From NCBI GenBank assembly GCA_025362795.1, contig JANYFE010000007.1, positions 1 through 44,163 of the forward strand: 44,163 nucleotides of DNA. Reading direction: 5' to 3'. This stretch comes from Rhodobacterales bacterium. GTDB taxonomy: Bacteria; Pseudomonadota; Alphaproteobacteria; Rhodobacterales; Rhodobacteraceae. How positions within the stretch are numbered: position 1 is the first letter of the stretch; each line of letters begins with the position of its first letter. The translations under genes were made by a program, and so were the position numbers. The notes under the pieces were generated by a model. It searched no databases. It was given only the letters and a program-made list of their open reading frames with translations, and was not told the DNA's origin. Shown here in pieces: positions 1 through 44,163 of the stretch.

Positions 1-126
1 CTGATCCGAAAGGCAGCCGCCAGGACCTATGACCAACTCTGGAAGGCGGTCGGGCATGTCTGCGACCTCTTCAAGGAAGAAGAATGCTACAATTTCTTCA
101 AAGCCGCAGGATATGAAACCAATTGA
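1..126 (+). mobile_element. 3' end of an IS630-family transposase gene (partial)
   Basis: The frame is open from the first base to a TGA at 124-126 and encodes the last 41 residues of a protein. The reading ...LWKAVGHVCDLFKEEECYNF, followed by FKAAGYETN, matches the C-terminal tail of IS630-family DDE transposases, which usually end in a Cys-Asp-Leu-Phe ... Phe-Lys-Ala-Ala-Gly-Tyr segment. The rest of the element lies to the left of the window. The right end of the insertion sequence probably falls at about 139, just before a TA dinucleotide at 140-141, because IS630 elements insert at and duplicate TA. The inverted repeat cannot be confirmed without the other end. Confidence 0.75.
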
Positions 127-138
127 ACGCAACCCGCT

Positions 139-345
139 CTAGCGCCCCAACCGCCGCGCCAGATTAGCCGCCTGCCGGGCGCGTTTGGCGGTTTGTTTGG
201 CATCCTGAGCCTGCTGGCGTTCGTCTGGCGTCATCTGGCTGACGGGTTTGCCCCGGCCCGCGACATGGTTGATGCCGGCGCTTATGCCCTTGTTGATGAA
301 CTGGCGAATAACGGCGTTGATGATCATCTGGATGATACGGTCCAT
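139..345 (-). CDS. Small basic protein of unknown function downstream of scpB
   Basis: The 68-residue product has an N-terminal amphipathic or weakly hydrophobic stretch (about residues 1-25, IIQMIINAVIRQF) and a strongly basic, Ala/Gln/Arg-rich helical C-terminus ending in RRLGR. No catalytic motif is visible. It starts 2 bp after the scpB stop and has the same orientation, so it is probably the last gene of the SPOR-nagZ-scpA-scpB operon. Its TAG stop lies at 139-141, exactly where the neighbouring IS630 element seems to end, so the natural C-terminus could have been changed by the insertion. I believe similar small proteins follow scpB in other Rhodobacteraceae but cannot name a family. 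Confidence 0.6.
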   Translation of the reverse strand: MDRIIQMIINAVIRQFINKGISAGINHVAGRGKPVSQMTPDERQQAQDAKQTAKRARQAANLARRLGR

Positions 346-347
346 GC

Positions 348-998
348 TTAATCCTCAAAGAGTTCCGATTGCCCGGTTGGTGCTTCATCATCATCTGGGG
401 GCAAAAAACCGCCGGGCAAGGGGCGATTGTCCAGTAGTCCGGCGGCGCGCAACTCTTTCAGGCCGGGCAGGTCACGGGTGGTCTCCAGCCCGAAATGGTC
501 CAGAAAGTGATCCGTCACAACGAAAGTCACCGGACGCCCGGGCGTCATGCGGCGGCGGCCAAAGCGAATCCAGTCCAGTTCCATCAGTTGATCAACCGTG
601 CCACGGCTGACGGCGACGCCGCGGATTTCCTCGATTTCGGCGCGGGTGACGGGCTGGTGGTAGGCGACGATGGCCAGGGTCTCGATGGCGGCGCGCGACA
701 GTTTGCGATGTTCGGTGGTTTCCTTGCGCATCAGATGGCCCAGGTCGGGCGCGGTGCGGAAGGCATAGGCGTCACCGACTTTGACCAGCTGGACACCACG
801 GCCTTCGAACCGGCGGCGCAGCGTCACCAAAGCTTCTGCCGGGTCGCAACCTTGGGGCAACCGCGCCACGAGTTCGGCAAGGGTCACGGGTTCGGCGCTG
901 GCAAAAAGCACGGCTTCGACCATGCGTTCCTGTTCGCCCGGTGTCGGAGCCTCGAACAGGCTGCGTTCGATCGGGTCTGTGGCGCTGCCTTCGGTCAT
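348..998 (-). CDS. scpB: Segregation and condensation protein B
   Basis: ScpB is the winged-helix kite subunit of the bacterial SMC-ScpAB complex, which compacts and segregates the chromosome. The 216-residue protein shows the typical N-terminal region (MVEAVLFASAEPVTLAEL) followed by the second winged-helix domain, with LAIVAYHQPVTRAEIEEIRG and the GRPVTFVVTDHFLDHFGL segment that marks the family. The low-complexity acidic tail (PPDDDEAPTGQ) is usual. The start ATG at 998 overlaps the scpA stop (995-997) as ATGA, so the two subunits are translationally coupled, as expected for a complex with fixed stoichiometry. Confidence 0.95.
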   Translation of the reverse strand: MTEGSATDPIERSLFEAPTPGEQERMVEAVLFASAEPVTLAELVARLPQGCDPAEALVTLRRRFEGRGVQLVKVGDAYAFRTAPDLGHLMRKETTEHRKLSRAAIETLAIVAYHQPVTRAEIEEIRGVAVSRGTVDQLMELDWIRFGRRRMTPGRPVTFVVTDHFLDHFGLETTRDLPGLKELRAAGLLDNRPLPGGFLPPDDDEAPTGQSELFED

Positions 999-1786
999 GG
1001 GTCGATCCGCCGGATCTGCACGGGGGCGAAGAGGCCGTCCTGACGGATCGACACCTGCCCGCGCTTGGCCATCTCCAGCACGGCGGCGAAATGGGCGGCG
1101 GTGGCGGAACGGCGGCGTTGTGGGTTGACCGCCCAGCCTTCGGGCAGGAACGAGGTCAGCTCGGCCCAGTTGCCGACATAGCCGATCAGGGCGCGCATCC
1201 GTTCCAGCGCCTGTTCCATCGTGTAGACATGGTCACGGTCCATCACGAAGGGGCGGAAATCGTCACGGGTTCGGATGCGGGCATAGGCGCGCATCAGATC
1301 CAGAAGGCTGGCGTCATACCGGATGTCGCGGCGGTGGGTGACATCCTCGGGCACACCGCGCGGAAAGATGTCGCGGTGCAGCTGGTCGCGGGCCATAAGG
1401 CGCGCCGCAGCCTCGCGCATCGCGGCAAGGCGTTCCAGCTGAAAGGCCAGATGCGCGGCCAGGTCAGAGGCGCTGGGGCCATCCTCGCCGGGTTCGGGCG
1501 GCAACAGCAGGCGGGATTTGAGATAGGCGAGCCATGCCGCCATGACGAGGTAATCTGCGGCAAGTTCGATGCGCAACTCTTGAGCTTCGCTGACAAATTT
1601 CAGATATTGCTCTGCCAGTTGCAGGACGGATATCTTGCGCAGATCGACCTTTTGAGTGCGGGAAAGGCTGAGGAGCAGGTCCAAGGGGCCTTCAAAGCCA
1701 TCGACATCAATGATCAGCGCCTCTGCCGCCTGACGGTCAGAGGTGGCAAGGCGGTCGCTTTGATCCCACGGATCGGGGTCAGGCAT
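995..1786 (-). CDS. scpA: Segregation and condensation protein A
   Basis: ScpA is the kleisin that bridges the SMC heads in the chromosome condensation complex and binds ScpB. The 263-residue protein has the signature FEGPLDLLLSLSRTQKVDLR near residue 30 and the following SVLQLAEQYL segment, both diagnostic for ScpA. The C-terminal winged helix (VSIRQDGLFAPVQIRRI) is the part that contacts SMC. The start at 1786 overlaps the end of nagZ by 8 bp and the stop overlaps the scpB start, giving a tightly packed operon. Confidence 0.95.
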   Translation of the reverse strand: MPDPDPWDQSDRLATSDRQAAEALIIDVDGFEGPLDLLLSLSRTQKVDLRKISVLQLAEQYLKFVSEAQELRIELAADYLVMAAWLAYLKSRLLLPPEPGEDGPSASDLAAHLAFQLERLAAMREAAARLMARDQLHRDIFPRGVPEDVTHRRDIRYDASLLDLMRAYARIRTRDDFRPFVMDRDHVYTMEQALERMRALIGYVGNWAELTSFLPEGWAVNPQRRRSATAAHFAAVLEMAKRGQVSIRQDGLFAPVQIRRIDP

Positions 1787-2786
1787 TTTGGTCCATCATC
1801 GCCGAAAGTTCATCCTGAAGCTGGGCCGTGTCAATGGCTTCGGGCAGTGAGCGGGCGGCAAGGGCGGCTTCGGCACGGCGGCGGGTGGCCGGGGGCATGT
1901 CGCCCGATGCGCCGGCGACCGCCTGCATTTCCGCCAGATCGCCCTTGCAATGCAAGGCGAGGTCGCAGCCTGCGGCCAGTGACAGTGCGGCACGTTCGGC
2001 AAGGGTGCCCTGCAAGGCCTGCATGTTCAGATCGTCGGTCATCAGAAGACCGTGAAAGCCGATGTCGTCGCGGATGACTTTGATCATGGCGGGGGATTGG
2101 GTGGCGGGTTTGCTGTCGTAGGCGGCAAAGACCAGATGCGCGGTCATCGCCATCGGCAGATGGTTCAGGGCGCGGAACGGCGCAAAATCCTGTTGGGCGA
2201 GTTCGGCCGGTGTGGCGTGGACGGTGGGCAGATCGTGGTGGGTGTCCACCTCTGAGCGGCCATGACCGGGCATGTGCTTGACGACGGGCAGGACACCTTC
2301 GGCAAGATGGGCCTGCGCCACCACAAGGCCAATCGCAGAAACCACAGCGGGATCAGCGCCGTAGCAGCGGTTCTTGAGGAAAGGATGCGTGTTGGGCGTG
2401 ATCAGATCGCCTATGGGAGCGCAGTTTGCGTCGATGCCGACCGACCTGAGTTCACGCGCCAGCAGGCGGTAGCGCAGGTACATCGCACGAGCGGCGTTGG
2501 CACCGGCGGCGCGGACGAAATCCAGGGGTGGGGTCCATTCGGTCCAATGCGGGCCGCGCAGACGCTGCACCCGGCCGCCTTCCTGATCAACAAGGATCGG
2601 CGCGTTGCGGCCCACAGCATCGCGCAAATCGGCGGTCAGGCGGCGCAACTGGGCCGGATCTTCGACATTGCGGGCGAACAGGATGAAACCGAAGGGCTGA
2701 AAATCGCGGTAGAAGGCGCGTTCGTCCGGGGTCAGCACGGGTCCGGCGCAGCCAAAGATGGCCGCGCCTTTGCCGATGTCGGTCAT
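1779..2786 (-). CDS. nagZ: Beta-N-acetylhexosaminidase (GH3)
   Basis: NagZ is a cytosolic glycoside hydrolase family 3 enzyme that removes N-acetylglucosamine from anhydro-muropeptides during peptidoglycan recycling. The product of about 335 residues carries the family hallmark KHMPGHG with the following DTHHDLP. This loop contains the catalytic His-Asp dyad of NagZ. LLMTDDLNMQAL carries the nucleophile Asp. I chose ATG at 2786 rather than the longer frame because its product begins MTDIGKGAAIFGCAGP, as in the family, and because the ATG overlaps the stop of the upstream SPOR gene as ATGA. Its place between the SPOR protein and scpA is the usual Rhodobacterales order. Confidence 0.93.
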   Translation of the reverse strand: MTDIGKGAAIFGCAGPVLTPDERAFYRDFQPFGFILFARNVEDPAQLRRLTADLRDAVGRNAPILVDQEGGRVQRLRGPHWTEWTPPLDFVRAAGANAARAMYLRYRLLARELRSVGIDANCAPIGDLITPNTHPFLKNRCYGADPAVVSAIGLVVAQAHLAEGVLPVVKHMPGHGRSEVDTHHDLPTVHATPAELAQQDFAPFRALNHLPMAMTAHLVFAAYDSKPATQSPAMIKVIRDDIGFHGLLMTDDLNMQALQGTLAERAALSLAAGCDLALHCKGDLAEMQAVAGASGDMPPATRRRAEAALAARSLPEAIDTAQLQDELSAMMDQNA

Positions 2787-3715
2787 CTTTGCGCGACCGG
2801 AATGCAGTCGGCGCTTTCGGCGGTGAGGGCGGCACAAAAGCGGCGTGCGTCATCCTCGCCCGCAAAGCCGTGGGCGCGCAGGCGGTAAAACGTGTGGCCA
2901 CCGGACTGCGCGGCCTGAATGACGAGGGCTTTGCCCGCCATCAGCCCGCCGAATTGCGATTGCAGGCTGGCAAATTTTTCGCGCGCAAGGTCGGGGCTGT
3001 CGAAGGCGCCAAGCTGGGCCAGGCGGGTGCCAACGGCCAGTGTGGCGGGGTCGATTTCGGTCGCGGGGCCGGGGGCAGACACGTTTTGCACATTGGCCGG
3101 TGCGGCGGACAGCGCGGCGGTCAGGGCTGCCGGTCTGGGGTGCGGGCGCAAGGAATGGGCGACAGCGGGACCGGGCGGAAGTTCGATATCACCGGCGGTG
3201 GCGGCGATGACCGCCGCCTCGACATCGCCTGCGGAAATCAGGGGTGCAGCCTCGGTGCTCAGGGCAGTGATGCCGGGGCCGGCCTGACCAGAAACGGTCA
3301 GCGTGGCGTTTTGCACCTGTGTCGGGTCGCTGGCTTCGCTGCCAGAGGCCATGATCAGACCCGCCGCGTCACCGGACTGCAATTGCACCGCCTGCGGCGC
3401 AAGGGTGACGGTTTCGGACGCCGGGGCAGAGGTGCCGACCGCCGCGATGGCATTGACCGACAGGCCCTGATTGCTGGCCTGATCGCCACCCGGATCGGTG
3501 GGGGCAATCCGCATAGCCCCCCCCAGAGCCTGCATCACCGGCACGCCGGACACATCGCGGACCGCAAGTTTATAGCCCCAGGCCGCAAGGCCTACCACCA
3601 GCGCCACCGAACACACCGCACCGGATATGTTGACGATGCGTTTGGCGCGGGCCGCGCGACCATCCGATTGCGCGTCATAAGCGCCTTCGAAACCTTCGAA
3701 TTCCAGATCCGCCAT
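2783..3715 (-). CDS. SPOR-domain membrane protein
   Basis: This is a 310-residue bitopic protein. The N-terminal 30 residues are cytoplasmic and acidic, followed by one membrane helix at about residues 33-50 (SGAVCSVALVVGLAAWGYKL). A long Ala/Pro/Thr-rich periplasmic linker follows, then a C-terminal SPOR-like domain from about residue 230 (VGTRLAQLGAFDSPDLAREK ... FYRLRAHGF). SPOR domains bind denuded glycan strands of septal peptidoglycan, so the protein probably acts at the division site. It is co-transcribed with nagZ and lies 73 bp downstream of argS. A specific FtsN-type role cannot be assigned from the sequence. Confidence 0.85.
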   Translation of the reverse strand: MADLEFEGFEGAYDAQSDGRAARAKRIVNISGAVCSVALVVGLAAWGYKLAVRDVSGVPVMQALGGAMRIAPTDPGGDQASNQGLSVNAIAAVGTSAPASETVTLAPQAVQLQSGDAAGLIMASGSEASDPTQVQNATLTVSGQAGPGITALSTEAAPLISAGDVEAAVIAATAGDIELPPGPAVAHSLRPHPRPAALTAALSAAPANVQNVSAPGPATEIDPATLAVGTRLAQLGAFDSPDLAREKFASLQSQFGGLMAGKALVIQAAQSGGHTFYRLRAHGFAGEDDARRFCAALTAESADCIPVAQR

Positions 3716-3788
3716 TGTCGCCTCACCTGCCAGGGCGATACATGCCCCCCCGGCTTTTTACTGCTCAAAACCCCGGCTGGTGATGCGT

Positions 3789-5534
3789 TCAGCGCATTTC
3801 CTCAGCCGGTGTTACGCCCAGAATAGCCAGTCCTGCCGAAATCACAACGCCCGTAGCGCGGATCAGGGCAATTTTCGCCGATGATGTGGCGAGGTTGCCC
3901 TCTTGCCAGAAGCGTAGACTGTGGTCGTCATGGCCGCGGTTCCAGAGGCCGTGAAATTCGGAGGCCAGTTCATAAAGATAAAAGGCAATCCGGTGGGGTT
4001 CGTTGCCGCGTGCGGCGATTTCCACTTCGCGCGGCCATTCTGCAATGGCCTGGGCAAGGTCAATTTCGGCGGGGTGGGCCAGTTGGGTCAGGTCGGCCTT
4101 GGCCAGCGTGGCATCGGTCACGTCAAGGCCCGCGTCCCGCGCCTTGCGCAGGACCGAGTTGATGCGGGCGTTGGCGTATTGGACGTAGAACACCGGGTTG
4201 TCTTTCGACTGTTCCAAGACTTTGGCAAAGTCGAAATCCAAGGTCACATCGTTCTTGCGGGTCAGCATCATGAAGCGGGTGACATCGGCGCCGGCCTGTT
4301 CGACCACGTCGCGCAGGGTGACAAAGGTGCCCGCCCGTTTCGACATCTTGAGCGGCTCGCCGTTTTTATACAGCCGGACCAATTGCACCAGTTTGATGTC
4401 CAGCGGCACGCGGCCTGCGGACAGGGCGCTGACGGCGGCCTTCATCCGTTTGACATAGCCGCCGTGATCTGCCCCGAAAATGTCGATCAGGGCGTCGAAG
4501 CCGCGTTGCACCTTGTCGTAGTGATAGGCGATGTCGGGGGCGAAATAGGTCCACGACCCATCCGATTTCATCACCGGCCGGTCCACGTCGTCGCCGTGGG
4601 CGGTCGAGCGGAACAGGGTCTGGACGCGGGGTTCCCAATCTTCCAGCGTCTTGCCCTTGGGCGGCTCCAGCGTGCCTTCGTAGATCAGGCCCTGATCGCG
4701 CAACGCCTGTATCGCCGCCTCGATCTTTCCGGTGCCATACAGCGCCTTTTCGGATGAGAACACGTCCATCTGCACGCCCAGCTGCGCCAGATCGTTGCGG
4801 ATTTCCTGCATCATCATGGCGCTGGCAAAGTCGCGCAGATCGGTCAGCCAGACGGATTCGGGCTGGTCCAGCAGGCTGGTGCCGTATTTGGCCTTGAGCG
4901 CCTCGCCGACCGGGATCAGGTAATCGCCGGGATACAGACCCTCGCGGATTTGCGGTTCCAGCCCGCAGGCCTCGCGGTAGCGTTCATAGGCGGACCGGGC
5001 CAGCACATCGACCTGCGCCCCGCCGTCGTTGATGTAGTATTCGCGGGTGACTTTCCAGCCCGCGAACGCCAGAAGCCGGGCCAGCGCATCACCGACCACG
5101 GCGCCGCGGACGTGGCCGACATGCATCGGGCCGGTCGGGTTGGCCGAGACGAATTCGACGTTGACTTTCGCGCCATTGCCCAAGGTCGAGCGACCGAAAT
5201 TCGCGCCGTCGGTGAGCGCGGCCTTGACGACGCCTTGCCAGACCAGATTGGACAGCCGGAGATTCAGAAAACCGGGGCCGGCGACGGTGGCTTCGGAAAT
5301 GCGGGGGTCGCGGCCAAGGCGGGCGGCAAGGGCGTCGGCGATGGCGCGGGGCGGCTGGCCTGCCGGTTTGGCAAGGACCATCGCGGCATTGGTGGCCATG
5401 TCGCCATGCGCGTCGTCGCGCGGCGGCTCGACCGCGACATTGGCGAAGTCGAGGCCCGCAGGCAGGGCACCTTCGGCGGTCATCGCGGTCAGTTCAGCGA
5501 CGACAAGGCTGCGGATGTCGGCAAAGAGGTTCAT
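3789..5534 (-). CDS. argS: Arginyl-tRNA synthetase
   Basis: ArgS attaches arginine to tRNA-Arg in the cytosol. The 581-residue class I synthetase has the HIGH-type motif as HVGH at residues 138-141 (ANPTGPMHVGHVRG) and the KMSKS-type loop as LKMSKRAGTF in the second half. The N-terminal additional domain (residues 1-110) is typical, and the C-terminal anticodon-binding helices end in ILGVTPAEEMR. The gene is followed on the same strand by the SPOR-nagZ-scpAB operon, a conserved arrangement in this order of bacteria. Upstream it is separated by about 150 bp, including a hairpin, from the phage-like holin gene. Confidence 0.96.
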   Translation of the reverse strand: MNLFADIRSLVVAELTAMTAEGALPAGLDFANVAVEPPRDDAHGDMATNAAMVLAKPAGQPPRAIADALAARLGRDPRISEATVAGPGFLNLRLSNLVWQGVVKAALTDGANFGRSTLGNGAKVNVEFVSANPTGPMHVGHVRGAVVGDALARLLAFAGWKVTREYYINDGGAQVDVLARSAYERYREACGLEPQIREGLYPGDYLIPVGEALKAKYGTSLLDQPESVWLTDLRDFASAMMMQEIRNDLAQLGVQMDVFSSEKALYGTGKIEAAIQALRDQGLIYEGTLEPPKGKTLEDWEPRVQTLFRSTAHGDDVDRPVMKSDGSWTYFAPDIAYHYDKVQRGFDALIDIFGADHGGYVKRMKAAVSALSAGRVPLDIKLVQLVRLYKNGEPLKMSKRAGTFVTLRDVVEQAGADVTRFMMLTRKNDVTLDFDFAKVLEQSKDNPVFYVQYANARINSVLRKARDAGLDVTDATLAKADLTQLAHPAEIDLAQAIAEWPREVEIAARGNEPHRIAFYLYELASEFHGLWNRGHDDHSLRFWQEGNLATSSAKIALIRATGVVISAGLAILGVTPAEEMR

Positions 5535-5623
5535 CTGATCAAATCCTGTCTCATGGCCGTGGGGATGCCAGAGCAGGCGTCAGAGGTCAAGGAGAGGACA
5601 AAGGGTCGCTTATCACGCCTTGC

Positions 5624-5659
5624 CGGGCGTTCTGCGCTGAGTTCAGCGAAAAACGCCCG
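5624..5659 (-). terminator. Hairpin between holin gene and argS
   Basis: An 8-bp perfect stem (CGGGCGTT at 5624-5631 with AACGCCCG at 5652-5659) encloses a second small stem (CGCTG/CAGCG). It sits downstream of the holin stop on the minus strand and upstream of argS. No T-tract follows on the minus strand, so it is either a weak or Rho-assisted terminator or a processing site that separates the lysis genes from argS. Confidence 0.4.
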
Positions 5660-5683
5660 ACAGGGAGCGATCCGTCGCAGGTT

Positions 5684-6046
5684 TCAGGCTTTGGGCGATG
5701 CCGGTTTGCCGGGGGTGTTTTGCCGCATGTAATGAGCCTCGCGCGCCCCGAAGAAGCAGGTCATCACGGCACCCACCATCCACCACATCGGATCGGGCAC
5801 GCTGGCCAGGGCTTGCATCCGGCCTTCAAACCACGCCGGGTCAAAGCCTGCCACCACAAAAATCGCCAGCGACCCCAGCGCCATCATCGGGCGCGGCAGG
5901 CGGTTCAGCGCGTCGATCAGGTGATCATAGCCGCGCTTGCCCTGCGGGGTGGTCGGCACATATTGCGGCACCGGGCTGCCGCCCTGCCCGGCCGCGATGG
6001 TCTCTACCGCCGCGCCAAGGTCTTGCACGATGTTGGTCATGTCCAT
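5684..6046 (-). CDS. GTA-type holin
   Basis: The 120-residue small membrane protein has two clear hydrophobic segments at about residues 54-68 (MMALGSLAIFVVAGF) and 87-101 (PMWWMVGAVMTCFFG), a soluble N-terminus and a short basic tail. This pattern and the sequence fit the three-transmembrane holin family used for gene-transfer-agent release (GTA_holin_3TM). Holins permeabilise the inner membrane so that the endolysin reaches peptidoglycan. The gene begins 12 bp after the endolysin stop, in the same direction, so the two form a lysis cassette. No phage structural genes surround it. In R. capsulatus the corresponding holin and endolysin genes also lie apart from the main GTA cluster. A remnant prophage is the alternative. 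Confidence 0.7.
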   Translation of the reverse strand: MDMTNIVQDLGAAVETIAAGQGGSPVPQYVPTTPQGKRGYDHLIDALNRLPRPMMALGSLAIFVVAGFDPAWFEGRMQALASVPDPMWWMVGAVMTCFFGAREAHYMRQNTPGKPASPKA

Positions 6047-6058
6047 TTCCGTATCCTT

Positions 6059-6670
6059 TCAAAGGGTCCATTCGGCGACGCGGGTCTTGTGCTGTGCGTC
6101 GGTCAGCCAGAGGGCTTGCGGCAAAAACGCCTCGGCCCGCACGATCCAGCCGCCTTTGCCGCCATCGCGCCGGGTCGCGTATTTACGGCTGGACGGGCGC
6201 GCGTCGGCCAAGGCGTAGTAATAGTCGCGCCGCGCCACGCCATAGGCGTTGGCCAGCGCAATGCCCTGCCCCTGCGCGGCTTTGGCGGCCCTGACGGTTT
6301 GCGGCCCGATGCTGCCGTCATCGGTGCAGGCAAATCCCAGACGGTGCAGCAGGCGTTGCAGCACCTTGACCGCGTTGGAGCCGGCGTTGACATACATGTC
6401 GAACACCGGGGGGTGCAGGTCGGCAGGCAGAAGGGCGATACCGACCCGGTCGAAGTAGTGGCCGATGAAGATATCCGCAGCCTCGGTGCGGCTGAGGGCA
6501 TGGACATCGGCGGTGGTCACCCGCCCGTCACGGGTCAGGTCCAGGTGCAGGCTTTGCAGCGTGCCCAGCGTCACGCCATATTGGGTGGCACCGCCCGGAT
6601 CGGCAGGGTCGTTCACGAAGCCCCCTTCACGGGCAACGATATCTTCGGCGATTTGGCGGACGGTCTGCAT
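6059..6670 (-). CDS. GTA/phage-type endolysin (GH108 muramidase)
   Basis: The 203-residue product has an N-terminal glycosyl hydrolase 108 domain with the catalytic-Glu motif REGGFVNDPADPGGATQYGV (residues about 14-33). A C-terminal PG_binding_3-like region follows (NAVKVLQRLLHRLGF ... DGSIGPQTVRA). There is no signal peptide, so export through the partner holin is expected. It would cleave the glycan backbone of peptidoglycan and lyse the cell. Upstream is a 127-bp spacer after ccmE and downstream is the holin. The pair resembles the endolysin/holin genes needed for release of the R. capsulatus gene transfer agent. Domain assignment is firm, while the link to a GTA is inference. Confidence 0.8.
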   Translation of the reverse strand: MQTVRQIAEDIVAREGGFVNDPADPGGATQYGVTLGTLQSLHLDLTRDGRVTTADVHALSRTEAADIFIGHYFDRVGIALLPADLHPPVFDMYVNAGSNAVKVLQRLLHRLGFACTDDGSIGPQTVRAAKAAQGQGIALANAYGVARRDYYYALADARPSSRKYATRRDGGKGGWIVRAEAFLPQALWLTDAQHKTRVAEWTL

Positions 6671-6760
6671 GGGTTGGCCTCACGGTTGCCTTGCGGACAA
6701 ACCTCGCGCCAATCGGTTAAGACGGTGAAAAGGCAGCGTTCTCAGATTCGCGCAAATCGG

Positions 6761-6780
6761 GCGGGAAAACCGGTTCCCGC
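6761..6780. terminator. Hairpin between ccmE and endolysin gene
   Basis: GCGGGAA (6761-6767) and TTCCCGC (6774-6780) form a 7-bp stem with a 6-nt loop just downstream of the ccmE stop on the minus strand. There is no T-run on that strand. It probably separates ccmE from the lysis genes, which would then need their own promoter in 6671-6760. Confidence 0.35.
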
Positions 6781-6797
6781 TTTTCCCTGATTTTCTA

Positions 6798-7259
6798 TTA
6801 GCTGCCGGGGGTCTTGGTGTCTTTGTACATGCCCTGGGCCTTCAAGGCGTCGATGACTTCCTTGGGCATGTATGTCTCGTCGTGTTTGGCAAGGATTTCG
6901 GTGGCGATGAAAGTGCCGTCCTGCATCTGACCCAAGCCGACCATCCCGGCACCTTCGGCAAACAGGTCGGGCAGGACGCCGGTGTAGCGGACCGGGACCG
7001 TGGTTTTGGTGTCGGTGACGCTGAAGGTGCTGGTGCTGCCCTGCCCGCGCACCAACGAGCCGGTGCTGACCAGCCCGCCCAAACGGAACACCTCGCCCGG
7101 GCGTGGGGGTTCGGTGGTGACCTGAGTGGGCGAGCGGAAATAGTTGATGCCGTCGCGCATGGCATAGCCGATCAGGGCGGTGGACAGCGCCAATGCGACG
7201 AAGGCCACCGCGATGATCTGGATGCGCCGGGTTTTCTTGAGCCCTTTCAGACCAGCCAT
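6798..7259 (-). CDS. ccmE: Cytochrome c maturation protein CcmE
   Basis: CcmE is the periplasmic haem chaperone of System I cytochrome c maturation. It binds haem covalently and passes it to the CcmF/H ligase. The 153-residue protein has a single N-terminal membrane anchor (residues about 13-33) and an OB-fold body. The haem-binding motif ILAKHDETYMP is present, with the covalent His at 126 and the axial Tyr at 130. The gene lies 24 bp downstream of argC. The ligase genes ccmF and ccmH are not next to it here. A hairpin and the endolysin/holin pair follow instead. Confidence 0.94.
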   Translation of the reverse strand: MAGLKGLKKTRRIQIIAVAFVALALSTALIGYAMRDGINYFRSPTQVTTEPPRPGEVFRLGGLVSTGSLVRGQGSTSTFSVTDTKTTVPVRYTGVLPDLFAEGAGMVGLGQMQDGTFIATEILAKHDETYMPKEVIDALKAQGMYKDTKTPGS

Positions 7260-7283
7260 GGTGTCCTCATCGCGGTACGGGCC

Positions 7284-8312
7284 TTAGGGGAAGATCGGCG
7301 CCAGCAGGAGGCCCGTGGCCTCGGGCAAGCCCAGCATCAGGTTGGCGTTCTGCAAGGCCTGACCAGACGAGCCCTTGGTCAGGTTGTCCAATACCGCAAC
7401 CACCACCGCGCGTCCCGCGATACGGTCGCCGATCACGCCGATATGACAATAGTTCGAGCCGCCGATGTCACGGGTCGAGGGTAAGGCGCCAAAGGGCAGG
7501 ACGCGCAGGAACGGCTCTGCGGCATAGGCGTCGGTCAGGGTGTTATGGACCACGGCGGCGTCACCTTTGACATAGACGGTCGCCAGAATGCCGCGGTTCA
7601 TCGGCAACAGATGCGGCGTGAACTGGACCTGCACGGGGCGGCCGGCGGTCTTGGAAAACTCCTGATCAAACTCGCCCAGATGGCGATGCTTGCCGCCTGC
7701 GGAATAGGTGTGGGTGCCGCCCGACAGTTCGGCATGCAGCAGGTTTTCCTTGGCGGACCGCCCTGCCCCGCTGACGCCGGCCTTGAGGTCGATCAGGATG
7801 TCGTCAAGGTTGATGACGCCTTTGGCGATCAGCGGCAGCAGCGCGAACTGGCCTGTGGCGGCGTTGCAGCCGGTGCCTGCCACCAGACGGCCTTTGGCAA
7901 TATCGGCACGGTAAAACTCGGTCAGGCCATAGACCGCCTCGGCCTGCAAGGCGGGCTGGGTATGCGGCTGGCCATACCATTTGGCATAAGCCGCAGGGTC
8001 ACGCAGGCGGAAATCGGCGCTGAGGTCCACGATTTTCAGATTGCGCGGCAGGGCGGCAATGACCTGTTGTGTAGTGCCATGTGGCAGGGCGCAGAAACAC
8101 AGATCAACCGCCGAGAAGTCGATATCCTCGATCTTTTGCAGGGTTGGCAGGGTCAGGTGGCGCAGAAAAGGAAACACCTCTGCCATCGCCATGCCCGCCT
8201 TGCGGTCGGCCGACAGCGCCGTGATTTCCATGTGCGGATGGCTGGCAATCAGGCGCACCAGTTCGGCGCCCGTATAGCCCGAGGCCCCAAGAATGGCGAT
8301 ATTGTAGGTCAT
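7284..8312 (-). CDS. argC: N-acetyl-gamma-glutamyl-phosphate reductase
   Basis: ArgC reduces N-acetylglutamyl phosphate to the semialdehyde in arginine biosynthesis, using NADPH. The 342-residue product starts [20 protein letters not shown], with a Rossmann NADP-binding loop. The active-site Cys is in [16 protein letters not shown] and the conserved HRH in [11 protein letters not shown] place the start at ATG 8312 because the homologous sequence begins there. The frame is nevertheless open upstream through the remains of a glycosyltransferase gene with no stop between them. ccmE follows 24 bp downstream. Confidence 0.94.
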
Positions 8313-9462
8313 GGCGGTACCCGCGTTAAACTTCGGCTTTATGTGGAGCGGGTGGCCGCAGGATGCAAGGGTTTTTGGGCTGAACCGTCGGGGCGCGACG
8401 GACTGGCGCATCGGACCCTGACGGATCGCTGCGCCCAGCCGTTCGGACAGGGCGGCCAGTTCGGCCCGGAGCATGGCTTGGCTTGGCACATCCCACGGCA
8501 GGGCATCGCCCGGAAACCCGGCGGGCAAAAGCGACCGGCGGATAGCCATGAAGGCGACCTCGCTATGGACCTCGCTCATCTGCGCCAACCGGGCGGCCTC
8601 TGCGGTGTGGAGCGCCGTGAGTGCGTCGATCACGAGGGGGCCATGGTCGCCAAACGCTTCAAACTGTTCGGTAAACTCGCGGATTGTTTTACCCGGTCTG
8701 CGGGCGATGATGGCGACTTTCTGGTTGAGTCGGGCGAAGAAAGCGGCAAGGTGCAGTGCGGAACAATCGGTAGAGAAGATGTGCGTGGCGGCTTTGTACC
8801 GCGCGATCTCTACCTCGATCGCGTGGTCCTGCGGGTGAAAGACGGCGTAGCGCTCGGCGGTCAGTGCCTGTTCCAAGTGCGTCCCGCCCAGAATGCGGCC
8901 GCGCTTGGAATAAAGCCTGCTGCGCGAGACATACAGCTTTTCCGCACCATCCGCTGCGACCATGGCGCCGAAACGCGCACGGATCTAGGCGCGGCATTTC
9001 GGGCGGCCCGCGATCGTGTCACCGGTGCCGAAGCCCTGTTCGGGGATCACGAGCCGCTCCACCAGCGTTGGCGCGACCGGAGCCATGATGGGCAGGTCCA
9101 CCCCCGCCACCCGCAGCCATGGCGCGGTGGGTTCCAGCAGTTTGGCCAGTTTATTGTCGCCGACCTTGGGATGGAAGATCACGCCATCATAACATTCGCC
9201 GGGCAGATCGAGACCCCACAGCTGCCCGGTGGATTCGCACAGGAAATCGCCAAAATGGGCATAGAGCATGCCGCCAAACAACCAGTTGCCTTTCGGCGTG
9301 TCGGTCGCAGCGGCGGTGGCGGCGGCATTGCTCCAAAAGGACCGGCTGACCCGTGGCGTCCAGCACACCGGCAGGGCAGATGACACCTTTGGTCTTGTCG
9401 GAGCCGAAGGCGATTGCGGTGGCGCCTTAGATGGTGACGTGGGTCAGCGGCGTGGCCGTCAT
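8313..9462 (-). pseudogene. Decayed GT61-like glycosyltransferase gene
   Basis: Fragments in different frames resemble one glycosyltransferase family 61 protein. A central part reads GNWLFGGMLYAHFGDFLCES, followed by a TGQLWGLD segment. A C-terminal part includes [18 protein letters not shown] and, further on, [13 protein letters not shown]. Several lesions separate them. The ATG at 9462, which overlaps the DUF1684 stop as ATGA, is followed after 11 codons by TAA (9427-9429). The frame then shifts somewhere between about 9300 and 9370. A TAG lies at 8985-8987 between the central and C-terminal parts, which are otherwise in the same frame. No stop terminates the last part before argC. Several independent lesions make sequencing error unlikely. 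The family assignment is from recalled motifs. Confidence 0.65.
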
Positions 9463-10205
9463 GGCCCAAGTTCCCCCGCAGCCACGCGGAACGGCAGGAT
9501 GTTCTGGCGGGGCGGCAGCGGGCAGATCGCGAAATCGGTGAAGGCGCAGGGCGGGTTGTGCGCCCGGTTGAAATCAAGCGTCAGGGCGTTGTCCGTCACG
9601 TCCTCGCCGATCAAAAAGCGCGAGGCGGGATAGGTATCGCAGCCCGAGGTGGCGTCGCGGATCACGAACATCGGCAGGCCGGATTTCCAGTGGGTCGCCA
9701 AAAGGGTGATCTGGGCGCCGTTGTGGTCGAACCGGGCATGGTGGGTCAGGGTGATCGTGGTGGGGGCGGCCCCTTTTTGGTCAATGACCTGCGGCTTCGG
9801 ACTTGCCAGCGCCTGCCACCGGGCGCGGATCTTCCAGGCGGGATCATAGGGAAAATACCTGAGGTCCACGTGGCGCGCCAGGGTCAGGTCGCGGACCCGC
9901 AGGGCGGGCTGACCCTCGACCGTGTGGATTTCCAGAAGGAATGTGCCGACGCGCAGTTCTGGGTTGCCCTTGCGGGATACGAAGGGCTGCGGTTGACCGC
10001 CTTGCGTCTGGAATTGAAAGCCGGGCAGCAGGGTTCCCAGATGGGCGGGGCCGCTGCTGAGGCGGATGGCATTGTCCGGGGCGGCGCCGGTGGTCTGCGG
10101 ACCGGGCAGTATTTCGAAGCGGTCGGTCAGGTTGAGCCAGCCATCCTCTGCGGTCAGGGCGTTGCGGCGATCTGCCTGCCAGCGGCTGTAGTCCGGAGGG
10201 ATCAT
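9459..10205 (-). CDS. DUF1684 domain protein
   Basis: The 248-residue product matches the DUF1684 family, whose most recognisable part is near the C-terminus: LDFNRAHNPPCAFTDFAICP followed by LPPRQNILPFRVAAGE. No signal peptide or membrane helix is visible, so a cytosolic location is expected. The biochemical role of the family is not established, and the conserved N-N-P-P-C-A-F segment suggests a binding site. The gene overlaps both neighbours by ATGA: its start with the phosphatase stop (10202-10205) and its stop with the ATG of the broken glycosyltransferase (9459-9462). The three were therefore one translationally coupled operon before the decay. Confidence 0.8.
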   Translation of the reverse strand: MIPPDYSRWQADRRNALTAEDGWLNLTDRFEILPGPQTTGAAPDNAIRLSSGPAHLGTLLPGFQFQTQGGQPQPFVSRKGNPELRVGTFLLEIHTVEGQPALRVRDLTLARHVDLRYFPYDPAWKIRARWQALASPKPQVIDQKGAAPTTITLTHHARFDHNGAQITLLATHWKSGLPMFVIRDATSGCDTYPASRFLIGEDVTDNALTLDFNRAHNPPCAFTDFAICPLPPRQNILPFRVAAGELGP

Positions 10206-10795
10206 GCGGCGATCCGGGATTTAAGGTCGGCGAGATCGACATTTTCCAAATAACGCGGGATGTTGGCCCAGATCGGGTGAAAGCCGTATCCGCCCGCGAT
10301 CAGTTCCGAAATGGCGGCGGCACGCGGCCAGTTTTCATCCAGTATGCGGGTGAGCGCCGCGATCAGCCCGGTGCGGTCGGCACCGTGGTGACAATGGATC
10401 AGGGTCGGGCCTTGCGTCAGGCTTTGGTGCAGCGCCTGCAATGTGGCCACGACCTTGGCGCCGGACTTTTCGGCCACATAACGCGATTTCATCGGGATGC
10501 GGTGCAGGATCAGGCCGGTGCCTTCGGCCAGTGGGGTGTCGTTGACGGTCTGGCGCATCGAGATGACGGATTTGATGCCCAGCGCTTCCAGGTTGTGAAA
10601 ACCCTCGGCGGTGGGTTGGGCGGAGCGGTAGAGATTGTCGGTGATCCGGTAAAGGTTGGGAACGCCCAAGAGGTCCACGGGCTGGGCCCAGCTGGGCGGC
10701 CGGGTTTCGGCGGCCAGTCCGGGCGTGGGCAGGAACGAGGCGGGCACAGCCGCAAGCAGGGTCCGCCGGGTCAGGGATGCGCGCGGTTCGGCCAT
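10202..10795 (-). CDS. Tat-exported tyrosine/dual-specificity phosphatase-like protein
   Basis: The product of about 197 residues starts at ATG 10795, where a twin-arginine signal (SLTRRTLLAAVPASFLPTPG) begins within the first 25 residues. Upstream GGACA-type purines act as the ribosome site. The catalytic loop of the cysteine phosphatase superfamily is present as HCHHGADRTG (Cys-x5-Arg), preceded by the typical NLYRSAQPTAEGF and KSVISMR segments. The likely location is the periplasm. The natural substrate is unknown; phosphotyrosine, phosphoinositide-like molecules or inorganic polyphosphate are possible. It heads the operon with DUF1684. A perfect 14-bp palindrome at 10861-10874 lies 66 bp upstream. 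Confidence 0.8.
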   Translation of the reverse strand: MAEPRASLTRRTLLAAVPASFLPTPGLAAETRPPSWAQPVDLLGVPNLYRITDNLYRSAQPTAEGFHNLEALGIKSVISMRQTVNDTPLAEGTGLILHRIPMKSRYVAEKSGAKVVATLQALHQSLTQGPTLIHCHHGADRTGLIAALTRILDENWPRAAAISELIAGGYGFHPIWANIPRYLENVDLADLKSRIAA

Positions 10796-11154
10796 CAGGA
10801 GTGTCCTTTCAGCCGACAGGATGGGGCGAAATCGCGCGGTGAGCAAGGGGTGCAAGGTGCGTCCACATGTGGACATTTAGGTAAATAATTGATTTGGTTG
10901 GGAAATGGGATTTTTGTTAGGGGGTTGTTAACAGGTTCGGAGCAATGCAGACCGCGCCCGGTGCGAGGTGGGGCGGTGTCAATTGCGGAAGCAGAACATA
11001 TGGCAAAATCTGGTCGATATGATTGGGGACGGCCTATAGCAGTGGTCCCAGGGCTGCGAGAAAGAGCGAGGTCACCCAATATCCAATCGGTCGCGGTGCA
11101 ACATCAGGCGATGTTTTGCGATCCGTATCGGGTTTGTCCAGATTGTTGGCAGTA
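10796..11154. other. Intergenic stretch without a supported gene
   Basis: This 359-bp stretch contains the leader of the phosphatase operon, the palindrome at 10861-10874 and an AT-rich block (10875-10930). It also contains a minus-strand open frame that ends at 11034 with a hydrophobic tail (IGYWVTSLFLAALGPLL). That frame has no good start codon and no ribosome site, so I do not call it a gene. It could be the remnant of a small membrane protein. I see no tRNA or insertion sequence here. Confidence 0.5.
10861..10874. promoter_or_regulatory. Perfect palindrome upstream of the phosphatase operon
   Basis: GTCCACATGTGGAC is a perfect 14-bp palindrome. It lies between an AT-rich stretch (10875-10920, which could supply promoter elements for the minus strand) and the phosphatase start at 10795. 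The place and symmetry suggest an operator for a dimeric regulator. No regulator gene next to it can be matched. Confidence 0.4.
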
Positions 11155-11450
11155 TCACCCCAACCCCGCCGCCTTGCGCAGTGCCGCGTTCATCCGGCCC
11201 TGCCAGCCCTTGCCCGTCGCGCGGAAGCTGGCCAGCACATCGGGGTCAGGGCGCAGGGTGACGGCGGTTTTGGTGACGGCAGATTTCGGGCGGCCGCGCT
11301 GGACGCGAGCTGCGGGCTGCGGGCTGCGGCGAATTGGGCGACCCGATAGGGCGTGGAAAGATCGGGAATGGCGTCTTTGGGGGCGTCGACGCCGTCAAGA
11401 TAGGTGTCGTGATCGGGCGCGTTCATTGTGCTGGGCTTGTTCGCGGGCAT
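11155..11450 (-). pseudogene. Frameshifted BrnA-type antitoxin
   Basis: BrnA is the DNA-binding antitoxin of type II BrnT/BrnA modules. The N-terminal part (from ATG 11426 or 11450) reads MNAPDHDTYLDGVDAPKDAI and runs to YRVAQFAAAR. The C-terminal ribbon-helix-helix region continues in another frame: GRPKSAVTKTAVTLRPDPDV, then FRATGKGWQGRMNAALRKAA and TGA at 11155-11157. The two frames meet at a heptamer repeat (11307-11327). Removing two of the three units restores one continuous product, ...QFAAARVQRGRPKSA..., typical of BrnA. No BrnT toxin gene is present upstream, so this is an orphan and probably inactive. Confidence 0.75.
11307..11327. repeat. Three heptamer tandem repeats inside brnA remnant
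   Basis: Plus-strand units are GAGCTGC (11307-11313), GGGCTGC (11314-11320) and GGGCTGC (11321-11327). A gain of two units (14 bp) accounts for the frame change in the BrnA gene. Such repeats can expand or contract by replication slippage. Confidence 0.75.
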
Positions 11451-11473
11451 TGGCTGTTCGATTTAGGGCGTGG

Positions 11474-11535
11474 GTAGGATGTGCTTCAGCGCACCTTCAT
11501 TGGGCGACAGGACGGTGCGCTGAAGCACACCCTAC
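11474..11535. repeat. Long inverted repeat (REP-like) downstream of murI
   Basis: The 22-nt arms at 11474-11495 (GTAGGATGTGCTTCAGCGCACC) and 11514-11535 (complement with one mismatch) flank an 18-nt spacer. Five T residues follow on the plus strand (11536-11540). The arms resemble dispersed palindromic elements of the GGTGCGCTGAAGC...CCCTAC type, which are common in proteobacterial intergenic DNA. It lies 25 bp downstream of the murI stop, where it could also end murI transcription. Confidence 0.6.
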
Positions 11536-11559
11536 TTTTTATGGCTGCGGAAATCTACG

Positions 11560-12372
11560 TCACGCCGCCTCGAACGCGATCCTTCGGCGCAGGAACTGGG
11601 TGGCCTTGTTGGTCACAGAGGCCGGGTCGCCGGTGGTCAGGAATTTGCTGTCGTTGCCCTGCCCCAGCATTTCGGGCCGTCTTGTCAGGTAATCCGCCAG
11701 GCTTTCGGCCACCAGATTGGCCTGGGAATAGACCTTGACCTCGGGCCCCAGCGCCTCTTGGAACACCTTTTCCATCAGTGGATAGTGGGTGCAGCCCAGA
11801 ACGGCGGCTTCGGGGTGGGGCATCCGGCGTTTGAGCGCCTCGACATGGGAACGCACCAAAGCCTCGGCCAGGATTTCGTCGCCCTGCTCGATCGCATCGA
11901 CGACGCCGCCGCAGGGTTGCGCCTCGACATCCACGCCAATCGCGCGGAAGGCAAGCTCGCGCTGAAAGGCGCGGCTGGCCACGGTGGCGGGGGTGGCGAA
12001 CAAGGCGACATGCTTGACGCTGACTTCGCGCGGGGGGGAGTTGTCGCCCCATTGCCGTTCGGTCAGCGCCTCGATCAGTGGGACAAACACGCCAAGGACG
12101 CGTTTTTCCGGCGGCACCCAGGTTTCCTGCATGCGCTTGAGCGCCGCAGCAGAGGCGGTGTTGCAGGCGAGAATCACCAGATCGCAGCCTTCGGCCCACA
12201 GCCGTTCGACCGCGGCACAGGTCAGGTTGAAGATGTCGTCATGGGTGCGCACACCGTAAGGCGCATGGGCGTTGTCGCCAAAATAGACAAAGGGCACCTT
12301 GGGCAGACGGCGCTGCAAGGCATCCAGCACGGTCAGCCCGCCAAGGCCGGAATCGAATACGCCAACTGCCAT
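11560..12372 (-). CDS. murI: Glutamate racemase
   Basis: MurI interconverts L- and D-glutamate and supplies D-Glu for peptidoglycan. The 270-residue product starts at ATG 12372 ([16 protein letters not shown]). It has the catalytic acid Asp7 in FDSG, the first catalytic Cys at about residue 70 in [11 protein letters not shown], and the second Cys in [12 protein letters not shown] longer open frame upstream has no similarity and crosses the divergent promoter region, so I reject it. The gene is divergent from the LysR-type regulator at 12535. Confidence 0.94.
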
Positions 12373-12534
12373 GATGCGGCCCTTTTGTGCTGGGTTCTGC
12401 TTTGGCGTGTAGAATATGGAAAAGCCGGGGCGGTGGAAAGGCGCTGAATTATCAGGGCAGGCGGTAGACAGAGGGAAATCTTTGCTAGAGAGGTGAGTAG
12501 GACGTGCAGACGCGGACGGCGGGGGAGTGATGCG

Positions 12535-13428
12535 ATGGACTGGGACAAGCTGCGCATATTTCATGCAGTGGCCGACAAGGGCAGTCTGACCCATGCCGGG
12601 GAAGTTCTGCATCTGAGCCAAAGTGCCGTCAGCCGCCAGATCCGGGCGCTGGAGGAAAGCCTGTCGGTGACGCTGTTTCACCGCCATGCGCGCGGACTGA
12701 TCCTGACCGAGCAGGGCGAGTTGCTGTTTGATGCGACGAGCCAGATGGTGCGGCGGCTGGATGCGGCGGCGGCGCGGATCCGCGACAGCGAGGACGAGGT
12801 TTTCGGCGAGTTGCGGGTGACGACGACGACCGGCTTTGGCACCTTGTGGTTGGCGCCGCGTCTGGCGACGTTATATGCCAAGTATCCGGCGCTTAAGATT
12901 GATCTGATGCTGGAAGAACGGGTGCTGGACCTGCCGATGCGCGAGGCCGATGTGGCGATCCGCATGAAAGAGCCGACCCAGTCGGACCTGATCCGCAAAA
13001 GGCTGATGCAGATCCGGATGCGGCTATATGCGACGCCGAAATATCTGGCCGAACATGGCACGCCCAAGACGATGGACGACATGACGCAGCACCGGCTGAT
13101 CAGCCAGCACGCGGGCACGGCGCAGGTCGCGGCGGGGGCCTTGCTGGTCGCGGAACTGATGACGCATGACATTCCGTCCACCCTGACGGTGAACAACTAT
13201 TTCGGCGTGCTGCAAGGTGTTCTGAACCATCTGGGCGTGGGCGTGCTGCCCGACTACATCACCGAGGATTTTCCGGAACTGGTGCGGGTGCTGCCGGATG
13301 TCGAAAGCGGCGAGGTGCCGGTGTTTCTGGCCTATCCCGAAGAATTGCGCCATTCCAAACGGGTGGCGGCGTTCCGCGATTTCGTCGTGGAAGAGATCAT
13401 GGAATATCGCAAGCGCCAGCAGGAATAA
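12535..13428 (+). CDS. LysR-family transcriptional regulator
   Basis: The 297-residue product starts at ATG 12535, with GGGGGAG at 12521-12527 as ribosome site. The N-terminal winged helix-turn-helix is classical ([20 protein letters not shown], then [19 protein letters not shown]). The C-terminal part is a periplasmic-binding-protein-like effector domain ([20 protein letters not shown] ...). The effector is unknown. It is divergent from murI across about 160 bp, the usual setting for a regulator that also controls its own promoter. Downstream lies a structured, terminator-ended intergenic region with a candidate sRNA on the same strand. Confidence 0.9.
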
Positions 13429-13478
13429 GCCGCATAAGCAGGCCCGCCCCCTGCTCCGCCCGCGTGATGCCGCCAGTG

Positions 13479-13505
13479 GCCGCCATGCAGGGACTGCATA
13501 GCGGC
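13479..13505. promoter_or_regulatory. Imperfect 27-bp palindrome upstream of candidate sRNA
   Basis: GCCGC-C-ATGCAG (13479-13490), a GGA centre, then CTGCAT-A-GCGGC (13494-13505) form an 11-bp pairing with one mismatch. The inner part ATGCAGGGACTGCATAGCG (13485-13503) matches 16 of 19 positions of the box upstream of the DUF1127 genes (25626-25644). The right half can also pair with 13533-13541 (TAGCGGCAA with TTGCCGCTA), so two exclusive structures are possible if this region is transcribed. Confidence 0.55.
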
Positions 13506-13530
13506 AATTCCGAACCAGCAGGCCCGGGGA

Positions 13531-13544
13531 TGTTGCCGCTAACA
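13531..13544. promoter_or_regulatory. LacI-type operator-like site overlapping the sRNA -35
   Basis: TGTTGCCGCTAACA differs at two positions from the symmetric sequence TGTTAGCGCTAACA. It resembles the site before gap (24508-24521). It overlaps the proposed -35 hexamer TTGCCG (13533-13538), where a repressor would block transcription. Confidence 0.5.
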
Positions 13545-13560
13545 GGACGCCCCCTTATAT
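13533..13560 (+). promoter_or_regulatory. Putative sigma-70-like promoter of candidate sRNA
   Basis: TTGCCG (13533-13538) and TTATAT (13555-13560) are separated by 16 bp. The expected start of transcription is at about 13567, directly before the 5' hairpin of the sRNA. Confidence 0.5.
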
Positions 13561-13566
13561 CAGAAA

Positions 13567-13647
13567 GCGAGGCAGTGATTGAGTTCTCTCTCACTGCCTC
13601 ATACCTCCCTGTTGGACTTGGCCGAGCGCAAGCTCGGCCTTTTTTTT
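13567..13647 (+). ncRNA. Candidate small RNA with anti-Shine-Dalgarno linker
   Basis: The predicted RNA is about 80 nt. It begins with a 10-bp stem, GAGGCAGTGA (13569-13578) with TCACTGCCTC (13591-13600), extended inside by GAG/CUC around a UUCU loop. A single-stranded linker AUACCUCCCUGUUGGACUU follows (13601-13619). It contains ACCUCC, the anti-Shine-Dalgarno core. The RNA ends in a GC-rich terminator with eight T residues. No open frame of useful length fits it. The layout (hairpin, seed-like linker, terminator) is that of a trans-acting sRNA. CCUCC-loop sRNAs (CcsR/cuckoo type) are known in Rhodobacter sphaeroides, but the motif here is in a linker rather than a loop. A 3'-UTR structure of the LysR gene is the alternative. 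Confidence 0.55.
13620..13647 (+). terminator. Rho-independent terminator
   Basis: GGCCGAGC (13620-13627) pairs perfectly with GCTCGGCC (13632-13639) around a GCAA tetraloop, followed by T8 (13640-13647). It ends plus-strand transcription between the LysR gene/sRNA and the convergent ECF sigma gene. Confidence 0.9.
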
Positions 13648-13679
13648 GGGTTTTGTGTGAAATTCCCGGGGTTTGCCTG

Positions 13680-14891
13680 TCAGTTGGGCAGCAGATTCCG
13701 ACGGCTGCGCAGATAGGCGGCATCGGCGGAAGAGGCGGCCAGGGCAATCGCGCGGTCATAGGCGGCGCGGGCTGCGTCAAGAGAATCGGCGCGGGTCAGG
13801 TATTCGGCGAGGGCGGCGTGGTAGGGTTGGTAGTCTTGCAAGACCGGCGCGAGGTCGGCAAGCATGGCCAGCGCCTGTCCTAACGCGCCGGTTTCGGCAA
13901 GGGCGACGGCGTGGTTCAATTGCACCACCGCGGTCGGTTCCAGCCGCAGCAGACTGGCGTAAAGCGCCGCGATTTGCGGCCAGTCGGGCGTGTCGCCCTG
14001 CACGTGACAGGCGGCGATCGCGGCTTTGGTCTGGTAGGGGCCGGGTGTGTGTCGGGTCATGGCGGTGTCGATCAGGGCCAGTCCTTCGGCGACGGCGGCA
14101 CGATCCCAGAGGCTGTGGTCCTGGGCTGCCAGGGGGACGGTGGCGCCCGCCCCATCGGTCCGGGCCGCCGCACGGGCGTGGGTCAGCAGCATCAGGGCCA
14201 GACAGCCTTCGACCTCGGCCTCGCCGGGACGCAGGTCTGACAGCAGACGGGCCAGAAAGATCGCTTCGGCACACAGGTCACGGGGTTCGGCGGGGCCAGC
14301 GGTGTAGCCCGCGTTGAAGATCAGATAGACCACCGCCAGCACCGATTGCAGACGGTCTGCCCAATCCTCGGGATCGGGCACCGCAAAGGGGATACCCGCC
14401 TCGCGCAGGCGGGTTTTGGCGCGGGTCAGGCGTTGCGCCATCGTCGGTTCGCTGTCCAGAAAGGCGCGGGCAATTTCGGCGGTGGACAGGCCTGCGATGG
14501 TGCGCAGGGTCAGTGCCACGCGGCTTTTGGCGTCCAGCGCCGGATGGCAGCAGGTGAAGATCAGGCGCAGGCGTTCGTCGGTGATCAACTGCGCCTCCTC
14601 TTCGGCTTCGTCGCGGGCGAGGACCGTCAGGGCGGCAGTTTGGGCGGCGTCCCGTTGCATCCGGCGCAGGCGGTCAATTGCCTTGCGGAACGCAACGCGG
14701 ATCAGCCAGGCCATCGGATTGTCGGGCGCACCGCTGCGCGTCCAGTGAATGAGGGCCGAGGCGGCGGCGTCTTGCAGCGCGTCCTCGGCCAGTTGGAAGT
14801 CGCGCACCCGGGCGATCAGGGCGGCCAGAATGCGCCCCCGGTCGGCGCGCAGGGCCTGGGTCAGCGCTGCAACCGGACCGGGGGTGGGCAT
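13680..14891 (-). CDS. ECF42-type RNA polymerase sigma factor with C-terminal extension
   Basis: The product of about 403 residues has sigma region 2 (RILAALIARVRDFQLAEDAL, then WLIRVAFRKAIDRLRR) and region 4 (LRLIFTCCHPALDAKSRVAL, then TIAGLSTAEIARAFL). A long helical, TPR-like C-terminal extension follows (GYTAGPAEPRDLCAEAIFLA ... YHAALAEYLTRADSLDAARAAYDRA), as in ECF42 sigma factors. These lack an anti-sigma factor and are encoded with DGPF (YCII-type) proteins; the C-terminal extension controls activity. The ATG at 14891 overlaps the YCII stop as TGATG, so translation is coupled. A matching promoter is visible before the first gene of the operon. Confidence 0.9.
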   Translation of the reverse strand: MPTPGPVAALTQALRADRGRILAALIARVRDFQLAEDALQDAAASALIHWTRSGAPDNPMAWLIRVAFRKAIDRLRRMQRDAAQTAALTVLARDEAEEEAQLITDERLRLIFTCCHPALDAKSRVALTLRTIAGLSTAEIARAFLDSEPTMAQRLTRAKTRLREAGIPFAVPDPEDWADRLQSVLAVVYLIFNAGYTAGPAEPRDLCAEAIFLARLLSDLRPGEAEVEGCLALMLLTHARAAARTDGAGATVPLAAQDHSLWDRAAVAEGLALIDTAMTRHTPGPYQTKAAIAACHVQGDTPDWPQIAALYASLLRLEPTAVVQLNHAVALAETGALGQALAMLADLAPVLQDYQPYHAALAEYLTRADSLDAARAAYDRAIALAASSADAAYLRSRRNLLPN

Positions 14892-15238
14892 CAATAAACC
14901 ATGACCGGGCGCAGCTCGATCGTGCCAAAGCCCGCGGTCGGGATCATCGCCGCGACCTTGATGGCGGCATCCAGATCGGGCACCTCGATCAGGTAATAGC
15001 CGCCCAGATGTTCCTTGGTTTCGGCAAACGGTCCATCCATCGTTTCAACCTTGCCCCCGCGCAGGCGGACCGAGGTTGCGGTTTCGACCGGTTTCAGCCC
15101 GTCACCGGCAACAAAGGCACCCCGGGCTTTCAGTTCGGCGGTGAAGCTGGTGTAGCCCGCCATCATCGCCGAAAATTCAGGTGTGCCATAGCGCGGGGCA
15201 TTTTCGGGGGCGGCGTAAATCAAGGCAAGATATTGCAT
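14891..15238 (-). CDS. YCII/DGPF domain protein
   Basis: The 115-residue protein has the DGPF signature in VETMDGPFAETKEHLGGYYL and the general YCII-related fold. DGPF proteins are the constant genomic partners and regulatory targets of ECF41/ECF42 sigma factors. Their biochemical role is unknown. The gene lies between the MAPEG gene (20 bp upstream) and the sigma gene, with which it overlaps. Confidence 0.9.
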   Translation of the reverse strand: MQYLALIYAAPENAPRYGTPEFSAMMAGYTSFTAELKARGAFVAGDGLKPVETATSVRLRGGKVETMDGPFAETKEHLGGYYLIEVPDLDAAIKVAAMIPTAGFGTIELRPVMVY

Positions 15239-15257
15239 GATATGTCCTTTCGGGGGG

Positions 15258-15647
15258 TCAGGTGAAATATTGCATGGCCAGCAAAACGACCATAGCGAGT
15301 TGTACGAGCGTGGTCAGAACCGCGCCGAACAGGCGGGCGGGATGGGCCGGGCGGTCTGGCAGGATGCCAAACGGATGGATCAGACGTGCGATCAACAGGG
15401 CCGCGCCCGACAGGTTCAGGGTCATCTCCCCTGCCCCGCCCGCCTCGGCCAGGGCCATCAGCAACAGGGTCAGCGGCACGTTCTCGACGAAATTGGCCTG
15501 ACGGCGGATGGCGGCCAGCAGCGGAACACTGCCGCCATCGCCAAGCCCGATGTGCTGTTTGACGCGGGGGCGGATGACAAGCAGGGTCAGCACCACAAAC
15601 AGCAGCGACAGGGCGGCGGCATAGGGGGCGGTGATGGCAAAGGTCAT
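15258..15647 (-). CDS. MAPEG family membrane protein
   Basis: The 129-residue integral membrane protein has about four hydrophobic segments and the MAPEG hallmark RRQANFVENVPLTLLLMALA. MAPEG proteins include membrane glutathione S-transferases and related detoxifying enzymes; the substrate of bacterial members of this group is unknown. It is the first gene of the operon with the DGPF protein and the ECF42 sigma factor, suggesting a response to a chemical stress. The start ATG at 15647 has AGAAAGGAAG upstream. Confidence 0.88.
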   Translation of the reverse strand: MTFAITAPYAAALSLLFVVLTLLVIRPRVKQHIGLGDGGSVPLLAAIRRQANFVENVPLTLLLMALAEAGGAGEMTLNLSGAALLIARLIHPFGILPDRPAHPARLFGAVLTTLVQLAMVVLLAMQYFT

Positions 15648-15677
15648 ATGGCTTCCTTTCTGGTTTCGTATGCCAAG

Positions 15678-15704
15678 GACGCCTGATCCTGACGGGATTC
15701 GACA
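15678..15704 (-). promoter_or_regulatory. Putative ECF42 autoregulated promoter
   Basis: On the minus strand TGTCGA (15699-15704) and CGTC (15678-15681) are separated by exactly 17 bp and lie just upstream of the MAPEG start (15647). TGTCGA plus a CGTC-like -10 is, as I recall, the pattern reported for ECF42 targets. It would make the operon self-activating. Confidence 0.6.
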
Positions 15705-15830
15705 TCTGGCGAAAAATTATCTGGCGGCGCACGGAGATTCCTGTGGTCAGGCCGCGGGTTTGGCAAGCCGCCCCTTTCACTGAACGCCGGCTTGTCCTAA
15801 GACGCGGCCAACCCCGCCGAAGGATCTGCC

Positions 15831-17990
15831 ATGACCGAACCGGACATCACCCCCGACCTGATCGCCAAGCACGGGTTGAAGCCCGACGAATACCAGCGGC
15901 TGTTGCAGATCGTGGGCCGGGTGCCGACCTTCACCGAACTGGGCATTTTCAGTGCGATGTGGAACGAGCATTGTTCGTATAAATCGTCGAAGAAATGGCT
16001 GCGGACACTGCCCACAACCGGGCCACAGGTGATTTGTGGGCCGGGTGAGAATGCCGGGGTCGTGGATATTGGCGACGGGCAGGCGGTGATCTTCAAGATG
16101 GAGAGCCACAACCACCCCAGCTATATCGAGCCGTATCAGGGTGCCGCGACGGGCGTGGGCGGCATTCTGCGCGATGTGTTCACGATGGGCGCACGGCCGA
16201 TTGCGGCGATGAATGCGCTGTCGTTCGGGCTGCCCTCTCACCCCAGGACCGCGCATATCGTCAAGGGAGTGGTCGAGGGTGTCGGCGGCTATGGCAACGC
16301 TTTTGGCGTGCCGACCGTGGGCGGCGAGGTGCGGTTTCACCGCAGCTATAACGGCAATTGTCTGGTCAATGCGTTTGCCGCCGGGATCGCCAATACCGAC
16401 AAGATTTTCTACTCGGTCGCGTCGGGGGTCGGGATGCCGGTTGTCTATCTTGGGGCAAAGACCGGGCGCGATGGGGTGGGCGGGGCGACGATGGCCAGCG
16501 CCGAGTTTGACGACACGATCGAAGAAAAACGCCCAACGGTGCAGGTCGGCGACCCGTTCACCGAAAAGCGCCTGCTGGAGGCGTGTCTGGAACTGATGGC
16601 GTCTGGCGCGGTGATTTCCATTCAGGATATGGGGGCGGCCGGCCTGACCTGTTCGGCGGTGGAAATGGGCGACAAGGGCGGTTTGGGGATACGCCTGCAA
16701 CTGGATGCCGTGCCGCAGCGCGAAACCAACATGACCGCCTATGAGATGATGCTGTCGGAGAGCCAGGAGCGGATGCTGATGGTGCTGAAGCCCGAGATGG
16801 AGGCCGCGGCGCGGGCGATTTTCGTGAAATGGGATCTGGATTTTGCCATTGTGGGCGAGACGATTGCCGAGGACCGCTTTCTGATCCTGCATGGCAACGA
16901 GGTGAAGGCCGATCTGGTGCTGTCGCAGCTGTCGTCGTCTGCGCCGGAATATGACCGGCCCTGGGTGGAAACGCCGCCCGCGGCACCGTTGGGCGATGTT
17001 CCCGCGATTGGCGCGATTGAAGGCTTGTCGGTGCTGATCACCGCGCCCAGCTATGCCCATAAAGCGTGGGTGTGGGAACAGTATGACAGTCAGGTCGGGG
17101 CCGACACCCTGCGCCGTCCGGGGATGAGCGCGGGCGTGGTGCGGGTGCATGGGTCGGGCAAGGCCTTGGCCTTCACGTCGGACGTGACGCCGCGCTATGT
17201 GAAGGCCAACCCGTTCGAGGGTGGCAAGCAGGCGGTGGCGGAAGCCTACCGCAATCTGTGCGCGGTAGGGGCCAAGCCCTTGGCGACAACGGACAATCTC
17301 AACTTCGGCAATCCAGAAAAGCCAGAGATCATGGGGCAATTGGTCGGGTCATTGCGCGGCATCGGGGCGGCTTGTGTCGCGCTGGATATGCCAATCGTGT
17401 CGGGCAACGTGTCGCTGTACAACGAGACGGACGGCACCGGGATTCTGCCGACGCCGACGATTGGCGCGGTGGGGATACTGGCGTCACTGGACGAGTTGAT
17501 CGGCACGCAGGTCAAGGATGGCGATGTGGCGGTGCTGATTGGGGCTACGGCTGGTCATCTTGGACAGTCGGCGCTGCTGGCCGAAGCGTTCGGGATCGAG
17601 GCGGGCGATGCGCCGCCGGTCGATCTGGTGGCCGAGCGGCTGCATGGCGCGTTTGTGAGGGCCAACCGCAGGCTGATCCACGCCTGCAGCGATTTGTCGG
17701 ATGGCGGGCTGGCGCTGGCGGCGTTCGAGATGGCCGAGGGCGCGGGGCTGGGTCTGGTGCTGACGGCGGGGGATACCCCTACCCTGTTCGGCGAAGATCA
17801 GGCGCGCTATCTGGTGGCCTGTTCCGCAGGTCAGGCCGGCAAATTGCTGGCCCACGCCGCAGAGGTTGGAGTTCCGGCGGCCCGCGTCGGCAAGTTTGGC
17901 GGTTCGGTGGTGCGATTCGGTGCGGATGAGGCGCCGATGAAGGCGCTGTCGGCCAGCTATCGCGGCGCTTTCGCGCGGGCGGTGGAATGA
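15831..17990 (+). CDS. purL: Phosphoribosylformylglycinamidine synthase II
   Basis: Small PurL is the synthetase subunit that, with PurQ and PurS, converts FGAR to FGAM in purine synthesis. At 719 residues the size is right. Family segments are clear: the catalytic His region [15 protein letters not shown] (His at about 47), [11 protein letters not shown]-type ATP/Mg binding ([20 protein letters not shown]), [13 protein letters not shown] and [23 protein letters not shown] lies 6 bp before the ATG. The stop overlaps the ATG of the GNAT gene. Confidence 0.97.
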
Positions 17991-18478
17991 GGCTGCGCCA
18001 CGCCACGCCGTCTGACTACGCCTTCATTCGCGCGCTGGTGCAGCGCCCGGAATATGCGCTGTATCTGACCGACGAGAACGAGGCGGCGCTGGATGCCTAT
18101 GCCGTGGCACCCGACAGCAGGCTGCTGATCTGGCAGACCGATCAGACGGCGCAGGCGGGGTTTGCCCTGTTCTGTGACGTGGGCCACCGGTCGGGCACGG
18201 TCGAATTGCGCCGCCTTGCACTCGCAGAAGTTGGTCTGGGGCGCGGGGTTGCCTATGTGCAGAGGCTACTTGCCTATGCTTTCAACGAACTGACCGCAAA
18301 GAAGGTGTTCTTGGACGCATCCGAAAACAATATGCGCGCTCAAAAGGTCTACACGCAGGTTGGTTTCGTGCTGGAAGGCCGGTTGCGGCAGCACTGCTAC
18401 TGCGCGCCGCTGGACCGGAACTTTGACGAGTTGCTGTATGGCATGCTGCGCGCCGAGTGGGACCAGAGCCGCGCCTGA
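17987..18478 (+). CDS. GNAT family N-acetyltransferase
   Basis: The 163-residue product has a GNAT fold with the acetyl-CoA loop around [20 protein letters not shown] and the typical C-terminal [20 protein letters not shown] segment of RimJ/RimL-like members. The acceptor could be a protein N-terminus or a small molecule and cannot be told from the sequence. Its ATG overlaps the purL stop (ATGA), so it is translated with purL, but a functional link to purine synthesis is not implied. Confidence 0.88.
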
Positions 18479-18549
18479 GTCGTGACGGATCAGGACTTGC
18501 AGCGCCCCGACCCCAAGCCTACATCTTGCTGAATGTGAAGGAGAGCGTC

Positions 18550-18792
18550 ATGGCGATGGAAGCCCGGGACATTGAAAACCTGATCCGCGCCAGTTTTCCG
18601 GCGGCAAAGATCACCATTACCGACCTGGCCGGCGACGGCAATCACTGGGCGGCAGAAGTGATTGACGACAGTTTCAAGGGCCTGAACCGGGTGCAGCAAC
18701 AGCGCGCGGTTTATGCCAGCCTGAAAGGCAAGATGGACGGGGCAAGCGGCGAGTTGCATGCTTTGGCGCTGACAACCAAAGCCCCCGATTGA
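18550..18792 (+). CDS. bolA: BolA family protein
   Basis: The 80-residue product starts at ATG 18550, preceded by a strong AAGGAG (18537-18542). A second ATG at 18556 is possible. It shows the BolA pattern IENLIRASFPAAKITITDL, then HWAAEVIDDSFKGLNRVQQQ with the invariant His in the HALAL segment near the C-terminus. BolA proteins pair with monothiol glutaredoxins through a shared [2Fe-2S] cluster. The glutaredoxin gene follows 12 bp downstream, which supports that role. Confidence 0.93.
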   Translation: MAMEARDIENLIRASFPAAKITITDLAGDGNHWAAEVIDDSFKGLNRVQQQRAVYASLKGKMDGASGELHALALTTKAPD

Positions 18793-18804
18793 CAGGAGAT
18801 AAAG

Positions 18805-19170
18805 ATGAACGCGACTGACCAAATCAAGAATACCGTGACCAGTAACGATGTGGTTCTGTTCATGAAGGGCACCAAAATGATGCCGCAATGCGGGTTTTCC
18901 AGCCGCGTGGCGGGGGTTTTGAACTTCATGGGCGTCGAATATGCCGATGTGAACGTGCTGGCGGATGCCGAAATCCGGCAGGGGATCAAGGATTATTCCG
19001 ACTGGCCGACCATTCCGCAGTTGTACGTCATGGGCGAGTTTGTCGGCGGCTGCGACATCATCACCGAGATGACGCTGTCGGGCGAACTGGACCAACTGTT
19101 CGAAGCCAAGGGCGTGGCATTCGACAAGGAAGCCGCCAAAAAGATCCGCGAAGCCAACGACGCGGATTGA
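18805..19170 (+). CDS. grxD: Monothiol glutaredoxin (Grx4 type)
   Basis: The 121-residue monothiol glutaredoxin has the CGFS active site at residues 29-32 ([11 protein letters not shown]) and the conserved WPTIPQLYV and FVGGCDI segments for glutathione binding. It carries or transfers [2Fe-2S] clusters and works with the BolA protein encoded just upstream. The ribosome site is CAGGAGAT before ATG 18805. Confidence 0.96.
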
Positions 19171-19226
19171 GGGCCGGGTGGGGATTGTCCCCGCCTTTTG
19201 CGCAAAGTGGCGGGGTCAGCCCCGCC

Positions 19227-19574
19227 CTAGACCTTGCAATCTGTAAGGCGCGGCCTTTCGGTGGCGTTAGTGCCATAATGCCACAGCACGGTTCCGACGC
19301 CGCCTGTGGTCAGCCAGACGAAATTGGACACATCGGACGGCCACGCGAACCGCTGGCCTGAGGCGGCGGGCGCCTCCAGCAAAGTGTAGTTGGCGCCGTC
19401 AACCGCGATCACGACCGATTTGGTGCCGTCAGCCTGCGCACCGGGGGTTACGGGCAGAACTTGGCCGCCCGCGCAGGTGTAGGCGACCGCCCCGGTGGCC
19501 GCAGCATTCGGTGACTTTGGGGCGTCCATCGTGCAGGCCGCGAGCGGAGCCAGCAGCAGGATCAGGGTTTTCAT
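19227..19574 (-). CDS. MliC-like lipoprotein, copy 1
   Basis: This is a predicted lipoprotein of 115 residues. The signal MKTLILLLAPLAAC ends in a lipobox with Cys14. The mature part YTCAGGQVLPVTPGAQADG ... APAASGQRFAWPSDVSNFVW ... TDCKV resembles MliC, the C-type lysozyme inhibitor fold, including a near-match to the SGxxY motif (SGQRF) and two Cys for a disulphide. It is 54 bp downstream of a paralogue on the same strand. Protection against host or protist lysozyme is a plausible role; the key Tyr is replaced by Phe, so inhibition is not certain. Confidence 0.7.
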   Translation of the reverse strand: MKTLILLLAPLAACTMDAPKSPNAAATGAVAYTCAGGQVLPVTPGAQADGTKSVVIAVDGANYTLLEAPAASGQRFAWPSDVSNFVWLTTGGVGTVLWHYGTNATERPRLTDCKV

Positions 19575-19628
19575 CAGGTGTTACTTTGGCTTTGCGCCCG
19601 CGCCCGATGATGTGGCGCGTATAGGGAT

Positions 19629-20003
19629 TTATGCCGGGGGCATGACCGGGCGACAGCCAGACATCGTGGGCGTCTCAACGCCGGTGCCGGGGTTGGTTGC
19701 CGACAGCGTGCCGGTGTTGCCGTTCAGCTGCCAGACCATGTTCGACCCGCCCGTCAGCCCGGCAAAGCGTCGCATACCCCCGCCACTGCCCAGTTCGACC
19801 AGATTGTGGTTCATGCCAAAAGCGGGCAGCACCAGCGCGTTTTGACCGTTCGGACCGGGAAGGTAGGTCACGGGCAATGTGCCACCACTTGCGCAGGTAT
19901 AATTGATCAGACCATTGGTCGGAATGATTGGCTCGGGCGGCGTGGCGCAGGCGACAAGCCCGAAGGCGGCAAACCCAAGAATCGTAACGGAAATGGCCTT
20001 CAT
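19629..20003 (-). CDS. MliC-like lipoprotein, copy 2
   Basis: The 124-residue product has a lipoprotein signal (MKAISVTILGFAAFGLVAC, lipobox Cys19). The mature part NYTCASGGTLPVTYLPGPNG ... GGSNMVWQLNGNTGTL ... SGCRPV is clearly related to the downstream lipoprotein and to the MliC lysozyme-inhibitor family. The inhibitory SGxxY motif is degenerate (SGGGMRRF). The start overlaps the zapA stop (20000-20003, ATGA), so a cell-envelope lipoprotein is translated together with a cytosolic division factor. Confidence 0.75.
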   Translation of the reverse strand: MKAISVTILGFAAFGLVACATPPEPIIPTNGLINYTCASGGTLPVTYLPGPNGQNALVLPAFGMNHNLVELGSGGGMRRFAGLTGGSNMVWQLNGNTGTLSATNPGTGVETPTMSGCRPVMPPA

Positions 20004-20371
20004 GCGCGTTTCTCCTCCAGTCGTGCGGCGAGGGCCTCGGCCCGGGCGGCGATTTCTGCCAGTGAATCGGTGACTTCCTGCGGCACAACCGGCACCTCGA
20101 TGCGGTCGCGGGCGGCGGCGGGTTTGGCGTCGGCCTCTGCAACCTTGGCCTTGAGCTGGCGCAGTTCATCTTCGACCGCGGCCGTACGGTCAGCCAGCAT
20201 CAGGCCCGCCATCAGCAACATGCGGGGTTCGGGCAGGCGGCCCATCTGGGTCAGGATCGGCTGTGCTTCGGTATCGAGCATCTTGGCGGCGGCGTGCAGA
20301 AAATGCTCTTCTCCCACCCGGCAGGACACGAAAAAGCTGCGGCCGCCAATGGTGATTTCCAGTTCAGGCAT
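20000..20371 (-). CDS. zapA: Cell division protein ZapA
   Basis: ZapA bundles FtsZ filaments at the division ring. The 123-residue protein has the globular head (LEITIGGRSFFVSCRVGEEH, then LHAAAKMLDTEAQPI) and the following coiled coil (RTAAVEDELRQLKAKVAEAD ... SLAEIAARAEALAARLEEKR). The start at 20371 overlaps the end of the upstream coiled-coil gene by 8 bp, a common pairing in alphaproteobacteria. Confidence 0.9.
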   Translation of the reverse strand: MPELEITIGGRSFFVSCRVGEEHFLHAAAKMLDTEAQPILTQMGRLPEPRMLLMAGLMLADRTAAVEDELRQLKAKVAEADAKPAAARDRIEVPVVPQEVTDSLAEIAARAEALAARLEEKRA

Positions 20372-20870
20372 GGGCGCGGGCCTCCTCGGTGTCCAGAATG
20401 GGGGTCAGGGCGGCGATGATTTCGGCCATCTCTGTCGTCTCTGCCGCGCGGGTGGCGCGCAACGCCTCGAGTTCCGCCTGCATCGCGCGGTTGATCAGCT
20501 GCGGGTCGGCCATGCCCTGCTCTGCCGCCTCTCGCAGGCGCCGCAATTCCTCGCGCAGTTGCGCCACGGTGCCGGACAGGCGCTGCACATCCAGGCCCTG
20601 CGCATCCAGTTGTTTGGTCAGCGTGGTGATCCCCGCCGTCAGGGCGGATTGCGATTTGGCATCCTGCTCGCGCAGCATTTTCAGCCGTTCGGCCAATTGC
20701 GCATGCGCCATGCGTTCTTCGTCCAGCGCCGTTTGCAGACGGGCCACGTCGCCGCTGTCATCCGGTGTCGCCGGCGAAGGCGTGGCCGCCGCCTCCAGCG
20801 CCTCGACCTCCGCCGCGATGCGCGCGAAGGCATTGGCGATGCGCTGTTCCAGTTCGGCGATTTGCCCCAT
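20364..20870 (-). CDS. Coiled-coil protein upstream of zapA (ZapB-like)
   Basis: The product of about 168 residues starts at ATG 20870 (MGQIAELEQRIANAFARIAA). It is almost wholly predicted coiled coil, rich in Ala, Glu, Arg, Gln and Leu with heptad spacing (AQLAERLKMLREQDAKSQSA, VAQLREELRRLREAAEQG). No enzymatic motif is visible. Its position before zapA suggests a division-ring accessory like ZapB. This is inference from context, since coiled coils carry little family information. It is divergent from tkt. Confidence 0.7.
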   Translation of the reverse strand: MGQIAELEQRIANAFARIAAEVEALEAAATPSPATPDDSGDVARLQTALDEERMAHAQLAERLKMLREQDAKSQSALTAGITTLTKQLDAQGLDVQRLSGTVAQLREELRRLREAAEQGMADPQLINRAMQAELEALRATRAAETTEMAEIIAALTPILDTEEARAHA

Positions 20871-21082
20871 TGGCGGCCCCTTTTGTTCTGGCAGGTGTTT
20901 TGCCAGGCATCGTTCTGCCACCAGCTTGCGAATCGCGGGCGGCTTTCGTCAAGACTGATCTTAAACCAATTCGGCAAGCGGGGTCGCCCCTTTGCGGACA
21001 ATGCCTTGCGGGGCGCGCTTGATCTTGCCGGGCAGGCTGGTATTCAGGACGCCACCCTTGGCTTTGGACAGGAAACCGAAAC

Positions 21083-23101
21083 GTGGATATTGCAACGCTG
21101 CGCGCCCGCCATCCCGACCATTGGAGGCGCGCTGCCGCCATCCGCACCCTGACGCTGGACGCGGTGGCCGCCGCCAATTCCGGTCATTCCGGCATGCCGA
21201 TGGGGATGGCCGATGTGGCGACCGTGCTGTTCGAGAAACATCTGAAGTTCGACCCCAAGGCACCGCACTGGCCCGACCGCGACCGGTTCATCCTGTCGGC
21301 GGGTCACGGGTCGATGCTGCTGTATGCGGTGCTGTATCTGACCGGTTATGCCGACATGACGCTGGACCAGATCAAGAACTTTCGCCAATGGGGCTCTAAA
21401 ACCGCCGGGCATCCGGAATATGGCCATGCGACGGGCATCGAGACGACGACCGGTCCGCTGGGTCAGGGCGTTGCCAATTCGGTCGGCTTTGCGATTGCCG
21501 AGGAAAACCTGCGCGCAAGGTTCGGGGCCAAGCTGCAAAACCACCGGACCTATGTGATCGCGGGCGACGGCTGCCTGATGGAAGGCGTCAGCCAGGAAGC
21601 GCTGGCGCTGGCGGGCAAGCAAAAGCTGTCGCAGCTGATCGTGTTGTGGGACCACAATGGCATCACGATTGACGGCAAGGTCGCGCTGTCCGACGTGACA
21701 GACCAGAGTGCGCGGTTTGCCGCCAGCGGGTGGGATGTGTTCACCTGTGACGGCCATGACCCCGTGGATATCGACCGTGCGTTGACCGCCGCCAAGGCCA
21801 GCCCCGGCCCTGCCTTTGTCGCCTGCACCACCCATATCGCGTTGGGATCAAGTGCGCAGGACACCAACAAGGGCCACGGCGCATTGACCGACCCCAAGCT
21901 GATTGCCGACACCAAGGCGGCTTATGGCTGGGACTATCCGGCCTTCACGATCCCCGCGGATGTGAAGGGTCAATGGGAGGCGTTTGGCAGGCGCAGTGCT
22001 AAGGCGAAGGTAGAATGGGACGCGGCGCTGGCCGCCACCCCAGCCCCGCGTCAGGCCCTGTTCAACCGGATGTTCAGTCTGGACGCGCCCGCCAAGTTGA
22101 AAGCTGCCATTCTGGCGGTCAAGAAGGCGGCTGTGGCAGAGGCTCCAAAACTGGCCACCCGTTCGGCCTCGGAAAAGGTGCTGACCGCGATCAACCCGGT
22201 GATGCCCGAAACCATCGGCGGCTCTGCGGATCTCACCGGATCGAACAACACCAAGACCCCGGATCTGGGCGTGTTCAGCCCGGAGGATCGCAAGGGACGC
22301 TATGTCAACTATGGCATCCGCGAACATGGCATGGCGGCGGCGATGAACGGCATGGTGCTGCATGGCGGCGTGCGACCCTATGCCGGCACTTTCATGTGTT
22401 TCACCGACTATGCCCGGCCTGCGATGCGTCTGTCGGCCCTGATGGGCGTGCCTGTGGTCTATGTGATGACCCATGACAGCATCGGACTTGGCGAGGATGG
22501 CCCGACCCACCAGCCGGTCGAGCATCTGGCGATTTCCCGCGCCACCCCCAACACCCATGTCTTCCGCCCCGCCGATCTGGTCGAGGTGGCGGAGGCCTGG
22601 GAACTGGCGCTGACCTCGAAAACCACGCCGTCGGTGCTGGCGTTGTCGCGGCAAAACCTGCCCACCGTGCGCAAAACCCATGTCGCGGCCAACCTTACCG
22701 CCAAGGGCGCCTATATTCTGGCCGAGGCGACGGGGCCGCGGCGCGTGATCCTGATCGCTACCGGGTCAGAAGTGGAGATTGCGCTGAAAGCCCGTGCCGC
22801 CCTGGAGGCCGGGGGCATCGGCACCCGCGTGTTGTCCATGCCGTGCATGGAATTGTTCGCAGCACAGGACGAGGCTTACCGCAAACGGGTGCTGCCGGCC
22901 GGTCCGGTGCGGGTCGCGGTCGAGGCGGGTGTGCGCGCCGGTGGCTGGGACCGCTGGCTGTTGGGCGAGCGGGGGCGCGAGGCCAAGGCGGGCTTCATCG
23001 GCATGCACAGCTTTGGCGCATCCGCGCCGATTGACCGGCTTTATAAAGAGTTCGGGATTACGGCAGAGGCGACGGCGGCGCTGGCCAAAAGCCTGCTGTG
23101 A
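21083..23101 (+). CDS. tkt: Transketolase
   Basis: Transketolase moves two-carbon units in the pentose phosphate and Calvin cycles using thiamine diphosphate. The 672-residue protein has [15 protein letters not shown] near the N-terminus. The ThDP motif is [19 protein letters not shown] with the later [26 protein letters not shown] carries the catalytic Glu, and [15 protein letters not shown] contributes to the active site. A GDG...N spacing consistent with the ThDP motif is present. The gene is divergent from the zapA cluster. Downstream is a GC-rich hairpin. Confidence 0.96.
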
Positions 23102-23109
23102 CAAAAAGG

Positions 23110-23132
23110 CCGGGGGGGTTCACACCCCCCGG
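23110..23132 (+). terminator. GC-rich hairpin after tkt
   Basis: CCGGGGGG (23110-23117) pairs with CCCCCCGG (23125-23132) 8 bp after the tkt stop. No T-tract follows, so it is a weak terminator or mRNA 3'-end stabiliser. Confidence 0.45.
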
Positions 23133-23178
23133 ACCCCTTGTGCGATATTTATGGACAGTTCAAATCGACTGCGTGACT

Positions 23179-24150
23179 TTAGAGCGTTGCTTTTGCATTG
23201 CCGGACACCCGCGCCCACAGCGGCCCAATCACCCGCGTTGCCAGCGGGATCAGCACAACGCCCAAAGCCACGCCAATCGCCGCGTCAATGGCTGCGGTGA
23301 CGACCCAATGTAGCACGGCTTCGGCGGCCGGGATCAGCGCTGCCACACTTTCTGCCACGCCCTCGATCGTATGCGCGGGCCAGCCCCATCCCAGCACCTC
23401 TGCGCCATGCGTCAGAATCGAGCCGCCAACCCACAGCATGGCTGCGGTGCCGACCATGGACAGAAAGCTCATCAAGATCGGCATGCCCAGCACCAGCCCC
23501 CGGCCAAGCGCCCGGGTAACGACCAGTTTGGCGCGGCGGGCCAGAAACAGGCCGATGTCATCCATCTTGACGATCAGCGCGACCGAGCCATAGACCAGCA
23601 CGGTGATGCCTATGCCGACAATGGCCAGCGTCACCGCCTCTATCCACAACGCAGAATCCGGGATGGCGGCCAGCGCGATGGTCATGATCTCTGCCGACAG
23701 CACAAAATCGGTCTTGATCGCCCCGGCGATCTTTTCCTCTTCCAGATGGGCCGGGTCTTTGACGTCGAAATCCTCCTGCACCTCGGCATCGCGATGCGGG
23801 AAGATGGCATGAAACAGCTTTTCCGCGCCTTCAAAGCACAGATACAACCCGCCCAGCATCAAGAGCGGGGTCACGGCACCGGGCAGGAATTCCGACAGGA
23901 TCAGAGCGGCGGGCAGCAAGATCAGCAGCTTGTTCTTGAGCGACCCCAGAGAAATCCGCCAGATGATCGGCAATTCCCGTTCAGCGGCAAAGCCTTGCGC
24001 ATATTTTGGCGTCACCGCAGCGTCGTCAATCACCACGCCCGCTGCCTTGGCACCGGATTTGGCCGCAGCGCCGACGATGTCATCTATCGATGACGCCGCA
24101 ACCTTGGCGATCGCCGCCACATCATCCAGCAGCGCCAACAACCCGCTCAT
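23179..24150 (-). CDS. DUF808 family membrane protein
   Basis: The 323-residue integral membrane protein matches the DUF808 (YedI-like) family. It has the N-terminal MSGLLALLDDVAAIAKVAAS, then SIDDIVGAAAKSGAKAAGVV, and the conserved LPIIWRISLGSLKNKLLIL. Several hydrophobic segments follow, including LLMLGGLYLCFEGAEKLFH. Family function is unknown. It is convergent with tkt and stands alone. Confidence 0.88.
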   Translation of the reverse strand: MSGLLALLDDVAAIAKVAASSIDDIVGAAAKSGAKAAGVVIDDAAVTPKYAQGFAAERELPIIWRISLGSLKNKLLILLPAALILSEFLPGAVTPLLMLGGLYLCFEGAEKLFHAIFPHRDAEVQEDFDVKDPAHLEEEKIAGAIKTDFVLSAEIMTIALAAIPDSALWIEAVTLAIVGIGITVLVYGSVALIVKMDDIGLFLARRAKLVVTRALGRGLVLGMPILMSFLSMVGTAAMLWVGGSILTHGAEVLGWGWPAHTIEGVAESVAALIPAAEAVLHWVVTAAIDAAIGVALGVVLIPLATRVIGPLWARVSGNAKATL

Positions 24151-24323
24151 GCCCGCTCCCTTGCTTTTGGCCTATGTAGGGGCTGTCGCAGCCAAGTGCA
24201 AAGCGTCGGCCCGCAGCGGTTGACATAATCCCGCGCCTGCGATCCTTTGGCCGCGAAACCGGCCAACAATGAGGCGTCCATGCAAATCAGCCAGCGCGAC
24301 CCCGTGGCATGTCCGGGCGGACG

Positions 24324-24467
24324 ATGAAGGACCGCGGCTTTCTGGTGGTTGCCGCGGTCATCGCGCTGGCCATTCTGGGCGATCTGGCGCTGAACCACGG
24401 CGGCTTCGTGCTGTTTTTGATCCGCGACTTGCTGCGACTGGTGGAATATATCGCGTTCTGGCGTTAG
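24324..24467 (+). CDS. Small membrane protein upstream of gap
   Basis: The 47-residue frame starts at ATG 24324 and ends at TAG 24465-24467. It has one hydrophobic helix (FLVVAAVIALAILGDLALNH), a second amphipathic helix and ends in EYIAFWR. I recall short membrane proteins with a similar ending near gap in other Rhodobacteraceae, which is why I call it. The start overlaps the stop of a 15-codon frame beginning at 24280 (ATGA), which may be a leader peptide. The gap operator and start lie within 90 bp downstream. Confidence 0.55.
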   Translation: MKDRGFLVVAAVIALAILGDLALNHGGFVLFLIRDLLRLVEYIAFWR

Positions 24468-24502
24468 ATTGGCGAAAGATCAGTTGAAATCAGGGGATTT
24501 CT

Positions 24503-24526
24503 GGCGATGTTAGCGCCAACATCGCC
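24503..24526. promoter_or_regulatory. LacI-type operator upstream of gap
   Basis: A 24-bp palindrome has arms GGCGATGTT (24503-24511) and AACATCGCC (24518-24526). Its core TGTTAGCGCCAACA (24508-24521) is one base from the perfect symmetric TGTTAGCGCTAACA. It lies 29 bp before the gap ATG. This is the type of site bound by LacI-family regulators of central carbon metabolism (CceR in Rhodobacter sphaeroides is the obvious candidate). The protein is not encoded in this window. Confidence 0.65.
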
Positions 24527-24554
24527 AAAGAACCGACCAAAACAGGAGTTTCTC

Positions 24555-25556
24555 ATGACCGTCAAAGTCGCCATCAATGGGTTTGGCCGCATCGGCCGCA
24601 ACGTGTTGCGCGCCATCATCGCCTCTGGCCGCACCGATATCGAGGTGGTTGCGATCAACGACCTTGGCCCGGTGGAAACCAACGCGCATCTGTTGCGCTA
24701 TGATTCGGTGCATGGCAAATTTCAGGGCACAGTGACGACGACCGCCACAACGATTGATGCCGGGCGCGGGCCGATCCAGGTGACGGCGATCCGCAACCCG
24801 GCCGACCTGCCGTGGGGCCATATCGACATCGTGATGGAATGCACCGGGATCTTTGCCGACAAGGACAAGGCCAAGGTCCATCTGGAGAATGGCGCCAAGC
24901 GGGTGCTGGTGTCGTCGCCGTCGGTGGGTGCGGACCGGACCATCGTGATGGGCGTCAACGACAAGACGCTGACCAAGGATGATCTGATCGTGTCGAACGG
25001 GTCTTGCACGACCAACTGCCTGGCCCCGGTTGCGATGGTTCTGTCGGCGGAGTTTGGCATCGTGTCGGGCTTTATGACCACGATCCACAGCTATACCGGT
25101 GATCAGCCGACGCTGGATACGATGCACAAGGATCTGTACCGCGCCCGCGCTGCCGCCCTGAGCATGATCCCGACCACCACGGGTGCCGCCAAGGCGCTGG
25201 GTCTGGTGTTGCCGGAACTGGCGGGCAAGCTGGATGGTTCGTCGATCCGGGTGCCGACGCCCAACGTGTCCTGCGTTGATCTGGGGGTTGTGCTGTCCAA
25301 GACCTGCACCGTGGCAGAGATCAACGCCGCGATGCTAGCGGCGTCCAATGGGGCGCTGAAGGGCATTCTGGGCTATGAAACCGCGCCGCTGGTCAGTTCC
25401 GACTACAACGGAAATCCGCATTCCTCGATCTTTGCCGCGGATCAGACCAAGGTGTTGCCAAACAACTTTGTCAGGATATTGTCGTGGTACGACAACGAAT
25501 GGGGCTTTTCCAACCGCATGGCGGACACTGCCGTGGCGATGGGCAAGTTTCTGTAA
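24555..25556 (+). CDS. gap: Glyceraldehyde-3-phosphate dehydrogenase, type I
   Basis: GAPDH interconverts glyceraldehyde 3-phosphate and 1,3-bisphosphoglycerate. The 333-residue product begins MTVKVAINGFGRIGRNVLRA (NAD-binding GxGxxG) and has the catalytic Cys151 in SNGSCTTNCLAP. The phosphate-binding and catalytic His region is TTIHSYTGDQ. ATG 24555 is preceded by AACAGGAG; the longer frame upstream runs through the operator and is rejected. Regulation by a LacI-type protein is likely from the palindrome at 24503-24526. Confidence 0.97.
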   Translation: MTVKVAINGFGRIGRNVLRAIIASGRTDIEVVAINDLGPVETNAHLLRYDSVHGKFQGTVTTTATTIDAGRGPIQVTAIRNPADLPWGHIDIVMECTGIFADKDKAKVHLENGAKRVLVSSPSVGADRTIVMGVNDKTLTKDDLIVSNGSCTTNCLAPVAMVLSAEFGIVSGFMTTIHSYTGDQPTLDTMHKDLYRARAAALSMIPTTTGAAKALGLVLPELAGKLDGSSIRVPTPNVSCVDLGVVLSKTCTVAEINAAMLAASNGALKGILGYETAPLVSSDYNGNPHSSIFAADQTKVLPNNFVRILSWYDNEWGFSNRMADTAVAMGKFL

Positions 25557-25587
25557 AGACTGGAAATACCACTTTTCACAACCTTCA

Positions 25588-25616
25588 GGGGCAGCTTCGG
25601 CTGCCCCTACGTTTTT
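25588..25616 (+). terminator. Rho-independent terminator of gap
   Basis: GGGGCAGC (25588-25595) and GCTGCCCC (25600-25607) form an 8-bp stem with a TTCG tetraloop, followed by TACGTTTTT. It is 31 bp after the gap stop. Confidence 0.9.
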
Positions 25617-25625
25617 GTCGCACCT

Positions 25626-25644
25626 ATGCACTGAATGCATAGCG
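25626..25644. promoter_or_regulatory. Palindromic box upstream of DUF1127 genes
   Basis: ATGCACTGAATGCATAGCG contains the palindrome CTATGCA/TGCATAG (25624-25642). It matches 16 of 19 positions of the box at 13485-13503 upstream of the candidate sRNA. It lies 20 bp before a LacI-type site. Confidence 0.5.
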
Positions 25645-25663
25645 TAGCGCCTGGATTGGATGT

Positions 25664-25677
25664 TGTTTGCGCTAACG
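25664..25677. promoter_or_regulatory. LacI-type operator-like site upstream of DUF1127 genes
   Basis: TGTTTGCGCTAACG differs at two positions from TGTTAGCGCTAACA. A possible promoter, TTGTTT (25663-25668) and CATATT (25685-25690) with 16 bp between, overlaps it in the same way as at the sRNA locus. Confidence 0.45.
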
Positions 25678-25746
25678 GAAAGGCCATATTCAGTCCATGC
25701 GAAACGGGAAAGCCAGTCGGGCAGACCAGCGCAGATGATGAGGACC

Positions 25747-25911
25747 ATGATGAAAAACTTGATCGCAACCTACCGCCTGAACGCCGCCAAACGTGCCATG
25801 TTCCGCCGGACCCGCGACGAGATTGCCGCGATGCCGCGCAATGTGGCGCTGGATCTGGGGATCTTCCCGGAAGACGCCAGCCTGATCGCACGCACCGCTG
25901 TCTGGGGCTGA
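25747..25911 (+). CDS. DUF1127 small protein, copy 1
   Basis: The product of 54 residues (ATG at 25747 or 25750; ATG 25738 is also possible) has the DUF1127 pattern: an N-terminal basic helix (LIATYRLNAAKRAMFRRTRD) followed by EIAAMPRNVALDLGI and a C-terminal Trp (TAVWG). Small alphaproteobacterial DUF1127 proteins bind RNA in studied cases (CcaF1 in R. sphaeroides) and influence sRNA and phosphate/carbon metabolism. The gene follows a region with two conserved regulatory boxes and precedes a paralogue by 60 bp. Confidence 0.85.
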   Translation: MMKNLIATYRLNAAKRAMFRRTRDEIAAMPRNVALDLGIFPEDASLIARTAVWG

Positions 25912-25971
25912 GCCTAGCCCAAAAAATGCCGGTGGGCGTTCAGCCTCCGGCGGATGACGAAAGGAAACACC

Positions 25972-26133
25972 ATGTTTAACTTTTTGACCAATTACCGCGA
26001 GAATGCCGCAAAACGTGCGCTGTTCCGCAAAACCCGTGACGAAATTGCCGGGATGTCCCACCGCGAGGCGCTTGAACTGGGCATCTACCCCGGGGACGCA
26101 AGCCGCATCGCCCGTGAGGCTGTCTGGGGTTGA
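25972..26133 (+). CDS. DUF1127 small protein, copy 2
   Basis: The 53-residue paralogue of the upstream protein reads MFNFLTNYRENAAKRALFRK, then TRDEIAGMSHREALELGI and EAVWG at the end. AAAGGAAA precedes ATG 25972. The two copies share the basic AAKRA(M/L)FR(R/K)TRDEIA core, pointing to tandem duplication followed by divergence. A bidirectional terminator follows. Both are likely transcribed from the promoter upstream of copy 1. Confidence 0.85.
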   Translation: MFNFLTNYRENAAKRALFRKTRDEIAGMSHREALELGIYPGDASRIAREAVWG

Positions 26134-26154
26134 ACCCCCGCCAGAGCTGCGACC

Positions 26155-26180
26155 AAAAGGGGGCCAATCGGCCCCCTTTT
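26155..26180. terminator. Bidirectional terminator
   Basis: AAAAGGGGGCC (26155-26165) pairs perfectly with GGCCCCCTTTT (26170-26180) around AATC. It ends the DUF1127 transcript on the plus strand and, by symmetry, the convergent gmk-operon transcript. The last T is also part of the stop codon of the minus-strand gene. Confidence 0.9.
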
Positions 26181-26698
26181 CATTTGGCAATCAACCCCTT
26201 GGCAAAGCGCCGTGCGTTGGCGCGGTAATGTTCGGCGGAGGCCAGCAGCCTGTCCTGCGCCGCGGCGTCCAGCACGCGGATCACGCGGCCCGGTGCGCCC
26301 ATCACCAGCGACCCATCGGGAATTTCCTTGCCCTCGGTGATCAACGCGCCGGCCCCGATCAGGCAGCCCTTGCCGATCCTGGCCCCGTTCAGCAGCGTGG
26401 CCCCCATGCCGATCAACGTTCCATCGCCGATCGTGCAGCCGTGCAGCATCGCCTTGTGCCCCACGGTGCAATTCGCGCCGATCCGCAAAGGATAGCCGGT
26501 GTCGGTGTGCAGAACGGCGTTGTCTTGCACGTTGGATCCCGCCCCGACCCTGATTTCCTCGCCATCGCCGCGCAGCACCGCGCCGAACCAGATGTTCGCC
26601 GCATCCTCCAGCACGACATGGCCAATCACAGCGGCGGTGGGGGCAATCCAGACCCCCGCGCCAATCTCGGGCGACAGACCGTCCAGGGTGTAGATCAT
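26180..26698 (-). CDS. Gamma-class carbonic anhydrase-like protein (YrdA/PaaY type)
   Basis: The 172-residue left-handed beta-helix protein has hexapeptide repeats ([20 protein letters not shown] ... [20 protein letters not shown]). The three metal-ligand histidines of gamma carbonic anhydrases are present at about 64, 81 and 86 ([16 protein letters not shown]). Members hydrate CO2 or hydrolyse thioesters; activity cannot be decided here. The start overlaps the gmk stop (ATGA). Confidence 0.9.
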
Positions 26699-27330
26699 CG
26701 CGCTTCAAACTCCTGATTGAGGCCGCGCACGAAGTCATTGAGGTGCGGCTGACGGTCGCGGCGCAGGCGTTCCGTGTTAAGGATCGTCACCAAGTCGCTG
26801 AAAGCACTATCCAAATCGCGATTGACGATGACATAGTCATATTCGGCCCAATGGCTGATCTCGTTGCGGCTTTTCGACATGCGGTCGGCGATGACGGCAT
26901 CAGAATCCTGCCCCCGCTTGCGGAGCCGGAGTTCCAGTTCGGCAATCGACGGCGGCAGCACAAAGATCGACACCACATCGCGGCCCAAAGCCGAGTTGCG
27001 GATTTGCTGGCCGCCCTGCCAGTCGATGTCGAATACGGTATCGCGCCCGTCTGCCATAGCCGCCTCGACCGGGGCTTTGGGACTGCCGTAGAAATTGCCG
27101 AACACCTCGGCATGTTCCAGCATTTCGCCGGTTTTCACCATGTGTTCAAAGGTTTGTCGGTCACGAAAGTAATACTCGCGCCCGTCCTGTTCGCCGGGAC
27201 GCGGCGCACGGGTCGTGGCAGAGATTGAAAACCGGATCGCGGGATCCCATGCCATCAGCATGCGCGTCAGCGTGGTTTTGCCCGCGCCAGACGGTGAGGA
27301 CAGGATCAACAATAGGCCGCGGCGCATCAT
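26695..27330 (-). CDS. gmk: Guanylate kinase
   Basis: Gmk phosphorylates GMP to GDP with ATP. The 211-residue protein has the P-loop [10 protein letters not shown] at residues 11-20, the GMP-binding region [20 protein letters not shown] and [13 protein letters not shown] second ATG follows the first. The gene starts 1 bp after the yicC stop, a common Gmk/YicC pairing in proteobacteria. Confidence 0.96.
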
Positions 27331-27331
27331 G

Positions 27332-28231
27332 TTATTCCACGTTCTGAACCTGTTCGCGCATCTGATCTATGATGGTTTTCAGGTCAAGCCCCACCTGCGT
27401 CAACGCCAGCGACTGCGCTTTGGAACAAAGTGTATTCGCCTCGCGCATGAATTCCTGCATCAGAAAATCGAACTTGCGCCCAACCTGCCCGACATCGGCA
27501 AGCAGCGCACGGGCGGCGGCGACATGGGCGACCAAGCGGTCCAACTCTTCTGTCACGTCATTCTTGACCGCGATCAGTGCCAGCTCCTGCGCAAGTCGGG
27601 TTTCGTCAACCCCGTCCGCATTGGCCAGCACCCGTGTCAAAGCTTCGCGCAGCGCACCGGGGGCGGCTTCGCGCCGGGCACTGGCCTCGACGCCCGCCTT
27701 CGCCACCAAGGCGTCAATCCGGTCAAGTTGCGCCGTGATCACACCGTTCAGGGCCAGCCCCTCGCTTGCCCGCATCGCCTGAAACGCGGCCAGAAGTCCC
27801 GGCAGATCGGCCACAATCGCCATGCGCAAAGGCCCGGTCTCCGTATCGCCGACCGCAGCATCCAGCACGCCGCGCACGACCAGCACATCCGCCGCCGTGG
27901 CTTGCGCCAGCGTGACGCCCTGCGCCATCGCGGCCTCTTCAACAGCAGATAGCGCGGCCAGAACCGCGTTCAGGATGGCTGGGTTGACCCGCAAGCCCTC
28001 GCCGCCATCGGTCACGCCATCCCGCGCCACTTTCAACGACAATGACACCGAACCGCGCTGCAACGCTTTGCCAAGTTCACCGCGCAGCGCCTGTTCCAGC
28101 CCGTCGATCCAATCCGGCACCCGAAGCCGCAGATCCAGCCCCTTGCCGTTGACCGACCGCAGATCCCAGGCCCAGCCATAGCCCGCCGCCTGGCCCTTGC
28201 CTGCGGCAAATCCGGTCATCGAAATCGTCAT
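27332..28231 (-). CDS. yicC: YicC/YloC family endoribonuclease
   Basis: The 299-residue protein starts [20 protein letters not shown] (the MTGF start is diagnostic) and contains [20 protein letters not shown]. The C-terminal DUF1732 part reads [20 protein letters not shown] ... [16 protein letters not shown], with the typical REQVQN(V/I)E ending. YicC is an endoribonuclease that in E. coli acts with sRNA turnover. It heads the operon with gmk and the carbonic anhydrase-like gene. Confidence 0.95.
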
Positions 28232-28426
28232 CTGCGCCCCCAGACCCGCACAACCCAGAGGTGCGTGTGTTTACCATTTGTCGAGATTCTACGCCAAATC
28301 CCCGCCAAATGCGCTATGTTAGGAAATCAGTAACCTGTGTTGCGGCAGAATTAACCTAGCCTTGGTCAAAGGCTTAGCAGAGGCCGCAGCAGGCGACAAC
28401 GAGTTCATGGCGGCGGAGTGTGCAAG

Positions 28427-29101
28427 ATGGGACTATCATTCCTGGGCAAGGGCGGGCGCGGTGCGTCGGACGGCGGAATGGCGCGGTTTGCCGTGCTGGC
28501 AGAGGTGCGGGCTTATTGGGAAGGTCTGCGCGATGGCGGTGCCCTGCCCCGCCGCGACCAGATCGACCCGCGCGGCATTGCCGGCGCGTTGGAGAACACC
28601 ATTCTTCTAGAACGGGTTGCCCCCGGCGTGGCGCGGTTCCGGCTGGCGGGGATGCAGTTGCACGACCTGATGGGCATGGATGTGCGCGGCATGCCTCTGA
28701 CCACGCTGATCGAACCTGCGGGCCGCACCCGGCTGGCCGAGGCGCTGGAACCGGTGTTCGACGCTCCGGGCATCATGGAAGTGTGGCTGGAGGGCGAGCG
28801 AAGCATTGGCCGCCCGATGCTGGAGGGGCGGATGCTGCTGCTGCCCTTGATGTCGTCACGCGGGGTCAGTGATCTGGCGCTGGGCTGTCTGGCGCTGGAC
28901 GGCACCCTGGGCCGCGCCCCACGCCGGTTCGCGATATCCGGGCTGTTGAGCGAGGGATTCGGGCGGCGGAATGCGCCGACAGAGGCCCCAGTTCCCGCCA
29001 AGGCCCTCGCGCTTGCGGTCACGGGCGCGGGTTTTGCACCCGCCATACCTCGGCCGCCGCGCGGCACGCCCAATCTGCGGCTGGTGTCATCGCGGGATTG
29101 A
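28427..29101 (+). CDS. PAS_5 domain protein
   Basis: The product of about 224 residues belongs to the alphaproteobacterial PAS_5 (formerly DUF1457) group. It has RAYWEGLRDGGALPRRDQID, then GALENTILLERVAPGVARFR and the RLAGMQLHDLMGMDVRGMPL stretch. The C-terminus is Pro/Ala-rich and probably disordered. The role is not established; small regulatory or polar proteins use this domain. I place the start at ATG 28427 with GCGGAG upstream. It is divergent from yicC over a 195-bp spacer and convergent with the DAHP synthase gene. Confidence 0.8.
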   Translation: MGLSFLGKGGRGASDGGMARFAVLAEVRAYWEGLRDGGALPRRDQIDPRGIAGALENTILLERVAPGVARFRLAGMQLHDLMGMDVRGMPLTTLIEPAGRTRLAEALEPVFDAPGIMEVWLEGERSIGRPMLEGRMLLLPLMSSRGVSDLALGCLALDGTLGRAPRRFAISGLLSEGFGRRNAPTEAPVPAKALALAVTGAGFAPAIPRPPRGTPNLRLVSSRD

Positions 29102-29134
29102 CAAGGCAAAGCCTACCCCTCCCCCTCGCGCGTC

Positions 29135-29155
29135 CTTCGCCAAACGGCAGCGAAG
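29135..29155. terminator. Hairpin between PAS_5 and DAHP synthase genes
   Basis: CTTCGC (29135-29140) pairs with GCGAAG (29150-29155) in the spacer between two convergent stops. It is small and without a T-run. Confidence 0.3.
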
Positions 29156-29185
29156 AACGCCCGAAAGGGGCAGGAACAGTTATTT

Positions 29186-30556
29186 TTACAGCGCGATCCG
29201 GCGATTTTCTTCGCGGCGTGAAGTCAGTTCTTCGGCCACCAGAAACGCCAGTTCCAAGGATTGGCTGGCGTTCAGGCGTGGGTCGCAGGCGGTGTGATAG
29301 CGGTCGGACAGATCCTCGTCCTTGACCGCGCGAAGGCCGCCGGTGCATTCGGTGACGTCCTTGCCTGTCATCTCGAAATGCACGCCGCCGGGGATCGTGC
29401 CCTCGGCCTTGTGAATTTCAAAAAACTCGCGGACTTCGCGCAGCACCGATTCAAAGGGCCGGGTTTTATAGCCCGACGCCGCCTTGATCGTGTTGCCGTG
29501 CATCGAATCACAGGACCACAGCACGTTCGCGCCTTCACTTTTCACTGTCTTGATCAGGCGCGGCAGGTGGTCGCCGACCTTGCCCGCACCAAACCGCGCG
29601 ATCAGGGTCAGGCGGCCCGGTTCGTTCAGCGGGTTTAACTTGGCCATCAGGATTTTCAAATCTTCAGCCGTGGTGGACGGCCCGCATTTCAACCCGATCG
29701 GGTTCAGCACGCCCTTGCAGAATTCCACATGCGCACCGTCCGGCTGCCGGGTGCGGTCGCCGATCCAGATCATATGGCCCGAGCCCGCCACCGGTTGCCC
29801 GGTCAGCGAATCAATCCGGCACAGCGCTTCCTCATATTCCAACAGCAGCGCTTCGTGGCTGGTGTAGAATTCCACAGTCGACAAGGTGTGCGCGGTGTCG
29901 GCATTGACCCCCGCTGCCGTCATGAAATCCAACGCATCGGCGATGCGGTTTGACAGCTCGCGGTAGCGTTCGGCCTTGTCATGTTCGGCAAAGCCAAGCG
30001 TCCAGGAATGCACCCGGTGAATGTCGGCAAAACCGCCGGTGGAAAACGCCCGCAACAGGTTCAGGGACGCCGCAGACTGGGTGTAGGCCTGCAACATGCG
30101 TTGCGGGTCGGGAAGGCGCGACGTGGCGTCAAAGTCAAACCCGTTGATGATGTCGCCCCGGTAGCTGGGCAGTTCGACGCCGCCGATCACCTCGGTCCCC
30201 GCCGAACGCGGCTTGGCGAACTGGCCCGCCATGCGACCCACCTTGATCACCGGAACCTTGGCACCATAGGTCAGCACGACCGCCATTTGCAGCATGACGC
30301 GGAAGGTGTCGCGGATATTGTCGGCGCTGAATTCCGAGAAAGACTCGGCGCAATCGCCGCCCTGCAACAGGAACGCCTTACCCTCGGCCGCCATCGCCAG
30401 CTGCTTTTTCAGCTTGCGCGCCTCTCCGGCAAAGACCAGCGGCGGATACTTGGCAAGCTGCGTCTCTGCGACCTTCAACGCGCCTTGATCGGGGTAATCC
30501 GGCATCTGCACCCGAGGCTTGGCGCGCCAGTCCGATTTTGTCCAACCCTGTATCAT
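29186..30556 (-). CDS. Class II 3-deoxy-7-phosphoheptulonate (DAHP) synthase
   Basis: This enzyme joins phosphoenolpyruvate and erythrose 4-phosphate, the first step of the shikimate pathway. The 456-residue protein is of the class II (plant-like) type, with the metal Cys at about 69 in [11 protein letters not shown] and [11 protein letters not shown]. Family segments [11 protein letters not shown] and [18 protein letters not shown] are present. ATG 30556 is preceded by GGAAGGG; the longer frame upstream has no similarity. It is divergent from the GlxA-type regulator. Confidence 0.95.
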
Positions 30557-30712
30557 GGGATTTGCCCTTCCGCCTGTCATATGGCCCTGCCCTATAAGGA
30601 ATATACGCCCGATTGCAAAGGGCGAATGCCACCCGATCGCTTGGCGAATGACCTTGCGGCGGCGCCGGCTTGGCCCTATCCATCGATCATTACCGACACG
30701 CAAGGTCGCAAC

Positions 30713-31738
30713 ATGCCGATCCAGCCCCAAAAAGCCACACAAACCCTCAAGGCAGAGGCTCCGCGCCGTTTTGTCTTTCTGTTGCTGGACCGTTTCACCA
30801 TGCTGTCCTTTGCCAGCGCCATAGAGCCCTTGCGCATCGCCAACCGCGTCGTGGGCGAGCCGGTCTATGCCTGGGCCCTGGCGGGCGAAAACGGCCAGAC
30901 CGCGATCTGTTCCAACGGCGCAAGCTTCAAGCTGGACATGGGGCTGGACGAGATTGACCGTGACGATACTTTGCTGGTCTGTGGCGGCATCGACATTCAG
31001 AAATCCGCGACCAAGCCGGTGCTGAACTGGCTGCGGCGCGAGGCGCGGCGTGGTGTCACGATTGCCGGTCTGTGCACCGGGTCTTATGCGCTGGCAAAAG
31101 CCGGCCTTCTGGACGGCAAGAAGGCGACGATCCATTGGGAAAATCAGGATGGCTTCCTTGAGGAATTCGAGGATGTGAACCTGACGAAATCGGTCTTTGT
31201 GATGGACGGTAACCGCTGGTCCACTGCCGGCGGCACCTCGTCGCTGGATCTGATGCTGAAGGTGATTGCCGCGGGTCATGGCGAGGATGTCGCCAACACC
31301 GTGGCCGACCAACTGATCTATTCCACGCCGCGCACCGATCAGGACACCCAACGCCTGTCGATCCCGACACGGATCGGCGTGCGGCATCCCAAGTTGTCTC
31401 AGGTCATCCAGATGATGGAGGGCAACATTGAAGACCCGATGTCGCCCGCAGATCTGGCCGAAGAAGTCGGCATGTCAACGCGGCAGCTGGAACGGCTGTT
31501 TCGCCGCTATCTCAACCGGTCTCCCAAGCGCTATTACATGGAGCTGCGGCTGCAAAAGGCGCGCAATCTGCTGATGCAAACCGACATGTCGGTGATCAAT
31601 GTCGCCTTGGCCTGCGGTTTCGCCAGCCCGTCGCATTTTTCCAAATGCTACCGCAGCCATTACAACACCACACCATACCGCGAACGCGGCACGCAGGGCA
31701 CACCGCCCCCCGGCGTGGCGGGACGTTTGTCGATCTAG
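30713..31738 (+). CDS. GlxA-family transcriptional regulator (DJ-1/PfpI + AraC HTH)
   Basis: The 341-residue product has an N-terminal DJ-1/PfpI-like domain ([20 protein letters not shown] ... [20 protein letters not shown]) and a C-terminal AraC DNA-binding domain ([20 protein letters not shown] ... [20 protein letters not shown]). Regulators of this build control glycine betaine, dimethylglycine and carnitine catabolism (GbdR, CdhR). A dimethylglycine dehydrogenase-like gene lies 7.4 kb downstream, so a link is possible. The start at ATG 30713 follows an AAGG motif. The stop is 1 bp from the convergent DUF4189 gene. Confidence 0.9.
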
Positions 31739-31739
31739 G

Positions 31740-32108
31740 TCAATTGCCGTCGTTGCAGACCGACATGGTGATCAGGCAATTGGCGGTGTAGCCGGTGCAA
31801 TTGCTGAGCGCCGTTTCTTCGGACTTGGCGATGGAACTGTCAGCGGAAAAGCCATAGCCGTAGCCGTCGCCCACCGCGACCGCACCGCAAGCCGGGAACA
31901 CCACCACAGTATCGCAGTCGCCCGCGGCGCATTGCGTTACCGCCTCGGCCGAGGCTTCTTTCTTCGCGGCAAAGTTCTTGCCGAAGCCTATCTTCCCGGT
32001 CGAGGACGAAAATGCGATGGCCCCAAACAGGTTGTCTGCCATAGCCGGGGCAGTACCAGCGGTCAAAGCCAGCGCGCACAGCAAAAAGACAGTGGATCGG
32101 TTGGTCAT
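31740..32108 (-). CDS. Secreted DUF4189 protein
   Basis: The 122-residue product starts at ATG 32108 with a signal peptide (STVFLLCALALTAGTAPAMA, cleavage near residue 24). The mature part FGAIAFSSSTGKIGFGKNFA ... AEAVTQCAAGDCDTVVVFPA ... KSEETALSNCTGYTANC is the DUF4189 pattern with paired Cys residues (small SCR/C-x-C segments) suggestive of disulphides. The function is unknown; export to the periplasm or medium is expected. It is divergent from the ABC transporter operon. Confidence 0.8.
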   Translation of the reverse strand: MTNRSTVFLLCALALTAGTAPAMADNLFGAIAFSSSTGKIGFGKNFAAKKEASAEAVTQCAAGDCDTVVVFPACGAVAVGDGYGYGFSADSSIAKSEETALSNCTGYTANCLITMSVCNDGN

Positions 32109-32376
32109 CTTGGTTCCTTGAAAACCATTGCTTCTGATCAAAGGTGGCCATGATCGGCATTTTCGTCAAGACCCGTGTGTGAATTTTGCCGCGACGCAGC
32201 AAAGCGGCTTTACTATTTTGAACTTGAAATACTTTACAGCTGTGGGTAGAAAGGTGCTGCCCGTAGTAAACTCGGGTGACGCAGCACTAGTAAGCCGGGG
32301 TCCCAAGACGCTTTTCTTTTGTTTCAGGGCACTCTAGGTTCACGCGCAGGATTGCGATCCAACATGGGAGATAACA

Positions 32377-33573
32377 ATGAAAAAGCTGCTACTTGCCTCT
32401 GCTGCCACCGCCTTGTGCGCGGGCGCGGCCTATGCTGAAGACGTCAAAATCGGTATCCTGATCGGCTTCACCGGGCCAATCGAATCCTTGACCGGCCACA
32501 TGGCCAACGCGGCGGAAGCTGCGATGAAGGAAGTCAACGACAGCGGCAAAGCCAGCTGGACCTTCGTGCCCGATCGTGGCGATGACACCTGCACCGATTC
32601 CGCAGCTGCCACCACGGCTGCCGAAAAGATGGTCACCTCTGATGGTGTCAAAGGTATCATCGGCGGCGACTGCTCTGGCGTGACCGGGGCCGTTCTGCAA
32701 AACGTGGCGCGTCCGAATGGCATGGTGATGGTATCGCCGTCGGCCACCTCGCCCGCTTTGTCGACAGCTGAAGATGACGGCCTGTTCTTCCGCACCGCGC
32801 CGTCTGACGCGCGCGAAGGCGAGATCATGGCGGACATCCTGACCGAACATGGCGTCAAGTCGATCGCGCTGACCTATTCCAACAGCGACTACGGCAAGGG
32901 TCTGTCCGACGCGATTGCGACCTCGTTCAAAGCCAAGGGCGGCACCGTGACGATCGACGCAGCCCATGAAGACGGCAAAGCTGACTATTCCGCCGAAGTT
33001 GCGGCGCTGGCGGCAGCTGGCGGCGATCTGCTGGTGGTTGCGGGCTATCTGGATCAGGGCGGCAAGGGCATCATCCAGGCCTCGCTTGACAGCGGTGCCT
33101 TCACCAAATTCGGTCTGCCCGGCGGTATGGTAGGCGACAGCCTGCCCGCAGCGATCGGCCCGGCCTTGGACGGCTCGTATGGTCAGGTTGCCCAGTCCGA
33201 CTCGCCCGGTGCGAAAATCCTCGCCGATATGGGCAAGGCCAATACCCCGGCCTATGACGCCACCTCGCCCTATACGATGGAAAGCTATGACGCAGCGGCG
33301 TTGATCATGCTGGCCATGCAGGCGGCCAAGTCCACCGATCCCAAGGTCTACAAGGAAAAGATCATGGAAATCGCCAATGGTCCGGCAGACGGATCAGGCG
33401 AAAAGATCCTGCCGGGCCAGCTTGGCCATGCGATGGAGCTGATCTCTGCCGGCAAGGCCATCGACTATGACGGCGCTTCGGGTGTGATGCTGGTGGGTGC
33501 TGGCGAAAGCGCCGGCCGCTACAAAGAGTTCGAAATCAAGGGCGGCAAGTACGAAACCATCAAGTTCCGTTGA
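32377..33573 (+). CDS. LIV-type ABC transporter substrate-binding protein
   Basis: The 398-residue periplasmic protein has a signal peptide (cleavage after AYA, residue 20). The mature part starts EDVKIGILIGFTGPIESLTG and is of the branched-chain amino acid binding type (Peripla_BP_6) with GIIGGDCSGVT, FRTAPSDAREGEIMADIL and LTYSNSDYGKG. It delivers the ligand to the membrane complex encoded downstream. The substrate may be branched-chain or other amino acids or amides and cannot be told from sequence. GGGAGATAAC precedes the ATG. A strong hairpin separates it from livG. Confidence 0.92.
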   Translation: MKKLLLASAATALCAGAAYAEDVKIGILIGFTGPIESLTGHMANAAEAAMKEVNDSGKASWTFVPDRGDDTCTDSAAATTAAEKMVTSDGVKGIIGGDCSGVTGAVLQNVARPNGMVMVSPSATSPALSTAEDDGLFFRTAPSDAREGEIMADILTEHGVKSIALTYSNSDYGKGLSDAIATSFKAKGGTVTIDAAHEDGKADYSAEVAALAAAGGDLLVVAGYLDQGGKGIIQASLDSGAFTKFGLPGGMVGDSLPAAIGPALDGSYGQVAQSDSPGAKILADMGKANTPAYDATSPYTMESYDAAALIMLAMQAAKSTDPKVYKEKIMEIANGPADGSGEKILPGQLGHAMELISAGKAIDYDGASGVMLVGAGESAGRYKEFEIKGGKYETIKFR

Positions 33574-33599
33574 GCTTGCGCGTTTGACATGACGTTAAC

Positions 33600-33623
33600 G
33601 GCCCGGGGTTTTCGCCCCGGGCC
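33600..33623 (+). terminator. Hairpin between binding-protein gene and transporter genes
   Basis: GGCCCGGGG (33600-33608) pairs with CCCCGGGCC (33615-33623) around TTTTCG. It has no long T-run. It would partly end or protect the message of the binding protein, giving more of it than of the membrane subunits. Confidence 0.65.
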
Positions 33624-33739
33624 GCCAATTTAAAACGCCTGCGCAAGACTACTTTGCGGCAATCACGCACCAGACGCCGACGTTAAGACAAGCCGACAAG
33701 ATGCTGAAACAGCACATATAAAGCGGCACAGGGGGAAAG

Positions 33740-34522
33740 ATGATCGCGGTCCATGACCTGCATCGGCACTTTGGCGCATTCCGTGCGGTCGATGGTGCTT
33801 CGCTTGAAATCGCCACCGGGTCCATCACCGGGCTGATTGGCCCGAATGGCGCCGGCAAAACCACGCTGTTCAACGTAATCGCCGGTCGTTTGCTGCCCAC
33901 CTCGGGCACCGTGACGATGGATGGCGAGGATATCACCGGCTTGCCGCCCCACGTCCTGTTCGGCAAAGGCCTGCTGCGAACCTTTCAGATTGCGCATGAG
34001 TTTTCCTCGATGACGGTGCGCGAAAACCTGATGATGGTGCCGGGCAGCCAGGCGGGCGAAAGCCTGTGGAACGCCTGGTTCCGTCGCGGTGCCGTGGCCA
34101 CCGAGGAACGCGCCTTGCGCGAAAAGGCCGACGAGGTGCTGGAGTTTCTGACCATCTCGCATCTGGCAGAGCAGAAGGCTGGAAATATCTCTGGCGGGCA
34201 GAAGAAACTCCTGGAACTCGGCCGCACCATGATGGTCGACGCCAAGGTGGTGTTTCTGGATGAGGTTGGCGCGGGGGTGAACCGCACCCTGCTGAACACC
34301 ATCGCCGACGCCATTCAGCGGTTGAACCGCGAACGGGGCTACACGTTCTGCGTCATCGAACACGATATGGATTTCATCGCCCGCCTGTGTGATCCGGTGA
34401 TCGTGATGGCCGAGGGCAAGGTCTTGGCCAAGGGCACGGTGACAGAGGTCAAGAACGACGAGAGGGTGATCGAGGCCTATTTGGGCACCGGGCTGAAGAA
34501 CAAGGTGGTCGCACATGGCTGA
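33740..34522 (+). CDS. livG: LIV-type ABC transporter ATP-binding protein LivG
   Basis: The 260-residue ATPase has Walker A GPNGAGKTT, signature ISGGQKKLLELGR and Walker B VVFLDE, followed by VGAGVN instead of the usual PxAGLN. The switch His is in FCVIEHDMDFIA. It supplies energy for the transporter with LivF. The gene is 140 bp upstream of livF; the spacer holds several palindromes (34531-34631), which is unusual inside a liv operon. Confidence 0.93.
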   Translation: MIAVHDLHRHFGAFRAVDGASLEIATGSITGLIGPNGAGKTTLFNVIAGRLLPTSGTVTMDGEDITGLPPHVLFGKGLLRTFQIAHEFSSMTVRENLMMVPGSQAGESLWNAWFRRGAVATEERALREKADEVLEFLTISHLAEQKAGNISGGQKKLLELGRTMMVDAKVVFLDEVGAGVNRTLLNTIADAIQRLNRERGYTFCVIEHDMDFIARLCDPVIVMAEGKVLAKGTVTEVKNDERVIEAYLGTGLKNKVVAHG

Positions 34523-34530
34523 TCCCACAC

Positions 34531-34631
34531 GGATTTTCTGCGAAAATCCAACCAACCGCAAATTTTCTGCGAAAATTGGCGCGCGGAACTTTCACAGAAA
34601 AATTTGCCCTTTGAATTTTCGCAGAAAATTC
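34531..34631. repeat. Cluster of short palindromes between livG and livF
   Basis: Three clear copies of one palindrome are present: GGATTTTCTGCGAAAATCC (34531-34549), AATTTTCTGCGAAAATT (34561-34577) and GAATTTTCGCAGAAAATTC (34613-34631). The last has the centre in the opposite orientation (GCA versus TGC). A fourth, degenerate one is TTTCACAGAAA (34590-34600). Arms are 7-8 bp around a 3-nt centre. The sequence is AT-rich in a GC-rich operon. They could be operators, mRNA hairpins or a dispersed short repeat. Confidence 0.75.
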
Positions 34632-34662
34632 GTGACCGTGACGTCAAATCCGGGGGCTGCCG

Positions 34663-35373
34663 ATGTCTGAACCCTTCCTGATCGGCGAGGCGATGACCGG
34701 CGGTTATGGCTCGGTCGATATCCTGCATTCCTGCACCATCTCGGTCGACAAGGGCCAGATTGCGGTCATCGTCGGCCCCAATGGCGCGGGCAAGTCCACC
34801 GCCATGAAGGCGGTGTTCGGCATGCTGAATCTGCGCGGCGGCAAGGTGCGGTTGAACGGCGAGGATATTACCGCGCTGTCGCCGCAAGCCCGCGTGGCCA
34901 AGGGCATGGCTTTTGTGCCGCAGACACAAAACATCTTCACCTCGATGACGGTGCAGGAAAATCTGGAAATGGGCGCTTTCCTGCGCCGCGACGATATCAA
35001 CACCACGATGGAACAGATTTACACCCTGTTCCCGATCCTGAAAAACAAACGATTTCAGGCGGCGGGCGAACTTTCCGGCGGGCAGCGTCAGCAGGTGGCC
35101 GTTGGTCGCGCCCTGATGACCCAGCCGCAGGTTCTGATGCTGGACGAACCCACCGCAGGCGTATCGCCCATCGTGATGGACGAGTTGTTCGACCGCATCA
35201 TCGAGGTCGCCCGCACTGGGATTTCGATCCTGATGGTCGAACAGAATGCGCGTCAGGCGCTGAACATCGCCGACAAGGGCTTCGTTCTTGTCCAAGGCAC
35301 CAACCGCTTCACCGACACCGGAGCCGCCCTTTTGGCCGACCCCGAAGTCCGCCGTTCCTTTCTTGGGGGTTGA
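34663..35373 (+). CDS. livF: LIV-type ABC transporter ATP-binding protein LivF
   Basis: The 236-residue ATPase has Walker A GPNGAGKST, signature LSGGQRQQVAVGRALM, Walker B VLMLDEPTAGVSP and switch region ILMVEQNARQALNIADKGFV, typical of LivF. It partners with LivG. The stop (35371-35373) is 3 bp before the livH ATG. No unusual feature is seen apart from the repeat-filled spacer upstream. Confidence 0.94.
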   Translation: MSEPFLIGEAMTGGYGSVDILHSCTISVDKGQIAVIVGPNGAGKSTAMKAVFGMLNLRGGKVRLNGEDITALSPQARVAKGMAFVPQTQNIFTSMTVQENLEMGAFLRRDDINTTMEQIYTLFPILKNKRFQAAGELSGGQRQQVAVGRALMTQPQVLMLDEPTAGVSPIVMDELFDRIIEVARTGISILMVEQNARQALNIADKGFVLVQGTNRFTDTGAALLADPEVRRSFLGG

Positions 35374-35376
35374 TTG

Positions 35377-36381
35377 ATGGACCTGCTCAACGCCCTCGTG
35401 TTTTTCCTGAACTTCGTCGTCGTGCCTGCGCTGTCCTATGGCTCGCAACTTGCAATCGGGGCGCTTGGTGTCACGCTGATCTATGGCGTCTTGCGGTTTT
35501 CCAACTTTGCCTGGGGCGACACGATGGCCTTTGGCACGGCGATCTGCATCCTGACCACTTGGTGGTTCCAAAGCATGGGGATCAGTGCCGGGCCGCTGCC
35601 GACCGCGCTTTTGGCCCTGCCGATCAGCTTTGTCGTCACCGCCGCGCTGATGCTGATCACCGACAAGACGGTTTATCAGTTTTACCGGCGACAAAAGGTC
35701 AAACCGATCATCATGGTCATCGTATCAGCCGGTGTGATGTTCGTGATGAACGGTGTGGTGCGCCTGCTGATTGGCACCGCAGAGCAGGATTTTGCCGATG
35801 GCACGCCGTTCTTGCTCAGCGCACGGACCTTCAAGGACTGGACCGGCCTGAACGAAGGGCTGGCGATCAAGACCACAACCGCCGTCACGCTGGTCACGGC
35901 GCTGATCACGATGGCCGCGCTGTTCTGGTTCTTGCAAAAGACCCGGACCGGCAAATCGATGCGGGCATTTTCCGACAACGAAGATCTGGCGCTGCTGTCG
36001 GGCATCAACCCCGACCGTGTGGTGCAGGTGACGTGGGTCATCGCAGCCGCCCTCGCCGTGCTGGCGGGCACGCTGTATGGTCTTGATAAATCCTTCCGCC
36101 CGCTGATTTATTTCCAGCTGCTGCTGCCGATCTTTTCCGCAGCCGTGGTCGGTGGCCTGGGCTCGCCGCTGGGCGCGGTTGCCGGCGGCTTTGTGGTGGC
36201 GTTTTCAGAGGTCGTCGTGACCTTTGCGTGGAAGAAAGTGCTGACCTATATCCTGCCCGCCAGTCTCGCACCGGAGGGTCTGACACAGATCCTGTCGACC
36301 GACTACAAAATCGCGGTCAGCTTTTCGATCCTGATCATCGTGCTGCTGTTCAAACCCACCGGCCTGTTCAAGGGGAAATGA
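35377..36381 (+). CDS. livH: LIV-type ABC transporter permease LivH
   Basis: The 334-residue permease has about eight membrane segments. It includes QLAIGALGVTLIYGVLRFSN, the usual LivH ALGxxLIYGVLxxxNxAxG start, and VVGGLGSPLGAVAGGFVVAF, the conserved cytoplasmic loop. I use ATG 35377; a TTG three bases earlier is in frame. livM starts 1 bp after its stop, so the two permeases are coupled. Confidence 0.93.
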   Translation: MDLLNALVFFLNFVVVPALSYGSQLAIGALGVTLIYGVLRFSNFAWGDTMAFGTAICILTTWWFQSMGISAGPLPTALLALPISFVVTAALMLITDKTVYQFYRRQKVKPIIMVIVSAGVMFVMNGVVRLLIGTAEQDFADGTPFLLSARTFKDWTGLNEGLAIKTTTAVTLVTALITMAALFWFLQKTRTGKSMRAFSDNEDLALLSGINPDRVVQVTWVIAAALAVLAGTLYGLDKSFRPLIYFQLLLPIFSAAVVGGLGSPLGAVAGGFVVAFSEVVVTFAWKKVLTYILPASLAPEGLTQILSTDYKIAVSFSILIIVLLFKPTGLFKGK

Positions 36382-36382
36382 G

Positions 36383-37681
36383 ATGAACCGCAACCTCATG
36401 CTGTTCGGCGGCGTCGCGGCTTTGTATATTGCGACCGGTTTCCTGCTCAGCTGGAACGTCAGCCTGAACATTCTGAACATCGGCATCCTGTCCGCCATCA
36501 TGGCCTTGGGCGTCAACATGCAGTGGGGCTATGCGGGTCTGTTCTCGACCGGGATCGTCGGGTCGGTCGCGCTGGGCGGTTTGGCGGTGGTGATCGTGTC
36601 CGGCGCTCCGGTGCCAGAGGCTTTTGCGGCGGGCGGCTGGCGGTTGATCTTTTCCTTCGTGGTCGCGGTGGCGGTCATCGCCGTTTCCGTCCTGGCGTGG
36701 AAACGTTTGCCCAAGGGCCGTGCCCGCGCCTGGATCGTCGCTGCCTTGCTGATTGGCGGCTTTTTCCTGTACCGCGCGATTTTTGACCCCGCCAGCGAAG
36801 CGATCGAGGCGTTCAACCCGGCCACTGTCGGCAACATCGGCGGCTTTGGTCTGAATTCGATCTGGGCCTGGCCAGTGGGCGGCCTGTTCGCCGCCATCGC
36901 CGCCTGGGCCATCGGCAAGACCGCTTTGGGACTTCGTTCAGACTATCTGGCCATTGCCACACTTGGCATTGCCGAGATTGTCATCACCGCCCTGAAATCC
37001 GAAGACTGGATGGCGCGCGGCGTCAAGAACTTCATCCATTTGCCACGTCCCTGGCCGGTGCCTTACGAGGTGGACTTGCAAAAGCAGCAAGGTTTCCTGG
37101 ATTTCTGCAAGAACTGGGGGCTCGACCCAGTCAGCGCCTCGACCGTCGGGGTCAAGCTTTTGTATGCGCTGATGTTTGGCGCGGTCTTGCTGGGGCTGAT
37201 CTGGCTGCTGGAGCGGGCGTTGAACTCGCCCTGGGGCCGGATGATGCGGGCGATCCGCGACAATGAAATCTCTGCCGCGGCAATGGGCAAGGATGTGACG
37301 CGGCAGCATCTGCTGGTCTTCATCCTTGGCTCGGCGGTGGTCGGGCTGGCAGGAGCGATGCTGACCTCGATGGAGGGGCAGCTAGTGCCGGGTGTCTATT
37401 CGCCGTTACGCTTTACCTTTCTGATCTGGATCATGGTCATCGTTGGCGGGTCGGGCAGCAATTGGGGCGCGGTTCTTGGCGGATTGCTGATCGGATGGCT
37501 GTGGCTGATCGTGGACAACGCCGGACCCTTGGTCATGGGCGCAGTGACCGCAGGCATGGCCGACGGGCCCATGAAAAGCCACTTGCTGGATGTCGCCTTG
37601 CAGATGCGCCTGCTGTCGCTTGGCGTCGTATTGCTGGTCGTGATGCGGTTCAGTCCCAAGGGGCTATTGCCCGAGAAATAG
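36383..37681 (+). CDS. livM: LIV-type ABC transporter permease LivM
   Basis: The 432-residue permease has the LivM features NMQWGYAGLFSTGIVGSVAL, GLRSDYLAIATLGIAEIV and MMRAIRDNEISAAAMGKDVT (contact with the ATPase), and ends MRFSPKGLLPEK. Extra hydrophobic segments in residues 85-130 make it longer than many LivM proteins. The stop is only 1 bp from the convergent RTX gene, and no terminator is visible between them. Confidence 0.93.
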   Translation: MNRNLMLFGGVAALYIATGFLLSWNVSLNILNIGILSAIMALGVNMQWGYAGLFSTGIVGSVALGGLAVVIVSGAPVPEAFAAGGWRLIFSFVVAVAVIAVSVLAWKRLPKGRARAWIVAALLIGGFFLYRAIFDPASEAIEAFNPATVGNIGGFGLNSIWAWPVGGLFAAIAAWAIGKTALGLRSDYLAIATLGIAEIVITALKSEDWMARGVKNFIHLPRPWPVPYEVDLQKQQGFLDFCKNWGLDPVSASTVGVKLLYALMFGAVLLGLIWLLERALNSPWGRMMRAIRDNEISAAAMGKDVTRQHLLVFILGSAVVGLAGAMLTSMEGQLVPGVYSPLRFTFLIWIMVIVGGSGSNWGAVLGGLLIGWLWLIVDNAGPLVMGAVTAGMADGPMKSHLLDVALQMRLLSLGVVLLVVMRFSPKGLLPEK

Positions 37682-37682
37682 T

Positions 37683-38927
37683 CTAAAATCCAAAGTCGCT
37701 GGCGTGCAGCAGACCGGCCGTCAGCCCCAGCAGGGTAACAGACCCTGCGCCAAACTGCACGAAAGCCGCCTGATGGCCATCCACCGCCACGGCCGAGATC
37801 TGCAACTGGCCAAAGCTGGTCGCGGCGTCAAAACGGATATGATCGCCTTGCCCTGTGGAAAAGTCGTCGATCGTATCATCGCCAAAACCGGTGCCTTGAA
37901 AGACAAACGTATCCGCCCCCGCCGCCCCATGCCCGGTGTCATTGCCGCCGCCAAATTGCAGCAGGTCATTGCCGGCCCCGCCATTGAAGTAATTGTCCTG
38001 CGCGTTGTCAAAGAACACATCGCGCAACGCGCTGCCCTCGATGCCTTCAATGCTGATCAAGTGGTCCAGATTGCCGAACCCGTCGCGCAGCGTGCCGCTG
38101 GACAGGTTGACCCGGATGCCGTCGCTGCCGCCCTGCCCCGCCTCGCGGCCATAGCTGACCATGTCAAAGCCGCCGCGCCCGTCGAGTGTATCGGACCCGG
38201 CAAAGCCTTCAAACCGGTTGGCCAGCGCATTGCCCTTGATCAGGTCGGCCCGGAAAGTGCCCGTCACCGCCTCGACCCCGATCACCATATCCACCGCCCC
38301 CTCCGGCCCGGTGATCTGCCCCAGCACCAGATCGGCGCTGATCCCGCGTGACACCAACGCAGGCGTAAAGAACCAGCCGTCATAGGACACGGTGTCAAAG
38401 CCGGTCCCACCGTCATACCGGTCCGCGCCGCCCCGGTCCTGCAGGTAATCGTCGCCGCCCAGGGCCGCCACCTTGTCGGCCCCGGCTCCGGTGTCGATCA
38501 CATCACCGGTGCCCGCCTGCCCCGGTCCGCTGGCATCATTCGACCCGGTGATCGTGGCCGCGCCATGTGTCACCATCGCCCAGGCCGCAAAAGCATCGCT
38601 GCGCGCCAGCGTTGCCAGAAACACCGGCAGCGCCACCGACAGCTTGCTGATGTTCAGCAGCACGCCACCCGCTTCGTCCAGATAGCGTACTCCGGTCAGA
38701 ACCCCCGCCGTCACCCGCTCGGTCCCCGCGTCCGGGCCATCTTCGACCACATAGCTTTTGTAGGCCGTATAAGTCAGTTCGATCCGCGCCGCAAAGACCG
38801 CAGGGTCCGGCACCCCGTCATAGCCAAGCGCCATGCCGGTTACGCTGCGCCCGGTCTCGCTGTAATTGGTCAGCTTGTCGTAGCCATAAAATCCCAGATT
38901 GCCGTCAAACCACTGAAACTTCGCCAC
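37683..38927 (-). CDS. RTX calcium-binding protein
   Basis: The 414-residue product starts at GTG 38927, preceded by a strong GGAGGTGC (38931-38938); the longer ATG frame lacks this. The first 110 or so residues show no known fold. From about residue 130 there are RTX-like glycine/aspartate repeats, degenerate (GTGDVIDTGAGADKVAALGG, GGFDMVSYGREAGQGG, FNGGAGNDLLQFGGGNDTGH). The tail TFVFQGTGFGDDTIDDFSTG, then GDHIRF, is typical of type I secretion substrates. Secretion outside the cell is expected; no type I transporter is encoded here. Confidence 0.82.
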   Translation of the reverse strand: MAKFQWFDGNLGFYGYDKLTNYSETGRSVTGMALGYDGVPDPAVFAARIELTYTAYKSYVVEDGPDAGTERVTAGVLTGVRYLDEAGGVLLNISKLSVALPVFLATLARSDAFAAWAMVTHGAATITGSNDASGPGQAGTGDVIDTGAGADKVAALGGDDYLQDRGGADRYDGGTGFDTVSYDGWFFTPALVSRGISADLVLGQITGPEGAVDMVIGVEAVTGTFRADLIKGNALANRFEGFAGSDTLDGRGGFDMVSYGREAGQGGSDGIRVNLSSGTLRDGFGNLDHLISIEGIEGSALRDVFFDNAQDNYFNGGAGNDLLQFGGGNDTGHGAAGADTFVFQGTGFGDDTIDDFSTGQGDHIRFDAATSFGQLQISAVAVDGHQAAFVQFGAGSVTLLGLTAGLLHASDFGF

Positions 38928-39124
38928 GCCGCACCTCCACTTCCCAATCCTCATCAACACCTTAAGGTTGAATCTGGTAAACGAAGCGTTAATGCCGCGC
39001 CAGTTTCTGGCGCCTGCCTTTGGGCAGCATCCGGCAAAGGCGACGGGCGATGTCGCCTTCTGACGTGCCTGTAACGCCCCCGCTGCGTATTTCGGGACGA
39101 AACGCGTCTCAAAGGGAAAGCCCC

Positions 39125-41551
39125 ATGAAAACCCATACCCGTGTCCTGGTCATTGGCGGCGGCGTCGTCGGCTGTTCGGTGCTGTATCACCTGACCAAAC
39201 TCGGCTGGTCCGATGTGATGCTGGTCGAACGGTCGGAGTTGACCTCCGGCTCCACCTGGCACGCGGCGGGCGGCTTTCACACGCTGAACGGCGATACTAA
39301 CATGGCGGCGCTGCAAGGCTATACCATCCGGCTGTATAAAGAGCTGGAGGCGATCACCGGCATGTCCTGCGGGCTGCACCATGTCGGCGGCATCACCTTG
39401 GCCGACAATCAGGAGCGGTTTGACATGCTCAAGGCGGAACGCGCCAAGCACCGCTACATGGGTCTCGACACCGCCATCCTGACGCCGCGGGAAGTGGAAA
39501 CCATGACCGACGGCCTGGTCAACACCAACGGCATTCTCGGCGCATTGTATGACCCTCTGGATGGCCACCTCGACCCCTCCGGCACCACCCACGCCTATGC
39601 CAAGGCGGCCCGGATGGGCGGCGCGGAAATTGTCTTGCACAACAGGGTGTTGGAAACCAATCCGCGCCCGGATGGATCATGGGAGGTTGTGACCGAACAG
39701 GGCACGATCATCGCCGAACATCTGGTCAACGCGGGTGGCTTGTGGGCGCGCGAGATCGGCGCGATGGCCGGGGTTTACCTGCCGCTCCTGCCGATGGCGC
39801 ACCAGTATCTCGTCACCGATGACATCCCGGAAATCATGGCCATTCTCGCCAAGGGCAAAGAGTTTCCCCATGTCATGGACCCGGGCGGCGAAAGCTATCT
39901 GCGCCAGGAAGGTCGCGGCCTCTGCATCGGGTTCTACGAAAAGCCCTGCGAACCGTGGAGCGTCGATGGCACCCCGTGGGACTTCGGCCACGAACTGTTG
40001 AACGAGCAATTCGACAAGATCGAAGACTCGGTCAACTTCGCCTACCGGCGCTTCCCCGTCCTTGAACGTTCCGGTGTCAAGCGCGTCATCCACGGCCCCT
40101 TCACCTTTGCCCCCGACGGCAACCCGCTGATCGGCCCCGTCCAGGGCCTGCGCAACTACTGGTCCGCCTGCGCCGTCATGGCGGGCTTCTCCCAAGGCGG
40201 CGGCATGGGCCTGTCCCTTGCGCAGTGGATCATCCACGGCGAGGTTGAACGCGACCCGCGCGGCTTTGACGTCTCCCGTTTCGGCACATGGACGACCGCG
40301 GGCTACACGGTTCCGAAGGTCATCGAAAACTACCAGATGCGCTTTTCGGTCGGCTACCCGAACGAGGAACGCCCGGCAGCCCGCCCCTTCCGCACCACCC
40401 CGATGTACGACACCAACACGACCCTCAATGCCGTCTGGGGTCAGCAATACGGGCTGGAAGTCGTCAACTACTACGCCCTGCCAGGCGAGCCGACCTACGA
40501 GGTCCCGACCTTCAAACGCTCGAACGCATGGGAAGCGACGCGCCAGGAAGTCATGGCCGTCCGCGACAGCGTTGGCATCAACGAATTGCAGAACTTCGGC
40601 AAATATCTGGTGAAGGGCAAAGGTGCCCGCGCCTGGCTCGACATGATCATGGCCGGCACGATCCCGAAACCGGGCCGCCTGTCGCTGACCCCGATGCTGG
40701 CCACCTCCGGCAAGATTTTCGGCGACTTCACCGTTTCTTGCCTGTCTGAAACCGAATTTCAGTTAACCGCCAGTTACGGCGCACAAGGCTGGCACCACCG
40801 CTGGTTCGAACAGCACGCCGAACCCGGCGTCAGTGTCGAAAACATCTCTGACGCCCGCAGCGGGTTCCAGATTGCCGGCCCGAACGCCCGCGAATTGTTG
40901 TCCCGCGTCACCCGCGCCGATGTCTCCGCCGCCGCTTTCAAGTTCATGGACGTCAGACCGATGACCATCGGCATGGCCAAATGCATTGTCCAGCGCGTCA
41001 GCTATACTGCCGATCTGGGCTATGAGATCTACTGCGACCACATGTCGGTCCGCCATCTGTGGGACATTCTGACCGCCGCTGGGCGCGACCTCAACCTGCG
41101 CCCCTTCGGCATGCGCGCCATGATGTCCTTGCGTCTGGACAAATGGTTCGGCTCCTGGGGCCGCGAATTCAGCCCCGACTACACCCCGTGCGAAACCGGA
41201 CTGGACCGCTTCATCCGCTGGAACAAGGACGCCGACTGGATCGGCAAAGCCGCCGCCACTGCGGAAAAAGCGGCCGGCCCCAAACGCAAACTCGCCTCTT
41301 TCATCGTCGACGCCAAGGATGCCGATGTGGTGGCATGGGAGCCGATCTGGCTTGACGACACGGTCGTCGGCTACTGCACCTCTGGCGGCTTCTCGCATTT
41401 CACCGGCAAAAGCCTTGCGCAGGGCTTCCTGCCCGCCGACCGTGTCAAAGACGGGCTAGAAGTCGAAATCGAAATCCTAGGTGAACGCCGCAAAGCCGTC
41501 GTCCACCTTGCCCCTCTGTTCGATCCCGACGGGACGCGGATGCGCGGCTAG
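39125..41551 (+). CDS. Dimethylglycine/sarcosine dehydrogenase-like flavoprotein
   Basis: The 808-residue protein has an N-terminal DAO-type FAD domain (VLVIGGGVVGCSVLYHLTKL) with the covalent-flavin His at residue 46 in GSTWHAAGGF. From about residue 420 there are GcvT-like folate-binding domains (FGKYLVKGKGARAWLDMIMA ... SRSGFQIAGP-type region ... FGMRAMMSLRLDKWFGSWGR). This build fits demethylation of dimethylglycine or sarcosine with tetrahydrofolate as one-carbon acceptor. ATG 39125 follows AAAGGGAAAG. A GlxA/GbdR-like regulator is encoded 7.4 kb upstream. Confidence 0.88.
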   Translation: MKTHTRVLVIGGGVVGCSVLYHLTKLGWSDVMLVERSELTSGSTWHAAGGFHTLNGDTNMAALQGYTIRLYKELEAITGMSCGLHHVGGITLADNQERFDMLKAERAKHRYMGLDTAILTPREVETMTDGLVNTNGILGALYDPLDGHLDPSGTTHAYAKAARMGGAEIVLHNRVLETNPRPDGSWEVVTEQGTIIAEHLVNAGGLWAREIGAMAGVYLPLLPMAHQYLVTDDIPEIMAILAKGKEFPHVMDPGGESYLRQEGRGLCIGFYEKPCEPWSVDGTPWDFGHELLNEQFDKIEDSVNFAYRRFPVLERSGVKRVIHGPFTFAPDGNPLIGPVQGLRNYWSACAVMAGFSQGGGMGLSLAQWIIHGEVERDPRGFDVSRFGTWTTAGYTVPKVIENYQMRFSVGYPNEERPAARPFRTTPMYDTNTTLNAVWGQQYGLEVVNYYALPGEPTYEVPTFKRSNAWEATRQEVMAVRDSVGINELQNFGKYLVKGKGARAWLDMIMAGTIPKPGRLSLTPMLATSGKIFGDFTVSCLSETEFQLTASYGAQGWHHRWFEQHAEPGVSVENISDARSGFQIAGPNARELLSRVTRADVSAAAFKFMDVRPMTIGMAKCIVQRVSYTADLGYEIYCDHMSVRHLWDILTAAGRDLNLRPFGMRAMMSLRLDKWFGSWGREFSPDYTPCETGLDRFIRWNKDADWIGKAAATAEKAAGPKRKLASFIVDAKDADVVAWEPIWLDDTVVGYCTSGGFSHFTGKSLAQGFLPADRVKDGLEVEIEILGERRKAVVHLAPLFDPDGTRMRG

Positions 41552-41627
41552 CCCTTCCCCTTTCGCATTGGCCAAAATAGTGTCTGGGGGTCCGGGGGGC
41601 AGACAGCTTGCCGGCCTTTGGGGTCAC

Positions 41628-42212
41628 ATGCATAACCTGACCATCCTGATCCCCGCCGCCGGCGCGTCTGCCCGGATGCGGGGCCACGACAAGCTGCTGG
41701 AACCGGTCGAGGGCCAACCTTTCCTCCGCCGCCAGGCCTCTATCGCGTTGACGCTAACACCTAACGTCATCGTCACCCTTCGCAACCCCGACCCTGCCCG
41801 CCGCGACGCGCTTGCCAACCTGCCCGTCACCCTTCTGCCGATCGTGGCCGCCGCGACCGGCATGTCAGCCTCGCTCCGCGCCGCAGCGGCAACCGTGAAA
41901 ACGGCGCTGATGATCCTGCCCGCCGACATGCCGGACATCACCGCGGCCGACCTCGGCCTGCTGATTGCGGGCTTGGCGCAGATGCCGCATCACATTCTGC
42001 GTGGCAGCGCTGATGACAAACCCGGTCACCCGGTCATCTTTCCCGCGCATCTGTTACCCGAGCTTGCGCGACTGACCGGCGACGAGGGCGCCCGCAGCAT
42101 CCTAGCCCGCCACGCGGCCCTGATCTGCCTGATCGCCCTGCCCGATCAGCACGCACTGACCGACCTTGACACGCCCGAAGACTGGGCCTCCTGGCGGGCA
42201 AAGCAGCGCTAA
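41628..42212 (+). CDS. MobA-like nucleotidyltransferase
   Basis: The 194-residue product belongs to the NTP_transf_3 group (MobA/MocA-like). The N-terminal ILIPAAGASARMRGHDKLLE is the nucleotide-binding G-S-x-R-x-G-x-D-K-L signature. LMILPADMPDI carries the metal Asp, and DDKPGHPVIFP and LTDLDTPEDW are typical of the CTP:molybdopterin cytidylyltransferase-like (MocA) members. It would attach a nucleotide to the molybdenum cofactor or a sugar. I choose ATG 41628; the longer upstream frame lacks similarity. The ribosome site is weak. Confidence 0.82.
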   Translation: MHNLTILIPAAGASARMRGHDKLLEPVEGQPFLRRQASIALTLTPNVIVTLRNPDPARRDALANLPVTLLPIVAAATGMSASLRAAAATVKTALMILPADMPDITAADLGLLIAGLAQMPHHILRGSADDKPGHPVIFPAHLLPELARLTGDEGARSILARHAALICLIALPDQHALTDLDTPEDWASWRAKQR

Positions 42213-42224
42213 GCCCGCCCCGCG

Positions 42225-44163
42225 CTAGACTTCCAGCAGCACCCGCGCCTCGTGACGTTTCAGCGTGATCCGCGCCGCTGGATAGCTTGCATCTTCTTGC
42301 GACAGCGCCGGGAACAGCGCCGCGATCTCGGCCCGCTGTGCTTGACCCATGTCCTGCAAGGTCCGATCCGCCGGTTGGAAGCTTTCGCTCCATGCGCCCT
42401 CGGCCTGCACCAGTTCGTGGGCGTCAAACAGCAGATGGATATAGGTCACAACCGTCGGCAGCATCTGCGCCACCCCCGGCAAAGCGGTCAGATGCGCCGC
42501 GGCGACCAGCACTTCGGGTTCGCCAAACAGCATCTCCGCCCGCGCGCCCTGCACCAACATCCGGTGCTGCGGCGAGACCATCATGTCACGCAGCGGCAAC
42601 CCTTGCCCCAAAGCGCCAGCGCCAATCCGGATCGGCTGCAACGCCGGTTGCACGATCAGATCCGCAAGGCCCAACGACCGCTGGCCCACCCACCGCAACG
42701 CCTGCAACCCGTGATCCAAAGTCTGCACCAGATCGCCAGCCTGCAACGCCTCGACCGCGACCGGGCCGCGCTCCGTCAGGATCATGGTACCCGACGTAAA
42801 GCAGGGCAGAACCTTTTCGATGTTGGTAAACTTCATCGACCCGATGACATGGCCCGAGGCATCCAGAAACTCTACTGTGCCGTTTTCCGGGTTCTTCGAA
42901 TCGTAGATGATGTTGGTCAGCGACCAACCCCATGCGGTCAGGTCAAGCGTGTCGTTGTCCGTGCCGCCTTCGCCACCATCCACGGTATCACCGATGCCGC
43001 CGGTAAAGGCGTCCTGGCCATCGCCGCCGTACAGGACATCACTGCCCGCTTCGACGCCAAAGACCTCGTCACCGGCACCGCCGTACACCGTGTCATCGCC
43101 CAGACCGCCAAACAGCTGGTCAGCGCCGTTGCCGCCGTACAGAACATCATTGCCGTCGCCTCCCGCAAGCGTGTCGATCCCGTCGCCGCCATCCAGCACG
43201 TCATCGCCGTCGCCACCCGACAGGCTGTCAGCGCCGTCGCCGCCGTCCAGCATGTCATTGCCCAGGCCTCCGGTCAGGCTGTCGTTGCCCGCTTCGCCAT
43301 AAAGCGTGTCGCTGCCGGTGCCGCCATCCAGACTGTCATTGCCGTCGCCGCCGTACAGCAGGTCATTGCCGGCATCGCCGCTGACGCTGTCATCTCCGGC
43401 GTCGCCGCCCAAAATATCGTCGCCCGTCCCACCTGACAGCAGGTCATTGCCGTCGCCCCCCAGGACGACATCGTTGCCCGCGTCGCCAGTCAGCGTGTCA
43501 TCGCCAGTGCCGCCCGACAAAAGGTCGTTGCCGTCGCCTCCTGTCAGCGTATCGCTGCCCGCATCGCCATAGAGTGTGTCATTGCCGGCACCACCGGTCA
43601 GGCTGTCATTGCCGTCGCCGCCATACAGCGCGTCATTGCCATCCTCGCCCAACAGCGCGTCGTTGCCCGCATCGCCCGTCAGCGTGTCATCGCCGATGCC
43701 GCCCGCGACAAGGTCGGTGCCGTCGCCGCCCTGCACCAGATCATTGCCGGCATCGCCGGTCAGCGTGTCGTCGCCAAGCCCGCCATACACGATGTCGTTG
43801 CCGTCACCGCCATAGAGCTGGTCATCGCCGGCATCGCCTTGCAGCGAATCATTGCCCGCATCGCCCAGGATCGTGTCGTTGTCGTTGCCGCCAAACACCC
43901 CGTCATTGCCAGCGCCGCCTGACAGCAGATCGTTGCCCACATCACCGCTGACAATGTCATCACCCGCATCGCCCGACACAGTGTCCGCGCCCAGCCCGCC
44001 AAAGACCTGATCATTGCCATCACCGCCCGAGACGGAATCATTGCCATCGCCGCCATAGAGCAGGTCGTTGCCAGCATCGCCCGACAGCGTGTCATTCTCG
44101 GTGCCGCCATAGAGCGAGTCGTTGCCCGCGCCGCCCAGCAGCGAATCCGCGCCAGCGTCACCG
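42225..44163 (-). CDS. RTX-repeat protein with C-terminal Hint domain (5' end missing)
   Basis: The gene is open to the right edge of the window, leaving the last 645 residues. The N-terminal part consists of about 43 nearly unbroken RTX nonapeptides (GGxGNDxLx type) up to about 42975. Then follows a linker ([20 protein letters not shown]), and then a Hint-type domain from about 42795: [20 protein letters not shown] ... [18 protein letters not shown] ... [13 protein letters not shown]. The domain begins with the Cys of the Hint fold. Such proteins are common in roseobacters and probably leave by a type I system. Autoprocessing is unproven. Confidence 0.88.
42975..44162 (-). repeat. RTX nonapeptide repeat array (27-bp period)
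   Basis: About 43-44 tandem nonapeptides, 27 bp each, lie within the truncated RTX gene. Consecutive units such as [18 protein letters not shown] and GDAGSDTLT differ at only a few positions. The array continues beyond the window. Its periodic, GC-rich code also leaves long open frames on the opposite strand, which are artefacts. Confidence 0.9.

Follow-up and report, generated by a model that had tools for sequence, protein, structure and literature searches.

The window (the whole stretch of 44,163 nucleotides analysed here, from a Rhodobacteraceae genome) holds a gene for a LysR-type regulator and, downstream of it, a small RNA gene, with the following features, which are all on the same strand:

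12535-13428 (+): gene for a LysR-type regulator of 297 aa without cysteine, the reciprocal best match of A. tumefaciens LsrB/VtlR
13485-13499 (+): inverted repeat ATGCAGGGACTGCAT of the form ATGC-N7-GCAT (T-N11-A, LysR-type box), with its centre near -75 relative to the inferred start; putative site for LysR binding
13496-13508 (+): GCATAGCGGCAAT, with 6 of the 7 fixed letters of the LsrB/VtlR site GCAT-N3-TG-N3-T, from comparison with the published consensus
13532-13560 (+): promoter-like -35 (GTTGC) and -10 (CTTATAT), together a weak match to CTTG[AC]-N17-CCTAAAT
13567-13647 (+): sorY gene, small RNA of about 81 nt, from an end-to-end match to RF02651 and a SorX match
13569-13600 (+): 5' hairpin, 10 outer pairs and 3 inner pairs by fold
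13601-13619 (+): linker of 19 nt, ATACCTCCCTGTTGGACTT, with the anti-Shine-Dalgarno seed CCUCCCUGUUGGACUU
13620-13647 (+): Rho-independent terminator, probably common to the lysR transcript; 8-pair stem 13620-13639, T8 13640-13647

On the opposite strand, a gene for a sigma factor with a DUF6596 domain (13680-14894, -) adjoins a YCII-domain gene (14891-15238, -), a combination that we take to be the make-up of the ECF42 sigma factor group.

The segment 13567-13647 (+) matches the SorY family (RF02651) over model positions 1-83 of 83, with 64.0 bits and an E-value of 8e-13 for the 301 bases searched, and the SorX family (RF02784) also matches this locus, at 44.7 bits against a cut-off of 46.6 (Rfam, E-value mode). 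Family model and gene order together establish the segment as sorY in this Rhodobacteraceae genome; in other words, the RNA is one that is already known. At 64 bits, the window's copy stays below the gathering score that Rfam sets for SorY (111 bits), and a scan of the whole window with Rfam at gathering scores gave no matches. This score is a curation cut-off and no biological feature, and was not treated as defining. At E 0.01 the SorY model matches 140 of the 149 genomes scanned from the family, the window's own among them; some of these matches are SorX-like second copies, and only one genome, G051, exceeds the gathering score. SorY is under-annotated: the Rfam cut-off hides nearly the whole family.

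The genome G051 is very probably R. sphaeroides, because its SorY match begins at 1,632,645, 3 bases past the start reported for SorY in that species (1,632,642; PMC6238624), and every comparison of G051 with R. sphaeroides made here rests on these SorY coordinates. The window's own match begins at 13570; since the offset of 3 bases is then the same in both, the start at 13567 agrees with that of R. sphaeroides SorY, assuming that G051 is R. sphaeroides. What is more, a LysR gene lies directly upstream of SorY in G051 (L273), as in the window. SorY of R. sphaeroides is reported to have its own promoter and its own start (PMC6238624), to be recovered with Hfq by co-immunoprecipitation and to be RpoHI/RpoHII-dependent; its induction by singlet oxygen is reported for this species only. 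The window's genome has one copy of SorY. The other match there is SorX (L003:2327-2400; G000:C37, about 17326-17399), which with 69.5 bits is over the Rfam cut-off and stands after an OmpR-type response regulator gene (type read from the translation), as in R. sphaeroides, where SorX is reported as a 3'-UTR product of an OmpR-type gene (PMC6238624).

The fold of 13567-13647 has an energy of -40.3 kcal/mol, compared with -20.8 +/- 3.0 for 200 dinucleotide shuffles, none of which was as good (z -6.5). With 8 more bases included, z is -6.0, and three C's of the linker then pair with GGG past the T run. In the centroid structure the linker ATACCTCCCTGTTGGACTT is unpaired, and the minimum-energy structure has only a 2-pair hairpin there. 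Conservation was followed in 50 SorY loci, namely the 30 top matches to the SorY model and 20 more good ones, the window (L016) being one of the 50. In all of them 15 linker bases are identical and CCTCCCTGTTGGACT is found, this string being unchanged across 46 aligned copies (L021, L023, L024 and L029, with shorter 5' hairpins, were left out, and the window replaces L016); the loci had to hold a CTCCC-type core, and the conservation of the linker is thus partly by choice. The 5' hairpin is in place with z < -2 in 47 of the 50 loci (mean -3.4), as judged from single-sequence folds, which lean towards pairing, and from shuffles that kept base composition only. It persists while its sequence varies, with up to six pair types at single positions, and in every locus 1 to 5 bases separate the end of the 5' stem from CTCCC. 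Pair counting on a plain MAFFT alignment was dropped: the 5' hairpin was misaligned there, and RNAalifold gave no 5' stem.

An earlier note on this DNA had proposed an sRNA gene with promoter-like sequence and an anti-Shine-Dalgarno linker, and sequence elements, fold and conservation support it in this. The positions it gave for a -35/-10 pair with a 16-base spacer, the 5' hairpin, the 19-nt ACCUCC linker, the terminator and the T8 run are borne out, and the check that it suggested, for compensatory stem changes beside a constant ACCUCC linker in relatives, gives a positive result (hairpin in 47/50, linker in 50/50). Its view of the RNA as a different design next to the CcsR family does not stand, the same design being already that of SorY/SorX (RF02651/RF02784) of R. 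sphaeroides.

Turning to the sequence before the RNA, the -35 and -10 letters in the window are TTGCCG (13533-13538) and TTATAT (13555-13560), separated by 16 bases, and a plain sigma-70 scan found no promoter at sorY. A CTTG followed by a CCTAAAT-like -10 is present in 44 of the 50 SorY loci, with a spacer of 17 in 42 and at a near-constant distance before the linker, where the counts are those of the best-scoring pair within a fixed stretch and are without control. The -35 of the window, GTTGC, which its genus mate L144 has as well, ranks among the poorest of the 50. Further upstream stands the ATGC-N7-GCAT box, which in the window follows the LysR stop codon. Its exact form occurs in 37 of the 50 loci (window included), as compared with a mean of 0.88 and a highest value of 4 in 200 rounds of shuffling; with at most one mismatch it occurs in 49 (shuffle mean 10.9, highest 20), and in 48 its distance to the CTCCC downstream is 103 to 124 bases. 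The consensus to which the overlapping element at 13496-13508 was compared, GCAT-N3-TG-N3-T, is the published LsrB/VtlR site (PMC8844928, PMC7486931). For S. meliloti, an LsrB motif at -61 to -49 and the promoter CTTGAC-N17-CTATAT are reported for abcR1, and the RpoH1 promoter CTTGAA-N16-CCTATAT for abcR2 (PMC8844928).

What, then, is the regulator encoded beside sorY? Compared with the PDB, the LysR protein gives E 8.4e-71 for 9HH1 and 1.3e-30 for the next match, 9HH1 being LsrB of A. tumefaciens (PMC11975290). In the reverse direction, LsrB finds the SorY-adjacent LysR gene in the window's genome with E 1.8e-71, the next gene following with 7.6e-34. In a tree with 42 orthologue rows, the 8 Rhodobacteraceae LysR rows form one branch (support 96/97); one outgroup row (OUT_L225, branch 7.2) falls inside the orthologue set, a placement that we take for a long-branch artefact. 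On best match and tree we claim the window's LysR as the LsrB/VtlR counterpart, in a changed gene order and not as part of a full LsrB unit. In the class, exactly one LsrB counterpart per genome was found at E 1e-60 in 102 of the 190 genomes sampled, and these single-copy counterparts argue against an LsrB restricted to Rhizobiales, as which a 2025 paper describes it (PMC11975290). Two records bearing a rhizobial-type lsrB, L142 (titled Bacillus subtilis) and L099 (Arenimonas), are probably mislabelled or contaminated. A cysteine pair of the C144/C273 type, residues whose roles in LsrB have been described (PMC11975290), is present in 7/7 rows from Rhizobiaceae and kin, compared with 0/35 of the other orthologue rows. 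The window's LysR has no cysteine at all, and therefore a thiol switch within the protein is excluded and another signal is needed. The SorY-adjacent LysR may, in other words, sense otherwise than LsrB.

The LysR gene lies upstream of SorY in 28 of 30 loci (window included) and is no incidental neighbour of it; in one further SorY locus, LysR is found about 1.5 kb away when a wider stretch is read. In other families the gene order is trxB-lysR-sRNA. Namely, trxB is directly upstream of LysR in 26 of 27 loci (the best-matching 27 outside the window's family) and in 79 of 80 loci of Rhizobiaceae and kin, as against 0/28 Rhodobacteraceae loci, in which 113 to 516 bases upstream of LysR were covered. 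No TrxB match was obtained in the 44-kb window, nor was trxB found within the 9-19 kb around SorY in three relatives. Within the family, trxB has an lrp gene close by in 30/30 of the best lrp loci (own included); in the window's genome an lrp-type gene stands divergent from trxB (G000:C36:8979-9494, L173). Because trxB and lrp are together in all of these 30 loci, trxB seems to have become separated from the LsrB counterpart in this family.

Past the LysR gene, 28/28 Rhodobacteraceae loci, 16/26 loci of other families and 34/80 loci of Rhizobiaceae and kin have a CCTCCC-type motif and, after it, a T run, an arrangement that occurs neither on the opposite strand nor inside the LysR gene. A profile of the other families' lysR-linked sRNAs, built from 19 sequences of 16 loci, matches all 28 Rhodobacteraceae SorY loci at E 10 or better and 22 of them at 1e-3; it matches none of the 80 rhizobial AbcR loci and nothing on the opposite strand. 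As far as sequence comparison goes, this demonstrates that SorY is akin to the lysR-linked RNAs that other families have. In L037-L063 the lysR-linked small RNA is typically ACGTCTCCCAGACGTGAAGCCTCCCTGTT, with an anti-Shine-Dalgarno motif in a hairpin loop and another in the linker, and Rfam gave only weak SorX, SorY and suhB matches at the 17 of these 27 loci that were scanned. In the rhizobial loci the RNA after LysR is ar15/AbcR in the three scanned, and its core is present in 75/80. Sequence kinship between SorY and AbcR was likewise considered and was not found by the profile (0/80); AbcR agrees with SorY in place, regulator and published mode of action only.

As for targets, G051 has nine DctP-type genes, and the ribosome site of one of them shows the strongest pairing with the linker (-28.7 kcal/mol, z -4.4). 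The product of this gene matches PDB 2HZK/2HZL over the whole length (E 7e-255), a protein that we take to be TakP; the PDB lists another transporter name. The gene takP is a reported SorY target in R. sphaeroides (PMC6238624). The predicted pairing joins CCUCCCU with AGGGAGG, UGGAC with GUCCA and GGC with GCC, and when linkers were shuffled around a constant CCUCCC core, 1% of them did equally well (1.4% for a shorter linker). The window's genome (G000, rated 100% complete) gave no DctP or DctM TRAP match, which, to our knowledge, is unusual for the family; therefore, SorY targets there must differ from takP. The best single candidate target found in it is a solute-binding-protein gene on C29, with a predicted pairing of -24.0 (z -5.0) that was reached by 0/500 shuffles; the gene was picked from a genome scan and this significance is overstated. 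At E 1e-60 it has a counterpart in 0/60 relatives.

Are solute-binding-protein genes, then, targets as a class? Their predicted linker pairing is better than that of 39 control ORFs (called mechanically, some perhaps false) with p 1.7e-5, and with the CCUCCC core fixed p becomes 0.15. On this ground we rejected them as an enriched target class, and their advantage reflects stronger ribosome sites. The set used 28 of 30 places (the fragments L250 and L267 were left out), 27 of them scored, L259 being without a start codon. One solute-binding-protein gene (G000:C13:28635-29500; L250, L252) is matched as two pieces 17 bases apart, perhaps through a frameshift. The lrp gene was rejected as a conserved target, 8.6% of shuffles being as good in the own genome and the mean z being -0.3 over 30 loci (own included). 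Also rejected was a genome-wide excess of linker-complementary sites: 181 were counted with at most 3 mismatches (SorY and SorX included), compared with 189 for the reversed pattern, and these counts leave the earlier suggestion of a broad effect on GGAGGU sites unsupported.

Compared with SorY of R. sphaeroides, the window's copy has the same full-length match, linker CAUACCUCCCUGUUGGACUU, hairpin, terminator, position of the promoter-like sequence and upstream LysR gene, whereas its 5' stem sequence and terminator loop are different, its -35 is weaker and no TRAP target was found in its genome. SorX of R. sphaeroides (RF02784) shares a nearly identical linker and terminator module but stands after the OmpR-type gene, not beside SorY's lysR. 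The CcsR sRNAs carry a CCUCC motif and, as CcsR1-4 of R. sphaeroides, are stress sRNAs like SorY; they are described as a set of four homologues that are transcribed together with ccaF1 and processed, whereas the window has a single gene with lysR upstream and a promoter-like sequence of its own. AbcR1/AbcR2 (ar15, RF02345) of Rhizobiaceae and kin lie directly downstream of the LsrB/VtlR gene, as the window's sorY does, and are reported with a LysR box, anti-Shine-Dalgarno motifs and transporter targets (PMC8844928), but they are about 115 nt long, with two motifs, often in tandem, and have no common sequence with SorY by profile. In particular, RF02345 gave no match up to E 10 at 13400-13700 and none in 61 genomes of the family; no control genome matched in that search, yet the model finds L064, L101 and L136.

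Could RpoH-type sigma factors alone control SorY, with the adjacent LysR gene and the box serving another function? SorY, SorX and CcsR1 are all described as RpoHI/RpoHII-dependent in R. sphaeroides, and the promoter resembles CTTGA-N17-CCTAAAT in most SorY loci. However, the box holds its place relative to the sRNA and in the window lies beyond the LysR stop codon, it is present also at L008, where the 19 kb read gave no LysR match, and the rhizobial LsrB counterpart is reported to activate abcR1 from a similar box (PMC8844928). We therefore regard sole control by RpoH as a serious though doubtful possibility. A separate question is whether the RNA might arise chiefly from the 3' UTR of the lysR mRNA, in the manner of SorX, which shares the linker and is derived from the 3' UTR of its OmpR-type gene in R. 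sphaeroides (PMC6238624). A single terminator does seem to close both lysR and sorY, no further terminator-like site being found on the + strand from the lysR stop to the sorY terminator in a scan of 13300-13800. Given the promoter and start of its own reported for R. sphaeroides SorY and the promoter-like sequence conserved in SorY loci, a 3'-UTR origin is quite improbable.

The linker invites a further explanation, in which the main role of the RNA would be that of a sponge partner for another RNA, or of a blocker of GGAGG ribosome sites in general. A seed of 6 bases could find many partners, and in Caulobacter CrfA is reported to sponge SisA-D through a CCUCCC core (PMC12559287), but 15 invariant linker bases exceed what an anti-Shine-Dalgarno function needs, and linker-complementary sites are not in excess in the genome; we consider such a role unlikely. 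Least credible to us is membership in the alpha-r8 family (suhB/MmgR/SisA), whose reported plan is the same (PMC12559287): a weak 5' hairpin, UUUCCUCCCU and a terminator, with CCUCCCU single-stranded in suhB/MmgR and SisA-D as here. The suhB model does match weakly (24.5 bits, E 0.0039), but this stays under the 41-bit cut-off and is much weaker than the SorY match, and the neighbours in the window are lysR and a sigma factor gene, not a formylglutamate amidohydrolase gene.

Our preferred reading, to which we give a probability of about 0.78, is that 13567-13647 is sorY, read from a stress-type promoter and probably activated by LysR, with a linker that blocks translation of uptake-transporter mRNAs with the help of Hfq; the LysR control and the targets are the parts that we infer. 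Namely, sorY would be transcribed from its own stress-type promoter, a dependence on RpoHI/RpoHII being known only from R. sphaeroides, and the LsrB/VtlR counterpart would probably activate it through the ATGC-N7-GCAT box. In the transcript, the 5' hairpin and the terminator would flank the single-stranded linker UACCUCCCUGUUGGACUU, which in this genome would pair with the ribosome-binding region of selected solute-uptake mRNAs and, together with Hfq, block their translation.

What is new here is that the LysR gene adjacent to SorY is, by sequence comparison, the reciprocal best match of LsrB/VtlR, the activator of AbcR in rhizobia. In the literature searched, the coverage of which leaves out the primary SorY/SorX papers, we found no paper linking SorY to LsrB/VtlR-AbcR. 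We lean, with some reserve, towards a wider interpretation, in which SorY would be the Rhodobacteraceae form of an old alphaproteobacterial trxB-lsrB-sRNA unit, whose LsrB/VtlR-type regulator would drive a short RNA that silences nutrient uptake through an anti-Shine-Dalgarno seed, and AbcR of rhizobia would be the diverged form of the same slot; the rhizobial thiol switch would then be late, and the original signal a metabolite and not peroxide. The finding joins two literatures, that on the photo-oxidative sRNA SorY of Rhodobacter and that on the LsrB/VtlR-AbcR circuit of rhizobia.
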